The notes under the pieces were generated by a model, which did no database searches, was not told the DNA's origin, and was given only the letters and a program-made list of their open reading frames with translations. The translations under genes were made by a program, and so were the position numbers. This document shows, one piece after another, positions 1-34,428 of a stretch of 34,428 nt of DNA. Source of the DNA: Verrucomicrobiota bacterium (GTDB lineage: Bacteria; Verrucomicrobiota; Verrucomicrobiia; Limisphaerales; SIBE01); the NCBI GenBank assembly GCA_016209525.1, contig JACQWK010000626.1, positions 1-34,428 on the forward strand, in the 5' to 3' direction. How positions within the stretch are numbered: position 1 is the first letter of the stretch; the number at the start of each line of letters is the position of its first letter.

Positions 1-1
1 C

Positions 2-76
2 GCTTCCAACGCGCGCAAGAGTTTTCCGGAGACGTCTCCGCTGGGCCAGATTAGCCTGGGCGAATCTTCCGAATGA
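2..76 (+). CDS. Possible 3' end of an upstream gene
   Basis: One plus-strand frame is open from the window edge to a TGA at 74-76. It encodes about 24 residues ending in Gly-Glu-Ser-Ser-Glu. This could be the C-terminus of a gene that starts outside the window. It is too short to assign a family, and chance openness cannot be excluded. Confidence 0.25.
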   Translation, partial: ASNARKSFPETSPLGQISLGESSE

Positions 77-94
77 GGACAGTCGTCCGAAGGC

Positions 95-235
95 GTAGAT
101 TTTCAATCTGCCGTATCTCCGACTTGCAGTCGGCTGGCCGTCGGATCGGCCGGAACCGTCCGATTGGTCAACCCCCCGCAGGATGCAATCCTGCGATACG
201 GCAGATTGGAAATCTGCGCCACGTTAAACAGACAC
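95..235. repeat. Four-hairpin interspersed repeat, copy 1 of 5
   Basis: This copy holds several short-loop hairpins in a row: CAGATT..AATCTG types, GCCGACTTGCAGTCGGC and GCAGGATGCAATCCTGC. It ends with the 'CTGCG(C/A)NACG' tail shared by the copies near 22.4, 24.4, 31.0 and 34.0 kb. It is a non-coding interspersed palindromic element and lies directly upstream of the debranching enzyme, so that gene's promoter may sit inside or beyond it. Confidence 0.85.
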
Positions 236-274
236 GGCGCGCGGGATCGCGCGCCGCCCCCATGACAATTCAAT

Positions 275-3200
275 ATGAACAAACCGGAAATGCATCCTTG
301 GCCCGGCGAACGGCTGTTAAGGTTCGTGGGGGACACCGTCCGCTTCACGTTGAGCGGACCCGGAGGAGGTCCGCTGCCGCAGGGATTTCGCGCTGTGCTG
401 CGAACGAATCTGGGACGCGCCTCGACCTTGCACGAGGAAATCGTTTACTCCCACGCCCGCGAGCTCCCATTCGCGGGCGCATCCTGGCGAGACACACCGC
501 TCAAACAAACCGCGCGAGAATGGTCCATCGACCTGAGCCTTGTCGAAGTCGGATTTTTTAAAGCCAAGGCCTACGCGGTGGATTCACATGGCCGCCAATA
601 TTGGCCGGACGGCCCGGACGTCGGCATCAGTGTCCATCCGAATGATTACCGGACGGCGAACACGATCTACTGCGCGTTCACTCGTCTGTTCGGCGGCACT
701 AAGAAGGCCACAACCACGCAAACGGGCGCGTCGGACGCTCAACTGGGGAGATTGGACAAGGAAGGTTACGCGGTGATCCCGCCTTCGGGTAAACTCCGCG
801 ACCTGCTGCGGGAACTTCCGCACATCATGGGAACGCTGGGCTGCCGTATCCTTCATTTGCTGCCCATCAATCCGGTGCCCACGACTTTCGCCCGGATGGG
901 CCGGTTCGGCAGCCCCTACGCGGCGCTCGATTTGACGGCGATCGATCCGGCGCTGGTCGAATTTGACCGCCGGACCACCGGTGTGGATCAGTTCCGAGAA
1001 CTGAGCTACGCGGCCCATGTGCGGGGTGGCCGGGTGTTCCTCGACCTCGTCATGAACCACACGGGTTGGGGCTCCTCCTTGCAGGAAAACTGTCCGGAAT
1101 GGTTCCTGCGCGACGAACGCGGCAACTTTGTCAACCCCGGCGCGTGGGGTACCACGTGGGAGGACCTGGTTGAACTGGACCATCGGACTCCGGCGCCCTG
1201 GGAATCTCTGGCGGGCGTCTTTTTGACCTGGTGCCGGCGCGGGGTCGATGGCTTTCGCTGCGATGCGGGCTACAAAGTTCCCGTGGCGGCGTGGCGCTAC
1301 ATCATCGCCCGCGTTCGCCAGGAGTTCCCGCAAACGGTCTTCTTGCTCGAAGGACTCGGAGGTCCCTGGGAGACCACGGAGTCTCTGTTGACCGAAGGCG
1401 GCATGCAATGGGCCTATTCGGAACTGTTTCAAAACTATTCCGGCGAACAAGTGGCCGGTTATCTCGATTATGCCGCGCGACAGAGCCAACGGGTCGGAAC
1501 TTACATTCATTACAGCGAAACCCATGACAACGATCGGCTGGCGAAGCGCGGCCGCGCCTGGTCTTTGCTGCGGAATCGCCTGTGCGGGCTGACCTCGTTC
1601 TCCGGCGGATTCGGTTTCGCCTGCGGGGTGGAATGGCTGGCGGCCGAAAAAATCGACGTGCACGGATGCAGCGGACTATCGTTTGGCAGCCCCAAGAACT
1701 TGGTCCGTGAGCTGGGCCACTTGAACGAGCTGCTTCGCGATCATCCGTGCTTCTTCGACGACGCCCGGGTGATTCGGCTCAGCCCGGTGAATTCACCGGT
1801 GCTGGCCCTCCGCCGCGATTCCGCGGGAGGCGCGGACCGTGTCCTCATTCTCGCCAATCTGGATGTCGAGCGCACGCAAACTGGCTCTTTCGGCGAAGCG
1901 GCGTACCGCGACTTGGGGGAGCCCCGGCACGACTTGCTCGGTCAATCCACGCTTGTCACAAAACCCGGCCGCGGTGGGAGCGTTGAATTCGTCCTTCCGC
2001 CCGCGGGCTGTTATTGTTTGTCCGCGCACGCCCGTCCGGTGGGTTTGGCGGGAGACTCGTATCGTCGAGCACGAGCCGCGGCCGCCTGGGGTTTCACCGC
2101 CTTGAGCCACGTTTTCGCCATCGAAAAAACTGGCCGATATCCCTGGCGCGCTGTCGCCGAACTGGTCAACAAGAGTCCCGATGGTTTTCTTGCGGCTCTG
2201 CCCCATCTCAACGCGGACCGCGCTGGAAAGGACTTGGCCGGCGCTTTCGCCGAAGTTGCGGGGCAATCCCAGTATCCACGTGTGGTCATCTGGACGCTGC
2301 TGGATCGGAGGCGAATCACGGTGGTTCCGCCGGGGCACTGGCTGCTCGTGCGGGACGAGGCGCCCTTCCGTGCCATGCTCTCGATTGAGTCGGCGGATTT
2401 TCCAAATCATACGGAAGCGATCCGGACGCAAGGCGGTTACGTGGCGTTCTTTGCGCCCCGCAAAATCGCCGCGGACGCGCAACTCAAGCTGGAGCGCAAC
2501 GCGGAAGCCGACCAGCGACTCGAAGCATCCATTCGATTCCTGGCCTCGGATCCCAATGAATTGCTGGCGGTGGCGCAAAAACCGAAAAGGACTCCAGGCT
2601 CCCGAGCCAACCTGCCGGATGGCCGCCAAATCACTCTGGAACAGCTCTCTCGTCTGGTCCTGCTCACGAACGGAATCGGCGGAATGGCTCGGCTGGGCGT
2701 CGATCTTGGACGCATTCAATCGAAGTACGATTGCTTGCTGGGTGCCAACCTGCATCCGGCGGTGCCCACGGACCGCCACGTCTTCGCCAAACGAGCCCGG
2801 GCCTGGGTGAACGCGGACGGGTTCATCACGGCGCTGGACATGAACAACCTGATCGAGTTTTCGCCGGGTCCGCCTTCCCACTGGCGTTTCTTGGCCAATG
2901 CCGGAGATGGCCGCACCGTCGAAATCCATCTTGAGGCGGCGATGTTGGAGAATCGAAACACCACGGTGTTGCGCTTCAGCCGCCCTGTCACGCCCCCGAA
3001 AGCGGGCCGCGATCTGCCGGCTCAATGCGACGTGCGCTTGACGGTCCGAATCGACATTGAAGACCGGAACTTTCATTGGGAAACCAAGCGGAACGGCGGC
3101 GCCGAACAGCACTTCTCTTCTCATTGCCGCCCGTTGGAAGGCAATGCCGGATTTGAATTCAGTCCCGCTCCGGATCGGCGGCTGAGGGTGTTTGTCGCGA

Positions 3201-4783
3201 GCCCACCCGCTTCCCCCTCCGAGGGAGGGGAGCCACGCACCGCGCAGCCGACAAAAGGTCCCCTCCCGGGAGGGGCAGGGGTGGGCCAGCTCAAAGAGAA
3301 CGGCTCTTACCACCACGAAGCCGAGTGGTGCGAAAATATTCCCCATCCCGTCGAGCAAAGCCGCGGGCAGACAGTCAGCGGCGATACCTACAGCCCAGGC
3401 TGGTTTGAATTGCCTTTGGCGAAGGGCGAGAATCTCATATTGGTGGCGACCGCCGACTCCGCCGAGCCCGACGCCAACGAAGTCAACCAATTCGCGGCCA
3501 ACTGCCAGGCCAAACTTGAGTCTGCGCTCGCCCTGGCGAGTATCCAAGCGAAAGACGAATTTGGGAGGCAACTCGTGCGCGCGGCGCATGCGTTCGTCGT
3601 CCGCCGCGGCTCCGGCAAAACCGTGATCGCCGGTTATCCCTGGTTCCTAGATTGGGGCCGCGACTCCTTGATTTGTGCGCGCGGCTTGCTGGCCGCCGGA
3701 ATGCGCGAGGACGTCAAGCAGTTGTTGGTTACGTTTGGGAGATTCGAGGCAAACGGCACGCTGCCGAACAGCATTCACGGCGAGGACGCGTCGAATCGGG
3801 ATACGTCCGACGCTCCGCTGTGGTTCGGTGTCGTCTGCGAGGAAGCCGCTGCGTTGTTCAATGATGCACTCTACGAAGTCGTCGTGGACAAGCGTGGCCG
3901 GACCGTGGCGGACGTGCTGGCCGGCATTGCGGCGGGGTACCTGCGAGGGACGCCCAATGGGATTCGCGTGGATCCTCAATCAGGCTTGGTTTGGAGCCCG
4001 AAACATTTCACCTGGATGGATACCAATCATCCGGCAGGCACGCCTCGGGCCGGATATCCAGTGGAAATCCAAGTGTTATGGATTCGGCTGCTCAAACAAT
4101 TGAGCCGCCTCGACGCCAAGCCGCGGAAGCAACCTTGGGGAGAGATCGCCGACCGCACTCAGGCTTCCTTCTTGAAGCATTTCTGGCTGGAGGAACGCGG
4201 CTATTTCTCCGACCTCCTGATCGCCCCCGGCGGCGAGCCGTCGGCGCGGGCTAGGGCCGACAACGCGCTTCGCAGCAATTGCCTGTTCGCAATCAGCCTT
4301 GGCCTGTCGGCCGGAGCGCAGGCGCGCCGGTGTGTCGATGCCGCCGCGCGCTATTTGGTGGTTCCCGGCGCGTTGCGTTCCCTGGCGCCATTGCCGGTGT
4401 CGCCGCCTTTGCCGGTGCATGGAAATGATGGCCGCTTGCTCAACGATCCGGATTGGCCGTATTGGGGGCGTTACGAGGGAGACGAAGACACGCGCCGCAA
4501 ACCGGCCTATCACAACGGCACCGCGTGGACGTGGACGTTTCCCACGTTCTGCGAAGCTTTGGCGCAGGCGTGGGATTTTCAGCCGCCCGCGGTTGCGGCA
4601 GCGAAAGCTTATCTGGGCAGCATGGAGCGGATTCTGCGCGAAGGCTGCCTCGGACAAATCCCTGAAATTCTCGACGGCGACGCGACGCACCAACAGCGCG
4701 GCTGCGACGCGCAAGCGTGGGGTGTCACGGAGGCCCTCCGGGTTTGGAAGCTGCTCGACGGAGCGGTTCCCAAGCCGCATTGA
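275..4783 (+). CDS. Glycogen debranching enzyme with glucanotransferase (GH13-like) and amylo-1,6-glucosidase (GH133-like) domains
   Basis: A 1502-residue cytoplasmic enzyme, with no signal peptide, predicted to remove glycogen branches: a 4-alpha-glucanotransferase domain moves short chains and an amylo-alpha-1,6-glucosidase domain hydrolyses the remaining stub. The N-terminal half has the four alpha-amylase regions: VMNHTG (H262), GFRCDAG (nucleophile D330), LLEGLGG (acid/base E359) and THDND (H417, D418). The C-terminal part has the GH133 signatures WFLDWGRDSL (D1126, D1130), NSIHGEDASNRD, GYPVEIQVLW and YHNGTAWTW (about 1412). The length matches eukaryote-type two-domain debranching enzymes (about 1500 residues), not bacterial GlgX. 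Residues about 976-1005 are low-complexity and encoded by a palindromic repeat between the domains. The ATG start has no clear Shine-Dalgarno. It is a single gene flanked by repeats. Function is confident; exact polymer preference is not. Confidence 0.93.
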   Translation: MNKPEMHPWPGERLLRFVGDTVRFTLSGPGGGPLPQGFRAVLRTNLGRASTLHEEIVYSHARELPFAGASWRDTPLKQTAREWSIDLSLVEVGFFKAKAYAVDSHGRQYWPDGPDVGISVHPNDYRTANTIYCAFTRLFGGTKKATTTQTGASDAQLGRLDKEGYAVIPPSGKLRDLLRELPHIMGTLGCRILHLLPINPVPTTFARMGRFGSPYAALDLTAIDPALVEFDRRTTGVDQFRELSYAAHVRGGRVFLDLVMNHTGWGSSLQENCPEWFLRDERGNFVNPGAWGTTWEDLVELDHRTPAPWESLAGVFLTWCRRGVDGFRCDAGYKVPVAAWRYIIARVRQEFPQTVFLLEGLGGPWETTESLLTEGGMQWAYSELFQNYSGEQVAGYLDYAARQSQRVGTYIHYSETHDNDRLAKRGRAWSLLRNRLCGLTSFSGGFGFACGVEWLAAEKIDVHGCSGLSFGSPKNLVRELGHLNELLRDHPCFFDDARVIRLSPVNSPVLALRRDSAGGADRVLILANLDVERTQTGSFGEAAYRDLGEPRHDLLGQSTLVTKPGRGGSVEFVLPPAGCYCLSAHARPVGLAGDSYRRARAAAAWGFTALSHVFAIEKTGRYPWRAVAELVNKSPDGFLAALPHLNADRAGKDLAGAFAEVAGQSQYPRVVIWTLLDRRRITVVPPGHWLLVRDEAPFRAMLSIESADFPNHTEAIRTQGGYVAFFAPRKIAADAQLKLERNAEADQRLEASIRFLASDPNELLAVAQKPKRTPGSRANLPDGRQITLEQLSRLVLLTNGIGGMARLGVDLGRIQSKYDCLLGANLHPAVPTDRHVFAKRARAWVNADGFITALDMNNLIEFSPGPPSHWRFLANAGDGRTVEIHLEAAMLENRNTTVLRFSRPVTPPKAGRDLPAQCDVRLTVRIDIEDRNFHWETKRNGGAEQHFSSHCRPLEGNAGFEFSPAPDRRLRVFVASPPASPSEGGEPRTAQPTKGPLPGGAGVGQLKENGSYHHEAEWCENIPHPVEQSRGQTVSGDTYSPGWFELPLAKGENLILVATADSAEPDANEVNQFAANCQAKLESALALASIQAKDEFGRQLVRAAHAFVVRRGSGKTVIAGYPWFLDWGRDSLICARGLLAAGMREDVKQLLVTFGRFEANGTLPNSIHGEDASNRDTSDAPLWFGVVCEEAAALFNDALYEVVVDKRGRTVADVLAGIAAGYLRGTPNGIRVDPQSGLVWSPKHFTWMDTNHPAGTPRAGYPVEIQVLWIRLLKQLSRLDAKPRKQPWGEIADRTQASFLKHFWLEERGYFSDLLIAPGGEPSARARADNALRSNCLFAISLGLSAGAQARRCVDAAARYLVVPGALRSLAPLPVSPPLPVHGNDGRLLNDPDWPYWGRYEGDEDTRRKPAYHNGTAWTWTFPTFCEALAQAWDFQPPAVAAAKAYLGSMERILREGCLGQIPEILDGDATHQQRGCDAQAWGVTEALRVWKLLDGAVPKPH
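3201..3286. repeat. Palindromic repeat inserted in frame within the debranching enzyme gene
   Basis: The arms GCCCACCC (3201-3208) and GGGTGGGC (3279-3286) are perfect inverted repeats. Inside them are CCCCCTCC/GGGAGGGG and a CCCCTCCCGGGAGGGG palindrome. The segment is translated through, without a stop, as a Pro/Gly/Ser-rich stretch (about residues 976-1005) in the linker between the two catalytic halves. It resembles non-coding GC-rich repeats more than protein-coding sequence. Confidence 0.7.
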
Positions 4784-4805
4784 CCCCTCACGGATCGGCC
4801 GCAGG

Positions 4806-5095
4806 CGAAATCCGAAGCTCGAAATCCGAAATCCGAAACAGATTCAAAATCCGAAAGCTCCAAGGCTCATTCCAATTCGCTTTCAAAATGAGACGAAGGC
4901 CCCTCACCCCGTCCCTCTCCCCATGTGATGGGGAGAGGGTGTCCGTAGGACGGGTGAGGGGCATTTCAAACAGAATGTTCATTAGATTAGTTTCATCTTG
5001 ATCGCTCATTAGAATCAAACCGGGGCGTGGCCGCACGGTTTTGAGATTCGGATTTCGGTCATTCGGGTTTGCTTCGGATTTCGGATTTTGGTCAA
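4806..5095. repeat. Foldback element with CCGAAATCC arms around a CCCCTCACCC repeat
   Basis: The gap 4784-5153 contains no gene. Its left arm has iterated CGAAATCCGAAATCCGAAA, followed by 'CTCATTCCAATTCGCTTTC'. Its right arm (about 5042-5092) has the complementary TTCGGATTTCGG iterations. Between them, at 4890-4966, lies the CCCCTCACCC...GGGTGAGGGG palindrome, containing CTCTCCCCAT/ATGGGGAGAG. Parts recur inverted at 8536-8690 and 25040-25165. Confidence 0.75.
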
Positions 5096-5153
5096 GGACG
5101 GAATTCCTCTGCGGAACGGTTCCGGAAACTCGGAAGTTATTTTTGCGCGAGTG

Positions 5154-8100
5154 CTAATCTATCTGGAGCACGCGGTAGAACCGCTCGGACCGCGCGTTCC
5201 TTGAGGTGTCCGCTTTCGAACCCGTCGTGCCGGTTGCGGTCACGGCACCCTCCAGCGAAAGCCAGTCCAATTGGCTCAGGCTGTCCTTGTATTGAACCAC
5301 GTAGGTCCGTCCAGGCACCGCGTTCCACAAGATCGTGGTTTCAGAGCCTGTCAGCGAGCGGAGAACCATCGCGCGGAAGAGCGAAGCGTCGGCGGTCGGG
5401 TTGGTTCCCGCTTTGAACTCATCGAGGTCACGCATGCCGTCTCCATCGAAGTCACCGGCGCCATCGCGAGACAAGCCGCCGAAGTGGGTCATCTCCCAAT
5501 CATCATCGATGGCGTCTTGGTCGGAATCCCTCAGGCTGAGTTGCACGACAAAAATGTCGCTCGCAGAATTGAGATCCCCTGCGCCCAAATCGCTCGCGAA
5601 GCTTTGGAAGACGACCGTCCGGCCATTGCCACTGATCAAGGGTTTGACGGAAGTCCGATCTCCGGGGCCGTCACCGGTCCGGCTTCGGCTGAGCAAGGTC
5701 GTTTGATCCCGCACGCGGTCGTAGAGGAAAACGTCGGTGAAACCATTGTCGTCGCCACGGACAAGGTCGCTGGCTCTGCTGGCAAAGACCACGTACCGTC
5801 CGTCGCCGCTGATGGACGGCCAGAACGAATCGTCATTGCCGCGGCCCGTTCGGGTCTCGCTCAAGGAGGCGTAGGTTCGGGCGCCGGAATCGCGGTGGAG
5901 CAGCGTGATTTGCCGTTTGTTGGCAGGAGTGGAGGTTAAGGTTTCGAAAGCGAGCCAACTCCCATCAGCGGTCGTCTTGGGCAGCGAAACCGCCAGGGAG
6001 ATGGGCTCCTGAACCCGTTTCGCGATGTCGTAGAAGTAGAGGTTCGTCGAGTTGTGGAGGAGGGCCAGGAAGCGGCTTTCCTCACTGAACGTTTGCGCGG
6101 GCGCAGGTCGGCGGATCGGCGGAGCCAGGGTCGATGGGGTGACGACCCACGAGGTCGATCGAGTCCTCAATTCGGTCAGGAACAACCTGAAGCCGCCCGC
6201 GGGAGGGTCCGTTGTGAGATCGGTGGCGGCGCTGTGGAACGCGAGGAACTGTCCGTCCGGACTGAGCCTAGGATTGATCGATTCGCCGTTGCCGGCTTGC
6301 CTCCCAGTGATCGCGGCCGACACCAGCGAATTCCTGCCGCCGATGGCATCGTAAAGATAAACATCGTTTGCGGCCCGCCCCGCGGCGTCATCAGGGAATT
6401 GTCTTGGGAATGTCACTCCGCTCACCAAATTGAACGCCGCGCTCTGAAACGCCACGAAGCGGCCATCGTCACTGAGGCTCGGCGAAGTGGAAGCACCATT
6501 GGCGCTCGCGTTGCCGTCGGCACTCCGGCTGACCAGAACGGTTCTGCCCGCCACCAAATCCCGCAGAAAGACATCATCAACTCGGTTCGTGTCGTTAGTC
6601 ACCAGGTTCTGGGCGGCGCTGACAAAGGCAACAAACCGCCCGTTCTTGCTCAATACCGGATCGCGGGATGCGCCATTTGCGGTCGTCGATCCGTCGAAGC
6701 TCGCCGTCACCATGAGGTTGCTGCCCGTCACCAAGTCATGGACGACGATGTCCGGCAAGCCGTTGGTGTCGTTCGGCAGAAGATTATCCGCCAGACTCGT
6801 GAACAGGACATAACGCCCCTCCGCATCGATCGCGTTTAGCGAGAGAGAACTCGGCCCATTCGCTGTTGCCGAGGGCAGCGTCGGATGGCGCTCCGAGACA
6901 AGGCTCAATGTGTCCAATGCGAGGTCTCGCACGAAAAGGTCGGTGGCGTTGTTGCGGTCTTCATTCGTAAGATCCGTCGCAAGGCTTTCAAAGGCGGCCC
7001 AGCGCGCGTCCGGAGTGATCGAGAGACCACGAACGTCCCGTCGATCCAAAGCTGTGCCAAGCGAGCTTCCGCTGAGCAGCCGCGTTGTTTTCGTCGTCAG
7101 GTCACGGATAAAAGCCTGCGAAGTTCCGGCGACGAGATTGGTGACAAGATCGGTGGCGTCGCTCAAGAAAGCCAGGTAGCTGCCGTCTGCGCTGAGCACA
7201 GGCGTATCTGAATTGCCCGCTGCCGGAACTTCGCCGCTCAAGTTTGCGCTCGCGAGGCTTGTGGCCGCTGTGGCCGCATCCCAAACGCGGATCACGCGCT
7301 GACCGGTCGCGTTGATTTTGCTTTCGAAGGCGACGAAGCGTCCGTCAGCACTGATGACCGGCCCAGACATGTCCTCGGTCCCGGCCACCACACCGACCGC
7401 ATCGCTGCTGACGAAGACCGTCGAACCCGTCTGCAGATCATAGCGGAGGAGGACCGCACCGTCACCGCTCAAAGTACCCGTCGAACTCGTGAGGACGGTC
7501 TTGAATGCCACGTAACGTCCGTCCTCGCTGATGGCCGGATTGCTGGATGAAAGCGCGCGACGCGGCTCAAGCGCAGGGAATCTGGTTCTGTCGGAGCTGA
7601 TCCAAGCGGTTTTCCCGTCAAGCATGTCCCTGACGTAAATCTCATTGAAACCATTCGTCGCGCCAGGTGCGAGGTTCGTCGCCTGGCTCGTGAAGGCGAT
7701 AAATCTTGCGTTCGGCGTGATGACCGAGCCGAAAGAAACCGCGTTTGCTGGACCGACACCGGTTGGGTCCGCGCTGACCAAGCGCGTGACGCCGGTCTGT
7801 ACGTCGCGCAGAAAAACGTCGGTGGCATTGTTCGCGTCGTTCGCCGTCAAGTTTGACGCTTCGCTCTCGAAGACTACGAATTTTCCATCCCGTGAAATCA
7901 CCGGGTTCGATGCAGCTCCGTTGGCGCTGCGAGTGCCGGCGAGATCGACGCTCACCAGGATGGTCTTGCCCGTGGCCAAGTCGCGGATGAAGACATCGCT
8001 CAGGCCATTGGAATCATTGGTCACAAGGTCGCTCGCCTCGCTCGTGAACGCCACAAACCTGCCGTCCTCAGAAATCCCGCCAAGCAAGGAGTGACCGTTG

Positions 8101-8411
8101 CCACCCGACAAGCCGGCACCGGCGACGCTGATCAATGTGGTCGTCCGGGTCCGCAGATCGCGGACGAAGACGTCCATCCAGCCTCCGTTCTGATCGTTGG
8201 TCACCAGATTGTCGGCCGTGCTCATGAACGCGATGGCATGTCCATCCCGGCTGAAGAGCGGAAAGGTGGAATCACCGCCCGCGGTAACGCTGGTGAGCCG
8301 GGGCGATGATTTGGAGATCGTCTGAGTCGGAGCAGGTTCAGAGGCCGCTACAGACGGCGCCATCAGTACGACCCACAGAGCCGCCATTCTCTGGTAAGCT
8401 GAAGGTCTCAT
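5154..8411 (-). CDS. Secreted TolB/WD40-like beta-propeller protein with acidic C-terminal calcium-type motif
   Basis: A 1085-residue protein starting at ATG with a signal peptide (about 1-23, ending VAASEP). Most of it is a tandem of roughly 60-residue repeats built on 'DGRFVAF.S.A.NLV.NDTN...DVF.RDL.TG.T.LVS', the WD40-like (PD40) propeller pattern seen in TolB-type and many verrucomicrobial secreted proteins. More than ten such units fill residues about 40-950, enough for more than one propeller. Near the C-terminus, DSDQDAIDDDWE followed by DFDGDGMRDLDEF resembles Ca-binding thrombospondin-3/dockerin-like loops. The last 90 residues (VPGRTYVVQYKDS... ERFYRVLQ) match a C-terminal module common in secreted Verrucomicrobia proteins. 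It is likely extracellular or surface-bound; no catalytic residues are recognised. The gene stands alone. Confidence 0.8.
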   Translation of the reverse strand: MRPSAYQRMAALWVVLMAPSVAASEPAPTQTISKSSPRLTSVTAGGDSTFPLFSRDGHAIAFMSTADNLVTNDQNGGWMDVFVRDLRTRTTTLISVAGAGLSGGNGHSLLGGISEDGRFVAFTSEASDLVTNDSNGLSDVFIRDLATGKTILVSVDLAGTRSANGAASNPVISRDGKFVVFESEASNLTANDANNATDVFLRDVQTGVTRLVSADPTGVGPANAVSFGSVITPNARFIAFTSQATNLAPGATNGFNEIYVRDMLDGKTAWISSDRTRFPALEPRRALSSSNPAISEDGRYVAFKTVLTSSTGTLSGDGAVLLRYDLQTGSTVFVSSDAVGVVAGTEDMSGPVISADGRFVAFESKINATGQRVIRVWDAATAATSLASANLSGEVPAAGNSDTPVLSADGSYLAFLSDATDLVTNLVAGTSQAFIRDLTTKTTRLLSGSSLGTALDRRDVRGLSITPDARWAAFESLATDLTNEDRNNATDLFVRDLALDTLSLVSERHPTLPSATANGPSSLSLNAIDAEGRYVLFTSLADNLLPNDTNGLPDIVVHDLVTGSNLMVTASFDGSTTANGASRDPVLSKNGRFVAFVSAAQNLVTNDTNRVDDVFLRDLVAGRTVLVSRSADGNASANGASTSPSLSDDGRFVAFQSAAFNLVSGVTFPRQFPDDAAGRAANDVYLYDAIGGRNSLVSAAITGRQAGNGESINPRLSPDGQFLAFHSAATDLTTDPPAGGFRLFLTELRTRSTSWVVTPSTLAPPIRRPAPAQTFSEESRFLALLHNSTNLYFYDIAKRVQEPISLAVSLPKTTADGSWLAFETLTSTPANKRQITLLHRDSGARTYASLSETRTGRGNDDSFWPSISGDGRYVVFASRASDLVRGDDNGFTDVFLYDRVRDQTTLLSRSRTGDGPGDRTSVKPLISGNGRTVVFQSFASDLGAGDLNSASDIFVVQLSLRDSDQDAIDDDWEMTHFGGLSRDGAGDFDGDGMRDLDEFKAGTNPTADASLFRAMVLRSLTGSETTILWNAVPGRTYVVQYKDSLSQLDWLSLEGAVTATGTTGSKADTSRNARSERFYRVLQID

Positions 8412-8504
8412 GGAGTGCGAGGAAGTGGTGTCCCACGATTTCTTGGAGGATTGGTTGCGTTGAATGCATAGCGAGATTGGTGCCGATTCCGGCGGTTGAA
8501 TTCA

Positions 8505-8535
8505 TGAACCGTAGCCGCCGACGTAAGGAGGCGGA
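8505..8535. repeat. Truncated TGAACCGTAGCCGCCGACG element
   Basis: The sequence TGAACCGTAGCCGCCGACGT followed by AAGGAGGCGG matches the left half of the elements at 11352-11440 and 25194-25275. The right half is missing, and the next repeat (8536-8690) begins at once. Confidence 0.65.
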
Positions 8536-8690
8536 ACCGTGTCAAATCCGAAATCCGAAATCCGAAACAAAACCGAAATACCGAAACCCGAATTCAAAAG
8601 CCATGTGGCCTGGTGCCGTTTTGAGCCTTGGAACTTTCGGATTTTGAATTTGTCTCGGATTTCGGATTTCGAGCTTTGGATGGGTGGTGC
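8536..8690. repeat. Foldback repeat, CCGAAATCC arms
   Basis: The left arm has three AAATCCG iterations and the right arm has the complementary CGGATTTCGGATTTCGAG. The reverse complement of the right arm matches 4817-4868 with only a few differences. It lies in the gene-poor stretch 8412-9032. The rest of that stretch (8691-9032) shows no gene I can support. Confidence 0.75.
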
Positions 8691-9032
8691 CCCCAATGGC
8701 GGGATGCCCGCTGTTAGAATCGTGCCAGAAAGGCGGGTTTTGCTTTTCACATACGCCCATCCTTTGGTTGAACCCTGCATCTCGGGCGGTCCGGCATTTG
8801 CTGCAAGTTCATTCCAGTCAGCCAGACCGTTTAGAATCTCCAAGCGTGCGCCATGCGCCGACGCTAGACTGCCAAGGGGAACAAAGGGAACACGGTCTGT
8901 GGATTGAGCATGCCGGAATGCGTGAGGCTCGCGCACATTGCGCCTTTTCCACGCCTGTCGTTGTGGTGGGGAACAGACTTCGCAACTCGATCCACAGACC
9001 CCAATCTGGCGTGGGTGGCGACGGACAGAATT

Positions 9033-9851
9033 ATGAAGAGTCACCTTGAGCAAGCTTTCACCGTTGTTGAACTCCTGGTGCTGCTGGCCGTGGTCAGTCT
9101 GTTATGGGTGTTGCATTGGCCGGTGCGCGGCAGTTCCAGAGGCCCGACCCAAACGGCCGTTTGTTTATACAACCACCGGCAGTTGTCGCTGGCTTGGTTG
9201 ATGTACGCGGCGGAGAACCGCGACATGCTGGCAGGCAACCTAGATGGGGGCGATTCCCAGAATACGGCCAGGTCCAACCGAACCTGGTGCGTGGGCTGGA
9301 TGGATCTCACGGGGAGTCCTCACAACACGAACATCGCGCTTTTGCTCAACTCACAACTTGGCCGCTACGCGCGGACCGCGAAGGTTTTCAAATGTCCGGC
9401 CGATAAGAGCCGGAGCCATGGGATTACAGGAGCCCCGCGCGTGAGGAGCGTGGCGATGAATGCGTATGTGGGGGAACGCACAGGACCGTTCTCGGCCGGT
9501 TATCGGCAATTCCGCAAGTTGTCCGAGTTCAGCGATCCAGCGCCGGCGAAGGCGTTCGTGTTCATCGACGAACGCGAAGACAGCATCAACGACGGCTGGT
9601 TCCCGATGGATATGGGGAGCTATGACCCACGCCTGCCCTCGTCTGATCGCATCATCGATTACCCGGCGGACTGGCACAATCGCGGGGCTAATCTCTCGTT
9701 CGCGGATGGCCACGTCGAGACTTGGCGGTGGAAGGATCAACGCACCATGCCGGCTCACCGTCCCGGAAACCTTTTGTCTCTCGGTATCTCCTCGCCCAAT
9801 AACCCCGATGTGACGCGGTTGCAGGAAGCGTGCAGCAGAAAAGTCCGCTAA
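9033..9851 (+). CDS. Prepilin-type / pseudopilin-like protein with H-X9-DG motif
   Basis: A 272-residue protein. A short basic leader is followed by QA|FTVVELLVLLAVVSLLW, a type IV prepilin/pseudopilin cleavage motif with Glu at +5 and a hydrophobic helix. The residue at -1 is Ala where Gly is usual. The C-terminus carries HNRGANLSFADGH, an exact H-x9-DG motif of the prepilin-associated domain abundant in Verrucomicrobia and Planctomycetes. The domain between has the usual 'CxYNHRQLSLAWLMYAxENRD' start. The start was placed at 9033 because the prepilin leader begins there; an in-frame TTG at 8904 would add 43 unrelated residues. It is probably inserted in the inner membrane and processed by a prepilin peptidase; its partners are not in the window. 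The stop overlaps the Fur gene's stop by 3 bp, tail to tail. Confidence 0.85.
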   Translation: MKSHLEQAFTVVELLVLLAVVSLLWVLHWPVRGSSRGPTQTAVCLYNHRQLSLAWLMYAAENRDMLAGNLDGGDSQNTARSNRTWCVGWMDLTGSPHNTNIALLLNSQLGRYARTAKVFKCPADKSRSHGITGAPRVRSVAMNAYVGERTGPFSAGYRQFRKLSEFSDPAPAKAFVFIDEREDSINDGWFPMDMGSYDPRLPSSDRIIDYPADWHNRGANLSFADGHVETWRWKDQRTMPAHRPGNLLSLGISSPNNPDVTRLQEACSRKVR

Positions 9852-10321
9852 CAGGACTTATTCTTGCACGCGCCCAGCTTCTTCAATTCCTCACAGCTTG
9901 CGGTAATCTGAAGCCGCTGGGTTTTGATCAAGAACCCCAATTTGTGGCTGATTTCGTCTTCGAGCCTGGCGATTTTCTCGCTCTCGAACTCGACGATTTT
10001 GTCGCAGTCCTGGCAGATGATGTGGTTGTGATTGGGGTGCTCCGCGTAGTTGGGATCGTAAAATTTGTAATCTTTGCCGAAGTCCATTTCTCGCACCAGG
10101 CCGCTTTCTGTCAGCAGTGGCAACGTTCGGTAAACCGTGGCGCGGGAGACGGAACGATCGCGCTGCCTCGACCATTCCAAGAGTTGCTCGGCGGTGAAAT
10201 GTTTGTCGGTGCCGAAGACGGCTTCAATGATCGCCTGGCGCTGCGCTGTGAGCCGCAGGTTCTTCCTCGTGAGAAAATCCATGAACCTCTGCTTCGCATT
10301 CGATTTCGTGCTCACCGGCAT
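9848..10321 (-). CDS. Fur-family metal-dependent transcriptional regulator
   Basis: A 157-residue protein with typical Fur architecture. The N-terminal winged helix spans about residues 15-85, with recognition region SRATVYRTLPLLTESGLV. It is followed by a dimerisation/metal domain with HPNHNH (95-100) and CQDC (C103, C106), plus further cysteines C143, C152 and C157 that could complete a structural zinc site. The family senses Fe, Zn, Mn or peroxide; the sequence alone does not say which. The ATG at 10321 sits 6 nt from a good -10 hexamer, so the mRNA may be leaderless. An internal ATG at residue 14 has GAGG close upstream and is an alternative start. The 3' end overlaps the prepilin-like gene convergently. 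Confidence 0.92.
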   Translation of the reverse strand: MPVSTKSNAKQRFMDFLTRKNLRLTAQRQAIIEAVFGTDKHFTAEQLLEWSRQRDRSVSRATVYRTLPLLTESGLVREMDFGKDYKFYDPNYAEHPNHNHIICQDCDKIVEFESEKIARLEDEISHKLGFLIKTQRLQITASCEELKKLGACKNKSC

Positions 10322-10327
10322 GAAAGC

Positions 10328-10355
10328 AGTATATTTGACGCCTGAGACAAGTCAA
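10328..10355 (-). promoter_or_regulatory. Sigma70-type promoter for the Fur-family gene
   Basis: Minus-strand TTGACT (10355-10350), a 16-nt spacer and TATACT (10333-10328). The expected start of transcription coincides with the A of the ATG at 10321, which predicts a leaderless transcript. No clear Fur box (GATAATGAT-type) is seen. Confidence 0.6.
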
Positions 10356-10424
10356 CGCAACCCGTGCCTCCGCGCCCGTTCTGGGCGCATCTTGACACTT
10401 CCACTGAATCGCCAACGGCGTAAC

Positions 10425-10565
10425 TCCCTCTCTTCCACGAAGTGGAGGAGAGGGCCGGGGAGAGGAGGAGCCTTTCATCCAAGCACGTCTGGCCACGGTC
10501 ACCACACGAGATTGCCCTCTCCCCGACCCTCTCCCACTTCTGCGTCGTAGGAGAGGGAGAAAGCG
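10425..10565. repeat. Degenerate CTCTCCC/GGGAGAGG palindromic repeat
   Basis: CTCTTCCACGAAGTGGAGGAG forms a hairpin. It is followed by GGGGAGAGG and, about 80 nt later, by the complementary CCTCTCCCC and GGAGAGGGAGA. It is related to the CCCCTCACCC family but lacks the CCCCTCACCC ends. It lies between the Fur and FmdB-like genes (10356-10639), where no gene is seen. Confidence 0.55.
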
Positions 10566-10639
10566 ACGGTGGCCGTGTCAAGATCCGCCCGCCCGTTCCT
10601 CTCTATGAAGCGTCACGTCGGCCCTTACGGTTCGTGGTG

Positions 10640-10846
10640 CTAGCGTTTGGATCGCTTCACATTCAGGGAAAGGATGCTGGCACCGTGGGTCACAATCCCG
10701 CTCCCGCCGACAATCACCCGCCGCACAGGTAATCCGGTCTCCGGATCAACCTTCAGCGGCGGATCGCTCATTTTTTGTTCCACTTCGAAGCGCCGAGGCG
10801 TCTGTCGAGGGTCCCGTGGAATCGTTTCATAGACATAGGTGGCCAT
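10640..10846 (-). CDS. FmdB-like small protein lacking zinc-ribbon cysteines
   Basis: A 68-residue protein beginning MATYVYETIP, with RRFEVEQKMSDPPLK and GLPVRRVIVGGSGI. The order and spacing match FmdB-family putative regulatory proteins (MPTYEY..C..C...FE, then SDPPL..C..C...VRR.ISGG). All four zinc-ribbon cysteines are absent: the first pair is replaced by a Pro/Arg-rich loop and the second by DPETG. The role of FmdB proteins is poorly known; without the ribbon, zinc binding is unlikely. The start at 10846 fits the family N-terminus; an in-frame ATG at 10894 would add 16 residues. It stands between repeats, and the downstream partner is unclear. Confidence 0.7.
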   Translation of the reverse strand: MATYVYETIPRDPRQTPRRFEVEQKMSDPPLKVDPETGLPVRRVIVGGSGIVTHGASILSLNVKRSKR

Positions 10847-11070
10847 AGTTCTAATCTTGAATTCCAATAACTCACTCTCATCTTGAGTGTCCATTCAGCT
10901 TCTTGCTCATAGTTCGGAAAATGGCAACTCGTTTGTGCGGGACGTTTCGTCGCGCTGCCTTCAGGCTGCTTCCGACTCGACTCTGGCATCAAACGTTGAA
11001 GTGGCCTGAAGGCCGCGCTCTGGAAGGGGCACGGGTAGCCTCCGAGCGGTCCTCGCGCGCATTGGGACGA

Positions 11071-11165
11071 TGAACCAGTTGAACGGGTGGGGCGAGACTC
11101 CCGTCGAGCCCTGGAATCCTTGCTGGCAAAGAAGCCAGGGCTCGACAGGAGTCTCACCCCACCAG
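11071..11165. repeat. Palindromic element A of the 11-kb array
   Basis: The arms 11085-11114 and 11135-11163 are near-perfect inverted repeats, built on GGGGCGAGACTCC / GGAGTCTCACCCC and GTCGAGCCCTGG / CCAGGGCTCGAC. The element starts with TGAACC and is followed by GGTTCATGG, the termini shared by its two neighbours. Confidence 0.8.
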
Positions 11166-11211
11166 GAGGTTCATGGAAAGCCCCCACGCCAAATTTGGCG
11201 CGCATTGGGAC

Positions 11212-11320
11212 CTTGAACCGAGGATTGGCCCGGAGCGCGGGCGGCTCGCCCGCACTTTCGGACCAGGGCGAGAAACTCGCGGGCGAGCCGCCCGCGCTCC
11301 AATCAGGCGGTTCATGGAGA
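11212..11320. repeat. Palindromic element B of the 11-kb array
   Basis: A perfect 22-bp inverted repeat (11232-11253 and 11279-11300; core GCGGGCGGCTCGCCCGC) is enclosed by TTGAACCG on the left and CGGTTCATGG on the right. A second copy of the core lies at 33533-33601. Confidence 0.85.
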
Positions 11321-11351
11321 GCCTCCAAGCGGTTCGCGCACGCATTGGGAC

Positions 11352-11451
11352 CTTGAACCGTAGCCGCCGACGTGAGGAGGCGGATATTGGTTTTAACCAC
11401 GTCTTCCGCCTCGTTACCTCGGCGGCTACGAACCGTCGGTTCATGGAGAGT
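11352..11451. repeat. Palindromic element C of the 11-kb array
   Basis: TTGAACCGTAGCCGCCGACG on the left pairs with CCTCGGCGGCTACGAACCG on the right, and the element is followed by GGTTCATGGAGAG. Related copies lie at 25194-25275 (complete) and 8505-8535 (left half only). Confidence 0.85.
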
Positions 11452-11547
11452 TGAATTGTGCCGGGCGATTCACCACAATAACGCGCGAACTGTGTGGCGA
11501 GATCGGACAACGCAGAACGGGACCCCGCGATTGGCAGGAGCCGCCTG

Positions 11548-13203
11548 ATGAGCAACGAGCCCCTTTTGGAGACCACCGCGTTTGAATTGGCGGATTATCT
11601 CCTCAAAAATGGAAAAGGCGACAAAGCGTTTGAGCTCCTCAAGGATCTCATCCTCCGGAATCCCCGCGAGATTTCACCTCGATCCGCCACAGCGCTGGCT
11701 CGAATGCTCTACGACGGCAAGAACTGGCAGGATGCCGGCACGCTTTGGCGGTCCCTCGCCCACTCGGATGCCGCCACCGCCGAGGCCTGGATCAAACTGG
11801 CTCATTGCTTGATCGAACTCAATCAATCCGCCGAAGCCGAGAGTTGCGCGGCCAAAGCAAGGGCAATTCTGGAAAATCGGCCGGCCCAGCAAGCAACGGC
11901 CAGCGCCGACCAATGGCTGGCCGGGTTATATGAACAGATTTGTCTTCACTTTCTTGGCCACGACTTGCCCAAGCTCAACGATATCTTGAGGATATTCGCG
12001 CTCCCCGGCACCTATCTGAAGAGTGTTGGCACTGTGAAAGGGCCTGGCGGGTTGAGCGCAGACCTGACCGACGAAGGAATCCGGCGGAGATTGGACAATG
12101 CGTTGCGGCAATGGGAAGCCGCCGGGCGCACCGTCCCGTATCTATTGCAGTGCCGGGGACAGCCCAGTGTCACGCGGCTGCCTCAAGCGCCGCCTGCCAA
12201 GAAAATCCTGCTGGTTCTCCGCAAGTTGTTTCTTGGGCGCGCCGATTCCCGCGAGCACGAACTGGGCGTTTTCTTTCAGGCCTCGGCTCGAGCGGTCGGC
12301 CTGGAGACGCTCTTCTTCCCGGCGGATCCGTTTTTGAATCCGACTTCCGTCACGCCTGAAACTCAGTATTCCGAACTGGACCGGCTCGCGCGGCTTATCC
12401 TCTCGGCGAAGCCTGATCTGGTGATTTTCGACGATCTGTGCAACCGGAAGACTGAGGGCGACTACATCGCTCCGGAGGTGTACAAAAGCGTTTTGACGAC
12501 GCTCAAAGCCAAGCAACCCTTCACGCTGGTTGGTTTCTATCCGGATTCTTGGACGCCGGCGACGATCCGCACGATTGAGTATGTCCGGCCGTTCATTGAC
12601 GTGGTTTGGCACCTGAGCCATTTTCAGTCTCAAGCGGAAAGCCATCCCACTGGCGCTCGAATGTTTTGGGCGCCGGTTCCTTACCCGGAAAATCTTTTCC
12701 AGCCGGGTGCCGGAGGCAAGGACATGGGCGCCGCATTTGTGGGCAGCCTATTCGACTATAACTGTCCGAGAGGCATTTGGCTTTCTTTGATCCGCCTTCA
12801 GAATATCCCCTGCCAGCTCGTGCTGTCCACGCATACGACCAGCGGCTCCAAAGCCGGCGTGACTCCCGCCGAATATGCCGCCTTCATGAGCCGGCTGCGG
12901 ATGAGTGTCAATTTCTCGGCGCGCACGACGGACCGGAAGATCATGACCGGACGAGCCTGGGAGTCGATCATTTCCAAAAGCCTGCTCCTGGAAGAAGACA
13001 ACGAAGAGATCAAACGGTTTTTCGTTCCTTTCGTGCATTATGTGCCGTTCCGGAACATCCATGAGCTGCAAACCTACATCCGCTTTTTTGACCGAAACGA
13101 AACCCCGCGACGCGCGATCGCGGAGCGGGCGTTTGACTGGTTTCGCGAAGTTTTTTCCAAAGAACGGATTTGGAGCGAGCTAATCTTGGGAACCGCGTCC
13201 TGA
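11548..13203 (+). CDS. TPR plus CgeB-like glycosyltransferase
   Basis: A 551-residue, probably cytoplasmic protein. Residues about 10-125 are alpha-helical with TPR character (GDKAFELLKDLILRNP, AWIKLAHCLIELNQSAEAES). The C-terminal region from about residue 390 (AAFVGSLFDYNCPRG, then an SVNFSARTTDRKIMTGRAWE stretch and LLEEDNEEIKRFFVPFVHYV) matches the CgeB/glycosyl-transferases-group-1 type seen in spore-maturation and surface-glycan enzymes. The middle part (LVIFDDLCNRKTEGDYI, TLVGFYPDSW) resembles the Rossmann-like acceptor domain of the same group. The start at 11548 is supported by AGGAG 7 nt upstream, one of the few good ribosome sites here. It is the first gene of a glycan-modification island. 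Donor and acceptor are unknown. Confidence 0.78.
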   Translation: MSNEPLLETTAFELADYLLKNGKGDKAFELLKDLILRNPREISPRSATALARMLYDGKNWQDAGTLWRSLAHSDAATAEAWIKLAHCLIELNQSAEAESCAAKARAILENRPAQQATASADQWLAGLYEQICLHFLGHDLPKLNDILRIFALPGTYLKSVGTVKGPGGLSADLTDEGIRRRLDNALRQWEAAGRTVPYLLQCRGQPSVTRLPQAPPAKKILLVLRKLFLGRADSREHELGVFFQASARAVGLETLFFPADPFLNPTSVTPETQYSELDRLARLILSAKPDLVIFDDLCNRKTEGDYIAPEVYKSVLTTLKAKQPFTLVGFYPDSWTPATIRTIEYVRPFIDVVWHLSHFQSQAESHPTGARMFWAPVPYPENLFQPGAGGKDMGAAFVGSLFDYNCPRGIWLSLIRLQNIPCQLVLSTHTTSGSKAGVTPAEYAAFMSRLRMSVNFSARTTDRKIMTGRAWESIISKSLLLEEDNEEIKRFFVPFVHYVPFRNIHELQTYIRFFDRNETPRRAIAERAFDWFREVFSKERIWSELILGTAS

Positions 13204-13229
13204 GCCCACGCTTATTGGACAGTTCATAA

Positions 13230-13380
13230 ATATGTGGCCATAAAGAATGCCCCTCACCCCATCCCTCTCCCCATCAGCTGGGGGAAGGGTGTCCGGCGTG
13301 TCCGCCGTAGGCTTGGCGAAGGCGGAAGGACGGGTGAGGGGTGTCTATCAACTTCTGAACTCATTACTATATTGCTTCGA
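13230..13380. repeat. CCCCTCACCC inverted-repeat element with TTCAGAAGTT end
   Basis: The core runs CCCCTCACCCC to GACGGGTGAGGGG, with CTCTCCCCATCAGCTGGGGG inside and an extra GTCCGGCGTGTCCGCC insert. The right flank TCTATCAACTTCTGAACT is identical to that at 20475-20493. It fills the 182-bp gap between two glycosylation genes. Confidence 0.8.
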
Positions 13381-13385
13381 AGTCT

Positions 13386-15986
13386 ATGAGCAGTGACATG
13401 AGTTCGCCAACGGTTCCAAGCGGCGCGTTGCAGGAGGCGCTCTCCTTGCACAAGCAAGGCAAGCTGGACGAAGCCTCGAAGCTCTATCGGCAAATTCTGG
13501 CGGCTGATCCTCGCCAGGCAAGCGCCCTTCACTTGATGGGCCTCCTGGCCGTTCAGCAGGAGAGGGCGGAGGAAGCCGTCGGATGGCTGCAGAAATCACT
13601 CGCGGTCAATCCGAACTCTGCGGTGTGCTGGAGCGATCTCGGTTTGGTCCTTGGCGGGTTGGGAGAATTCGATCAGTCCGAACCAGCTTTTCAGCGCGCG
13701 GTGGAATTGCAGGCGCAATTTCCCGAGGCGCTCTGGAATTGGGGCAACCTTTGTCGTGATTTTTGTTACTATGATCGGGCGATCTCCTGCTACCACCAAG
13801 CGCTCGCCCAAAGGCCGCAATTCACCGAGGCGAGCGCAGGCATTCGCGAGATTCAGGCGATCCAAGCCGAGCTTCCGGCGTTCGTGGCGGCTCTCGACAG
13901 GGCGCGACGGTCTCCACGCGAAGACGGGCCAGGCGGCCTGCGCACGTTTGAATTTGTCCGGCGTGAGTTGTTTCCAAAGGTCCTGAATCAACTCGAATTG
14001 AAAGGGGTCGGTGTCGAGGTAGGCGTTCAAGAAGGGAGATTTTCCGAACGCATCCTGCGGCACTGGGAAGGCCAGAGGCTGTACTCAGTGGATCCTTGGC
14101 GCGAGTTTGCCTCTTCGGAGTACGTGGATATCGCGAATGCTTCGCAGGCCGAACAGGATCGATTCTACCAACGGACGATCAAACGACTGATGCCATTTCA
14201 GCGCCGATCCACGATTTGGAGGTTGACCTCCCAAGAGGCGGCCGGGCTTCTTCCGGACGAAAGCTTGGACTTCTGCTACATCGATGCCGACCACAGTTAC
14301 GAAGGGGTTCAGCGGGACCTGCGGCTCTGGTTCCCTAAGGTCAAGCCCGGAGGTGTTCTCGCCGGGCACGATTATGTGCAGGATGGCGAGTATCGGTTCG
14401 GCACCTTCGGCGTCCAGCGTGCGGTCCGGGAGTTCGTCCAGGCTTCGAATCTGCAATTGTTCATCACTTGCGAGGGGCAGCACGTCGTCAACAGCCGAGG
14501 AGAGTGTGGGTTCCCCTCCTGGTTCGTCGTCAAACGTCTTTCCCACGAATGTCCAAACCAGTCGGACGCGCTTTTGCAACTCGCGATAGATTGCGAGGGG
14601 AGAGGCCAACTTTCCGAAGCTGAAGCGCTTCTCAGAAAGGCGCTGGCCGGTGAGCCCAATTCAAGCCTGGCCCACCTGAAGCTGGCGGCGGTCCTGGAAA
14701 GGTTAGGCCGCCTCGAGGAAGCGCAGCGGCACGCCGAAACCGCCGTTCGTCTGGAACCGGAAAATCCTGAAGCCTGTCTTTGCCTCGGAACGATCCTAGT
14801 CCGGCGGAATCTCTTGTCGGATGCCGTGCCGTTTTACAACCAGGCGGTGCAGTTGGACCCGGTGTCGTGCGCTTGCGCCATCCCTGCCCTCCGTGAATGT
14901 CTCAACGAAGGCATTCGGGGCTGGGAGAAGCGCTTGCAGTCGGATCCGGCGGATTTCGAGGCGCTCCTGTCGCTGGCCAAAGTTCGCTATTCGGAAAGAA
15001 AGCCGGAGGAAGCCGTTGATCTCTTGCAGAAGGCTCTCCTTCGCAAGCCTGGCGAGCCGAATGCCGAGTATGCCTTGGGTTTCACGGAGCTCCTGCTTGG
15101 AAAGTTCGAGACGGGCTGGATGCATTACGAGGCTCGGTGGCGGACTGGACAGAAACAATTCCCGTCCCGGCCATTCACGCAGCCGAGGTGGACGGGAGAA
15201 CCGCTGGCGGGCAAAACGATCCTGGTGTTTGCCGAGCAAGGCATCGGCGACACGCTTCAGTTCGTGCGGTACGTCCCTCCGGTCACGGAGCGTGTTGGCC
15301 GCGTCATTTTTGAGTGCCAGCCGGCACTTAAAGACCTTCTGGCTACAGCCCGAGGGATCGACAGGCTTGTGGCTCACGGCGAGGCACTGCCGCCGTTCGA
15401 CGTCCAGATTCCTCTGCTCAGCCTGCCTTTGCTGTTTCGGACATCGGCAAACTCAATCCCGGCGGCGGTGCCGTATCTCAAAGCGCCAGAGAACGCGACG
15501 GTTGAACTTCCATCGACACCGGAAGGATGGATGAAAGTCGGCGTCGTTTGGGCAGGCAACCCCGGCCTGCAAAACGATCTGGCTCGATCAGTCCCGTTGC
15601 CGAAGCTTTCGTCGCTCTGGTCGGTGCCGAAGGTCGCATTTTTCAGTCTGCAAGTGGGCCCGGCGGGCCGGCAACTGGCGCTGTTTCGCGATCAACAGAA
15701 GCTGATCGACCTGAAACCGCAGCTCTCGGATTTCGCGCGGACCGCAGCCGCGATCGAAGCGTTGGATTTGGTGATCAGTGTCGATACGGCGGTCGCACAT
15801 TTGGCCGGAGCCTTGGGCAAGCCCGTGTGGCTGCTGCTGCCCTTCGCCCCCGAATGGCGCTGGCTGCTGGATCGCGAAGCCAGCCCTTGGTATCCGACCA
15901 TGCGGCTGTTTCGACAGCCCAGGCCAGACGATTGGGATGGCGTGGTCGAGCGAGTGCGTGCGAACCTCTTGTCACAGGGCCGTTAA
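13386..15986 (+). CDS. TPR - SAM methyltransferase - TPR - GT9-like glycosyltransferase fusion
   Basis: An 866-residue multidomain protein. Residues about 10-150 are TPRs (LHKQGKLDEASKLYRQILAA). Residues about 185-385 form a class I SAM methyltransferase: motif I-like GVEVGVQEGRFSE at about 208-220 and DFCYIDADHSYEGV at about 294-307. Residues about 395-560 are a second TPR block (AEALLRKALAGEPNSSLAHL). From about 575, PRWTGEPLAGKTILVFAEQG (with GIGDTLQF following) and VISVDTAVAHLAGALGKPVW (about 795) mark the TPR-linked glycosyltransferase related to ADP-heptose:LPS heptosyltransferases (GT9-like). The combination suggests a soluble enzyme that methylates and transfers sugars to a glycan or glycoprotein. 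The ATG at 13386 has no strong SD; 13398 is an alternative. It follows the previous GT across a repeat gap, so co-transcription is uncertain. Confidence 0.82.
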   Translation: MSSDMSSPTVPSGALQEALSLHKQGKLDEASKLYRQILAADPRQASALHLMGLLAVQQERAEEAVGWLQKSLAVNPNSAVCWSDLGLVLGGLGEFDQSEPAFQRAVELQAQFPEALWNWGNLCRDFCYYDRAISCYHQALAQRPQFTEASAGIREIQAIQAELPAFVAALDRARRSPREDGPGGLRTFEFVRRELFPKVLNQLELKGVGVEVGVQEGRFSERILRHWEGQRLYSVDPWREFASSEYVDIANASQAEQDRFYQRTIKRLMPFQRRSTIWRLTSQEAAGLLPDESLDFCYIDADHSYEGVQRDLRLWFPKVKPGGVLAGHDYVQDGEYRFGTFGVQRAVREFVQASNLQLFITCEGQHVVNSRGECGFPSWFVVKRLSHECPNQSDALLQLAIDCEGRGQLSEAEALLRKALAGEPNSSLAHLKLAAVLERLGRLEEAQRHAETAVRLEPENPEACLCLGTILVRRNLLSDAVPFYNQAVQLDPVSCACAIPALRECLNEGIRGWEKRLQSDPADFEALLSLAKVRYSERKPEEAVDLLQKALLRKPGEPNAEYALGFTELLLGKFETGWMHYEARWRTGQKQFPSRPFTQPRWTGEPLAGKTILVFAEQGIGDTLQFVRYVPPVTERVGRVIFECQPALKDLLATARGIDRLVAHGEALPPFDVQIPLLSLPLLFRTSANSIPAAVPYLKAPENATVELPSTPEGWMKVGVVWAGNPGLQNDLARSVPLPKLSSLWSVPKVAFFSLQVGPAGRQLALFRDQQKLIDLKPQLSDFARTAAAIEALDLVISVDTAVAHLAGALGKPVWLLLPFAPEWRWLLDREASPWYPTMRLFRQPRPDDWDGVVERVRANLLSQGR

Positions 15987-16041
15987 CGAGTTCCTACAAG
16001 GTGCTCGGACATATGCGGTTTCTCACATTGTGGGCCGGTCG

Positions 16042-17454
16042 CTACCTTGCCCCAGCGCTAGCGGACTGAAGTTCGGTGAGCGCAGCCGGGTGCGACGGGC
16101 CAATCCTCTTGATGCCGTCGATGGCAAATTGATGAGTTTGGGGATCCTTGCACACACGTGCCAAATGGGCCAGCGCTACAAAGGCTTCTACGTGCGGAGG
16201 ATCGATTTTACAGGCTGCAGCAAACTCCCGAGCGGCGCCCAAATAATCCGCAGACCGAAACAGCGAATACCCTTTGCTCAAGATTTCGTTGATTGGGCTG
16301 CTGCCGCGTAGGGCTCTGGGCTCGACAGTTTCAGTCGGTTTGACGGCGGCGACCGGGCCCTCTCGATGGCTCTCTTCGAAGTGGGCAACCGGAAGCGGGC
16401 CTTCGCTCCTTACCGCCGTGCGCAAGAAGGCCGACCAAAACTTTCGGTAGTCGTACTGGGAATGGAACCACTCGTGGCCTAACCGGCTTGTTCGTTCTCG
16501 CTCGGCGTCGTTCAAAACATAATGGACCGCCTTTTCCAAACAGTCCGGGACGTCCGTGTAGTACGCGACAGCCCAGGGAGGCACGAGTTTCTGCGTTTGC
16601 GGACTGGCATCCGTAAGAACTAACGCTCCGCAAGACAAGAACTCAAAAATCTTCCCCTTGATCTGATCCCGACCTTGGCCGGTTTGCGAACACACACAGA
16701 CTTTTGACTGGTTGATGACCTTGACGTATTCGTGCCAAGGGATCCACTTGTCGGTCAGCTTCTGCCGATCTTGCGGTCCTTGACATTTCTCCCAATCGAT
16801 CAACCCTCCCAGCTTGTGGAAAGAAATGCCTAACCCGGGGAGCCGACTCTGCAGGAACTTCTTATGGATCGTTCGTAGCCCTTCATTGCTGCCGAGAATC
16901 GTTACGTCGTAAACCTTTGGGACATCCAGCTTGCGGAAAAACTCGGTGAAAACATGATGCCCCGCCGTGAACACAACGCCGCGAGGGCCACATCCTGCTT
17001 GAGCCATGGCCTTGTATCGAAGATAGCTGGAAATTGACGAAGCGATTCCGAGGTGGGTGCAGCTATAAAACCACTCCATTTCGTGTGGTTCGGGATTGAC
17101 AAAAGAGTCCCAAACCTGGGTGTGAACAACCACGCCACGCCGCAAGATCTCCTGAAGCAAACCACTCCCGACCGATTGTTCTGGCCAAGTCGTCGAGTTG
17201 ATCACGATCTCGGGCTGAAATCCATCGACAAGCGCTAGAATCTCGCGGTTCATTCTGTCCTTACCGTCCTTGCGCAGCGTGGCCTGATAGCAATAGTCCC
17301 GATGATCCGTCACCACGCCACAATTGAGGATTGGCAAGCGGAGTTCGTAGTTCGAGGGCTCGTCTTCCCAGCTTACATACTGTTCGGGATTAAGGAATAA
17401 AACTCTCAACTGAGTCGGATGGAATCGTCCTCCAAATTCAAAGTCAAGCTGCAA
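16042..17454 (-). CDS. CgeB-like glycosyltransferase with C-terminal TPR
   Basis: A 470-residue protein. The N-terminal half (RVLFLNPEQYVSWEDEPSNY..., GVVVHTQVWDSFVNPE) is the nucleotide-fold region of CgeB-like glycosyltransferases. YDVTILGSNEGLRTIHKKF at about 181 and GKIFEFLSCGALVLTDASP at about 265 are the conserved glycosyl-transferases-group-1 signatures. Residues about 385-465 (YSLFRSADYLGAAREFAAAC) form one or two TPR units, the mirror of the N-terminal TPR in the gene at 11548. The first codon is taken as TTG at 17454; no ATG or GTG precedes the conserved region, and a GGAGGA inside codons 8-9 may instead serve a TTG at codon 16. It is divergent from the methyltransferase gene at 17617. 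Confidence 0.78.
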   Translation of the reverse strand: MQLDFEFGGRFHPTQLRVLFLNPEQYVSWEDEPSNYELRLPILNCGVVTDHRDYCYQATLRKDGKDRMNREILALVDGFQPEIVINSTTWPEQSVGSGLLQEILRRGVVVHTQVWDSFVNPEPHEMEWFYSCTHLGIASSISSYLRYKAMAQAGCGPRGVVFTAGHHVFTEFFRKLDVPKVYDVTILGSNEGLRTIHKKFLQSRLPGLGISFHKLGGLIDWEKCQGPQDRQKLTDKWIPWHEYVKVINQSKVCVCSQTGQGRDQIKGKIFEFLSCGALVLTDASPQTQKLVPPWAVAYYTDVPDCLEKAVHYVLNDAERERTSRLGHEWFHSQYDYRKFWSAFLRTAVRSEGPLPVAHFEESHREGPVAAVKPTETVEPRALRGSSPINEILSKGYSLFRSADYLGAAREFAAACKIDPPHVEAFVALAHLARVCKDPQTHQFAIDGIKRIGPSHPAALTELQSASAGAR

Positions 17455-17616
17455 GAGGAGCGCTGAACTGCTTGCAAAAATCCTCGGGGCCGATACTAGT
17501 TCTAGAAGTCCAATTCAACCAAGTTTGAGTGATAGAGAATGCAAACGGGCCGAGCTGCCATTCCCTTTCTGATACGCTGTGGCTTGCAGGCTCAGAATTG
17601 ACCTGTGTCAGCGGGC

Positions 17617-18267
17617 ATGAAGGCTTTTGACGCACTTAAGATCCTGGTTGATGTCCTGATCGCGAAGGGATATGGGAACTCTGTCAACAATCAATTGTCG
17701 GTCGATGGCAACGGAGACCCGCTTCCTTGGTTCAGTTACCCCGCAATCGATTATCTTCGCGGGCTCGATCTGACGACCAAACATCTCTTTGAGTACGGAG
17801 CCGGCTGTTCGACCCTCTTCTGGGCTTCGATGTGCAAAGATGTCGTATCGGTGGAGAACGACAGGGCTTGGCACGCCAAGGTTAGTTCTGCCGCTCCACC
17901 CAATGCCAAGGTCCTATTGCGGGAAGACGAAGCCAGCTACTTTGATGCAATTCTTGAAGACTCGGCTCGCTACGACGTCATCGTCGTGGATGGTGGCCTC
18001 AACCGCAGGAAGATGGCCGAGCGTTCGCTTCATAGACTCGCTCCAGGCGGATTCATCATTCTGGACAACTCGGATTGCCACGTCAGAGCCGCAGCAGTTC
18101 TGCGGCAGGCGGATCTGATTCAGGTGGACATGAATGGCTTTTCCCCGATCAACACCCACGAGACGACAACTTCTTTTTTCTTTGCGCGGGATTTTAACTT
18201 CAAACCGAAAGGCGAGTGGCAGCCGCTCAAGACTCCGTGGTGCATGAAGCATTACGTGGACGAGTGA
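17617..18267 (+). CDS. SAM-dependent methyltransferase, class I
   Basis: A 216-residue soluble protein. FEYGAGCSTLFWA (about 58-70) is motif I of the Rossmann-fold methyltransferases and binds SAM. DVVSVENDRAWH supplies the acidic residue after strand 2. YDVIVVDGGLNRRKMAERSL (about 118-137) and APGGFIILDNSDC (about 143-155) are the motif II/III region. It resembles the small methyltransferases scattered in glycan clusters. The substrate is unknown; a sugar or the modified glycan is likely from context. ATG 17617 was chosen; GTG 17605 is in frame four codons upstream, and neither has a clear SD. It converges with the GT at 18331. Confidence 0.78.
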   Translation: MKAFDALKILVDVLIAKGYGNSVNNQLSVDGNGDPLPWFSYPAIDYLRGLDLTTKHLFEYGAGCSTLFWASMCKDVVSVENDRAWHAKVSSAAPPNAKVLLREDEASYFDAILEDSARYDVIVVDGGLNRRKMAERSLHRLAPGGFIILDNSDCHVRAAAVLRQADLIQVDMNGFSPINTHETTTSFFFARDFNFKPKGEWQPLKTPWCMKHYVDE

Positions 18268-18330
18268 GCTTCGCCGCAGGCAATGCGACGCGTTTGAGGC
18301 CGTCTGTGGCCGGCTTCCGTTCTGCGGAAA

Positions 18331-20244
18331 TCAGGTTGACTGGCCGCCTTCGGACGGTGGCTTGACTTTCTGCGTCCTCAGATCTGTCAGTTCCACAATT
18401 CGGCTTTGGAGCAAGGACGAACCGGTCGGCGGCTTCGGGTCGGGGGGGTTCGGCTCCCAGCCCGGCAATGCCAATTCCCCCGAAACCTCAAGCCATTTGC
18501 GCCAAAAGCGAATCCGATTCCGAGCCAGGATTTCACCGGTCACGCCCTGTTCGTTCTTCATGTAAGTGATGACCCGGCTATGTTGAACGGAGACGCCCCA
18601 TTCGTGCGAGTAATCTGAGACGGGGACGACGTAACACTTGTAACCGGCCTGGCGGACTTGAATGCCCAGGTCCCACTCTTCGGTGAAGCACGGCGTGTAG
18701 TGGTCTTCAAATTGAAGGAGCTTGCGCGCAAACAGCTCGCGCTTGGCCGCAAAGAAAAAACCCGACACCGCATCCACGAATTGGGGCGAACTGGGACGGC
18801 TGTCCTTGTGCAACCAGAGAATGTCCTCATAAGTGTAGAAGCCGAAAAAGGACCCCTCCGGACCCACGACGGCCGCGGACGGCAGCTCCCAAAGCGCCGC
18901 TTCCAGAGCTTCCACGGCGGAAATCGACACTCGAAGGTCGGCGTTTAAGAAAAACAGGCTCGGCTGCGTCGCGAGGTGAACGCCGATATTCCAGGCGCGC
19001 GGCACGCCGGCGTTGACGTTCAAACTCGCCGACAAATCGATTCGCGGATGGTTCCTGAACGCCTCGGCCGCCGCGGGGGAATTGAACACGGCCACGACTT
19101 CCCCGTCCATTGCTGTCAAATCGTTCAACAGGTCTTCGAACTCCTTCCGGCCCTTCGGCGACGCGTCCAGGATCGGAATGATGAACGATCGGCCTCGGGG
19201 CCGATTGGGCGGCCTGGGCTTCCACTTACGACTGGCCGCCAGCCCGCCCAACGATCGCTCGCGCCATTCGCCGGCCGAGGGGGTGGTCTTCTGACCGTGC
19301 AGGCACACTCGCAGAATTTCTGCGGCCCGATGCTGGTAGGTGTGAGCCTTGTGCATCATGGCTTGGCCACGCCGGCCAATGTGTTCGCGTTCCTCCTCGT
19401 GGATGAGATAAAATCTGGCTTTGTCCAACAGACTTTTGTCGTCGTAGATGCCCAGATCCTCTCCGTCCACAAACAATTCGTTCTGACCGCTATTCGGAGT
19501 GGCGTCGGTCAACAGGAAGGATCCCGTGGACATGGCTTCGAAGACCCGCATGTTCAGATCGTTCCGAACCGCGTTGTTGAACACGATCCGGGATTGGGAA
19601 AAGATCAGCGCCATCTCGTCCCAGAAGCATCGTTCCGCTTTCAACAAGAGCCGTTTGTCGGCCAGGCGCTGCAGGAGTTCCGCCCGGCGCGTATTGGCGA
19701 AAATGCTGCCCACAAAACCGACGTCAAACCGTTTCTGCGTCGTCTTTTGAGCGTGGACTTCCGGGTCGCACGCCAGGGGCAGCCAATGCACGTTCTTGCA
19801 CCCTTGGCGGCGAAATTCGAGGATGTATTCGCGCTGGGCAACGAACACGTGGTCGAACAACTGCGCCCACTTGAGATGCCATTCCAGATTCAAATGGCTG
19901 TCGATCAGGTGGCACGCTTTGGGGCACGACACGGCCTCGAGGTTCTTGGGGAAGTGACCCGGCACCGACTCGATCCAGAGATAGAGATCCGGATCCGGAT
20001 GGCGTCCGCGAGCTTTCGGAAGCACCTGTCGCATGTCCGGCTCGAAGGGGAGCGGCATGTCCTGGTCCACGACGGGCAGCTTCATGTTTTCCAAATGCCA
20101 GTTTTTGATGACCTCCGGACCGATTTTGGGTCCGCAAGTGACGACGCGGCAGTTTCGACGAAGCGCGCGCTCGTAGTACACCGCCGTGGTCACCGGGTAG
20201 GAGACATAAGCCAGCCAGACGACTGGAACTCGAGATGATTCCAT
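18331..20244 (-). CDS. Double glycosyltransferase: CgeB-like domain fused to GT2 domain
   Basis: A 637-residue protein. The N-terminal part (VVWLAYVSYPVTTAVYYERA) and the DVGFVGSIFANTRRAELL (about 174) to LNMRVFEAMSTGSFLLTDAT segment are a CgeB/GT-group-1 domain with the conserved E in FEAMSTGS. A Pro/Arg-rich linker (about 335-352) leads to a GT2 domain starting SFIIPILDAS (about 354). That domain has FFLNADLRV in the place of the DxD metal motif and CFTEEWDLGIQVRQAGYKCY as the acceptor-side acidic motif, followed by the HEWG region. Two sugar-transfer steps may be combined in one cytoplasmic chain. The start ATG has no SD. With four neighbouring enzymes it points to a surface or protein glycan; the product cannot be deduced. 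Confidence 0.8.
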   Translation of the reverse strand: MESSRVPVVWLAYVSYPVTTAVYYERALRRNCRVVTCGPKIGPEVIKNWHLENMKLPVVDQDMPLPFEPDMRQVLPKARGRHPDPDLYLWIESVPGHFPKNLEAVSCPKACHLIDSHLNLEWHLKWAQLFDHVFVAQREYILEFRRQGCKNVHWLPLACDPEVHAQKTTQKRFDVGFVGSIFANTRRAELLQRLADKRLLLKAERCFWDEMALIFSQSRIVFNNAVRNDLNMRVFEAMSTGSFLLTDATPNSGQNELFVDGEDLGIYDDKSLLDKARFYLIHEEEREHIGRRGQAMMHKAHTYQHRAAEILRVCLHGQKTTPSAGEWRERSLGGLAASRKWKPRPPNRPRGRSFIIPILDASPKGRKEFEDLLNDLTAMDGEVVAVFNSPAAAEAFRNHPRIDLSASLNVNAGVPRAWNIGVHLATQPSLFFLNADLRVSISAVEALEAALWELPSAAVVGPEGSFFGFYTYEDILWLHKDSRPSSPQFVDAVSGFFFAAKRELFARKLLQFEDHYTPCFTEEWDLGIQVRQAGYKCYVVPVSDYSHEWGVSVQHSRVITYMKNEQGVTGEILARNRIRFWRKWLEVSGELALPGWEPNPPDPKPPTGSSLLQSRIVELTDLRTQKVKPPSEGGQST

Positions 20245-20369
20245 AGTGCGGGGTATTGTTAACGAGGCTGAGTGGAAAGGGCAACCTTAGTCGTGCCAGA
20301 GAATCTCCCGCCGCCACAGGCTCGGTCGGGCACGAAGCGTCTGAGGTGCGCCCGATTGATCGGCGCTTT

Positions 20370-20510
20370 CACTCATTAATCAGTTTAGAAGTAAGTTGAC
20401 ATGAAGAATGCCCCTCACCCCCGCCGTCTCCCCATCCGATGGGGAGAGGGTGTCCGTAGGACGGGTGAGGGGTGTCTATCAACTTCTGAACTAGTTATTG
20501 GACAGAGCTA
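20370..20510. repeat. CCCCTCACCC element with terminal inverted arms, abutting hisH
   Basis: The left arm (CAGTTTAGAAGTAAGTTGACA, about 20380-20400) is imperfectly complementary to the right arm TATCAACTTCTGAACTAG (about 20477-20494). The core is CCCCTCACCCCC...GACGGGTGAGGGG. The right arm contains the hisH stop codon (20491-20493 on the plus strand). Confidence 0.8.
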
Positions 20511-21111
20511 CAAAGTTTTGCAGCAACTGCAGCCCTACTTTCTGACTTTTCTCCGGGTGGAATTGGGTGGCGTACACGTTGTCCTTCCAAATCGCCGAGG
20601 CAAAGGTCTCGCCGTATTCCGTGCGGCAAGCCACAATCGACTCGTCCGTCGGCTGTGGATAGAAACTATGCACGAAATAAACGTAGCTCCCACTTGGAAT
20701 CTGCCGAAAAATCGGACAATCACTGCGGTCGATTTCAATCTGATTCCACCCGATTTGAGGCACCTTCAAGCCGTCCCGGCCCGAGAATTTCACGACAGGA
20801 CCGCGGAACACACCGAGTCCGGCGGCACAACTGTTAAATTCCTCGCTCCGGTCAAACAGCGCTTGGTAGCCGACGCAAATACCGAGGAATGGGCGTCCGC
20901 TCGCGATGAATTCGCGGCACGCCTCCAGCAACTCCTGTTTTTGGAGCGCATGGATGCAGTCGTCGAACGCTCCGACTCCGGGCAGCACCACTGACTGCGC
21001 TTCCTTCAGTTCACTAGGCCGAGCGACGCGGCGAACATCTGCCCCCAGGTATCGGAGAGCTTTTTCCACGCTGTGCAAATTGCCGGCGCCATAGTCGATC
21101 AATGCAATCAC
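20491..21111 (-). CDS. hisH: Imidazole glycerol phosphate synthase glutaminase subunit
   Basis: A 206-residue class I glutamine amidotransferase that feeds ammonia from glutamine to HisF in histidine biosynthesis (PRFAR to IGP plus AICAR). MIALIDYGAGNLHSV and VVLPGVGAFDDC are the HisH-type start and oxyanion region. GICVGYQ holds the nucleophile C79, and QFHPEKSQ gives H185 and E187 of the triad. The start is GTG at 21111, overlapping an unsupported open frame. No hisF, hisA or other his gene is in the window, so the gene is an orphan here. Some glycan loci use HisH/HisF-like pairs for amidino sugars, but no such partner is present, and the histidine role is preferred. Its TAG stop is part of the adjacent repeat arm. 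Confidence 0.93.
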   Translation of the reverse strand: MIALIDYGAGNLHSVEKALRYLGADVRRVARPSELKEAQSVVLPGVGAFDDCIHALQKQELLEACREFIASGRPFLGICVGYQALFDRSEEFNSCAAGLGVFRGPVVKFSGRDGLKVPQIGWNQIEIDRSDCPIFRQIPSGSYVYFVHSFYPQPTDESIVACRTEYGETFASAIWKDNVYATQFHPEKSQKVGLQLLQNFVALSNN

Positions 21112-21245
21112 GCCGGGAGCATATTGAAAATCATACCAATTGCCACAGCCAAGTGAGCGGTAACTCCTTCTCGAATTTCCGGTGATCTAGCATAGGCCAT
21201 AAGAGTCGATTCGGTCGTGGGGAGCACACGTGCCCTCGCGTGTTC

Positions 21246-21360
21246 CGACCGGCGCCTCGCCGGTCGAAACAGGTGCGTGATCGCCTCACTAATCTCCGCA
21301 ACTCGCACTACAATCGAGGCAGGGATGCCGCGCCGCGGCGTCCCCGTGCCGTGCAGGCGC
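21246..21360. repeat. GC-rich hairpins upstream of the HMA gene
   Basis: CGACCGGCG (21246-21254) and CGCCGGTCG (21258-21266) make a perfect 9-bp stem with a 3-nt loop. Downstream, a CAGGGA...TCCCTG pair encloses GC-rich palindromic sequence up to about 21372. It lies in the gene-less stretch 21112-21585. Confidence 0.6.
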
Positions 21361-21446
21361 GCAGTCCCTGTCTTCAATTGTGCTCCGAGGAAAAGGAAGG
21401 AAAGGAAGCTACGGGCTGGAGGGTGACTTGTTCCAACACTCAAGTG

Positions 21447-21505
21447 TGGTTGGCGAGGGCGCCGACCACGGCACGCGAAGCGCGTGCGCTCCCCTTCCGA
21501 CCTGA
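21447..21505. repeat. Two-hairpin repeat GTGGTNGGCGAGGGC...
   Basis: The first hairpin is GTGGTTGG/CCGACCAC. The second is GCACGCG/CGCGTGC, followed by GCTCCCC. The same order and sequence recur at 34207-34265, with most bases conserved. It is non-coding. Confidence 0.7.
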
Positions 21506-21526
21506 ATTTGTCCGCACGATTTGTCC

Positions 21527-21554
21527 TTGCTAAGGCAATAACGACCCATAAGAT
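21527..21554 (+). promoter_or_regulatory. Possible promoter of the HMA gene
   Basis: TTGCTA (21527-21532), a 16-nt spacer and TAAGAT (21549-21554). It would start transcription near 21561 and leave a leader of about 25 nt. The match is moderate and no regulator site is recognised. Confidence 0.35.
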
Positions 21555-21585
21555 GGGCGCCGCAACAGACCAAAAGACAACTGTT

Positions 21586-21951
21586 ATGCGCTTACTCAAA
21601 TTATCCATCATCACCGCGACCGTGCTCGTGCTGGCGGTCGCTCACGCGGCTGATAAGAAAGAGTCGAGGAAAGCCCACAAGGAAAAATCGGCTCAGTCCG
21701 CTACGCCTGCTGTCAACGAGGCCAAGGTTCATCTGGTGATCTCTGGAATGACCTGACCCGTCGGCTGTGTCACTAAAGTGCGGTCCGCACTCAAAATACC
21801 GGGAGTCAAGAATGCCGAAGTTGCACTGCCAGATAAGGCGGTCGTGACCGTGGAGAAGGGCAAGGTCACCACGAAGGACTTGATCGCGGCAGTGAAGAAA
21901 GCAGGCTACGGCGCTAAGGAAAGGAAGGAGAAGGTCGAAAAACTCCAGTAG
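21586..21951 (+). CDS. Periplasmic heavy-metal-associated (HMA) protein with in-frame TGA, candidate selenoprotein
   Basis: 121 codons if TGA (21754-21756, codon 57) is read through. A signal peptide (MRLLKLSIITATVLVLAVAHA) and a Lys-rich linker lead to VHLVISGMT-[TGA]-PVGCVTKV. Then follows a normal HMA tail: LKIPGVKNAEVALPDKAVVT, VTTKDLIAAVKKAGY and a charged end, closing at TAG. HMA (MerP/CopZ-like) domains bind soft metals through GMTCxxC; a CxxGC variant is common in periplasmic forms. The TGA replaces exactly the first metal-binding Cys (TGC or TGT), the remaining codons keep coding character, and a hairpin follows the TGA. Selenocysteine at that place is therefore likely. A nonsense mutation giving a 56-residue fragment is the alternative. 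No sel genes are in the window. A terminator follows. Confidence 0.72.
21757..21808 (+). promoter_or_regulatory. SECIS-like hairpin downstream of the TGA
   Basis: AGTGCG (21777-21782) and CGCACT (21786-21791) form a perfect 6-bp stem around GTC; with the last pair open the loop reads GGUCC. The E. coli fdhF SECIS apical loop is also GGUC-type. The loop starts about 25 nt after the TGA, within the range accepted for bacterial SECIS elements. A weaker lower stem can pair TGACCC at the TGA with GGAGTCA (21802-21808, one bulge), placing TGA at the hairpin base. Confidence 0.55.
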
Positions 21952-21991
21952 CGCCGGCGATCTGGATTTCCAGGTCTTCTGAAAAGACTTG

Positions 21992-22020
21992 CACCCCGCC
22001 CGAAATCGGCGGGGTGTTTT
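21992..22020 (+). terminator. Intrinsic terminator after the HMA gene
   Basis: CACCCCGCC (21992-22000) pairs perfectly with GGCGGGGTG (22008-22016) across a 7-nt loop, followed by TTTT. It may also act for rpsT, which ends from the other side at 22027. Confidence 0.75.
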
Positions 22021-22026
22021 GCTGTA

Positions 22027-22290
22027 CTATTTCAGCGCGTTCAGCCTCACCGCCAGCCGCGATTTTTTTCGGTTGGCTGTGGCCCGGTGGATCACACCGG
22101 TCTTGGCAGCTTTGTCCAGAGCCGAGCTGACACGCCGCAGCGCGCCAGATGCCTCCTCTTTCTTGCCGCCGGCAAGGAAGCCGAGGTAGTTCTTTTCTAA
22201 CGTCGCCAACCGGGAGTTAATACTCTGGTTGCGGTCATGTTTGCGAGCACTGTTCCGCATCCGGCGTTCGGCGGATTTCGTATTCGGCAT
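22027..22290 (-). CDS. rpsT: 30S ribosomal protein S20
   Basis: An 87-residue basic protein of normal bS20 length. It starts MPNTKSAERRMRNSARKHDRNQ, with the conserved N-terminal K-S-A-x-R-R-x-R pattern, and continues with ALDKAAKTGVIHRATANRKKSRL, the family's C-terminal hallmark. It binds 16S rRNA in the small subunit. The ATG has no clear SD, as is common for genes in this window. A consensus-like promoter lies upstream, and its 3' end faces the terminator of the HMA gene. Confidence 0.97.
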   Translation of the reverse strand: MPNTKSAERRMRNSARKHDRNQSINSRLATLEKNYLGFLAGGKKEEASGALRRVSSALDKAAKTGVIHRATANRKKSRLAVRLNALK

Positions 22291-22325
22291 AGTTCTGGTT
22301 CAATAATGTTTCAACAAGGGGGGGA

Positions 22326-22353
22326 ACGGTATCGAAATGAATGGGTTTGTCAA
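22326..22353 (-). promoter_or_regulatory. Likely promoter of rpsT
   Basis: Minus-strand TTGACA (22353-22348, consensus), a 16-nt spacer and TACCGT (22331-22326). Transcription would begin near 22319, leaving a leader of about 29 nt. Confidence 0.5.
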
Positions 22354-22381
22354 CCGCGTTGGTTGGCTGCCAGTAATCGGT

Positions 22382-22561
22382 CAGTCTTGCCCGGCCTTAG
22401 AGCGGTCGTTTCGTAACGCAGATTTTCAATCTGCTGTAGCGCAGAATTGCATTCTGCGGACGCCTCGCATTGCCAAGCACTCCCTCAGTCTCGCACGCCC
22501 AGCCAAGTGCAACTCGGCGATACGGCAGATTGAAAATCTGCGCTACGCTGTGCAAGACTGA
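22382..22561. repeat. Four-hairpin interspersed repeat, copy 2 of 5
   Basis: It contains GCAGATTTTCAATCTGC, GCAGAATTGCATTCTGC and GCAGATTGAAAATCTGC hairpins between CGTAACGC and GCGCTACG ends. Outer arms CAGTCTTGC (22382) and GCAAGACTG (22552) are inverted. It lies between rpsT and tmk. Confidence 0.85.
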
Positions 22562-22582
22562 AGCCTTACGGCTGCCACTCCG

Positions 22583-23230
22583 TCAATCCGAGCGCGGGAG
22601 GCGAGGCGAAACCGCGCGCCAAATCACCTCGCTCACGGCGGCCACGCATTGAACGCCATCGACCACCTGCACCCGATTCGGTTCCGCTGACGCAATGGCG
22701 CGATAGCCTTGCTCAACGCGAAGAAAGAAATCCCGATCTGACTCTTCGAATCGATCGCGTTCCGGAACCGCACCCGCCGGCCGGTTCTGGCGTCGGGCTT
22801 CGCTCACCTCCAACGGAACCATCAGCAGCAAGGTCGCGTCGGGACACACATCGCCAATCGCAAACTTGACCATGGCCTTCACGACGCTCAAGTCCAAGCC
22901 CCGTCCGTAGCCCTGATAAGCAATGGTCGAGTCATAGAACCGGTCGCACAAGACTGTTTCGCCGGCGAGCAAGGCCGGCCGGATGACCTCACGCACCAGT
23001 TGGGCGCGGCTAGCGTTCATGAGCAGCAATTCTGCCTCGGCCGTCATGTCACGGTTCTCAGCGCTGTGTTTGAGTGTGTGCCGAATCTCCTCCCCGATCG
23101 GTGTGCCGCCGGGTTCCCGCAGAACTCGGCACGTCTGATTCAGCGCACGGAGGCGTTCTGCCAGGAGCTGGACTTGCGTGGTCTTACCGCAGCCTTCCGT
23201 ACCTTCAAATGTGATGAACAGGCCCTTCAC
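22583..23230 (-). CDS. tmk: Thymidylate kinase (dTMP kinase)
   Basis: A 215-residue cytoplasmic kinase that phosphorylates dTMP to dTDP. The P-loop is EGTEGCGKTT (residues 9-18), REPGGTPIGEEIR (38-50) binds substrate, CDRFYDSTIAYQGYGRGLD (95-113) is the DRY-type motif, and RQNRPAGAVPERDRFEE contains the LID arginines. The length is normal. The start is GTG at 23230, with GGAAAG 9 nt upstream as a plausible ribosome site. It could share a transcript with rpsT downstream, but a repeat and a separate rpsT promoter lie between them. Confidence 0.96.
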   Translation of the reverse strand: MKGLFITFEGTEGCGKTTQVQLLAERLRALNQTCRVLREPGGTPIGEEIRHTLKHSAENRDMTAEAELLLMNASRAQLVREVIRPALLAGETVLCDRFYDSTIAYQGYGRGLDLSVVKAMVKFAIGDVCPDATLLLMVPLEVSEARRQNRPAGAVPERDRFEESDRDFFLRVEQGYRAIASAEPNRVQVVDGVQCVAAVSEVIWRAVSPRLPRSD

Positions 23231-23280
23231 CAGTCCGTTCTTTCCAGAAAGAGTGTCTCAAAGGTCAGTTCGCCAACCTA

Positions 23281-23334
23281 GTACTGTGACAAAGAATTAT
23301 CGACACATGTCTCGAGAATTCTTTGTCACAGTAC
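23281..23334. repeat. 54-bp near-perfect palindrome
   Basis: GTACTGTGACAAAGAATT (23281-23298) is the exact reverse complement of 23317-23334. The centre (CGACACATGTCTCG) continues the symmetry, leaving only two mismatched positions per arm. It lies between tmk and the cytochrome gene in 23231-23459. Confidence 0.85.
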
Positions 23335-23336
23335 GA

Positions 23337-23409
23337 GGGCAGGCTTCCGGCCTGCCGCCCAAGCGCAGTTTTCTAGCCGTCTGTAAGGCAGGTAAGATAC
23401 CTGCCTTAC
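23337..23409. repeat. Two further hairpins after the palindrome
   Basis: GGGCAGGC/GCCTGCC (about 23338-23356) is followed by GTAAGGCAGGTA (23383-23394) and its exact complement TACCTGCCTTAC (23398-23409), with a 3-nt loop. They lie downstream of the DUF1573-cytochrome gene on its strand and could end its transcript, but no U-run follows. Confidence 0.75.
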
Positions 23410-23459
23410 GATTACGCGCGCACTCGGAATTCGGCTGCGGCACGGAACTGAGGCTGCCA

Positions 23460-24263
23460 TCACAAGCCCGATCCGGAAGTTTCGGCAAAGGGGTCCCCAA
23501 AATCGCTGCTGCGCGCGGGTCGGAAATGATCGGTCAGGAAGGTGACGAGCGATTCGATTTGCAGATCATCCAGCGGACCGCCCGCGATTTTCGCAAACGC
23601 AGGCATGAGCGTTCCCGGTTTGCCATATCGCATCCAATTGTCCCAATAGTTCCGGTCGGTGGGCTTTTTCAACGTTTTGAGATCCGGCACCATGGTCGCC
23701 CGATGTTCGGCCTCGTGGCAAATCCCGCAGACCGCCTTGAACAAGGGCTCGCCGCTCTTGCCGGCGGACGGATGCGCATGGCAATTCGCGCAGTCATTTC
23801 TAAACACGGCTTGTCGATCGGCCTGAGCCAGCATGCGATTCAGTTCGCGGCCATCCGGTTGAGGGATGTTCACGTTCACCGTGAGCAAGCTCAGCCCGGC
23901 GGACGTATCCACAGACACGATCTTGCTCAACAGCCCGAATTTGCCACGGAGATCGACTTTGACTTCGATTTGGCCATGGGCGCCAGGCGGCAACCGCCAC
24001 GGCAGCGGCGGGACCTTCGCGATGGTGCATCCGCACGACGTGCGAACTGCGTTTACGACGACTTCGGCCGGGGAGATGTTGGTGACGCCAAAGGTGAAGA
24101 GAGCGTTGGTTTCGCCTTTCTGGGCGTCATACCGTTTGGACATGGCGTCCCAAACCACGGACTGCCCGGTCGTGGTTTGTCCAAGGCCCGTGGCAGGAGT
24201 CAGAAGCAGCAACATCAGGCTCGCCAGCAACGGTCGGCTGAATTCGCAGGATAACGTCTTCAT
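23460..24263 (-). CDS. DUF1573 domain fused to c-type cytochrome
   Basis: A 267-residue exported protein. The signal peptide (LLASLMLLLLTPATGLGQ) ends near residue 29. Residues about 35-135 are a DUF1573 (Ig-like) domain with the family's TSCGCT (75-80) and KVDLRGKFG. Residues about 145-250 are a cytochrome c region with two haem-binding CxxCH motifs, CANCH (158-162) and CGICH (179-183), only 21 residues apart, and one likely axial Met in TLMPAF (M220). A role in periplasmic electron transfer is likely; the partner is unknown. The start at 24263 was chosen because the signal peptide begins there; an in-frame ATG at 24338 would add 25 residues unlike a leader. Confidence 0.85.
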   Translation of the reverse strand: MKTLSCEFSRPLLASLMLLLLTPATGLGQTTTGQSVVWDAMSKRYDAQKGETNALFTFGVTNISPAEVVVNAVRTSCGCTIAKVPPLPWRLPPGAHGQIEVKVDLRGKFGLLSKIVSVDTSAGLSLLTVNVNIPQPDGRELNRMLAQADRQAVFRNDCANCHAHPSAGKSGEPLFKAVCGICHEAEHRATMVPDLKTLKKPTDRNYWDNWMRYGKPGTLMPAFAKIAGGPLDDLQIESLVTFLTDHFRPARSSDFGDPFAETSGSGL

Positions 24264-24345
24264 CAAGCAAGCACGCACTCTATAAGGAAGCACACTTCGG
24301 TTGGCCAGCAAAATTTGGTTTGTCCTGCTGGACATCAAAGACCAA

Positions 24346-24560
24346 CAACTCTAGCCCGGACTTTTGACACGTTTTTCGAGCCAATGCGGCTCCGAGGCCT
24401 TGTAGCGCAGACTTGAAGTCTGCTGTATCGCCGACTTGTAGTCGGCAAGGCGTCGAACGCTCCGGCGTGTTCGTAGAGGTCGATCCGGTGCAGGCTGCAA
24501 GCCTGCGATACGGCAGATTGAAAATCTGCGCCACGAGTTTGTGAAATTTCCGGGCTAGGC
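24346..24560. repeat. Four-hairpin interspersed repeat, copy 3 of 5, with CTAGCCCGGA outer arms
   Basis: It contains GCAGACTTGAAGTCTGC, GCCGACTTGTAGTCGGC, GCAGGCTGCAAGCCTGC and GCAGATTGAAAATCTGC in order (24401-24536). It is enclosed by CTAGCCCGGA...TTTTGACAC on the left and GTGAAATTTCCGGGCTAG on the right, which are inverted. This is the most complete copy and fills most of 24264-24709. Confidence 0.88.
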
Positions 24561-24635
24561 CCGGTGGGACTACGCCGATTGGCTCCGATGACTGGGAGTT
24601 TCGCTGCGTTTGCCTTTCCAATCAAGCTTCGGGCT

Positions 24636-24664
24636 TTGACTTTGTTCATTCAACCTGATACCAG
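24636..24664 (+). promoter_or_regulatory. Possible promoter of the small Cys-rich gene
   Basis: TTGACT (24636-24641), a 17-nt spacer and TACCAG (24659-24664). It would leave a leader of about 39 nt before the ATG at 24710. The -10 match is weak. Confidence 0.35.
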
Positions 24665-24709
24665 TTTGTCCGTCACCGAACAAAACCGGTGTCTGATCGA
24701 ACCTCTGTT

Positions 24710-24940
24710 ATGAAGAAACTGACTGTCTGTCTTATGTTGGCTGCCTTCGCAATGGTTTCCACCTTGCAGGCAGGAGAGAAGAACGCCAAGAGTCAAGCCG
24801 CGTGCAGCGACTCAGCCAAAGCGAGTTGCTCGGCCTCGGCCAAGACGGCGAGCTGCGGTGAGAAGACCGCCTGCTGCGCCAAGACTGCCGCCAAGGCGCG
24901 TCACGCCAAACGAGGAGCCACCCTTCTCGCACGGCTGTAA
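24710..24940 (+). CDS. Small secreted cysteine-rich protein
   Basis: A 76-residue protein. A signal peptide (MKKLTVCLMLAAFAMVSTLQ then AGEK) is followed by a short Lys/Ala/Ser mature part with six cysteines in about 30 residues: AACSDSAKASCSASAKTASC and TACCAK. The C-terminus is basic (KARHAKRGATLLARL). I do not recognise a named family; similar short Cys-rich exported proteins are frequent in PVC bacteria. Metal binding is a reasonable guess from cysteine density only. It is a stand-alone transcription unit: a candidate promoter upstream and a strong terminator 18 nt after the stop. The coding region is short, but the leader, terminator and composition support a real gene. Confidence 0.72.
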   Translation: MKKLTVCLMLAAFAMVSTLQAGEKNAKSQAACSDSAKASCSASAKTASCGEKTACCAKTAAKARHAKRGATLLARL

Positions 24941-24957
24941 CAATGGCGAAGCAGAGT

Positions 24958-24992
24958 ATCCCCGGTTCCTCGACCGAGCCGGGGATTTTTTT
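24958..24992 (+). terminator. Strong intrinsic terminator
   Basis: ATCCCCGG (24958-24965) pairs with CCGGGGAT (24979-24986), with an inner CTCG/CGAG stem, followed by a run of seven T (24986-24992). It ends the small Cys-rich gene. Confidence 0.9.
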
Positions 24993-24999
24993 CGCCCCA

Positions 25000-25165
25000 T
25001 TCTGATTTCAGTGAGCGACCACGTGGAGACTAATTGTGTGAAGGCTCTCATTGAAACACCCCTCACCCGTCCTACGGACACCCTCTCCCCATCGGATGGG
25101 GAGAGGGTTGGGGTGAGGGGCATGCGTCTCCCTTTGAAAGCGAATTGGAATGAGCCGTGCAGGTC
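25000..25165. repeat. CCCCTCACCC element, long form, inverted relative to 4870-5020
   Basis: The core CCCCTCACCCG...GGGTGAGGGG is at 25056-25119. The flank TTTGAAAGCGAATTGGAATG (25133-25152) is the exact inverse of that at 4869-4890, and the other flank (ATTAGT...TCGCTCA) matches 4985-5010 in reverse, so the repeated unit is about 165 bp. Confidence 0.8.
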
Positions 25166-25189
25166 CATTCGGGGGGGCAGAGTACGCCA

Positions 25190-25275
25190 ATGAACTGTAG
25201 CCGGCGACGTAAGGAGGCGGATTTCGGTCTTCATCACTATGCCCGCCTCGTTACCTCGGCGGCTTCGATAGCTCT
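25190..25275. repeat. Palindromic element C, second copy
   Basis: TGAACTGTAGCCGGCGACGT then AAGGAGGCGG on the left; GCCTCGTTACCTCGGCGGCT on the right. It has the same layout as 11352-11440, without the GGTTCA right terminus. Confidence 0.8.
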
Positions 25276-25377
25276 GCGTCTCCATGGGAAGAGGACCGGG
25301 GGGAAGGAAATGGAAAGGCGGCCACGCTGGAAAATCGCAACCTCCCCTGCCCACGCCAGTGCTCGTCGGTGCCGATC

Positions 25378-27138
25378 TCAATACTTTTCCCACGGCGCAC
25401 GGTTAAAACCTGGCGCCGCTTCACGGCCAAAGCTTAGAGGCGGATTGCCATTCTCGAAAGCGCCAATGTCCGGCGCTGCGCCCTGGAAGTCATCGTTGAA
25501 CCCGGGCAACCGTGCGCCTTTGTCAATCGCTGGATTGGAGGCTTCCACCACAGGGTCTGTAATCGCGAAATTCTTTCCACTGCGCGAATACTCGATCCTT
25601 CCCCATTTGATGGCGGGTACGGTCGGCGCCAAGAACCACTCCAATCGATCGGACGGCACGAACATCGACCGGACAAAACCGCCGGCGAGATAACCGCTCG
25701 TCAGGTCGTTCCGCAGGTCGTTGGGAGGGCCTTGGGTGGATGCAGAAGGATAGACACGGCCACGGACGCGAAAGATATTGTTACGGGAAACCGCGTTGCC
25801 GAGTCCGTGATCGCTGAAGACATTGAGCGCGCCGTTCGGCTGAAGCGTGGTGTTGTGGAAAATGTAGCGCCGTCCCTGATCGCCGGGGACCTGCTCGCCA
25901 TTCAAGGCCAGAAATCTTCTGGGGCCGGCGGTTTTGATGATCATCCCGCCGCTGGCGTCCTGGTGGGAAACGCGACTTGTCCCGAAAACATTTCGGAAGA
26001 TATAGAGCGGCCCCTTGGACGTGGAAGCCGTGGCCACGAAGACAAAGGTCTTGTCCAGGTAATTGCCCCAAATGCGCACGTTCATGTTCGCGCCTTCGCT
26101 TTCGATCGCGTCGTCCCAACAATTGGCGACGATGTTGCCGTAAATGTCGGAATCGCGGTTGGGGCTTCCCTCGAAGCTGAAGTTGCTCCCGCCGCCGATC
26201 CCATCGTTGTAGCCGTGGTCCTCGGTCGAGCGAATCGTGTTGTATCGAATGATGTTTCCCCCCGACGAGTTCACCAACGAAATCGCCTGCGGGCCGTCCG
26301 GGTGGCCCGATTCCCAATCGTTCGAGCCGCTGCGCGGGTGTTCAATCAGATTGCGCTGAATGACGAGTCCGCCGCTGCCCGTCTCGCCATAGACCGCGCT
26401 GTCGGAGCCGTGAAAAACGCCCCAGACGCGCGCGCCGCCAACGCGACCCCATTGCGCGATGTGGCAATCTTCGATGACGACGTTCTGGACGCCCTTGCGA
26501 ATGAGCACCGCGTGCTGCCCGGCGTTCTTCAACTCCAGCCCGCGAATGATCACGTAGTTTGCCGCCACCTCGATGCAGTTGTCGTGCAGATTGAAGACAT
26601 TGATTACGGTCTTGGAACCCGGCGCCGGCGTGACCAGGTGCCATGCCTCGGGCGTCCCGGACTCGACGATCCGCAACGGTTTGTCCAACTCGCCCGTCGG
26701 CAGATGCGTCGTCTTGGCAATCGGAAACCGCTCGCTGCGGGTCGTGGCGGTGAACGAAGCCTTCTTGCCGGAGGGGGCCGTCAACTCGATTTCATGCCTT
26801 GTGCCGGGCCGCAGTTGGACCAGGCTTCCGCGAAATTCGACGTCTCGTTCATCATACCAAAGTGGGTACCCCACGCGCCACGCGCCCTCGCCCTCCTGGC
26901 GGAAACGGACCTGCGCTTCGACCTTGCCGCTCTCGCTTGGTCGAAGCCCATCGTCACCTGGCTTCCAATAGAGGCCAATACATTCAAAAGTTGGAGCGAC
27001 GGTTTGCGCCTGCGCCGAACCAGGCCGGAGAGCGCTGACCGATGCCAAAAGGCAGCAGATGCAAACTCCGAGGCGGTTGATTTTTCTAGGTGGACACGAG
27101 TCGTCGATCCGCATTGAAATTATCAGAACTGCTTTCAT
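25378..27138 (-). CDS. Secreted right-handed parallel beta-helix protein (pectate-lyase-like fold)
   Basis: A 586-residue exported protein with a leader ending [10 protein letters not shown]. Residues about 45-150 look like an N-terminal beta-sandwich. From about 180 the chain has repeated short strands typical of pectin-lyase-like parallel beta helices: [83 protein letters not shown] and FRNVFG. It ends with [20 protein letters not shown]-type sequence that is common at the end of such secreted proteins. The fold is used by polysaccharide lyases and hydrolases and by adhesins; no catalytic set can be assigned. ATG 27138 is used; ATG 27114 is a possible shorter start. Its first 53 bases overlap the tail of a truncated S41-like frame. 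Confidence 0.82.
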
Positions 27139-27643
27139 TCGTCATCGAGTTAGAACATTGCAGGTTACCAGCACGGCCGATCCCAAACGGGGGAACGAAA
27201 ATGGGCATGAGAAAACGGGCCTGGCCTGTCCTCTTGTACTCTGTCCCTGGATCCTGAGCAATCGTGGTCTGACCGGAAAGTTCTGTCGCCCCGGCGGGGC
27301 TGAAACGCGGGGCGGTCGGGTTTTCCCACGGCTCACGCCGTGGGCTACATTCTGGTCGCCCCTCCGGGGCTGGTTCTCGTTGAGTTGGCGCAGGCCGGGC
27401 CGGTCGTTCGTGCAACCTTGCGATGTCTTCCGCAAATTTCTTGGGCGGAAGGAGTCTCGAGAAGTCTTTCTGACGGGCCGGCAATTCCTTCCAGATCACA
27501 TCAAGGTCCGCTCGCCATTGTGCCTCGCGCGAAGCGTCGGAAGCCGTGCGCGAGGACGCCTCTTCCACTGCGCGCAGAGGGGCCCGCGAGACGAGAGTCA
27601 CGGCCGTGATGACAGAGAACCAGACGACGTATCGAGTCTGCAT
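27086..27643 (-). pseudogene. Truncated S41-peptidase-like N-terminal fragment running into a repeat
   Basis: The frame begins with a signal peptide (MQTRYVVWFSVITAVTLVSR). It continues with WRADLDVIWKELPARQKDFS and KKFAEDIARLHE, which resembles the N-terminal cap of S41 (C-terminal-processing-type) peptidases, where 'W..DLd.l...LP..Hk' is typical. From about residue 70 the sequence becomes GC-rich repeat translation (Pro/Arg-rich) and then non-coding-looking sequence, and no protease domain follows anywhere nearby. I read this as a gene cut off by a repeat insertion or deletion. Family assignment rests on about 50 residues and is tentative. It lies 2 bp downstream of the GH123-DUF4832 gene. 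Confidence 0.5.
27284..27385. repeat. GC-rich three-hairpin repeat
   Basis: CGCCCCGGCGGGGCTGAAAC, then CCCACGGC (27325-27332)/GCCGTGGG (27337-27344) with loop TCAC, then GCCCCTCCGGGGC. It forms the break point of the S41-like fragment. Confidence 0.7.
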
Positions 27644-27645
27644 AT

Positions 27646-30600
27646 TTACGGCTTAGTCAGTTCCAAATGACTCACCGCATACCAGCCGTCGGCATCGCGA
27701 CCGGCGATGGCCAAGCGAACGGCGGGAGCTTGTGTGGTCGGGTCCACGAGGCCGAGGGCCAGTTCGTAATCGCCAGGCTGAGTTCCGGCCGGGATTCGGA
27801 ACGTCGAATCGGTTTTTCGCTCGCCGGGCAGCCAGCCGAGAATGGTCGTATCCGTAACGAACAGCAGCGGCTTGGCGGTTGGGTCGCCGCGTTTCGTCAG
27901 GCGGATGGCCACGCGATAGTCGCGATGGGGAGGCGCGACGCCGAGGTTTTCCCATGTGACAGCCAGCGCAAGTTGATCGCCACTGCGGACGCTGGCGGCG
28001 TGCTCAAGGTCACGCACGACGAGACGGTAACCCAATCGCCGCAGGAACTTTTCGATGTCCGAGCGCGTGCCTTCCGGAACGGGAGCCGACTTGTTGTTCA
28101 CGTAACTTGCGTGACAGCGCAACGCGTAATCGAAGATGTGGGAGATATCCCAATTCTCTTGCTTCCACTTGCGCATGTCCCAGCAGCTTTCGAACGCGAC
28201 AGGCGCGATTCTCCAGGCTTCCTGCGCGCCGGTCTTCGCCAACTGCTGCATGTAAAAGTGGTCCATGTGATTCCAGGTTTTGGAGAAGCCGCCCATGTCG
28301 CCGAGGCAATCGGCCCGCCAGCCAAGCCCGTCTTTGATCGTCCGCTTCATGCCCTGTTCACTGCCGATGAGAATCACTTTGGCCGTCCTGGGAAAGGCGC
28401 GCCGCCATTCATCGATGATCGCATCAATGAGCGACGGCGACGGCAGCGGCACGGGCTTTCCGGTCTCCGCCGCAGTCGTGCCGCTCATGTGCCATTCGCC
28501 CCAGAGGCCGACCGAGCCGATGTCGAGCAAATCCATTTCGGGATGTCCGTCGTAACGGTTGCCCAATTCCCGGATCAGCCGAAAATGCTTTTCCTGAAAC
28601 AGCGGATCGGCAAAGTCGGGCACCCAATGGTTGCGGCCGCCGTATTTGAATTCGACGCCTTTGCAGCCTTGCTCCTTGAGCCACGCCGGCACGTCCATGT
28701 ACTGGCCGGAGCCGGTGCACATAATTCGGAAGGCGAGCTTTTGTCCGGCGCGACGCGCGTGGGCGAGCAATTCGTCGAACTTGGCGAAATCGATGGCGCC
28801 ATCGCGCGGCTCGATTTCGCGCCAGTAAAATCGGAAATAGGCGCTCGCACTCGGCAGACCTTGAAGGTTCTTGTCGTCGTCCGCGAAGTGATGGAACGTC
28901 TGCCAGCCCATGCCAGGGTTCGCGAACAAGTCGTCGATTTCACGGGGTTCAACTCGGATTTTCCTTGCCTCGGGCCGGACAGCCGACGCGGACACAATCA
29001 ACGCAGCCAGGCTGGCTCGCGCTTGCTGGCACGCCGCCGGATTCTTGTCCCAGGCAAAGAACGATTCGGCCACCGGACGCGCGATCTGGTCCGCTTCGGC
29101 GGTTCGGCCCAAGCGATCGAGCAAGGCCAGATACTCGTAATCTTCGATGGAATCGCGGAGCGCTTTCAGCCGAATCGTGGGAACGATTCCGTCGTAGCCG
29201 ACCGCGCGCGCCGGATAGACGAGCGAGCCCTCGCCGTTGAAGACAACTCCTTTCTTGCCCTGCTGTGGAGCGCCCCGTCCGGTGTAGAATGGCGCTTCCA
29301 ACCACGGGTCATCGACTTGCCGCCAATACGACATCCCGCCCCAGTAAAGCAGACCCTGCATGCGGTTGCGCCAGGCCATCCACGCCGGCACCCGGTAGTT
29401 GAGCAGCGGGTAATCGATGTGCCACCACGGCGTCGGCGGGCCCTGGCACAAAGCGGTGTAGGTCCAGACCATTTCGCCAAGCGCCTGCCGCGCCGCGGCG
29501 CTGTCCGGCCGGTGCAGGGAGAAAAGCGGACACCAGATATCGACGGCGCCGTAGAGATCGCCCCAGGCGCTGTCGGCGCCGCCTTTGCCGGGCTCAGTCC
29601 AAGTCTGTTCGACAACTAACACTTTTACCGCCGACTTCGCTTCGCGGACGGCGCGGCCCCATTTCTGAACGTAGCGGTAATCTTCCAACGTGTTCGGCTC
29701 GTCTTTGAGGTAGGTATAGAACATCAGATGGGTTCGCTGCAAAGACTGAGCCGCGTGATCGAAGGCCGCGAGCCACGCGTGCAACTTGGTTCGCTCAAGC
29801 TCCGGGTCTTTCACCGCGCTGGACGGATGAGGAATCTGGAATGCGTTCACGTGGTAGCGATCAAGATACGCCCGCAGAGCCTCGATCTGCGTCGGCGGGA
29901 TTTGAAATGAGCCGTCCGCCTGAGCCATGGGCCGCAGCGTCTCCGGTGGTGGCGTCGCATTGACGCGATGTTCAGTGAGCAGTTGGGCGCACTGAACTTC
30001 CACAGATGACCAATCCTTCGGCGCGGACTCTTTTCCGGCTTCCGTCCGTTGCCGATAGTAGCTCCGGAGTTGCTGCGCCGGAGAGCCGAACGAAGTCACC
30101 AGGGTGGAGACTCGCGGCAGAGTGAAATCCCAGACGGTCAGTGAAACTGGAATGTCCACAGCGCGCTCGGTTTCGGCGGTCACGCGAAAGCTGCCGCGAT
30201 ACTCGCCCGCGTTGGCTTCGGCTGGAACGCGTATGTCCACCCAGAATCCGTGCGTCTCGTTGGCGGGCAAATCAAAGGGAATAGCCGTCAATCGTGGCCC
30301 ATCGAGCTTCCGACCGCTCATCGGGTGTTCAAACGGAATCAACGGATCCGGGTACCAGTCCGGCTTGAACTCCGTGTTTCGGGAGGTGCCCGTGTCCAGG
30401 CGAAGTTGGTGTTGCCGGAACAGCCTGGCGTCGCCGGCGCGCAGCACCGCGCCGCCGGGACCGCGCAGGTCACCCGCCTCGACGCGCACGCTTTTGACCG
30501 AAGCATCGGACCTCAACAAGATTTGAAAGCTTTCCCATTCGTTGCGGGCCGCCGAAAGGTTTGCTTCTCGGCTAAGGCCCGGAGCGTCGCCGCGAAGCAC

Positions 30601-30732
30601 GTGTGTCGTTTGCGTTTCGGTCCAGATTTGCCAGGCGCCGTAAGATACGGAGAGGCAGTTTGCAGACGCAAACAGCCAGACCAGAAGAACGGTCGAGATC
30701 GAAGGATTTCGGTGGGGATTCAGAGTTTTCAT
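27646..30732 (-). CDS. Secreted GH123-like (DUF4091) - DUF4832 fusion glycosidase
   Basis: A 1028-residue exported protein with a signal sequence (STVLLVWLFASANCLSVSYG). Residues about 30-200 form a beta-sandwich (LSAARNEWESFQILL) typical of GH123/DUF4091 proteins. The catalytic region has FYTYLKDEPNTLEDY, where adjacent D344-E345 match the Asp-Glu pair of GH123 N-acetylgalactosaminidases, and ends with RLKALRDSIEDYEYLALLDR. A second module starts at N605 (NPGMGWQTFHHF) with YFRFYWREIEPRDG, DIGSVGLWGEWHMSG and FESCWDMRKW, the DUF4832 (TIM-barrel-like) pattern. It closes with a beta-domain (about 900-1028). It likely acts on extracellular glycans; substrate specificity is inferred only for the first half. 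The stop lies 2 bp from the start of the S41-like fragment. Confidence 0.85.
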   Translation of the reverse strand: MKTLNPHRNPSISTVLLVWLFASANCLSVSYGAWQIWTETQTTHVLRGDAPGLSREANLSAARNEWESFQILLRSDASVKSVRVEAGDLRGPGGAVLRAGDARLFRQHQLRLDTGTSRNTEFKPDWYPDPLIPFEHPMSGRKLDGPRLTAIPFDLPANETHGFWVDIRVPAEANAGEYRGSFRVTAETERAVDIPVSLTVWDFTLPRVSTLVTSFGSPAQQLRSYYRQRTEAGKESAPKDWSSVEVQCAQLLTEHRVNATPPPETLRPMAQADGSFQIPPTQIEALRAYLDRYHVNAFQIPHPSSAVKDPELERTKLHAWLAAFDHAAQSLQRTHLMFYTYLKDEPNTLEDYRYVQKWGRAVREAKSAVKVLVVEQTWTEPGKGGADSAWGDLYGAVDIWCPLFSLHRPDSAAARQALGEMVWTYTALCQGPPTPWWHIDYPLLNYRVPAWMAWRNRMQGLLYWGGMSYWRQVDDPWLEAPFYTGRGAPQQGKKGVVFNGEGSLVYPARAVGYDGIVPTIRLKALRDSIEDYEYLALLDRLGRTAEADQIARPVAESFFAWDKNPAACQQARASLAALIVSASAVRPEARKIRVEPREIDDLFANPGMGWQTFHHFADDDKNLQGLPSASAYFRFYWREIEPRDGAIDFAKFDELLAHARRAGQKLAFRIMCTGSGQYMDVPAWLKEQGCKGVEFKYGGRNHWVPDFADPLFQEKHFRLIRELGNRYDGHPEMDLLDIGSVGLWGEWHMSGTTAAETGKPVPLPSPSLIDAIIDEWRRAFPRTAKVILIGSEQGMKRTIKDGLGWRADCLGDMGGFSKTWNHMDHFYMQQLAKTGAQEAWRIAPVAFESCWDMRKWKQENWDISHIFDYALRCHASYVNNKSAPVPEGTRSDIEKFLRRLGYRLVVRDLEHAASVRSGDQLALAVTWENLGVAPPHRDYRVAIRLTKRGDPTAKPLLFVTDTTILGWLPGERKTDSTFRIPAGTQPGDYELALGLVDPTTQAPAVRLAIAGRDADGWYAVSHLELTKP

Positions 30733-30985
30733 GTGTGGTTCGCTAATCTCGGGCTCTCTTCATTCTTATTTGTCTGGCCGTGGAGATTACGGGTGAGGGG
30801 CCGCAGTTCAATTCTCAGATCAAACGTGTGCAACGATTCATCCTGGCCAATGAAGCCGGACAGGGAATTGACGGATGTCAAAGCGGACCGACGAAGTGGC
30901 TATCGCCGCATCTTCCGAGAACTTGCTTGAAAAGTGCCTATCTCCGATGGAGCAGGCTCCCAGCCCGGTACGTGCTCAAGGTGCG

Positions 30986-31315
30986 GTGTCTCGTAGCGCA
31001 GACTTGCAGTCAATCAGTATCGCCTGGAATCGTCGCAAGCTGCGACGATTTCTGGCGCGCGACCTTCCAGGCCGCAGCGGCCGCACACGGAAGGCGAGGC
31101 TCGGAGATTTTCAGGCGCCTCGGTCTTTTGGAGCCGCTGCGGCCTGGAAGGCCGCGCGCGGTCTTGGTTGCGGCCTCGCCGCGCTGCGCCGTATCGCCGA
31201 CTTGAAGTCGGCAGGGCGTCGAAAGTTCCGGCACGCGTGTTCCGTTCGCCGCCGCCGCAGAATCCAATTCTGCGATACGGCAGATTGAAAATCTGCGCTA
31301 CGCTAAACAGACACC
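30986..31315. repeat. Four-hairpin interspersed repeat, copy 4 of 5, split by a nested insertion
   Basis: The left part (GTAGCGCAGACTTGCAGTC, about 30993-31012) and the right part (CCGTATCGCCGACTTGAAGT at about 31189, ending CTGCGCTACGCTAAACAGAC at 31311) are separated by about 175 bp of unrelated palindromic sequence. The adjoining stretch 30733-30985 shows nothing I can support. Confidence 0.85.
31028..31159. repeat. Nested foldback element within copy 4
   Basis: AATCGTCGCA (31028-31037)/TGCGACGATT (31041-31050) is a perfect 10-bp hairpin. A 27-bp arm at 31055-31081 is complementary to 31133-31159 at 26 of 27 positions (core CCTTCCAGGCCGCAGCGGC). Confidence 0.85.
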
Positions 31316-31353
31316 CCCCCAGAACGCAATTCTCAGACAGGCTCCAACAACTT

Positions 31354-32385
31354 CTATTTGGCGGAAGTGTAAACCTCGGTTTTGGGATACGTCGCGGCCC
31401 AGGCGTACCAGCGGCACTGAACGCCGGGCAGCCATTCAAGCTCTTTCCCTTTCAACGGCCCATCGACAGCGCGACCGGCCAGCGTCCACCGCGTCCCCGT
31501 TTCCTTGTCCTTGAACGGGGCGGTTTCCGGAGAAATATCGTCGGCGTAGAAGGTCAGCTTCCTGCCGTCCAAGGTGCTCTTGAACGCCACCGCACTCTGA
31601 GTCGGCTTGTACCAAAAGACGGCGAAAGGCATTCCCCCCACTTCGTCGGTGTAGCAAGCGCGTTCGCGGTTTTCCTCGAGCGGAAACGCTGTTGCAGTGT
31701 GGCCAAGCTCGACGCCGATCACCGGCGCCAAGGGCTGCAATCGGGAATCGACCTGGCCCATCGATTCTTTGGCTTCCTTGCTCAGGCCCTTTGGCAGTTC
31801 GGTGACTCGATATTTCTTTCCGTCGTAAAGGTTGTAGGCCGTGGATTCGGGATGAAGCATGAGCCAGTAGCCCCAATCGGTCCTGAAATTGGCGATCCGC
31901 TCCAACCGCTGTCCTTGCTTTCGCCCGGCCAGAGCGGTTCCGCTGAGAGCCGACCAAAGCGTGCCGTCGGGGCCTTTGACGATCATCGCGCCATTCAACC
32001 AGCCGTAGAACTCATAGCCGTAATCCTTCTTGAAGGCGCTCACGTAGCCGCCATCGGGATCGAAGAAAAACAATCCGTAGGTGTCGTTGATCACACGCGG
32101 GCCGGACAGGAAATGCCGGAGCGGGATGGCGCCGCCGTTATGAGCTGCGCGGATCCATGCGATGACAGGCTCGGTGCCGCTTACGAATCCTTTGCGGTTT
32201 TCCGTGGAACAGTAGGAACAGGGCGGTTCGGTCAGCGATTTGAACAAGCCGGGTTTCTCGATGAGTTTCCCCTCCACCGGCGGCGAGCTCGAGGAAGCAC
32301 TGTGGATACGCGGCGCAGGAAAAAGCGATAAAGCCAGGCACAACAGACAAAGGAAATGAATCGTGGCGCTCGAAGGACGGTTCAT
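31354..32385 (-). CDS. DUF3179-domain secreted protein
   Basis: A 343-residue exported protein; the signal sequence (FLCLLCLALSLFPAPRIHSA) ends near residue 30. The C-terminal part (about 213-335) has the DUF3179 pattern: VIGVELGHTATAFPLEE, GGMPFAVFWYKPTQSAVAFK, LDGRKLTFYAD, KDKETGTRWTLAGRAVDGPL and WYAWAATYPKTEVY. The N-terminal region (PPCSYCSTENRKGFVSGTEP) begins the related half with a CxxC-type pair. The function of DUF3179 is unknown. The ATG follows a -10-like TATGTA by 7 nt and has no SD. It stands alone between repeats. Confidence 0.85.
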   Translation of the reverse strand: MNRPSSATIHFLCLLCLALSLFPAPRIHSASSSSPPVEGKLIEKPGLFKSLTEPPCSYCSTENRKGFVSGTEPVIAWIRAAHNGGAIPLRHFLSGPRVINDTYGLFFFDPDGGYVSAFKKDYGYEFYGWLNGAMIVKGPDGTLWSALSGTALAGRKQGQRLERIANFRTDWGYWLMLHPESTAYNLYDGKKYRVTELPKGLSKEAKESMGQVDSRLQPLAPVIGVELGHTATAFPLEENRERACYTDEVGGMPFAVFWYKPTQSAVAFKSTLDGRKLTFYADDISPETAPFKDKETGTRWTLAGRAVDGPLKGKELEWLPGVQCRWYAWAATYPKTEVYTSAK

Positions 32386-32543
32386 GGAGCATTACATAAT
32401 CGAGGCTTGCCGCCTCCGCAATCTTCTTTCAGCGCGCTCGGCGGCCGGAGCGCCGGTCTCCGACCCGGCGCAGACCGGATTCACACGACAGCGACACTTC
32501 CGGAATCCGACCTGCGAGGTCCCAACTTCACACGGCATCGACA

Positions 32544-32807
32544 GGCGCGCAGCGTTTGGACTGCGGTCGATTTATCGCCGCTTTCGCACGTTCGACCGAA
32601 ACCGGGGGCAGCAATTCTCATTTTGGCCGTAGCGCGGACACTCTTGTCCGCAAGACTTCCGAAAATGTGTGGACAGGAGTGTCTGCCTTACGGTCACGAA
32701 CCGCGCCCGTTGCCAAAATAAGAATTGCTGACCGAGGGGGCTGAGTTGACCTTGGACGCTCGGACATAGCGGCGATAAATCGCACGCACTCCAAACGCTG
32801 GCGCGCC
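32544..32807. repeat. Large composite foldback element
   Basis: The outer arms run inward from GGCGCGCAGCGTTTGGA (32544-) and from the complement of CCAAACGCTGGCGCGCC (ending 32807), and share GCGATTTATCGCCGCT-type sequence. The inner arms 32609-32627 and 32712-32730 are complementary at 18 of 19 positions (CAGCAATTCT...). The centre holds GCGGACACTCTTGTCCGC and GGACAGGAGTGTCTGCC. It occupies most of 32386-32895, where no gene is seen. Confidence 0.8.
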
Positions 32808-32895
32808 GTGGCTAGCCTCCGCCGCAAATTATCGGATTCGGGTTACCCCAACGATAGACCCAATTGTCCTGTAGCGCGCTATACAGCATTTAGGT

Positions 32896-33510
32896 TCATT
32901 CGTTTATTCGTCTCTTCCGGGCCAAGCGCACGACCCAAAATAGCACCAGGGCCGCCAAAGCCGGCACCAACCAAACCGCGGGCGCAACGCTGCCGAGAAA
33001 GCACAGCGTGGCGGTCACGGGAATCATCCCCAGGAAAGTTGCCAGCATGAACTGCCAAATCGGAATGCCGGTCAATCCCGCGAGGTAGCTGACGAGGTCG
33101 AATGTCGGGCTGGGCGGCAGACGGAGCAGAAAGATGGCAAACGCTGTCGCATCGCGAGGCAGCAGGTGTTGAACACGCCGGTACTGAGGGAATCGGACGA
33201 AAAAGCGCTCTCCCAATTTGCGCGCGATTAAAAACGCAATAGCCGCTCCAACCGTGGCACTGATCAAAGTGACCGTCAGGCCGCCCCAAAGCCCAAACAG
33301 CTTCGGCGACATCAGAGTGAGCGGCGAGGTCGGAATCGGCGAGAATAGAATGCCGGCGATCATGAGCAGCGAAAAAAGTATCGGCGCCCAGAAGCCGGTT
33401 GCCTTCAAACGCCGCTCGAAGCTGGCGAGATCGATGTCCCACACCACGCCAAAGAACAGCAACAGAGCGGCCAAGAGGAGAACTGCTTTGGTCACGTTCC
33501 GCCAGTTCAC
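32896..33510 (-). CDS. TVP38/TMEM64 (VTT-domain) membrane protein
   Basis: A 204-residue inner-membrane protein with about five to six hydrophobic helices. GILFSPIPTSPLTLMSPKLF and FLLRLPPSPTFDLVSYLAGL (then TGIPIWQFMLATFLGMIP) are the two VTT signature segments of the DedA/TVP38 superfamily, with the re-entrant Pro-rich loops. Members are membrane-homeostasis or lipid-scramblase-like proteins; the exact role is unknown. The start is GTG at 33510. The C-terminus ends with a basic tail (RLARKRRINE). No partner genes are apparent. Confidence 0.9.
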   Translation of the reverse strand: MNWRNVTKAVLLLAALLLFFGVVWDIDLASFERRLKATGFWAPILFSLLMIAGILFSPIPTSPLTLMSPKLFGLWGGLTVTLISATVGAAIAFLIARKLGERFFVRFPQYRRVQHLLPRDATAFAIFLLRLPPSPTFDLVSYLAGLTGIPIWQFMLATFLGMIPVTATLCFLGSVAPAVWLVPALAALVLFWVVRLARKRRINE

Positions 33511-33532
33511 GGGGTCTTTGGCAGGCTAATTT

Positions 33533-33620
33533 GGAGCGCGGACGGCTCGCCCGCAATTTTTGGGGAGGAGGCAATTCTCGCGGGCGAGCCGCCCGCGCTC
33601 CGGCCCGTCCGTGGGTTCAT
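33533..33620. repeat. Palindromic element B, second copy
   Basis: The arms 33533-33554 and 33580-33601 match at 21 of 22 positions and are the same sequence as element B at 11232-11300. The right flank again runs to GGGTTCATG. It begins 23 bp upstream of the VTT gene start. Confidence 0.85.
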
Positions 33621-33904
33621 GAGCCCAACGTGTGAGGGGTTGTGATCCCGCTCGGTGAAAAACCTGCTCCAAGGATTCATAGAATGTTGGAAACGCATCG
33701 TGTTCGTCCGGCTCGGCAGTTGTAAGCCGACCGCGGCGCCAGGATCAACGATTGATTTGAACATTTGCCGCGCACCGACTCGGGTAAACACCTACCGGGT
33801 GAAGTCCGCTCTTCACAACAAGCCTGCTGGCAAGGAAACTGCATGCACGCTGGAGCCCAATGCATGGCATTTATTGATGAGTAGAGCGTCGCACCAACAA
33901 ATAG
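33602..33904. other. Stretch without recognised gene
   Basis: About 300 bp with no convincing coding frame, RNA gene or repeat family seen elsewhere in the window. A short ACTCGGGTAAACACCTACCGGGTGA motif suggests a weak hairpin. Confidence 0.5.
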
Positions 33905-33975
33905 TTCATCGGCAACTCGACATGAAACATGCCCGTCACCCCAGCCTTCTCTCCATCAGATGGGTGTGGGTGTTT
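33905..33975. repeat. Degraded CCCCTCACCC element
   Basis: AACTCGACATGAAACATGCC followed by CGTCACCCCAGCCTTCTC and CCATCAGATGGGTGTGGG matches the left half of the 20370-20510 element with several differences; the right half is gone. Confidence 0.6.
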
Positions 33976-34135
33976 AGCGTGCGGCGTCTCGTAGCGCAGA
34001 GTTGCACTCTGCCGTATCGCCGATTTGCAATCGGCAGGACGTCGCTAACTTCCAGCGTGCGCGAGTTTGTCAGCAGCTCGCAGAATGCAATTCTGCGATA
34101 CAGCAGATTACAAATCTGCGCTACGCTATACACAT
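33976..34135. repeat. Four-hairpin interspersed repeat, copy 5 of 5
   Basis: GCAGAGTTGCACTCTGC, GCCGATTTGCAATCGGC, GCAGAATGCAATTCTGC and GCAGATTACAAATCTGC hairpins between CGTAGCGCAG and CTGCGCTACG ends. Confidence 0.88.
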
Positions 34136-34206
34136 GCTGGCGCCCCGCCGGTCGAAATGGCGGCGTCGGTCAATCACTAATCGGTGACTCGTTCAAACGC
34201 GCAAAG

Positions 34207-34265
34207 GTGGTCGGCGAGGGCAACGACCACAGCACGAGAGGGCGCGTGCGCTCCCCATCGGATTT
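34207..34265. repeat. Two-hairpin repeat, second copy
   Basis: GTGGTCGGCGAGGGCAACGA followed by CCACAGCACG and GCGCGTGCGCTCCCC matches 21447-21505 in order and sequence. Confidence 0.7.
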
Positions 34266-34309
34266 GAAAAGCTACCGCTTGCTGAGGAGGCCGCAGAATA
34301 GACTGCACT

Positions 34310-34428
34310 TGCTTCCCCCTCACCCCGGCCCTCTCCCAAGGGGAGAGGGAGAACGCTCCGCTGCCTTTCGACAAGCCGGGCAAGCTTGGCGGGCCGATGC
34401 GCAAGCCACCTCCTTCCCTCTCCCTGAG
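34310..34428. repeat. CCCCTCACCC-type repeat cut by the window end
   Basis: CCCCCTCACCCCGGCCCTCT with CCCAAGGGGAGAGGGAG begins another element. Its far end would lie beyond 34428, where CCTTCCCTCTCCCTGAG is visible. Confidence 0.6.

Follow-up and report, generated by a model that had tools for sequence, protein, structure and literature searches.

REPINs are generally treated as being moved by their own RAYT. The end hairpins of IS200/IS605 elements usually resemble each other, and the attC boxes of integron cassettes follow the consensus GTTRRRY. In the accessible part of PMC8266576, TnpA-REP is described as cutting at CT beside a hairpin, and in that of PMC6006769 the IS200/IS605 enzymes are described as recognising hairpins, the left end having a fixed motif next to it and the right end a final motif. 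REP dimers lying within an outer palindrome have been reported for A. variabilis (GTAG-15), T. roseum (GTAG-23) and H. neapolitanus (CGTC-1), and according to that report no empty outer palindrome turned up in two of these three organisms (PMC3733652).

Here we describe a locus in which several unrelated palindromes of this kind follow one another between the same ends. By the window we mean the whole stretch of DNA analysed, 34,428 nucleotides long, and by the frame the shared ends that enclose the palindromic cores. A literature search, with most subscription journals out of reach, found no published description of the frame. The array probably (we put this at roughly 0.6) consists of stacked copies of a small mobile element that is non-autonomous, carries REPIN-type palindromes and is moved in trans by an HUH enzyme.

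The array in the window and its relatives

Positions 11039-11450 hold three head-to-tail units in one orientation, with a decayed fourth unit just upstream. Each unit runs from a leader hairpin through a left foot, TTGGGACCwTGAACC, and a palindromic core to a right end, GGTTCATGGAGAG, which has the form GGTTCATGGrGAG or a close variant, and the natural unit borders are 11039-11180, 11181-11321 and 11322-11450. An earlier note on this DNA had described three different palindromes between common terminal sequences, and this was confirmed: cores A (11086-11163), B (11232-11300) and C (11359-11430) are bounded by TTGGGAC[CG][AT]TGAACC on the left and by GGTTCATGGAAAG or GGTTCATGGAGAG on the right. 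The spacers that it called near-duplicates are indeed so, but each "spacer" comprises a unit's right end and the leader hairpin of the unit that follows; likewise, the single cores that it placed at 8505, 25190 and 33533 are present, but as decayed copies of the same frame. The earlier note had thus seen something real and read it mostly well. The features are as follows.

10952..11018, + strand: decayed palindromic core of the fourth unit (inverted repeat I4, 86%; likeness to REP class H judged by eye)
11026..11038, + strand: decayed right end GGGGCACGGGTAG of the fourth unit, by sequence, differing from GGTTCATGGGTAG at 3 positions
11039..11076, + strand: unit 1 leader hairpin and left foot TTGGGACGATGAACC, by sequence and DNA folding
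11086..11163, + strand: unit 1 core, a palindrome of class A (the 1.05-Mb sample described below has 33 copies, 26 of them with at least one frame end)
11168..11180, + strand: unit 1 right end GGTTCATGGAAAG
11181..11219, + strand: unit 2 leader hairpin (CCCCACGCC..GGCG..TGGG) and left foot, by DNA folding
11232..11300, + strand: unit 2 core, class B palindrome, a REPIN-like pair of GGAG-tagged REPs with perfect 22-nt arms; the same REPs flank a RAYT gene in locus L260
11309..11321, + strand: unit 2 right end GGTTCATGGAGAG
11322..11359, + strand: unit 3 leader hairpin and left foot TTGGGACCTTGAACC, by DNA folding
11359..11430, + strand: unit 3 core, class C palindrome, two inverted GTAG-tagged hairpins
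11438..11450, + strand: unit 3 right end, which is the array end
8496..8535, + strand: decayed copy, left end TTGAATTCATGAACC and half a class C core
25190..25291, + strand: decayed copy, class C core with ATGAACT on one side and TCTCCATGGGAAG on the other
about 33533..33628, - strand: decayed copy, class B core with left end TTGGGCTCATGAACC at 33614-33628
32609..32730, no strand assigned: frame 2, a separate inverted-repeat element with other cores and 19-bp ends

A 569-aa reading frame starting at 11494 comes directly after the array end, and the array itself is overlapped only by short mechanical reading frames on the opposite strand. A known structured RNA was rejected for the array, given that the 16 weak Rfam matches (E up to 1) in window positions 8000-12000 included none at the gathering score. 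All three units are predicted to fold as two hairpins in single-stranded DNA (z from -5.7 to -7.4, + strand). The leader arms covary, with pairs such as CGATT/AATCG, CGGTT/AACCG, CGCC/GGCG and GCAC/GTGC in different copies: all five positions are paired in 31 of 174 distinct leaders (collapsed from the 209 of 261 left ends used) against a maximum of 18 in 500 shuffles, which do not keep relatedness.

Chance likeness of the ends is ruled out by their abundance, as the left end CATTGGGACCTTGAACC has 186 copies in the 10.09-Mb genome (at most 2 mismatches) and its reversed control 1. A 1.05-Mb sample gave 93 left ends against 3 reversed and 113 right ends against 4 reversed; it was drawn largely from contigs known to hold the repeat, and these densities are not genome averages. 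Repeats of depth at least 3 cover 64.7 kb (6%) of this sample, which favours repeat-bearing contigs, and such elements make up a sizeable share of the intergenic DNA in those contigs. Within the family 6 of 8 genomes have the left end, and at class level 18 of 286 (17-base form, at most 1 mismatch), and the frame is patchy within one Verrucomicrobiota order, occurring in 35 of 156 genomes (exact 15-base form). Left-end matches outside Verrucomicrobiota were dropped as chance, those that were read being lone 17-mers with no right end. The named carriers are Verrucomicrobiota metagenome assemblies, whose isolate names suggest soil, lakes and groundwater. One genome of the same family as that of the window, G005 (CAMAWP01 contigs), is recorded as Akkermansia muciniphila, a record name that looks wrong.

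Palindromic cores as cargo

Across about 20 genomes, 186 distinct cores of 25-260 nt, taken from 261 left ends, fall into 46 families, a count in which the largest family (44) was chained through similar G+C-rich motifs and some low-stem singleton families, like a few of the 90 listed frame pairs (3 mismatches allowed per end), are chance matches in genes. The mean arm-to-arm score of the cores is 16.9 against 6.6 when shuffled, 33 of the 46 families score at least 12, and many cores bear GTAG or GGAG tags on their outer edges. The class B core consists of GGAGCGCGGGCGGCTCGCCCGC and its inverse, paired at 22 of 22 positions, which makes two inverted tagged hairpins, and class C has GTAG tags by sequence. 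In L260, class B REPs lie at 1073-1149 and 1823-1915 around a RAYT gene (NF047646, 82.3 bits, cut-off 80), and in L257 class H REPs stand on either side of another (NF047646, 87.1 bits); at these two RAYT genes, one REP overlaps the 3' end and encodes the tail of the protein. The cores look like REPINs, with two classes, B and H, and only these, directly tied to RAYT genes; no class A or C match was found in the 23 Y1 loci of the genome. The guess that a TnpA-REP enzyme is involved therefore held for the cargo, but not for the shared ends, to which such an enzyme has no tie.

Cores are not each confined to unique ends of their own. In the 1.05-Mb sample, counting only matches that cover at least 70% of the query (class D excepted), neither frame end was found at 7 of 33 copies of core A, 3 of 14 of C, 56 of 62 of D and 23 of 24 of H, and both frame ends were found at all 9 copies of B. 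One of the three end-less C copies (L179:12707) does carry decayed ends when its sequence is read. Of 19 sampled copies of core P in the genome of the window, 9 lie in frame 2, and in genome G004 3 of 3 copies lie in the frame of the array (frame 1). Cores do move between frames, as at least two core classes occur in other frames also. The proposal that elements exchange cores is borne out in part, by cores A, D and H outside the frame and core P in two frames. Inside the frame, however, each core class keeps its own linkers, which is better explained if a core is captured and the unit then copied as a whole than if cores are swapped freely. Class D repeats (GTAGCGCAGATTT...) are of GTAG type with several small hairpins per arm and lie mostly outside the frame (window 92-220, 22412-22547, 31253-31302 and 33990-34125), and long cores of 235-237 nt with several hairpins occur inside some frames (L115, L127, L152 and L155, KLAP45).

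Frame 2 has 19-bp inverted ends, CAGCAATTCTCATTTTGGC, around at least three unrelated palindromic cores, and a 9-bp target duplication: at least 7 of the 9 flanking bases are repeated in 9 of 19 pairs against 1 of 342 controls. With terminal inverted repeats and a target site duplication it fits a classical MITE. One end set with several palindromic cores is therefore seen twice in this genome, with differing insertion chemistry. Further copies of frame 2 lie at L168:8946, L169:12401, L194:10657 and L217:10518.

Insertion sites and stacking

Empty sites in relatives, which the earlier note had proposed to look for, were found in G004, where the empty form of a palindromic host repeat, M, is GGGGAGAG^GGTTAGGG and intact copies read GGATGGGGAGAG^GGTTAGGGAGAGGGG. 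Beside these, three M copies (out of 46 M arms seen across 20 stretches) hold a unit directly 3' of GGAGAG, two exactly at ^ and one after the next GGAGAG, and in all three the next target base resumes right after the right end of the unit. The units are insertions: they sit exactly on the 3' side of a GGrnAG-like target, and nothing other than that motif is duplicated. No target site duplication of constant length was seen for the frame, the three sites sharing only GGrnAG. The right end is sharp, with bases 0-12 (13 bases) conserved and the sequence random from base 13 in 145 distinct terminal copies. The left edge is the leader, usually preceded by AG, and array-first copies often show, by eye, a GGrnAG-like sequence there. 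The CTCC of the leader is, also by eye, complementary to the GGAG of the target, though leaders vary between copies. Empty as against occupied sites, a sharp right end and many core classes per frame bear out the view of these sequences as non-autonomous elements with common ends.

The shared ends could instead be a resident target palindrome into whose loop RAYTs put REPINs, the arrays being old tandem repeats. This would agree with the REP dimers in fixed palindromes of A. variabilis, T. roseum and H. neapolitanus (as far as the accessible part of PMC3733652 goes) and with class B and H REPs being those of resident RAYTs, but we consider it improbable, since the frame itself is precisely inserted at three places with a known empty form, a sharp right end beside random flank needs a moving frame, and empty palindromes are nearly absent, core-less frames amounting to 2 exact matches in 10 genomes.

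Units follow one another head to tail: neighbours less than 400 bp apart have the same orientation in 23 of 23 cases, and at 400-5000 bp 7 have the same and 9 the opposite orientation. The GGrnAG-like target motif resembles the element's own right end, and the pattern is most simply read as each unit having inserted at the right end of the one before it. Since target and right end are alike, each insertion would make a new target, which would explain the arrays: a fresh target would be left at the right edge, and later units would stack there. A target that regenerates itself in this way would offer a simple route to ordered arrays. In G005 one leader-plus-core unit is preceded by several different cores, GGGCAG being kept on its left and GGAGAG on its right, and near-identical recent copies of one unit lie at unrelated right flanks. 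Also in G005 (L285), a frame 2 copy is apparently split inside its end sequence by a frame 1 array, the whole being flanked, by eye, by a 14-base direct repeat.

Between neighbouring right ends, the tails match a little more often than expected (51 of 108 against 44), so some target copying or conversion is possible. This slight excess, together with the many decayed copies and the presence of cores A and P in different frames, would also suit an account with no present transposition, in which old repeats shuffle their cores and spread the ends by short-homology recombination and gene conversion. We think this more improbable still, because it sits poorly with precise insertions that keep the next target base, with strict head-to-tail order and with the near-identical recent unit copies of G005 at their unrelated right flanks.

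Proposed mode of movement and comparison with known systems

For the preferred reading, of a small element moved in trans, the best-fitting candidate is a single-strand, HUH/Y1-like mechanism. The fixed parts would be the leader hairpin and a foot stem (CCATGAACC/GGTTCATGG), and the variable part a REPIN-type palindrome, that is a pair of REPs from resident RAYT systems, at the tip of the second hairpin. REPINs would enter this tip, the composite thereafter being copied as one unit, and the mover would be an unlinked HUH (Y1-like) single-strand transposase acting in trans, with a second hairpin tip that may tolerate any palindrome. In favour of this reading, TnpA-REP cuts at CT beside a hairpin (PMC8266576), and both boundaries of the unit read AG, the complement of CT. 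Against this reading stand the lack of an enzyme linked to the ends, of strand bias (unit orientation agrees with GC skew in 29 of 52 cases, no link being seen, and skew is weak here) and of more than a few empty frames. The scarcity of core-less frames sits badly with REPINs entering empty frames, unless movement needs cores.

Mobilisation in trans, as the earlier note had suggested, is plausible, although a linked Y1 transposase was rejected: none of the 23 Y1 loci of the genome carries both frame ends within 1.5 kb, isolated weak matches only being found. A further 30 Y1 loci in related genomes gave no pair of frame ends, isolated weak matches aside, and tblastn over 2.36 Mb of loci gave three Y1 matches, none with a frame end within 1.5 kb. 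No long (autonomous) copy with an ORF was recognised when lone left ends were read by eye. A Y1 clade of about 310 aa at first seemed a good candidate for the mover but was rejected, as three strong carriers, G369, G352 and G004, lack it or have no more than distant matches to it. RAYT and integron integrase were compared in 34 hand-chosen genomes, 17 of the 20 with at least 4 left-end matches and 17 of the 121 with none. A RAYT scored over the cut-off in 13 of the 17 chosen carriers and 6 of the 17 chosen non-carriers, being commoner with the frame and not exclusive to it. The integron integrase was rejected as the mover, as it was over the cut-off in 12 of the 17 chosen carriers and 11 of the 17 chosen non-carriers, showing no association; integrases over the cut-off occur in 23 of the 34 chosen genomes of the order, and one is predicted over the curated cut-off in the genome of the window (G000:C621:1421-2362, in L192).

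Least probable of all is an integron-like or other tyrosine-recombinase cassette system in which the cores are cassettes recombining at shared ends: conserved ends, variable palindromic centres, same-orientation arrays, one unit after many neighbours and an integron integrase encoded in the genome speak for it, but no genes were seen in the cores, the ends do not, by eye, fit the attC box, copies are scattered singly, and the integrase is as common without the frame as with it among the chosen genomes.

A bolder form of the preferred reading could be considered, namely a carrier element for palindromes, in which the hairpin tip of a single-strand mobile frame captures the REPINs of any RAYT, and the frame then copies and archives them in self-extending arrays where every insertion makes the next landing site, the whole being conserved over an order of Verrucomicrobiota; we regard this as tentative, possible rather than probable. 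If true, such an element would amount to a cassette system in which other selfish hairpins serve as the cassettes. Many unrelated REPINs ride here on a second mobile layer, so that one end family, and not each RAYT, may explain a good part of the REPIN copies in these genomes, and the frame offers a natural test of how palindromes spread and are shuffled.

Among known systems, integron cassette arrays share with the frame conserved ends, variable palindromic middles and same-orientation arrays, but here we saw no cassette genes, no attC boxes by eye and no link to an integrase. Like a classical MITE the frame is short, non-coding, high in copy number and defined by shared ends, and unlike one it has no separate target duplication. 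Like IS200/IS605 elements and their non-autonomous derivatives it has hairpins at both ends and an oriented insertion that follows a short fixed motif on its 3' side and adds no further duplication; unlike them it showed no transposase copy with these ends, no clear guide pairing and, in a genome of weak skew, no visible strand bias, and its leader hairpin is unlike its core hairpin. The palindrome-inserted REP dimers likewise place a REP pair inside a conserved outer palindrome, but in the available part of PMC3733652 each outer palindrome holds one REP family, whereas here one frame holds 46 core families, forms head-to-tail arrays and shows occupied as well as empty sites. As in REPIN/RAYT (TnpA-REP) systems, the cores are inverted pairs of tagged hairpins, and hairpins of classes B and H flank resident RAYT genes; in contrast to these systems, many REPIN classes share an outer frame with a leader hairpin, a right end and an insertion site of its own, and this frame was found beside no Y1 gene seen. 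We would class the frame as a variant within REP/MITE-type mobile DNA: it is non-autonomous, and the part of it that varies consists of REPINs belonging to other elements.

Follow-up and report, generated by a model that had tools for sequence, protein, structure and literature searches.

A gene at positions 21,586 to 21,951 of the 34,428-nucleotide stretch of verrucomicrobial DNA analysed here (the window) is almost certainly a functional selenoprotein gene, in which a stop codon, TGA, is read as selenocysteine (Sec) at the first ligand position of a small, probably exported HMA protein. We reach this view because at least 16 other genomes keep the TGA, a hairpin beyond it and, in all but one case, the Sec machinery. 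The features of the gene are as follows.

21586–21951, plus strand: coding sequence of the predicted exported HMA selenoprotein; 121 amino acids, Sec as residue 57, stop codon TAG; six full-length orthologues with a single in-frame TGA.
21586–21648, plus strand: probable signal peptide MRLLKLSIITATVLVLAVAHA, cut after AHA, read by eye from the translation.
21724–21921, plus strand: HMA domain, residues 47–112, with a predicted beta-alpha-beta-beta-alpha-beta fold (PF00403, AlphaFold2).
21754–21756, plus strand: UGA codon predicted to be read as Sec (residue 57), first ligand position of the UxxxC site.
21766–21768, plus strand: codon TGT for the second site residue, Cys61, invariant in the family.
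21777–21791, plus strand: predicted bacterial SECIS hairpin AGUGCG-GUC-CGCACU, with 6 bp and a GUC loop, which has a covarying closing pair and starts 26 nt past the UGA.
21991–22017, plus strand: terminator-like hairpin 3' of the gene, 10 pairs followed by a short T run (consensus scan only).

The frame starts with an ATG at 21586 and its translation is MRLLKLSIITATVLVLAVAHAADKKESRKAHKEKSAQSATPAVNEAKVHLVISGMT-U-PVGCVTKVRSALKIPGVKNAEVALPDKAVVTVEKGKVTTKDLIAAVKKAGYGAKERKEKVEKLQ. The TGA is the sole in-frame TGA, in the site GMT-U-PVG-C; codons 58–121 are open and are closed by a TAG at 21949–21951. Mechanical reading of the frame yields just a 90-amino-acid ORF stopping at the TGA. The earlier note on this DNA had described the gene accurately: the TGA lies exactly where it had placed it, at the first Cys of the HMA site (codon 57, in GMT-[TGA]-P-V-G-C), and the second Cys, codon 61, is intact. 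The fragment of 56 residues and the 64 codons past the TGA were both correctly counted, the TAG does precede a terminator-like hairpin, and HMA sequence does continue beyond the TGA, which is spanned by the PF00403 match (residues 52–108). The hairpin at 21991–22017 may also serve the convergent rpsT gene. A reassigned code was considered and ruled out, because TGA is the ordinary stop of many other genes in the window and of selA and selB.

The same note had interpreted the gene as encoding a selenoprotein, and had proposed a search for selA, selB, selC and selD, an inspection of codon 57 in homologues and a SECIS prediction. Its reading is supported on all three counts: the four genes were found in the host genome, codon 57 is TGA rather than a Cys codon in at least 16 other genomes, and the hairpin at 21777–21791 fits the published model and is conserved with compensatory change.

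The host genome is a 10.1-Mb MAG of 764 contigs (93% complete, 4.8% estimated contamination), of which the window forms contig C516. Profile searches of this genome identified selB on contig C511 (317.9 bits, cut-off 242), with selA adjoining it (477 bits), and selD (366 bits, cut-off 125). A tRNA-Sec (selC) with a TCA/UCA anticodon was called by both Rfam and ARAGORN. The selD gene (contig C197, L179) has a TGA at its own Sec/catalytic position (SSCAGUASK), with a strong hairpin with a GUU loop about 33 nt downstream, so that at least one classical selenoprotein gene is present in the host as an internal control. The selA/selB, selC and selD genes are carried by contigs other than that of the window and, given the estimated contamination, might have been binned wrongly; however, selA and a tRNA-Sec are also present in the two same-genus genomes (G001 and G002), which argues against a binning error.

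The same gene with a TGA at the same codon was present in at least 16 other Verrucomicrobiota genomes, giving, with the window, 17 genomes and 18 sites in several families. In a search of 196 genomes of relatives, the best full-length matches (G007, G005, G003, G046, G116 and G037) each had one TGA at the site, as did G194, bringing the carriers from this search to seven. The TGA is identical in every close full-length homologue found, and its position is thus beyond chance. A GTDB scan yielded four further carriers: L072, L073, L105 (Akkermansiaceae) and L120 (Rubritalea). The gene of the Rubritalea MAG (L120:308-784) contains two tandem HMA domains with a TGA in each, followed in both cases by the same hairpin with the loop GGC, and its predicted product is a natural two-Sec form. 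A DNA pattern built from the TGA, the codon of the second Cys and the hairpin, with no protein information, retrieved five more carriers (G586, G617, G619, G862 and G871). This pattern matched 13 genomes in the order and class samples, always in HMA genes, whereas the reversed control pattern had one match in the order sample and none seen in the class sample. The relatives search gave no match to the gene in the two same-genus genomes, and no relative of the gene was found in the viral contigs searched. A search of the phylum with the alignment returned mostly TGA-free HMA domains, many of them within long frames, transport ATPase genes among them.

The Sec form and selA co-occur, an association uncorrected for shared ancestry: selA was detected in 16 of the 17 carrier genomes (15/16 besides the host), versus 70 of the 196 relatives overall, although it was sought in nine of the carriers only after these had been found to be carriers (present in 9/9). 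Neither selA nor tRNA-Sec was found in G007, which is 60% complete, and no tRNA-Sec was detected at an E value of 1e-9 in carriers G116 and G194. Genomes of the same order with the Cys form were not among the selA-positive ones (G018, G044, G057, G087, G094, G103, G117 and G179), with the exception of G139. Rfam tRNA-Sec matches in G094 and G117 were identified as tRNA-Ser by ARAGORN and left out of the count.

Every Sec gene contains the hairpin AGUGC-R-GUC-Y-GCACU, or a near variant, in a fixed register, starting 23 nt past the U of the UGA. The three-nucleotide loop has G and U as its first two bases, except in Rubritalea, where it is GGC. The published model of bacterial SECIS elements has a stem of 4–16 bp, a loop of 3–9 nt, a UGA-to-loop distance of 16–37 nt, a G within the first two nucleotides of the loop, in most cases with G or U after it and a pair around it, and a minimum free energy of −7.5 kcal/mol or lower (PMC13188914). 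The hairpin of the window is within the limits of this model for stem, loop, loop G and spacing (6 bp, GUC, 26 nt), but its core alone, at −6.3 kcal/mol, is weaker than the model energy; the values for the other family members are −6.0 to −11.0 kcal/mol. A 44-nt stretch reaches −8.0 kcal/mol, but in another fold, and a 60-nt stretch reaches −14.8 kcal/mol with the core included, an energy that is not unusual with respect to shuffled sequences (z = −0.55). All six pairs form in 12 of 12 Sec genes, as against two or three of six in nine Cys (CxxxC) homologues, none of which has the full hairpin (0/9). The closing pair is A-U in six of the 12 sequences, G-C in five and G-U in one, and is never unpaired. 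The observed pairing was reached in 6 of 500 shuffles, and slid versions attained at most 64%; changes on both sides were seen in just one of the six stem pairs. Members found with the DNA pattern were left out as hairpin evidence, because they had been selected on the hairpin. In the eight genes compared, Val65 is always encoded by GTG and Ala68 always by GCA, whereas Val and Ala at other positions of the gene are encoded by several synonymous codons.

Substitution rates were estimated by the NG86 method for the parts before and after the TGA, with the near-identical G007/G005 pair set apart. Among the closer members (window, G007, G005 and G003), dN after the TGA was 0.11–0.25 and dS was 1.0–1.7, close to saturation, such that the ratios are rough. 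In comparisons of the same groups, dN before the TGA was 0.29–0.47. For the window versus G007 and G003, dN was 0.29 and 0.47, respectively, before the TGA, and 0.22 and 0.25 after it. Purifying selection acts on the codons downstream of the TGA; these values are not those of a dead reading frame.

These data bear on three other accounts of the TGA. Mutation of a Cys codon in a pseudogene, the rest of which is still undecayed, would take a single base change from TGT or TGC, and the gene is unmatched in both same-genus genomes, but this account is highly improbable and was rejected: it is refuted in practice by the identical position of the TGA in 17 genomes of several families, purifying selection past the TGA and a covarying hairpin that is missing from the Cys homologues, together with the presence of selA in 16 of the 17 carriers. 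A sequencing or assembly error at one base might be suspected in a MAG in 764 contigs, but the same TGA occurs in independently named MAGs of other projects (SIBE01000134, VHDE01000052, JAHDID010000001, DPWT01000135, JARFPV010000490 and CALAJT010000047), and we rejected this possibility as very unlikely. Sec decoding always competes with termination, and the UGA might accordingly act as a selenium-dependent regulatory switch, with a short exported fragment that is also functional and readthrough that merely reports selenium; one published study gives an in vivo recoding efficiency of 30–40% (PMC4513850). However, evolution is faster upstream of the TGA, in the signal peptide and a charged linker, than downstream, indicating that it is the HMA part that selection maintains, and such a switch is very improbable.

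The hydrophobic N-terminus of the protein suggests export across the inner membrane, and the N-termini of the orthologues, also read by eye, are similarly hydrophobic or lipobox-like (G194, G617 and L072). The match to the Pfam HMA family PF00403 had an E value of 3.3e-9 and a score of 37.4 bits (gathering cut-off 24.8). The AlphaFold2 model has an HMA fold, with a pLDDT of about 86–94 over residues 51–110, and structure comparison placed it closest to MerP 1osd and to copper-ATPase domains. CxxC is the usual metal site of HMA domains, but is not required for membership of the fold family; here, the site is UxxxC, with Sec in place of the first Cys and a spacing one residue longer, which is also found in the Cys relatives. 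The gene stands alone, because its neighbours differ between carriers. In the window, these neighbours encode a HisH-like glutamine amidotransferase, ribosomal protein S20 and thymidylate kinase. No conserved neighbourhood was found in the carriers looked at, except in a UBA8040/Akkermansiaceae pair sharing HI0933-like and FtsH genes, and no obvious metal genes were found among the neighbours in these carriers.

The gene, its TGA and the conservation of this codon, the SECIS element, the Sec machinery and the HMA fold are all apparent at the sequence level, and together outline a probable mechanism. SelB with Sec-tRNA(Sec) would bind the mRNA hairpin at 21777–21791 and place Sec at the UGA at 21754; translation would then continue to the TAG at 21949, yielding a 121-residue precursor for export. 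The mature protein would be a small stand-alone HMA domain with Sec57 and Cys61 as its site residues (UxxxC, not CxxC), and in the periplasm this selenolate/thiolate pair would bind a soft metal, for instance Hg(II) or Cu(I). We infer that cells make the readthrough product, that this product resides in the periplasm and that it binds metal, as well as the identity of the metal. Selenolates prefer soft metals, and the protein shares its fold and GMT site with metal carriers; for these reasons, soft-metal binding is the most likely role, and we consider it reasonably probable on the basis of fold and site.

The main alternative accepts a real selenoprotein but takes UxxxC as a thiol/selenol redox pair forming a selenenylsulfide, in a small periplasmic oxidoreductase or a resolving partner. 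Redox motifs, such as UxxC or CxxU, are found in most predicted prokaryotic selenoproteins (PMC13188914), the spacing here exceeds that of the HMA CxxC by one residue, and the adjoining genes include no obvious metal genes. Conversely, an HMA fold with a GMT motif is what metal carriers have, and the Cys homologues retain both residues in an HMA context; we therefore regard a redox role as unlikely, though deserving of serious consideration.

Two further HMA genes of the host, closely alike, have an in-frame TGA.

C198 (L020:907-1326), minus strand: HMA gene with TGA, site GMTUAGC.
End of C321 (L017:13429-13796), minus strand: HMA gene with TGA, site GITUAGC.

Both have a Cys-rich C-terminal tail and the hairpin UUGAGC-GGUC-GCUCAA. 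They look like members of a mercury system, because C198 also bears MerA (549 bits against a cut-off of 454), along with a gene similar to MerT/MerP (MerT/HMA) fusions; the presence of mercuric reductase on the contig of a paralogue suggests a link to mercury. Their scores against the NF041115 profile were 60–61 bits (cut-off 95), nearer than that of the window protein.

Several other features of the window were recorded. An Acido-Lenti-1 RNA (RF01687) lies at 27325–27371 (47.1 bits, cut-off 37), inside or near overlapping ORFs at about 27086–27670. A short Cys-rich ORF at 24689–24940, AACSDSAKASCSASAKTASCGEKTACCAKTAAK, has the look of an exported protein and may encode another metal binder. 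The intergenic region at 22415–22550 contains two inverted stretches, GCAGATTTTCAATCTGC and GCAGATTGAAAATCTGC. At 23460–24338, a DUF1573 domain is fused to a cytochrome c domain and has a CGC motif; elsewhere, DUF1573 proteins exist as UGC selenoproteins (PMC13188914).

Most bacterial selenoproteins known so far are regarded as redox enzymes. With Sec in place of a metal Cys in a small and well-understood fold, the question of whether Sec can be chosen as a metal ligand would become directly testable on a domain of about 75 residues, for which the natural Cys versions provide controls. Genes of this type are cut short by mechanical ORF reading, and the SECIS-based DNA pattern retrieves them with very few false matches in the genomes tested.

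The Cys homologues are exported CxxxC HMA proteins from Verrucomicrobiota and Bacteroidota (GMSCPHGC, GMVCEEGC and GMTCAVGC), with the same domain and the same spacing, and the UGA of the window gene aligns with their TGC or TGT codon. Unlike the Sec genes, they have no in-frame TGA and no SECIS hairpin, and the CxxxC carriers of the order mostly lack selA. The top PDB match was MerP of Ralstonia metallidurans (1osd; E value 5.9e-6, TM-score 0.89 by target length, 32% identity), which differs from the window protein in its CxxC site with two Cys. This MerP is part of the mer mercury-resistance operon. Against the MerP profile TIGR02052, the window protein scored 35 bits (cut-off 92.55), and the mer operon context is absent. 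NF041115 (UxxU_metal_bind) likewise comprises small HMA-like proteins with Sec in the metal site, and matched with an E value of 6e-11, but the score was 42.3 bits against a curated cut-off of 95, and the two Sec residues of UxxU contrast with the one Sec and one Cys of UxxxC. NF045683 (MerT_CopZ_Se, a MerT/CopZ fusion-like heavy metal transport selenoprotein) also has an HMA/CopZ part in a selenoprotein, but the window protein lacks the MerT-like membrane part (25.6 bits versus 375). The GOS survey reported two MerP selenoprotein sequences (PMC2398784), which are similarly MerP-type HMA proteins predicted to contain Sec; no motif is given in that survey, and the window gene lies outside a mer operon. 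The stand-alone UxxxC form of HMA is absent from a catalogue of 2026 that covers 119 families and subfamilies of prokaryotic selenoproteins, the nearest entries in which are NF041115 (UxxU), MerT and an E1-E2 ATPase with UxxC (PMC13188914). The comparison covered open-licence papers and NCBIfam profiles, and an unnamed database entry for the UxxxC form may exist, for example among annotated RefSeq selenoproteins. According to the rule of the catalogue, proteins that share a domain but differ in their Sec motif belong to separate subfamilies (PMC13188914), and the exported UxxxC form would therefore be a new subfamily of a known selenoprotein type. HMA-type selenoproteins are already known, and the stand-alone exported UxxxC form is best filed as such a subfamily. 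The chances are about even that these proteins constitute a Verrucomicrobiota-centred group of exported stand-alone UxxxC HMA selenoproteins, including tandem two-Sec forms, in which Sec serves as a soft-metal ligand outside mercury-resistance operons.

Follow-up and report, generated by a model that had tools for sequence, protein, structure and literature searches.

The consensus bSECIS consists of a small loop starting with G[G/U] on a stem of 4-16 bp, at a spacing of 16-37 nt from the UGA (PMC13188914). Selenocysteine (Sec) has been catalogued in several proteins with an HMA domain, namely the UxxU family NF041115, the family NF045683, a Sec-containing P-type ATPase, and MerP from the Global Ocean Sampling, where two predicted Sec-containing MerP sequences form one cluster (PMC2398784). 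The DNA analysed here, referred to as the window, is a stretch of 34,428 nucleotides from a Verrucomicrobiota bacterium (contig JACQWK010000626.1). It contains a gene with an in-frame TGA and, as in the type example, fdhF of E. coli, a hairpin with a small G[G/U] loop that lies in the coding sequence just past this codon. An earlier note had interpreted the hairpin as a SECIS. Its conservation in relatives carrying the TGA, the compensatory changes in its stem, and the Sec machinery encoded in the genome support this interpretation, and we estimate the probability that it is the functional SECIS of a selenoprotein gene at about 96%. The features of the locus and other elements of the window are listed in Table 1.

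Table 1. Features of the putative selenoprotein gene and other elements observed in the window
Feature	Position	Strand	Basis and remarks
CDS of a predicted exported HMA-domain selenoprotein	21586..21951	+	Translation with TGA read as U (MRLL..GMT-U-PVGC-VTKVRSAL..KLQ); ATG at 21586, TAG at 21949-21951; 121 residues with Sec57
Signal-peptide-like N-terminus MRLLKLSIITATVLVLAVAHA	21586..21651	+	Read by eye from the translation
HMA domain, ferredoxin-like beta-alpha-beta-beta-alpha-beta	21739..21909	+	Pfam, AlphaFold2, Foldseek
In-frame TGA, putative selenocysteine (U of GMT-U-PVG-C)	21754..21756	+	Shared by about 44 genomes at this position; Cys in other relatives
TGT, partner Cys of UxxxC	21766..21768	+	Cys codon invariant in 41 of 41 aligned sites
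bSECIS apical hairpin AGTGCG-GTC-CGCACT	21777..21791	+	5' arm 21777-21782, loop 21783-21785, 3' arm 21786-21791; 8-9 bp in relatives through outer pairs; sequence, comparison, covariance model
Apex N1-GUC-N2 (G-GTC-C), expected SelB contact	21782..21786	+	Apex pattern in all 41 relatives
Intrinsic terminator-like hairpin and T run	21992..22020	+	40 nt past the TAG stop; sequence, fold of -22 kcal/mol
Repeats of the type cgcagattttcaatctgctgtagcgcag..cagattgaaaatctgcgctac	22415-22555	both	Possibly a dispersed repeat
Inverted repeat AGTACTGTGACAAAGAATT..AATTCTTTGTCACAGTAC	23280-23336		Resembles a small mobile or repeat element
Acido-Lenti-1 RNA	27325-27371	+	Rfam, 47.1 bits, above gathering score

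Direct reading of the sequence bore out the perfect 6-bp stem around GTC, or alternatively 5 bp with a GGTCC loop, that the earlier note had placed 20 nt past the TGA. Counted from the TGA, the stem extends from nt 21 to nt 35, GGUC starts at nt 26, and GUC at nt 27. The distance of 25-26 nt between the UGA and the apical loop is inside the published range of 16-37 nt, as had been claimed. The hairpin is indeed located 3' of the in-frame UGA and within the coding sequence, since the frame is open to the TAG and the protein downstream is conserved; its codons encode KVRSAL in helix 1 of the HMA domain. A lower stem including the TGA, which had also been suggested, was present in the minimum free energy (MFE) fold of the element in the window but was neither conserved among the relatives nor needed. 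In some family members, an alternative weak helix competes with the hairpin.

The hairpin core alone gave -7.0 kcal/mol (z -3.2), just above the bSECIS MFE limit of -7.5 kcal/mol, and both the segment from the TGA to +37 nt (-9.1 kcal/mol) and the whole 55-nt element (-14.0 kcal/mol) were below this limit. The z-score of the 55-nt element was -0.37, no better than shuffles, and was dropped as an uninformative criterion. When synonymous codons were resampled, 5% of the draws with uniform codons and 12% of those with local usage had a stem of at least 6 bp at the same place. The window sequence by itself thus points only weakly to a hairpin beyond chance, and because the hairpin is only mildly improbable in a single sequence, the claim had to be decided by comparison.

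Homologues with a TGA were collected by protein searches among relatives, in the order of the window's genome and in the order of genome G150, and from genome contigs. These homologues, in which the in-frame TGA lies at the corresponding HMA position, came from about 44 Verrucomicrobiota genomes, of which 11 belong to the window's order and 33 to that of G150. Among the named records are Pedosphaera sp. Baikal-deep-G225, an Akkermansiaceae MAG, and a Rubritalea MAG. The TGA-bearing homologues were 64-38% identical to the window protein, and no relatives were found in viral contigs and plasmid collections. A total of 41 distinct TGA sites were examined, including pairs of sites from genes with two domains and a TGA in each; L135, whose assigned frame proved wrong, was left out of one alignment. 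The alignment of the 41 sites was gap-free, with a three-base loop at nt 27-29 past the TGA throughout. The apices were A-GUC-U (15 sites), A-GGC-U (11), G-GUC-C (9), G-GUC-U (4), G-GUU-C (1), and A-GGA-U (1), so that every site fits the published consensus N1-G[G/U]N-N2 with N1 and N2 paired as well as the bSECIS loop and stem dimensions.

Double-sided compensatory changes were observed in three of the seven stem pairs. The proportion of paired cells was 95.8%, compared with 90.7% in shuffles and at most 55% when the register was slid, and 16 double-sided cells were observed against 4.6 expected from shuffles that ignore kinship; because the sequences are related, these counts cannot be read as probabilities. 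One of the changes is between CGG-TCC (Arg-Ser) and CAG-TCT (Gln-Ser), in which the synonymous Ser change restores the closing pair (Fisher p about 0.003, computed on the first set of sites). Furthermore, in L216 and L218 a change of Val GTG to Ala GCG is accompanied by a synonymous change of the opposite Ala codon from GCA to GCG, by which pairing is restored. In the 16-site set, the four-fold degenerate third bases of the Val, Arg, and Ala stem codons were 100% identical versus 32% for all other codons; in the 41-site set, those of Val and Arg were again 100% identical and that of Ala 90%, the two exceptions being the compensated L216 and L218. The frozen third bases and the compensatory synonymous changes exclude amino-acid constraint as the cause. 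A covariance model of the hairpin scored 50.7 bits at the window site and, in a search of 11 TGA genomes, gave one strong match per genome. Weak extra matches in other genomes lacked an open TGA frame and were rejected as chance. Taken together, the comparison with relatives argues overwhelmingly for a hairpin beyond chance.

For comparison, 86 HMA relatives with Cys in the position of the TGA were used (8 CxxxC and 78 CxxC). None of the 86 had an in-register stem of at least 5 bp. On the other hand, 22 of them had some stem of at least 6 bp under a loose SECIS rule, which was therefore rejected as a criterion, and the register was regarded as the good test. The earlier note had named two outcomes that would speak against its reading, namely a hairpin equally present in the Cys relatives and a hairpin not conserved among the TGA relatives. 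Neither was observed, given the absence in register from the former and the presence with compensatory changes in all 41 aligned sites of the latter. Covariation in the Sec genes together with absence from the Cys genes is the pattern expected of a bSECIS.

The window's genome (G000) encodes the SelA, SelB, SelD, and tRNA-Sec expected alongside a bSECIS. SelB scored 318 bits, the adjoining SelA 477 bits, and SelD (L194; G000:C197:1587-2510) 366 bits, and there is one tRNA-Sec with the anticodon TCA. The selD gene itself has an in-frame TGA (SSCAG-U-ASK) followed by a hairpin, GACGCAG-GTT-CTGCGTC, with its loop at nt 34. A second SelB candidate on contig C528 was rejected as a shorter translation-factor-like match below the cut-off, and a second tRNA-Sec candidate on the same contig was rejected because it is tRNA-Ser. 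Across the order, the Rfam tRNA-Sec model RF01852 gave many matches of 53-57 bits and 85-88 nt above the gathering score, which are probably tRNA-Ser-like, and one match of this kind in the window's genome proved to be tRNA-Ser. Calls of tRNA-Sec at that cut-off are thus unsafe in this phylum, and SelB was chosen for the co-occurrence test. Within the window's order, all but one of the 11 TGA genomes had SelB (10 of 11), and the one without it is 60% complete; none of the eight Cys-form genomes had SelB over the cut-off (Fisher p about 1e-4).

These data bear on two explanations in which no Sec is inserted. If the TGA were a true stop or a recent nonsense mutation, leaving a pseudogene or a truncated peptide, the hairpin would be due to chance or to the VRSAL codons. 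UGA is a working stop in this DNA, where it ends 7 of the 14 long ORFs of the window, the 5-12% probability of the hairpin in a single sequence is not small, and 22 of the 86 Cys relatives have stems by the loose rule. However, the same TGA followed by an intact protein recurs in the genomes described above, on which account this explanation counts as already refuted; in addition, synonymous sites are frozen, synonymous changes are compensatory, and the Cys relatives are without the in-register hairpin. We regard it as very improbable. Still less probable is that UGA encodes another amino acid, because the code is reassigned or the stop is read through without Sec, and that the hairpin is a generic read-through stimulator. 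Hairpins 3' of a stop codon can stimulate read-through. Nevertheless, the homologous residue is Cys, TGA otherwise terminates ORFs of the window in the usual way, the dedicated SelA, SelB, SelD, and tRNA-Sec are present and correlated with the TGA form, and the apex pattern of SelB-type bSECIS (pattern from PMC13188914) is found in 41 of 41 sites.

Under the preferred reading as a functional SECIS, SelB with Sec-tRNA-Sec would bind the GGUC apex of the downstream hairpin when the ribosome reaches the UGA. Sec would then be inserted in place of termination, and translation would proceed through the hairpin to the TAG. The predicted protein, small and exported, would carry a Sec-Cys pair at the HMA metal site.

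The window protein matched Pfam HMA (PF00403) with an E value of 3.1e-9 and 37.5 bits, against a curated cut-off of 24.8. Its TGA occupies the first metal-ligand position of the domain. The metal loop differs from the CxxC of PF00403 in that UxxxC is one residue longer and Sec replaces the first Cys. The HMA fold is retained despite this loop: the AlphaFold2 model, in which C was modelled for U, has a confident beta-alpha-beta-beta-alpha-beta core from residues ~45 to 112, with U57 within the metal loop and Cys61 at the start of helix 1. The best solved Foldseek matches of this core were PacS (4a48), MerP (1osd), and CopA/CopZ-type domains. Several relatives have a lipoprotein-like signal peptide at the N-terminus instead, and export would place the selenolate-thiolate pair outside the cytoplasm.

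As to function, no conserved neighbour genes were seen around the relatives. A His-rich N-terminal linker in one relative and a gene for a His-rich lipoprotein close to another lean toward metal handling. We give a metal-trap role an even chance; our guess is that the protein traps a soft metal, for instance Hg(II) or Cu(I), or hands it on, and both the metal and the physiological role are part of that guess. Alternatively, the SECIS may be real and the protein a thiol/selenol redox enzyme or reductant that forms a reversible Se-S bond in UxxxC and traps no metal. Selenoproteins are mostly redox proteins (PMC13188914), and the Cys partner is invariant. This role nevertheless seems unlikely, although far less so than the two explanations above, in view of an HMA fold without a Trx-like fold, the U at a metal-ligand position, and the His-rich features mentioned.

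A second HMA selenoprotein-like gene, L047 (G000:C198:1036-1260), is present in the window's genome. It encodes GMT-U-AGC, a UxxC motif one codon shorter, and has an unrelated stem, TTGAGC-GGTC-GCTCAA. Its GGTC nevertheless starts at nt 26 past the TGA, as in the window, indicating that the position of the hairpin is tied to the UGA and not to the register of the protein. Because the MAFFT alignment of L047 follows the protein register and misplaces the hairpin, this gene was judged by its distance to the UGA. Cys paralogues of L047 were seen on C177 and elsewhere on C198 of the same genome.

Multiple TGAs were observed in some relatives. L056 (JAHDID010000005.1, about 4593-5171) has four in-frame TGAs, near 4659, 4704, 4791, and 4989, two in HMA domains and two in a Lys/Ser-rich linker past the signal peptide. 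The linker hairpins, GCCA-GTC-TGGC and AGAACCA-GTC-TGGTTCT at nt 27 and 24, have stem letters unlike those of the HMA hairpins, and the linker TGAs with their hairpins look like Sec-plus-SECIS cassettes. In L062 (116-781), L203, and L208 (Rubritalea and relatives), HMA domains occur in tandem or as neighbours, and every domain has a TGA and a SECIS to itself; L062 has a GGC loop in place of GUC where Ala replaces Ser. In Terrihalobacillus insolitus (Bacillota), L060 (8663-8992) is an HMA gene encoding GMH-U-AHGC with the hairpin GCCTCT-CGTTGA-AGAGGC; a P-type ATPase with HMA domains is encoded on the same contig, and no NCBIfam cut-off was reached. This gene suggests that UxxxC HMA selenoproteins also exist outside Verrucomicrobiota.

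An apparent nonsense codon, at which standard annotation truncates or drops the gene, thus appears to mark a selenoprotein family in about 44 genomes, in a phylum whose name is absent from a 2026 review of prokaryotic selenoproteins. As for its wider history, we tentatively propose, at slightly below even odds, an uncatalogued, Verrucomicrobiota-centred exported family that acts as an extracytoplasmic soft-metal trap with a Sec-Cys HMA site. Domain duplication and the addition of Sec-plus-SECIS cassettes would account for its spread, with L056 reaching four Sec codons that each have a SECIS, and the SECIS would have frozen the codons in helix 1 and, in part, the residues that they encode, V-(R/Q)-(S/A)-A-L. 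The family provides a clean natural data set on what SelB needs, with the apex N1-G[G/U]N-N2, a fixed spacing, and a compensated stem, and would offer a case in which the use of selenium for metal binding instead of catalysis can be tested.

As a SECIS, the hairpin is ordinary. In E. coli K-12 fdhF, GCAGGUCUGCAC is close to GUGCAGUCUGCAC of the window gene's relatives. The fdhF loop is nearer the UGA, as the earlier note had stated, and the difference, described there as slight, is 7 nt (GGUC at nt 19, compared with a loop from nt 26-27 here). Unlike fdhF, the window hairpin has no bulged U in the core stem, and its lower stem is unconserved. With regard to the protein, UxxxC, Verrucomicrobiota, and Akkermansia are absent from the 2026 review (PMC13188914; open-access literature was covered), and neither the window protein nor the relatives scanned reached the NCBIfam cut-offs. 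Within the catalogues and open-access papers searched, the exported UxxxC subfamily recurring across Verrucomicrobiota appears uncatalogued, and an earlier description is possible; judged by their description, the Global Ocean Sampling MerP sequences (PMC2398784) may be members. NF041115, the UxxU metal-binding (seleno)protein, which older lists name 'putative mercuric reductase', is likewise a stand-alone HMA protein with Sec in the metal loop but has two Sec residues in UxxU instead of UxxxC; the window protein scored 42.4 bits and the best relative 79, against a cut-off of 95. NF045683, the MerT/CopZ fusion-like heavy metal transport selenoprotein, also has an HMA domain, whereas the window protein is without the membrane MerT part (26.1 bits against a cut-off of 375). 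Finally, the predicted protein resembles metallochaperones of the MerP/CopZ/Atx1 type in its HMA fold and in its probable MerP-like periplasmic export, and differs from them in carrying UxxxC in place of the canonical CxxC.
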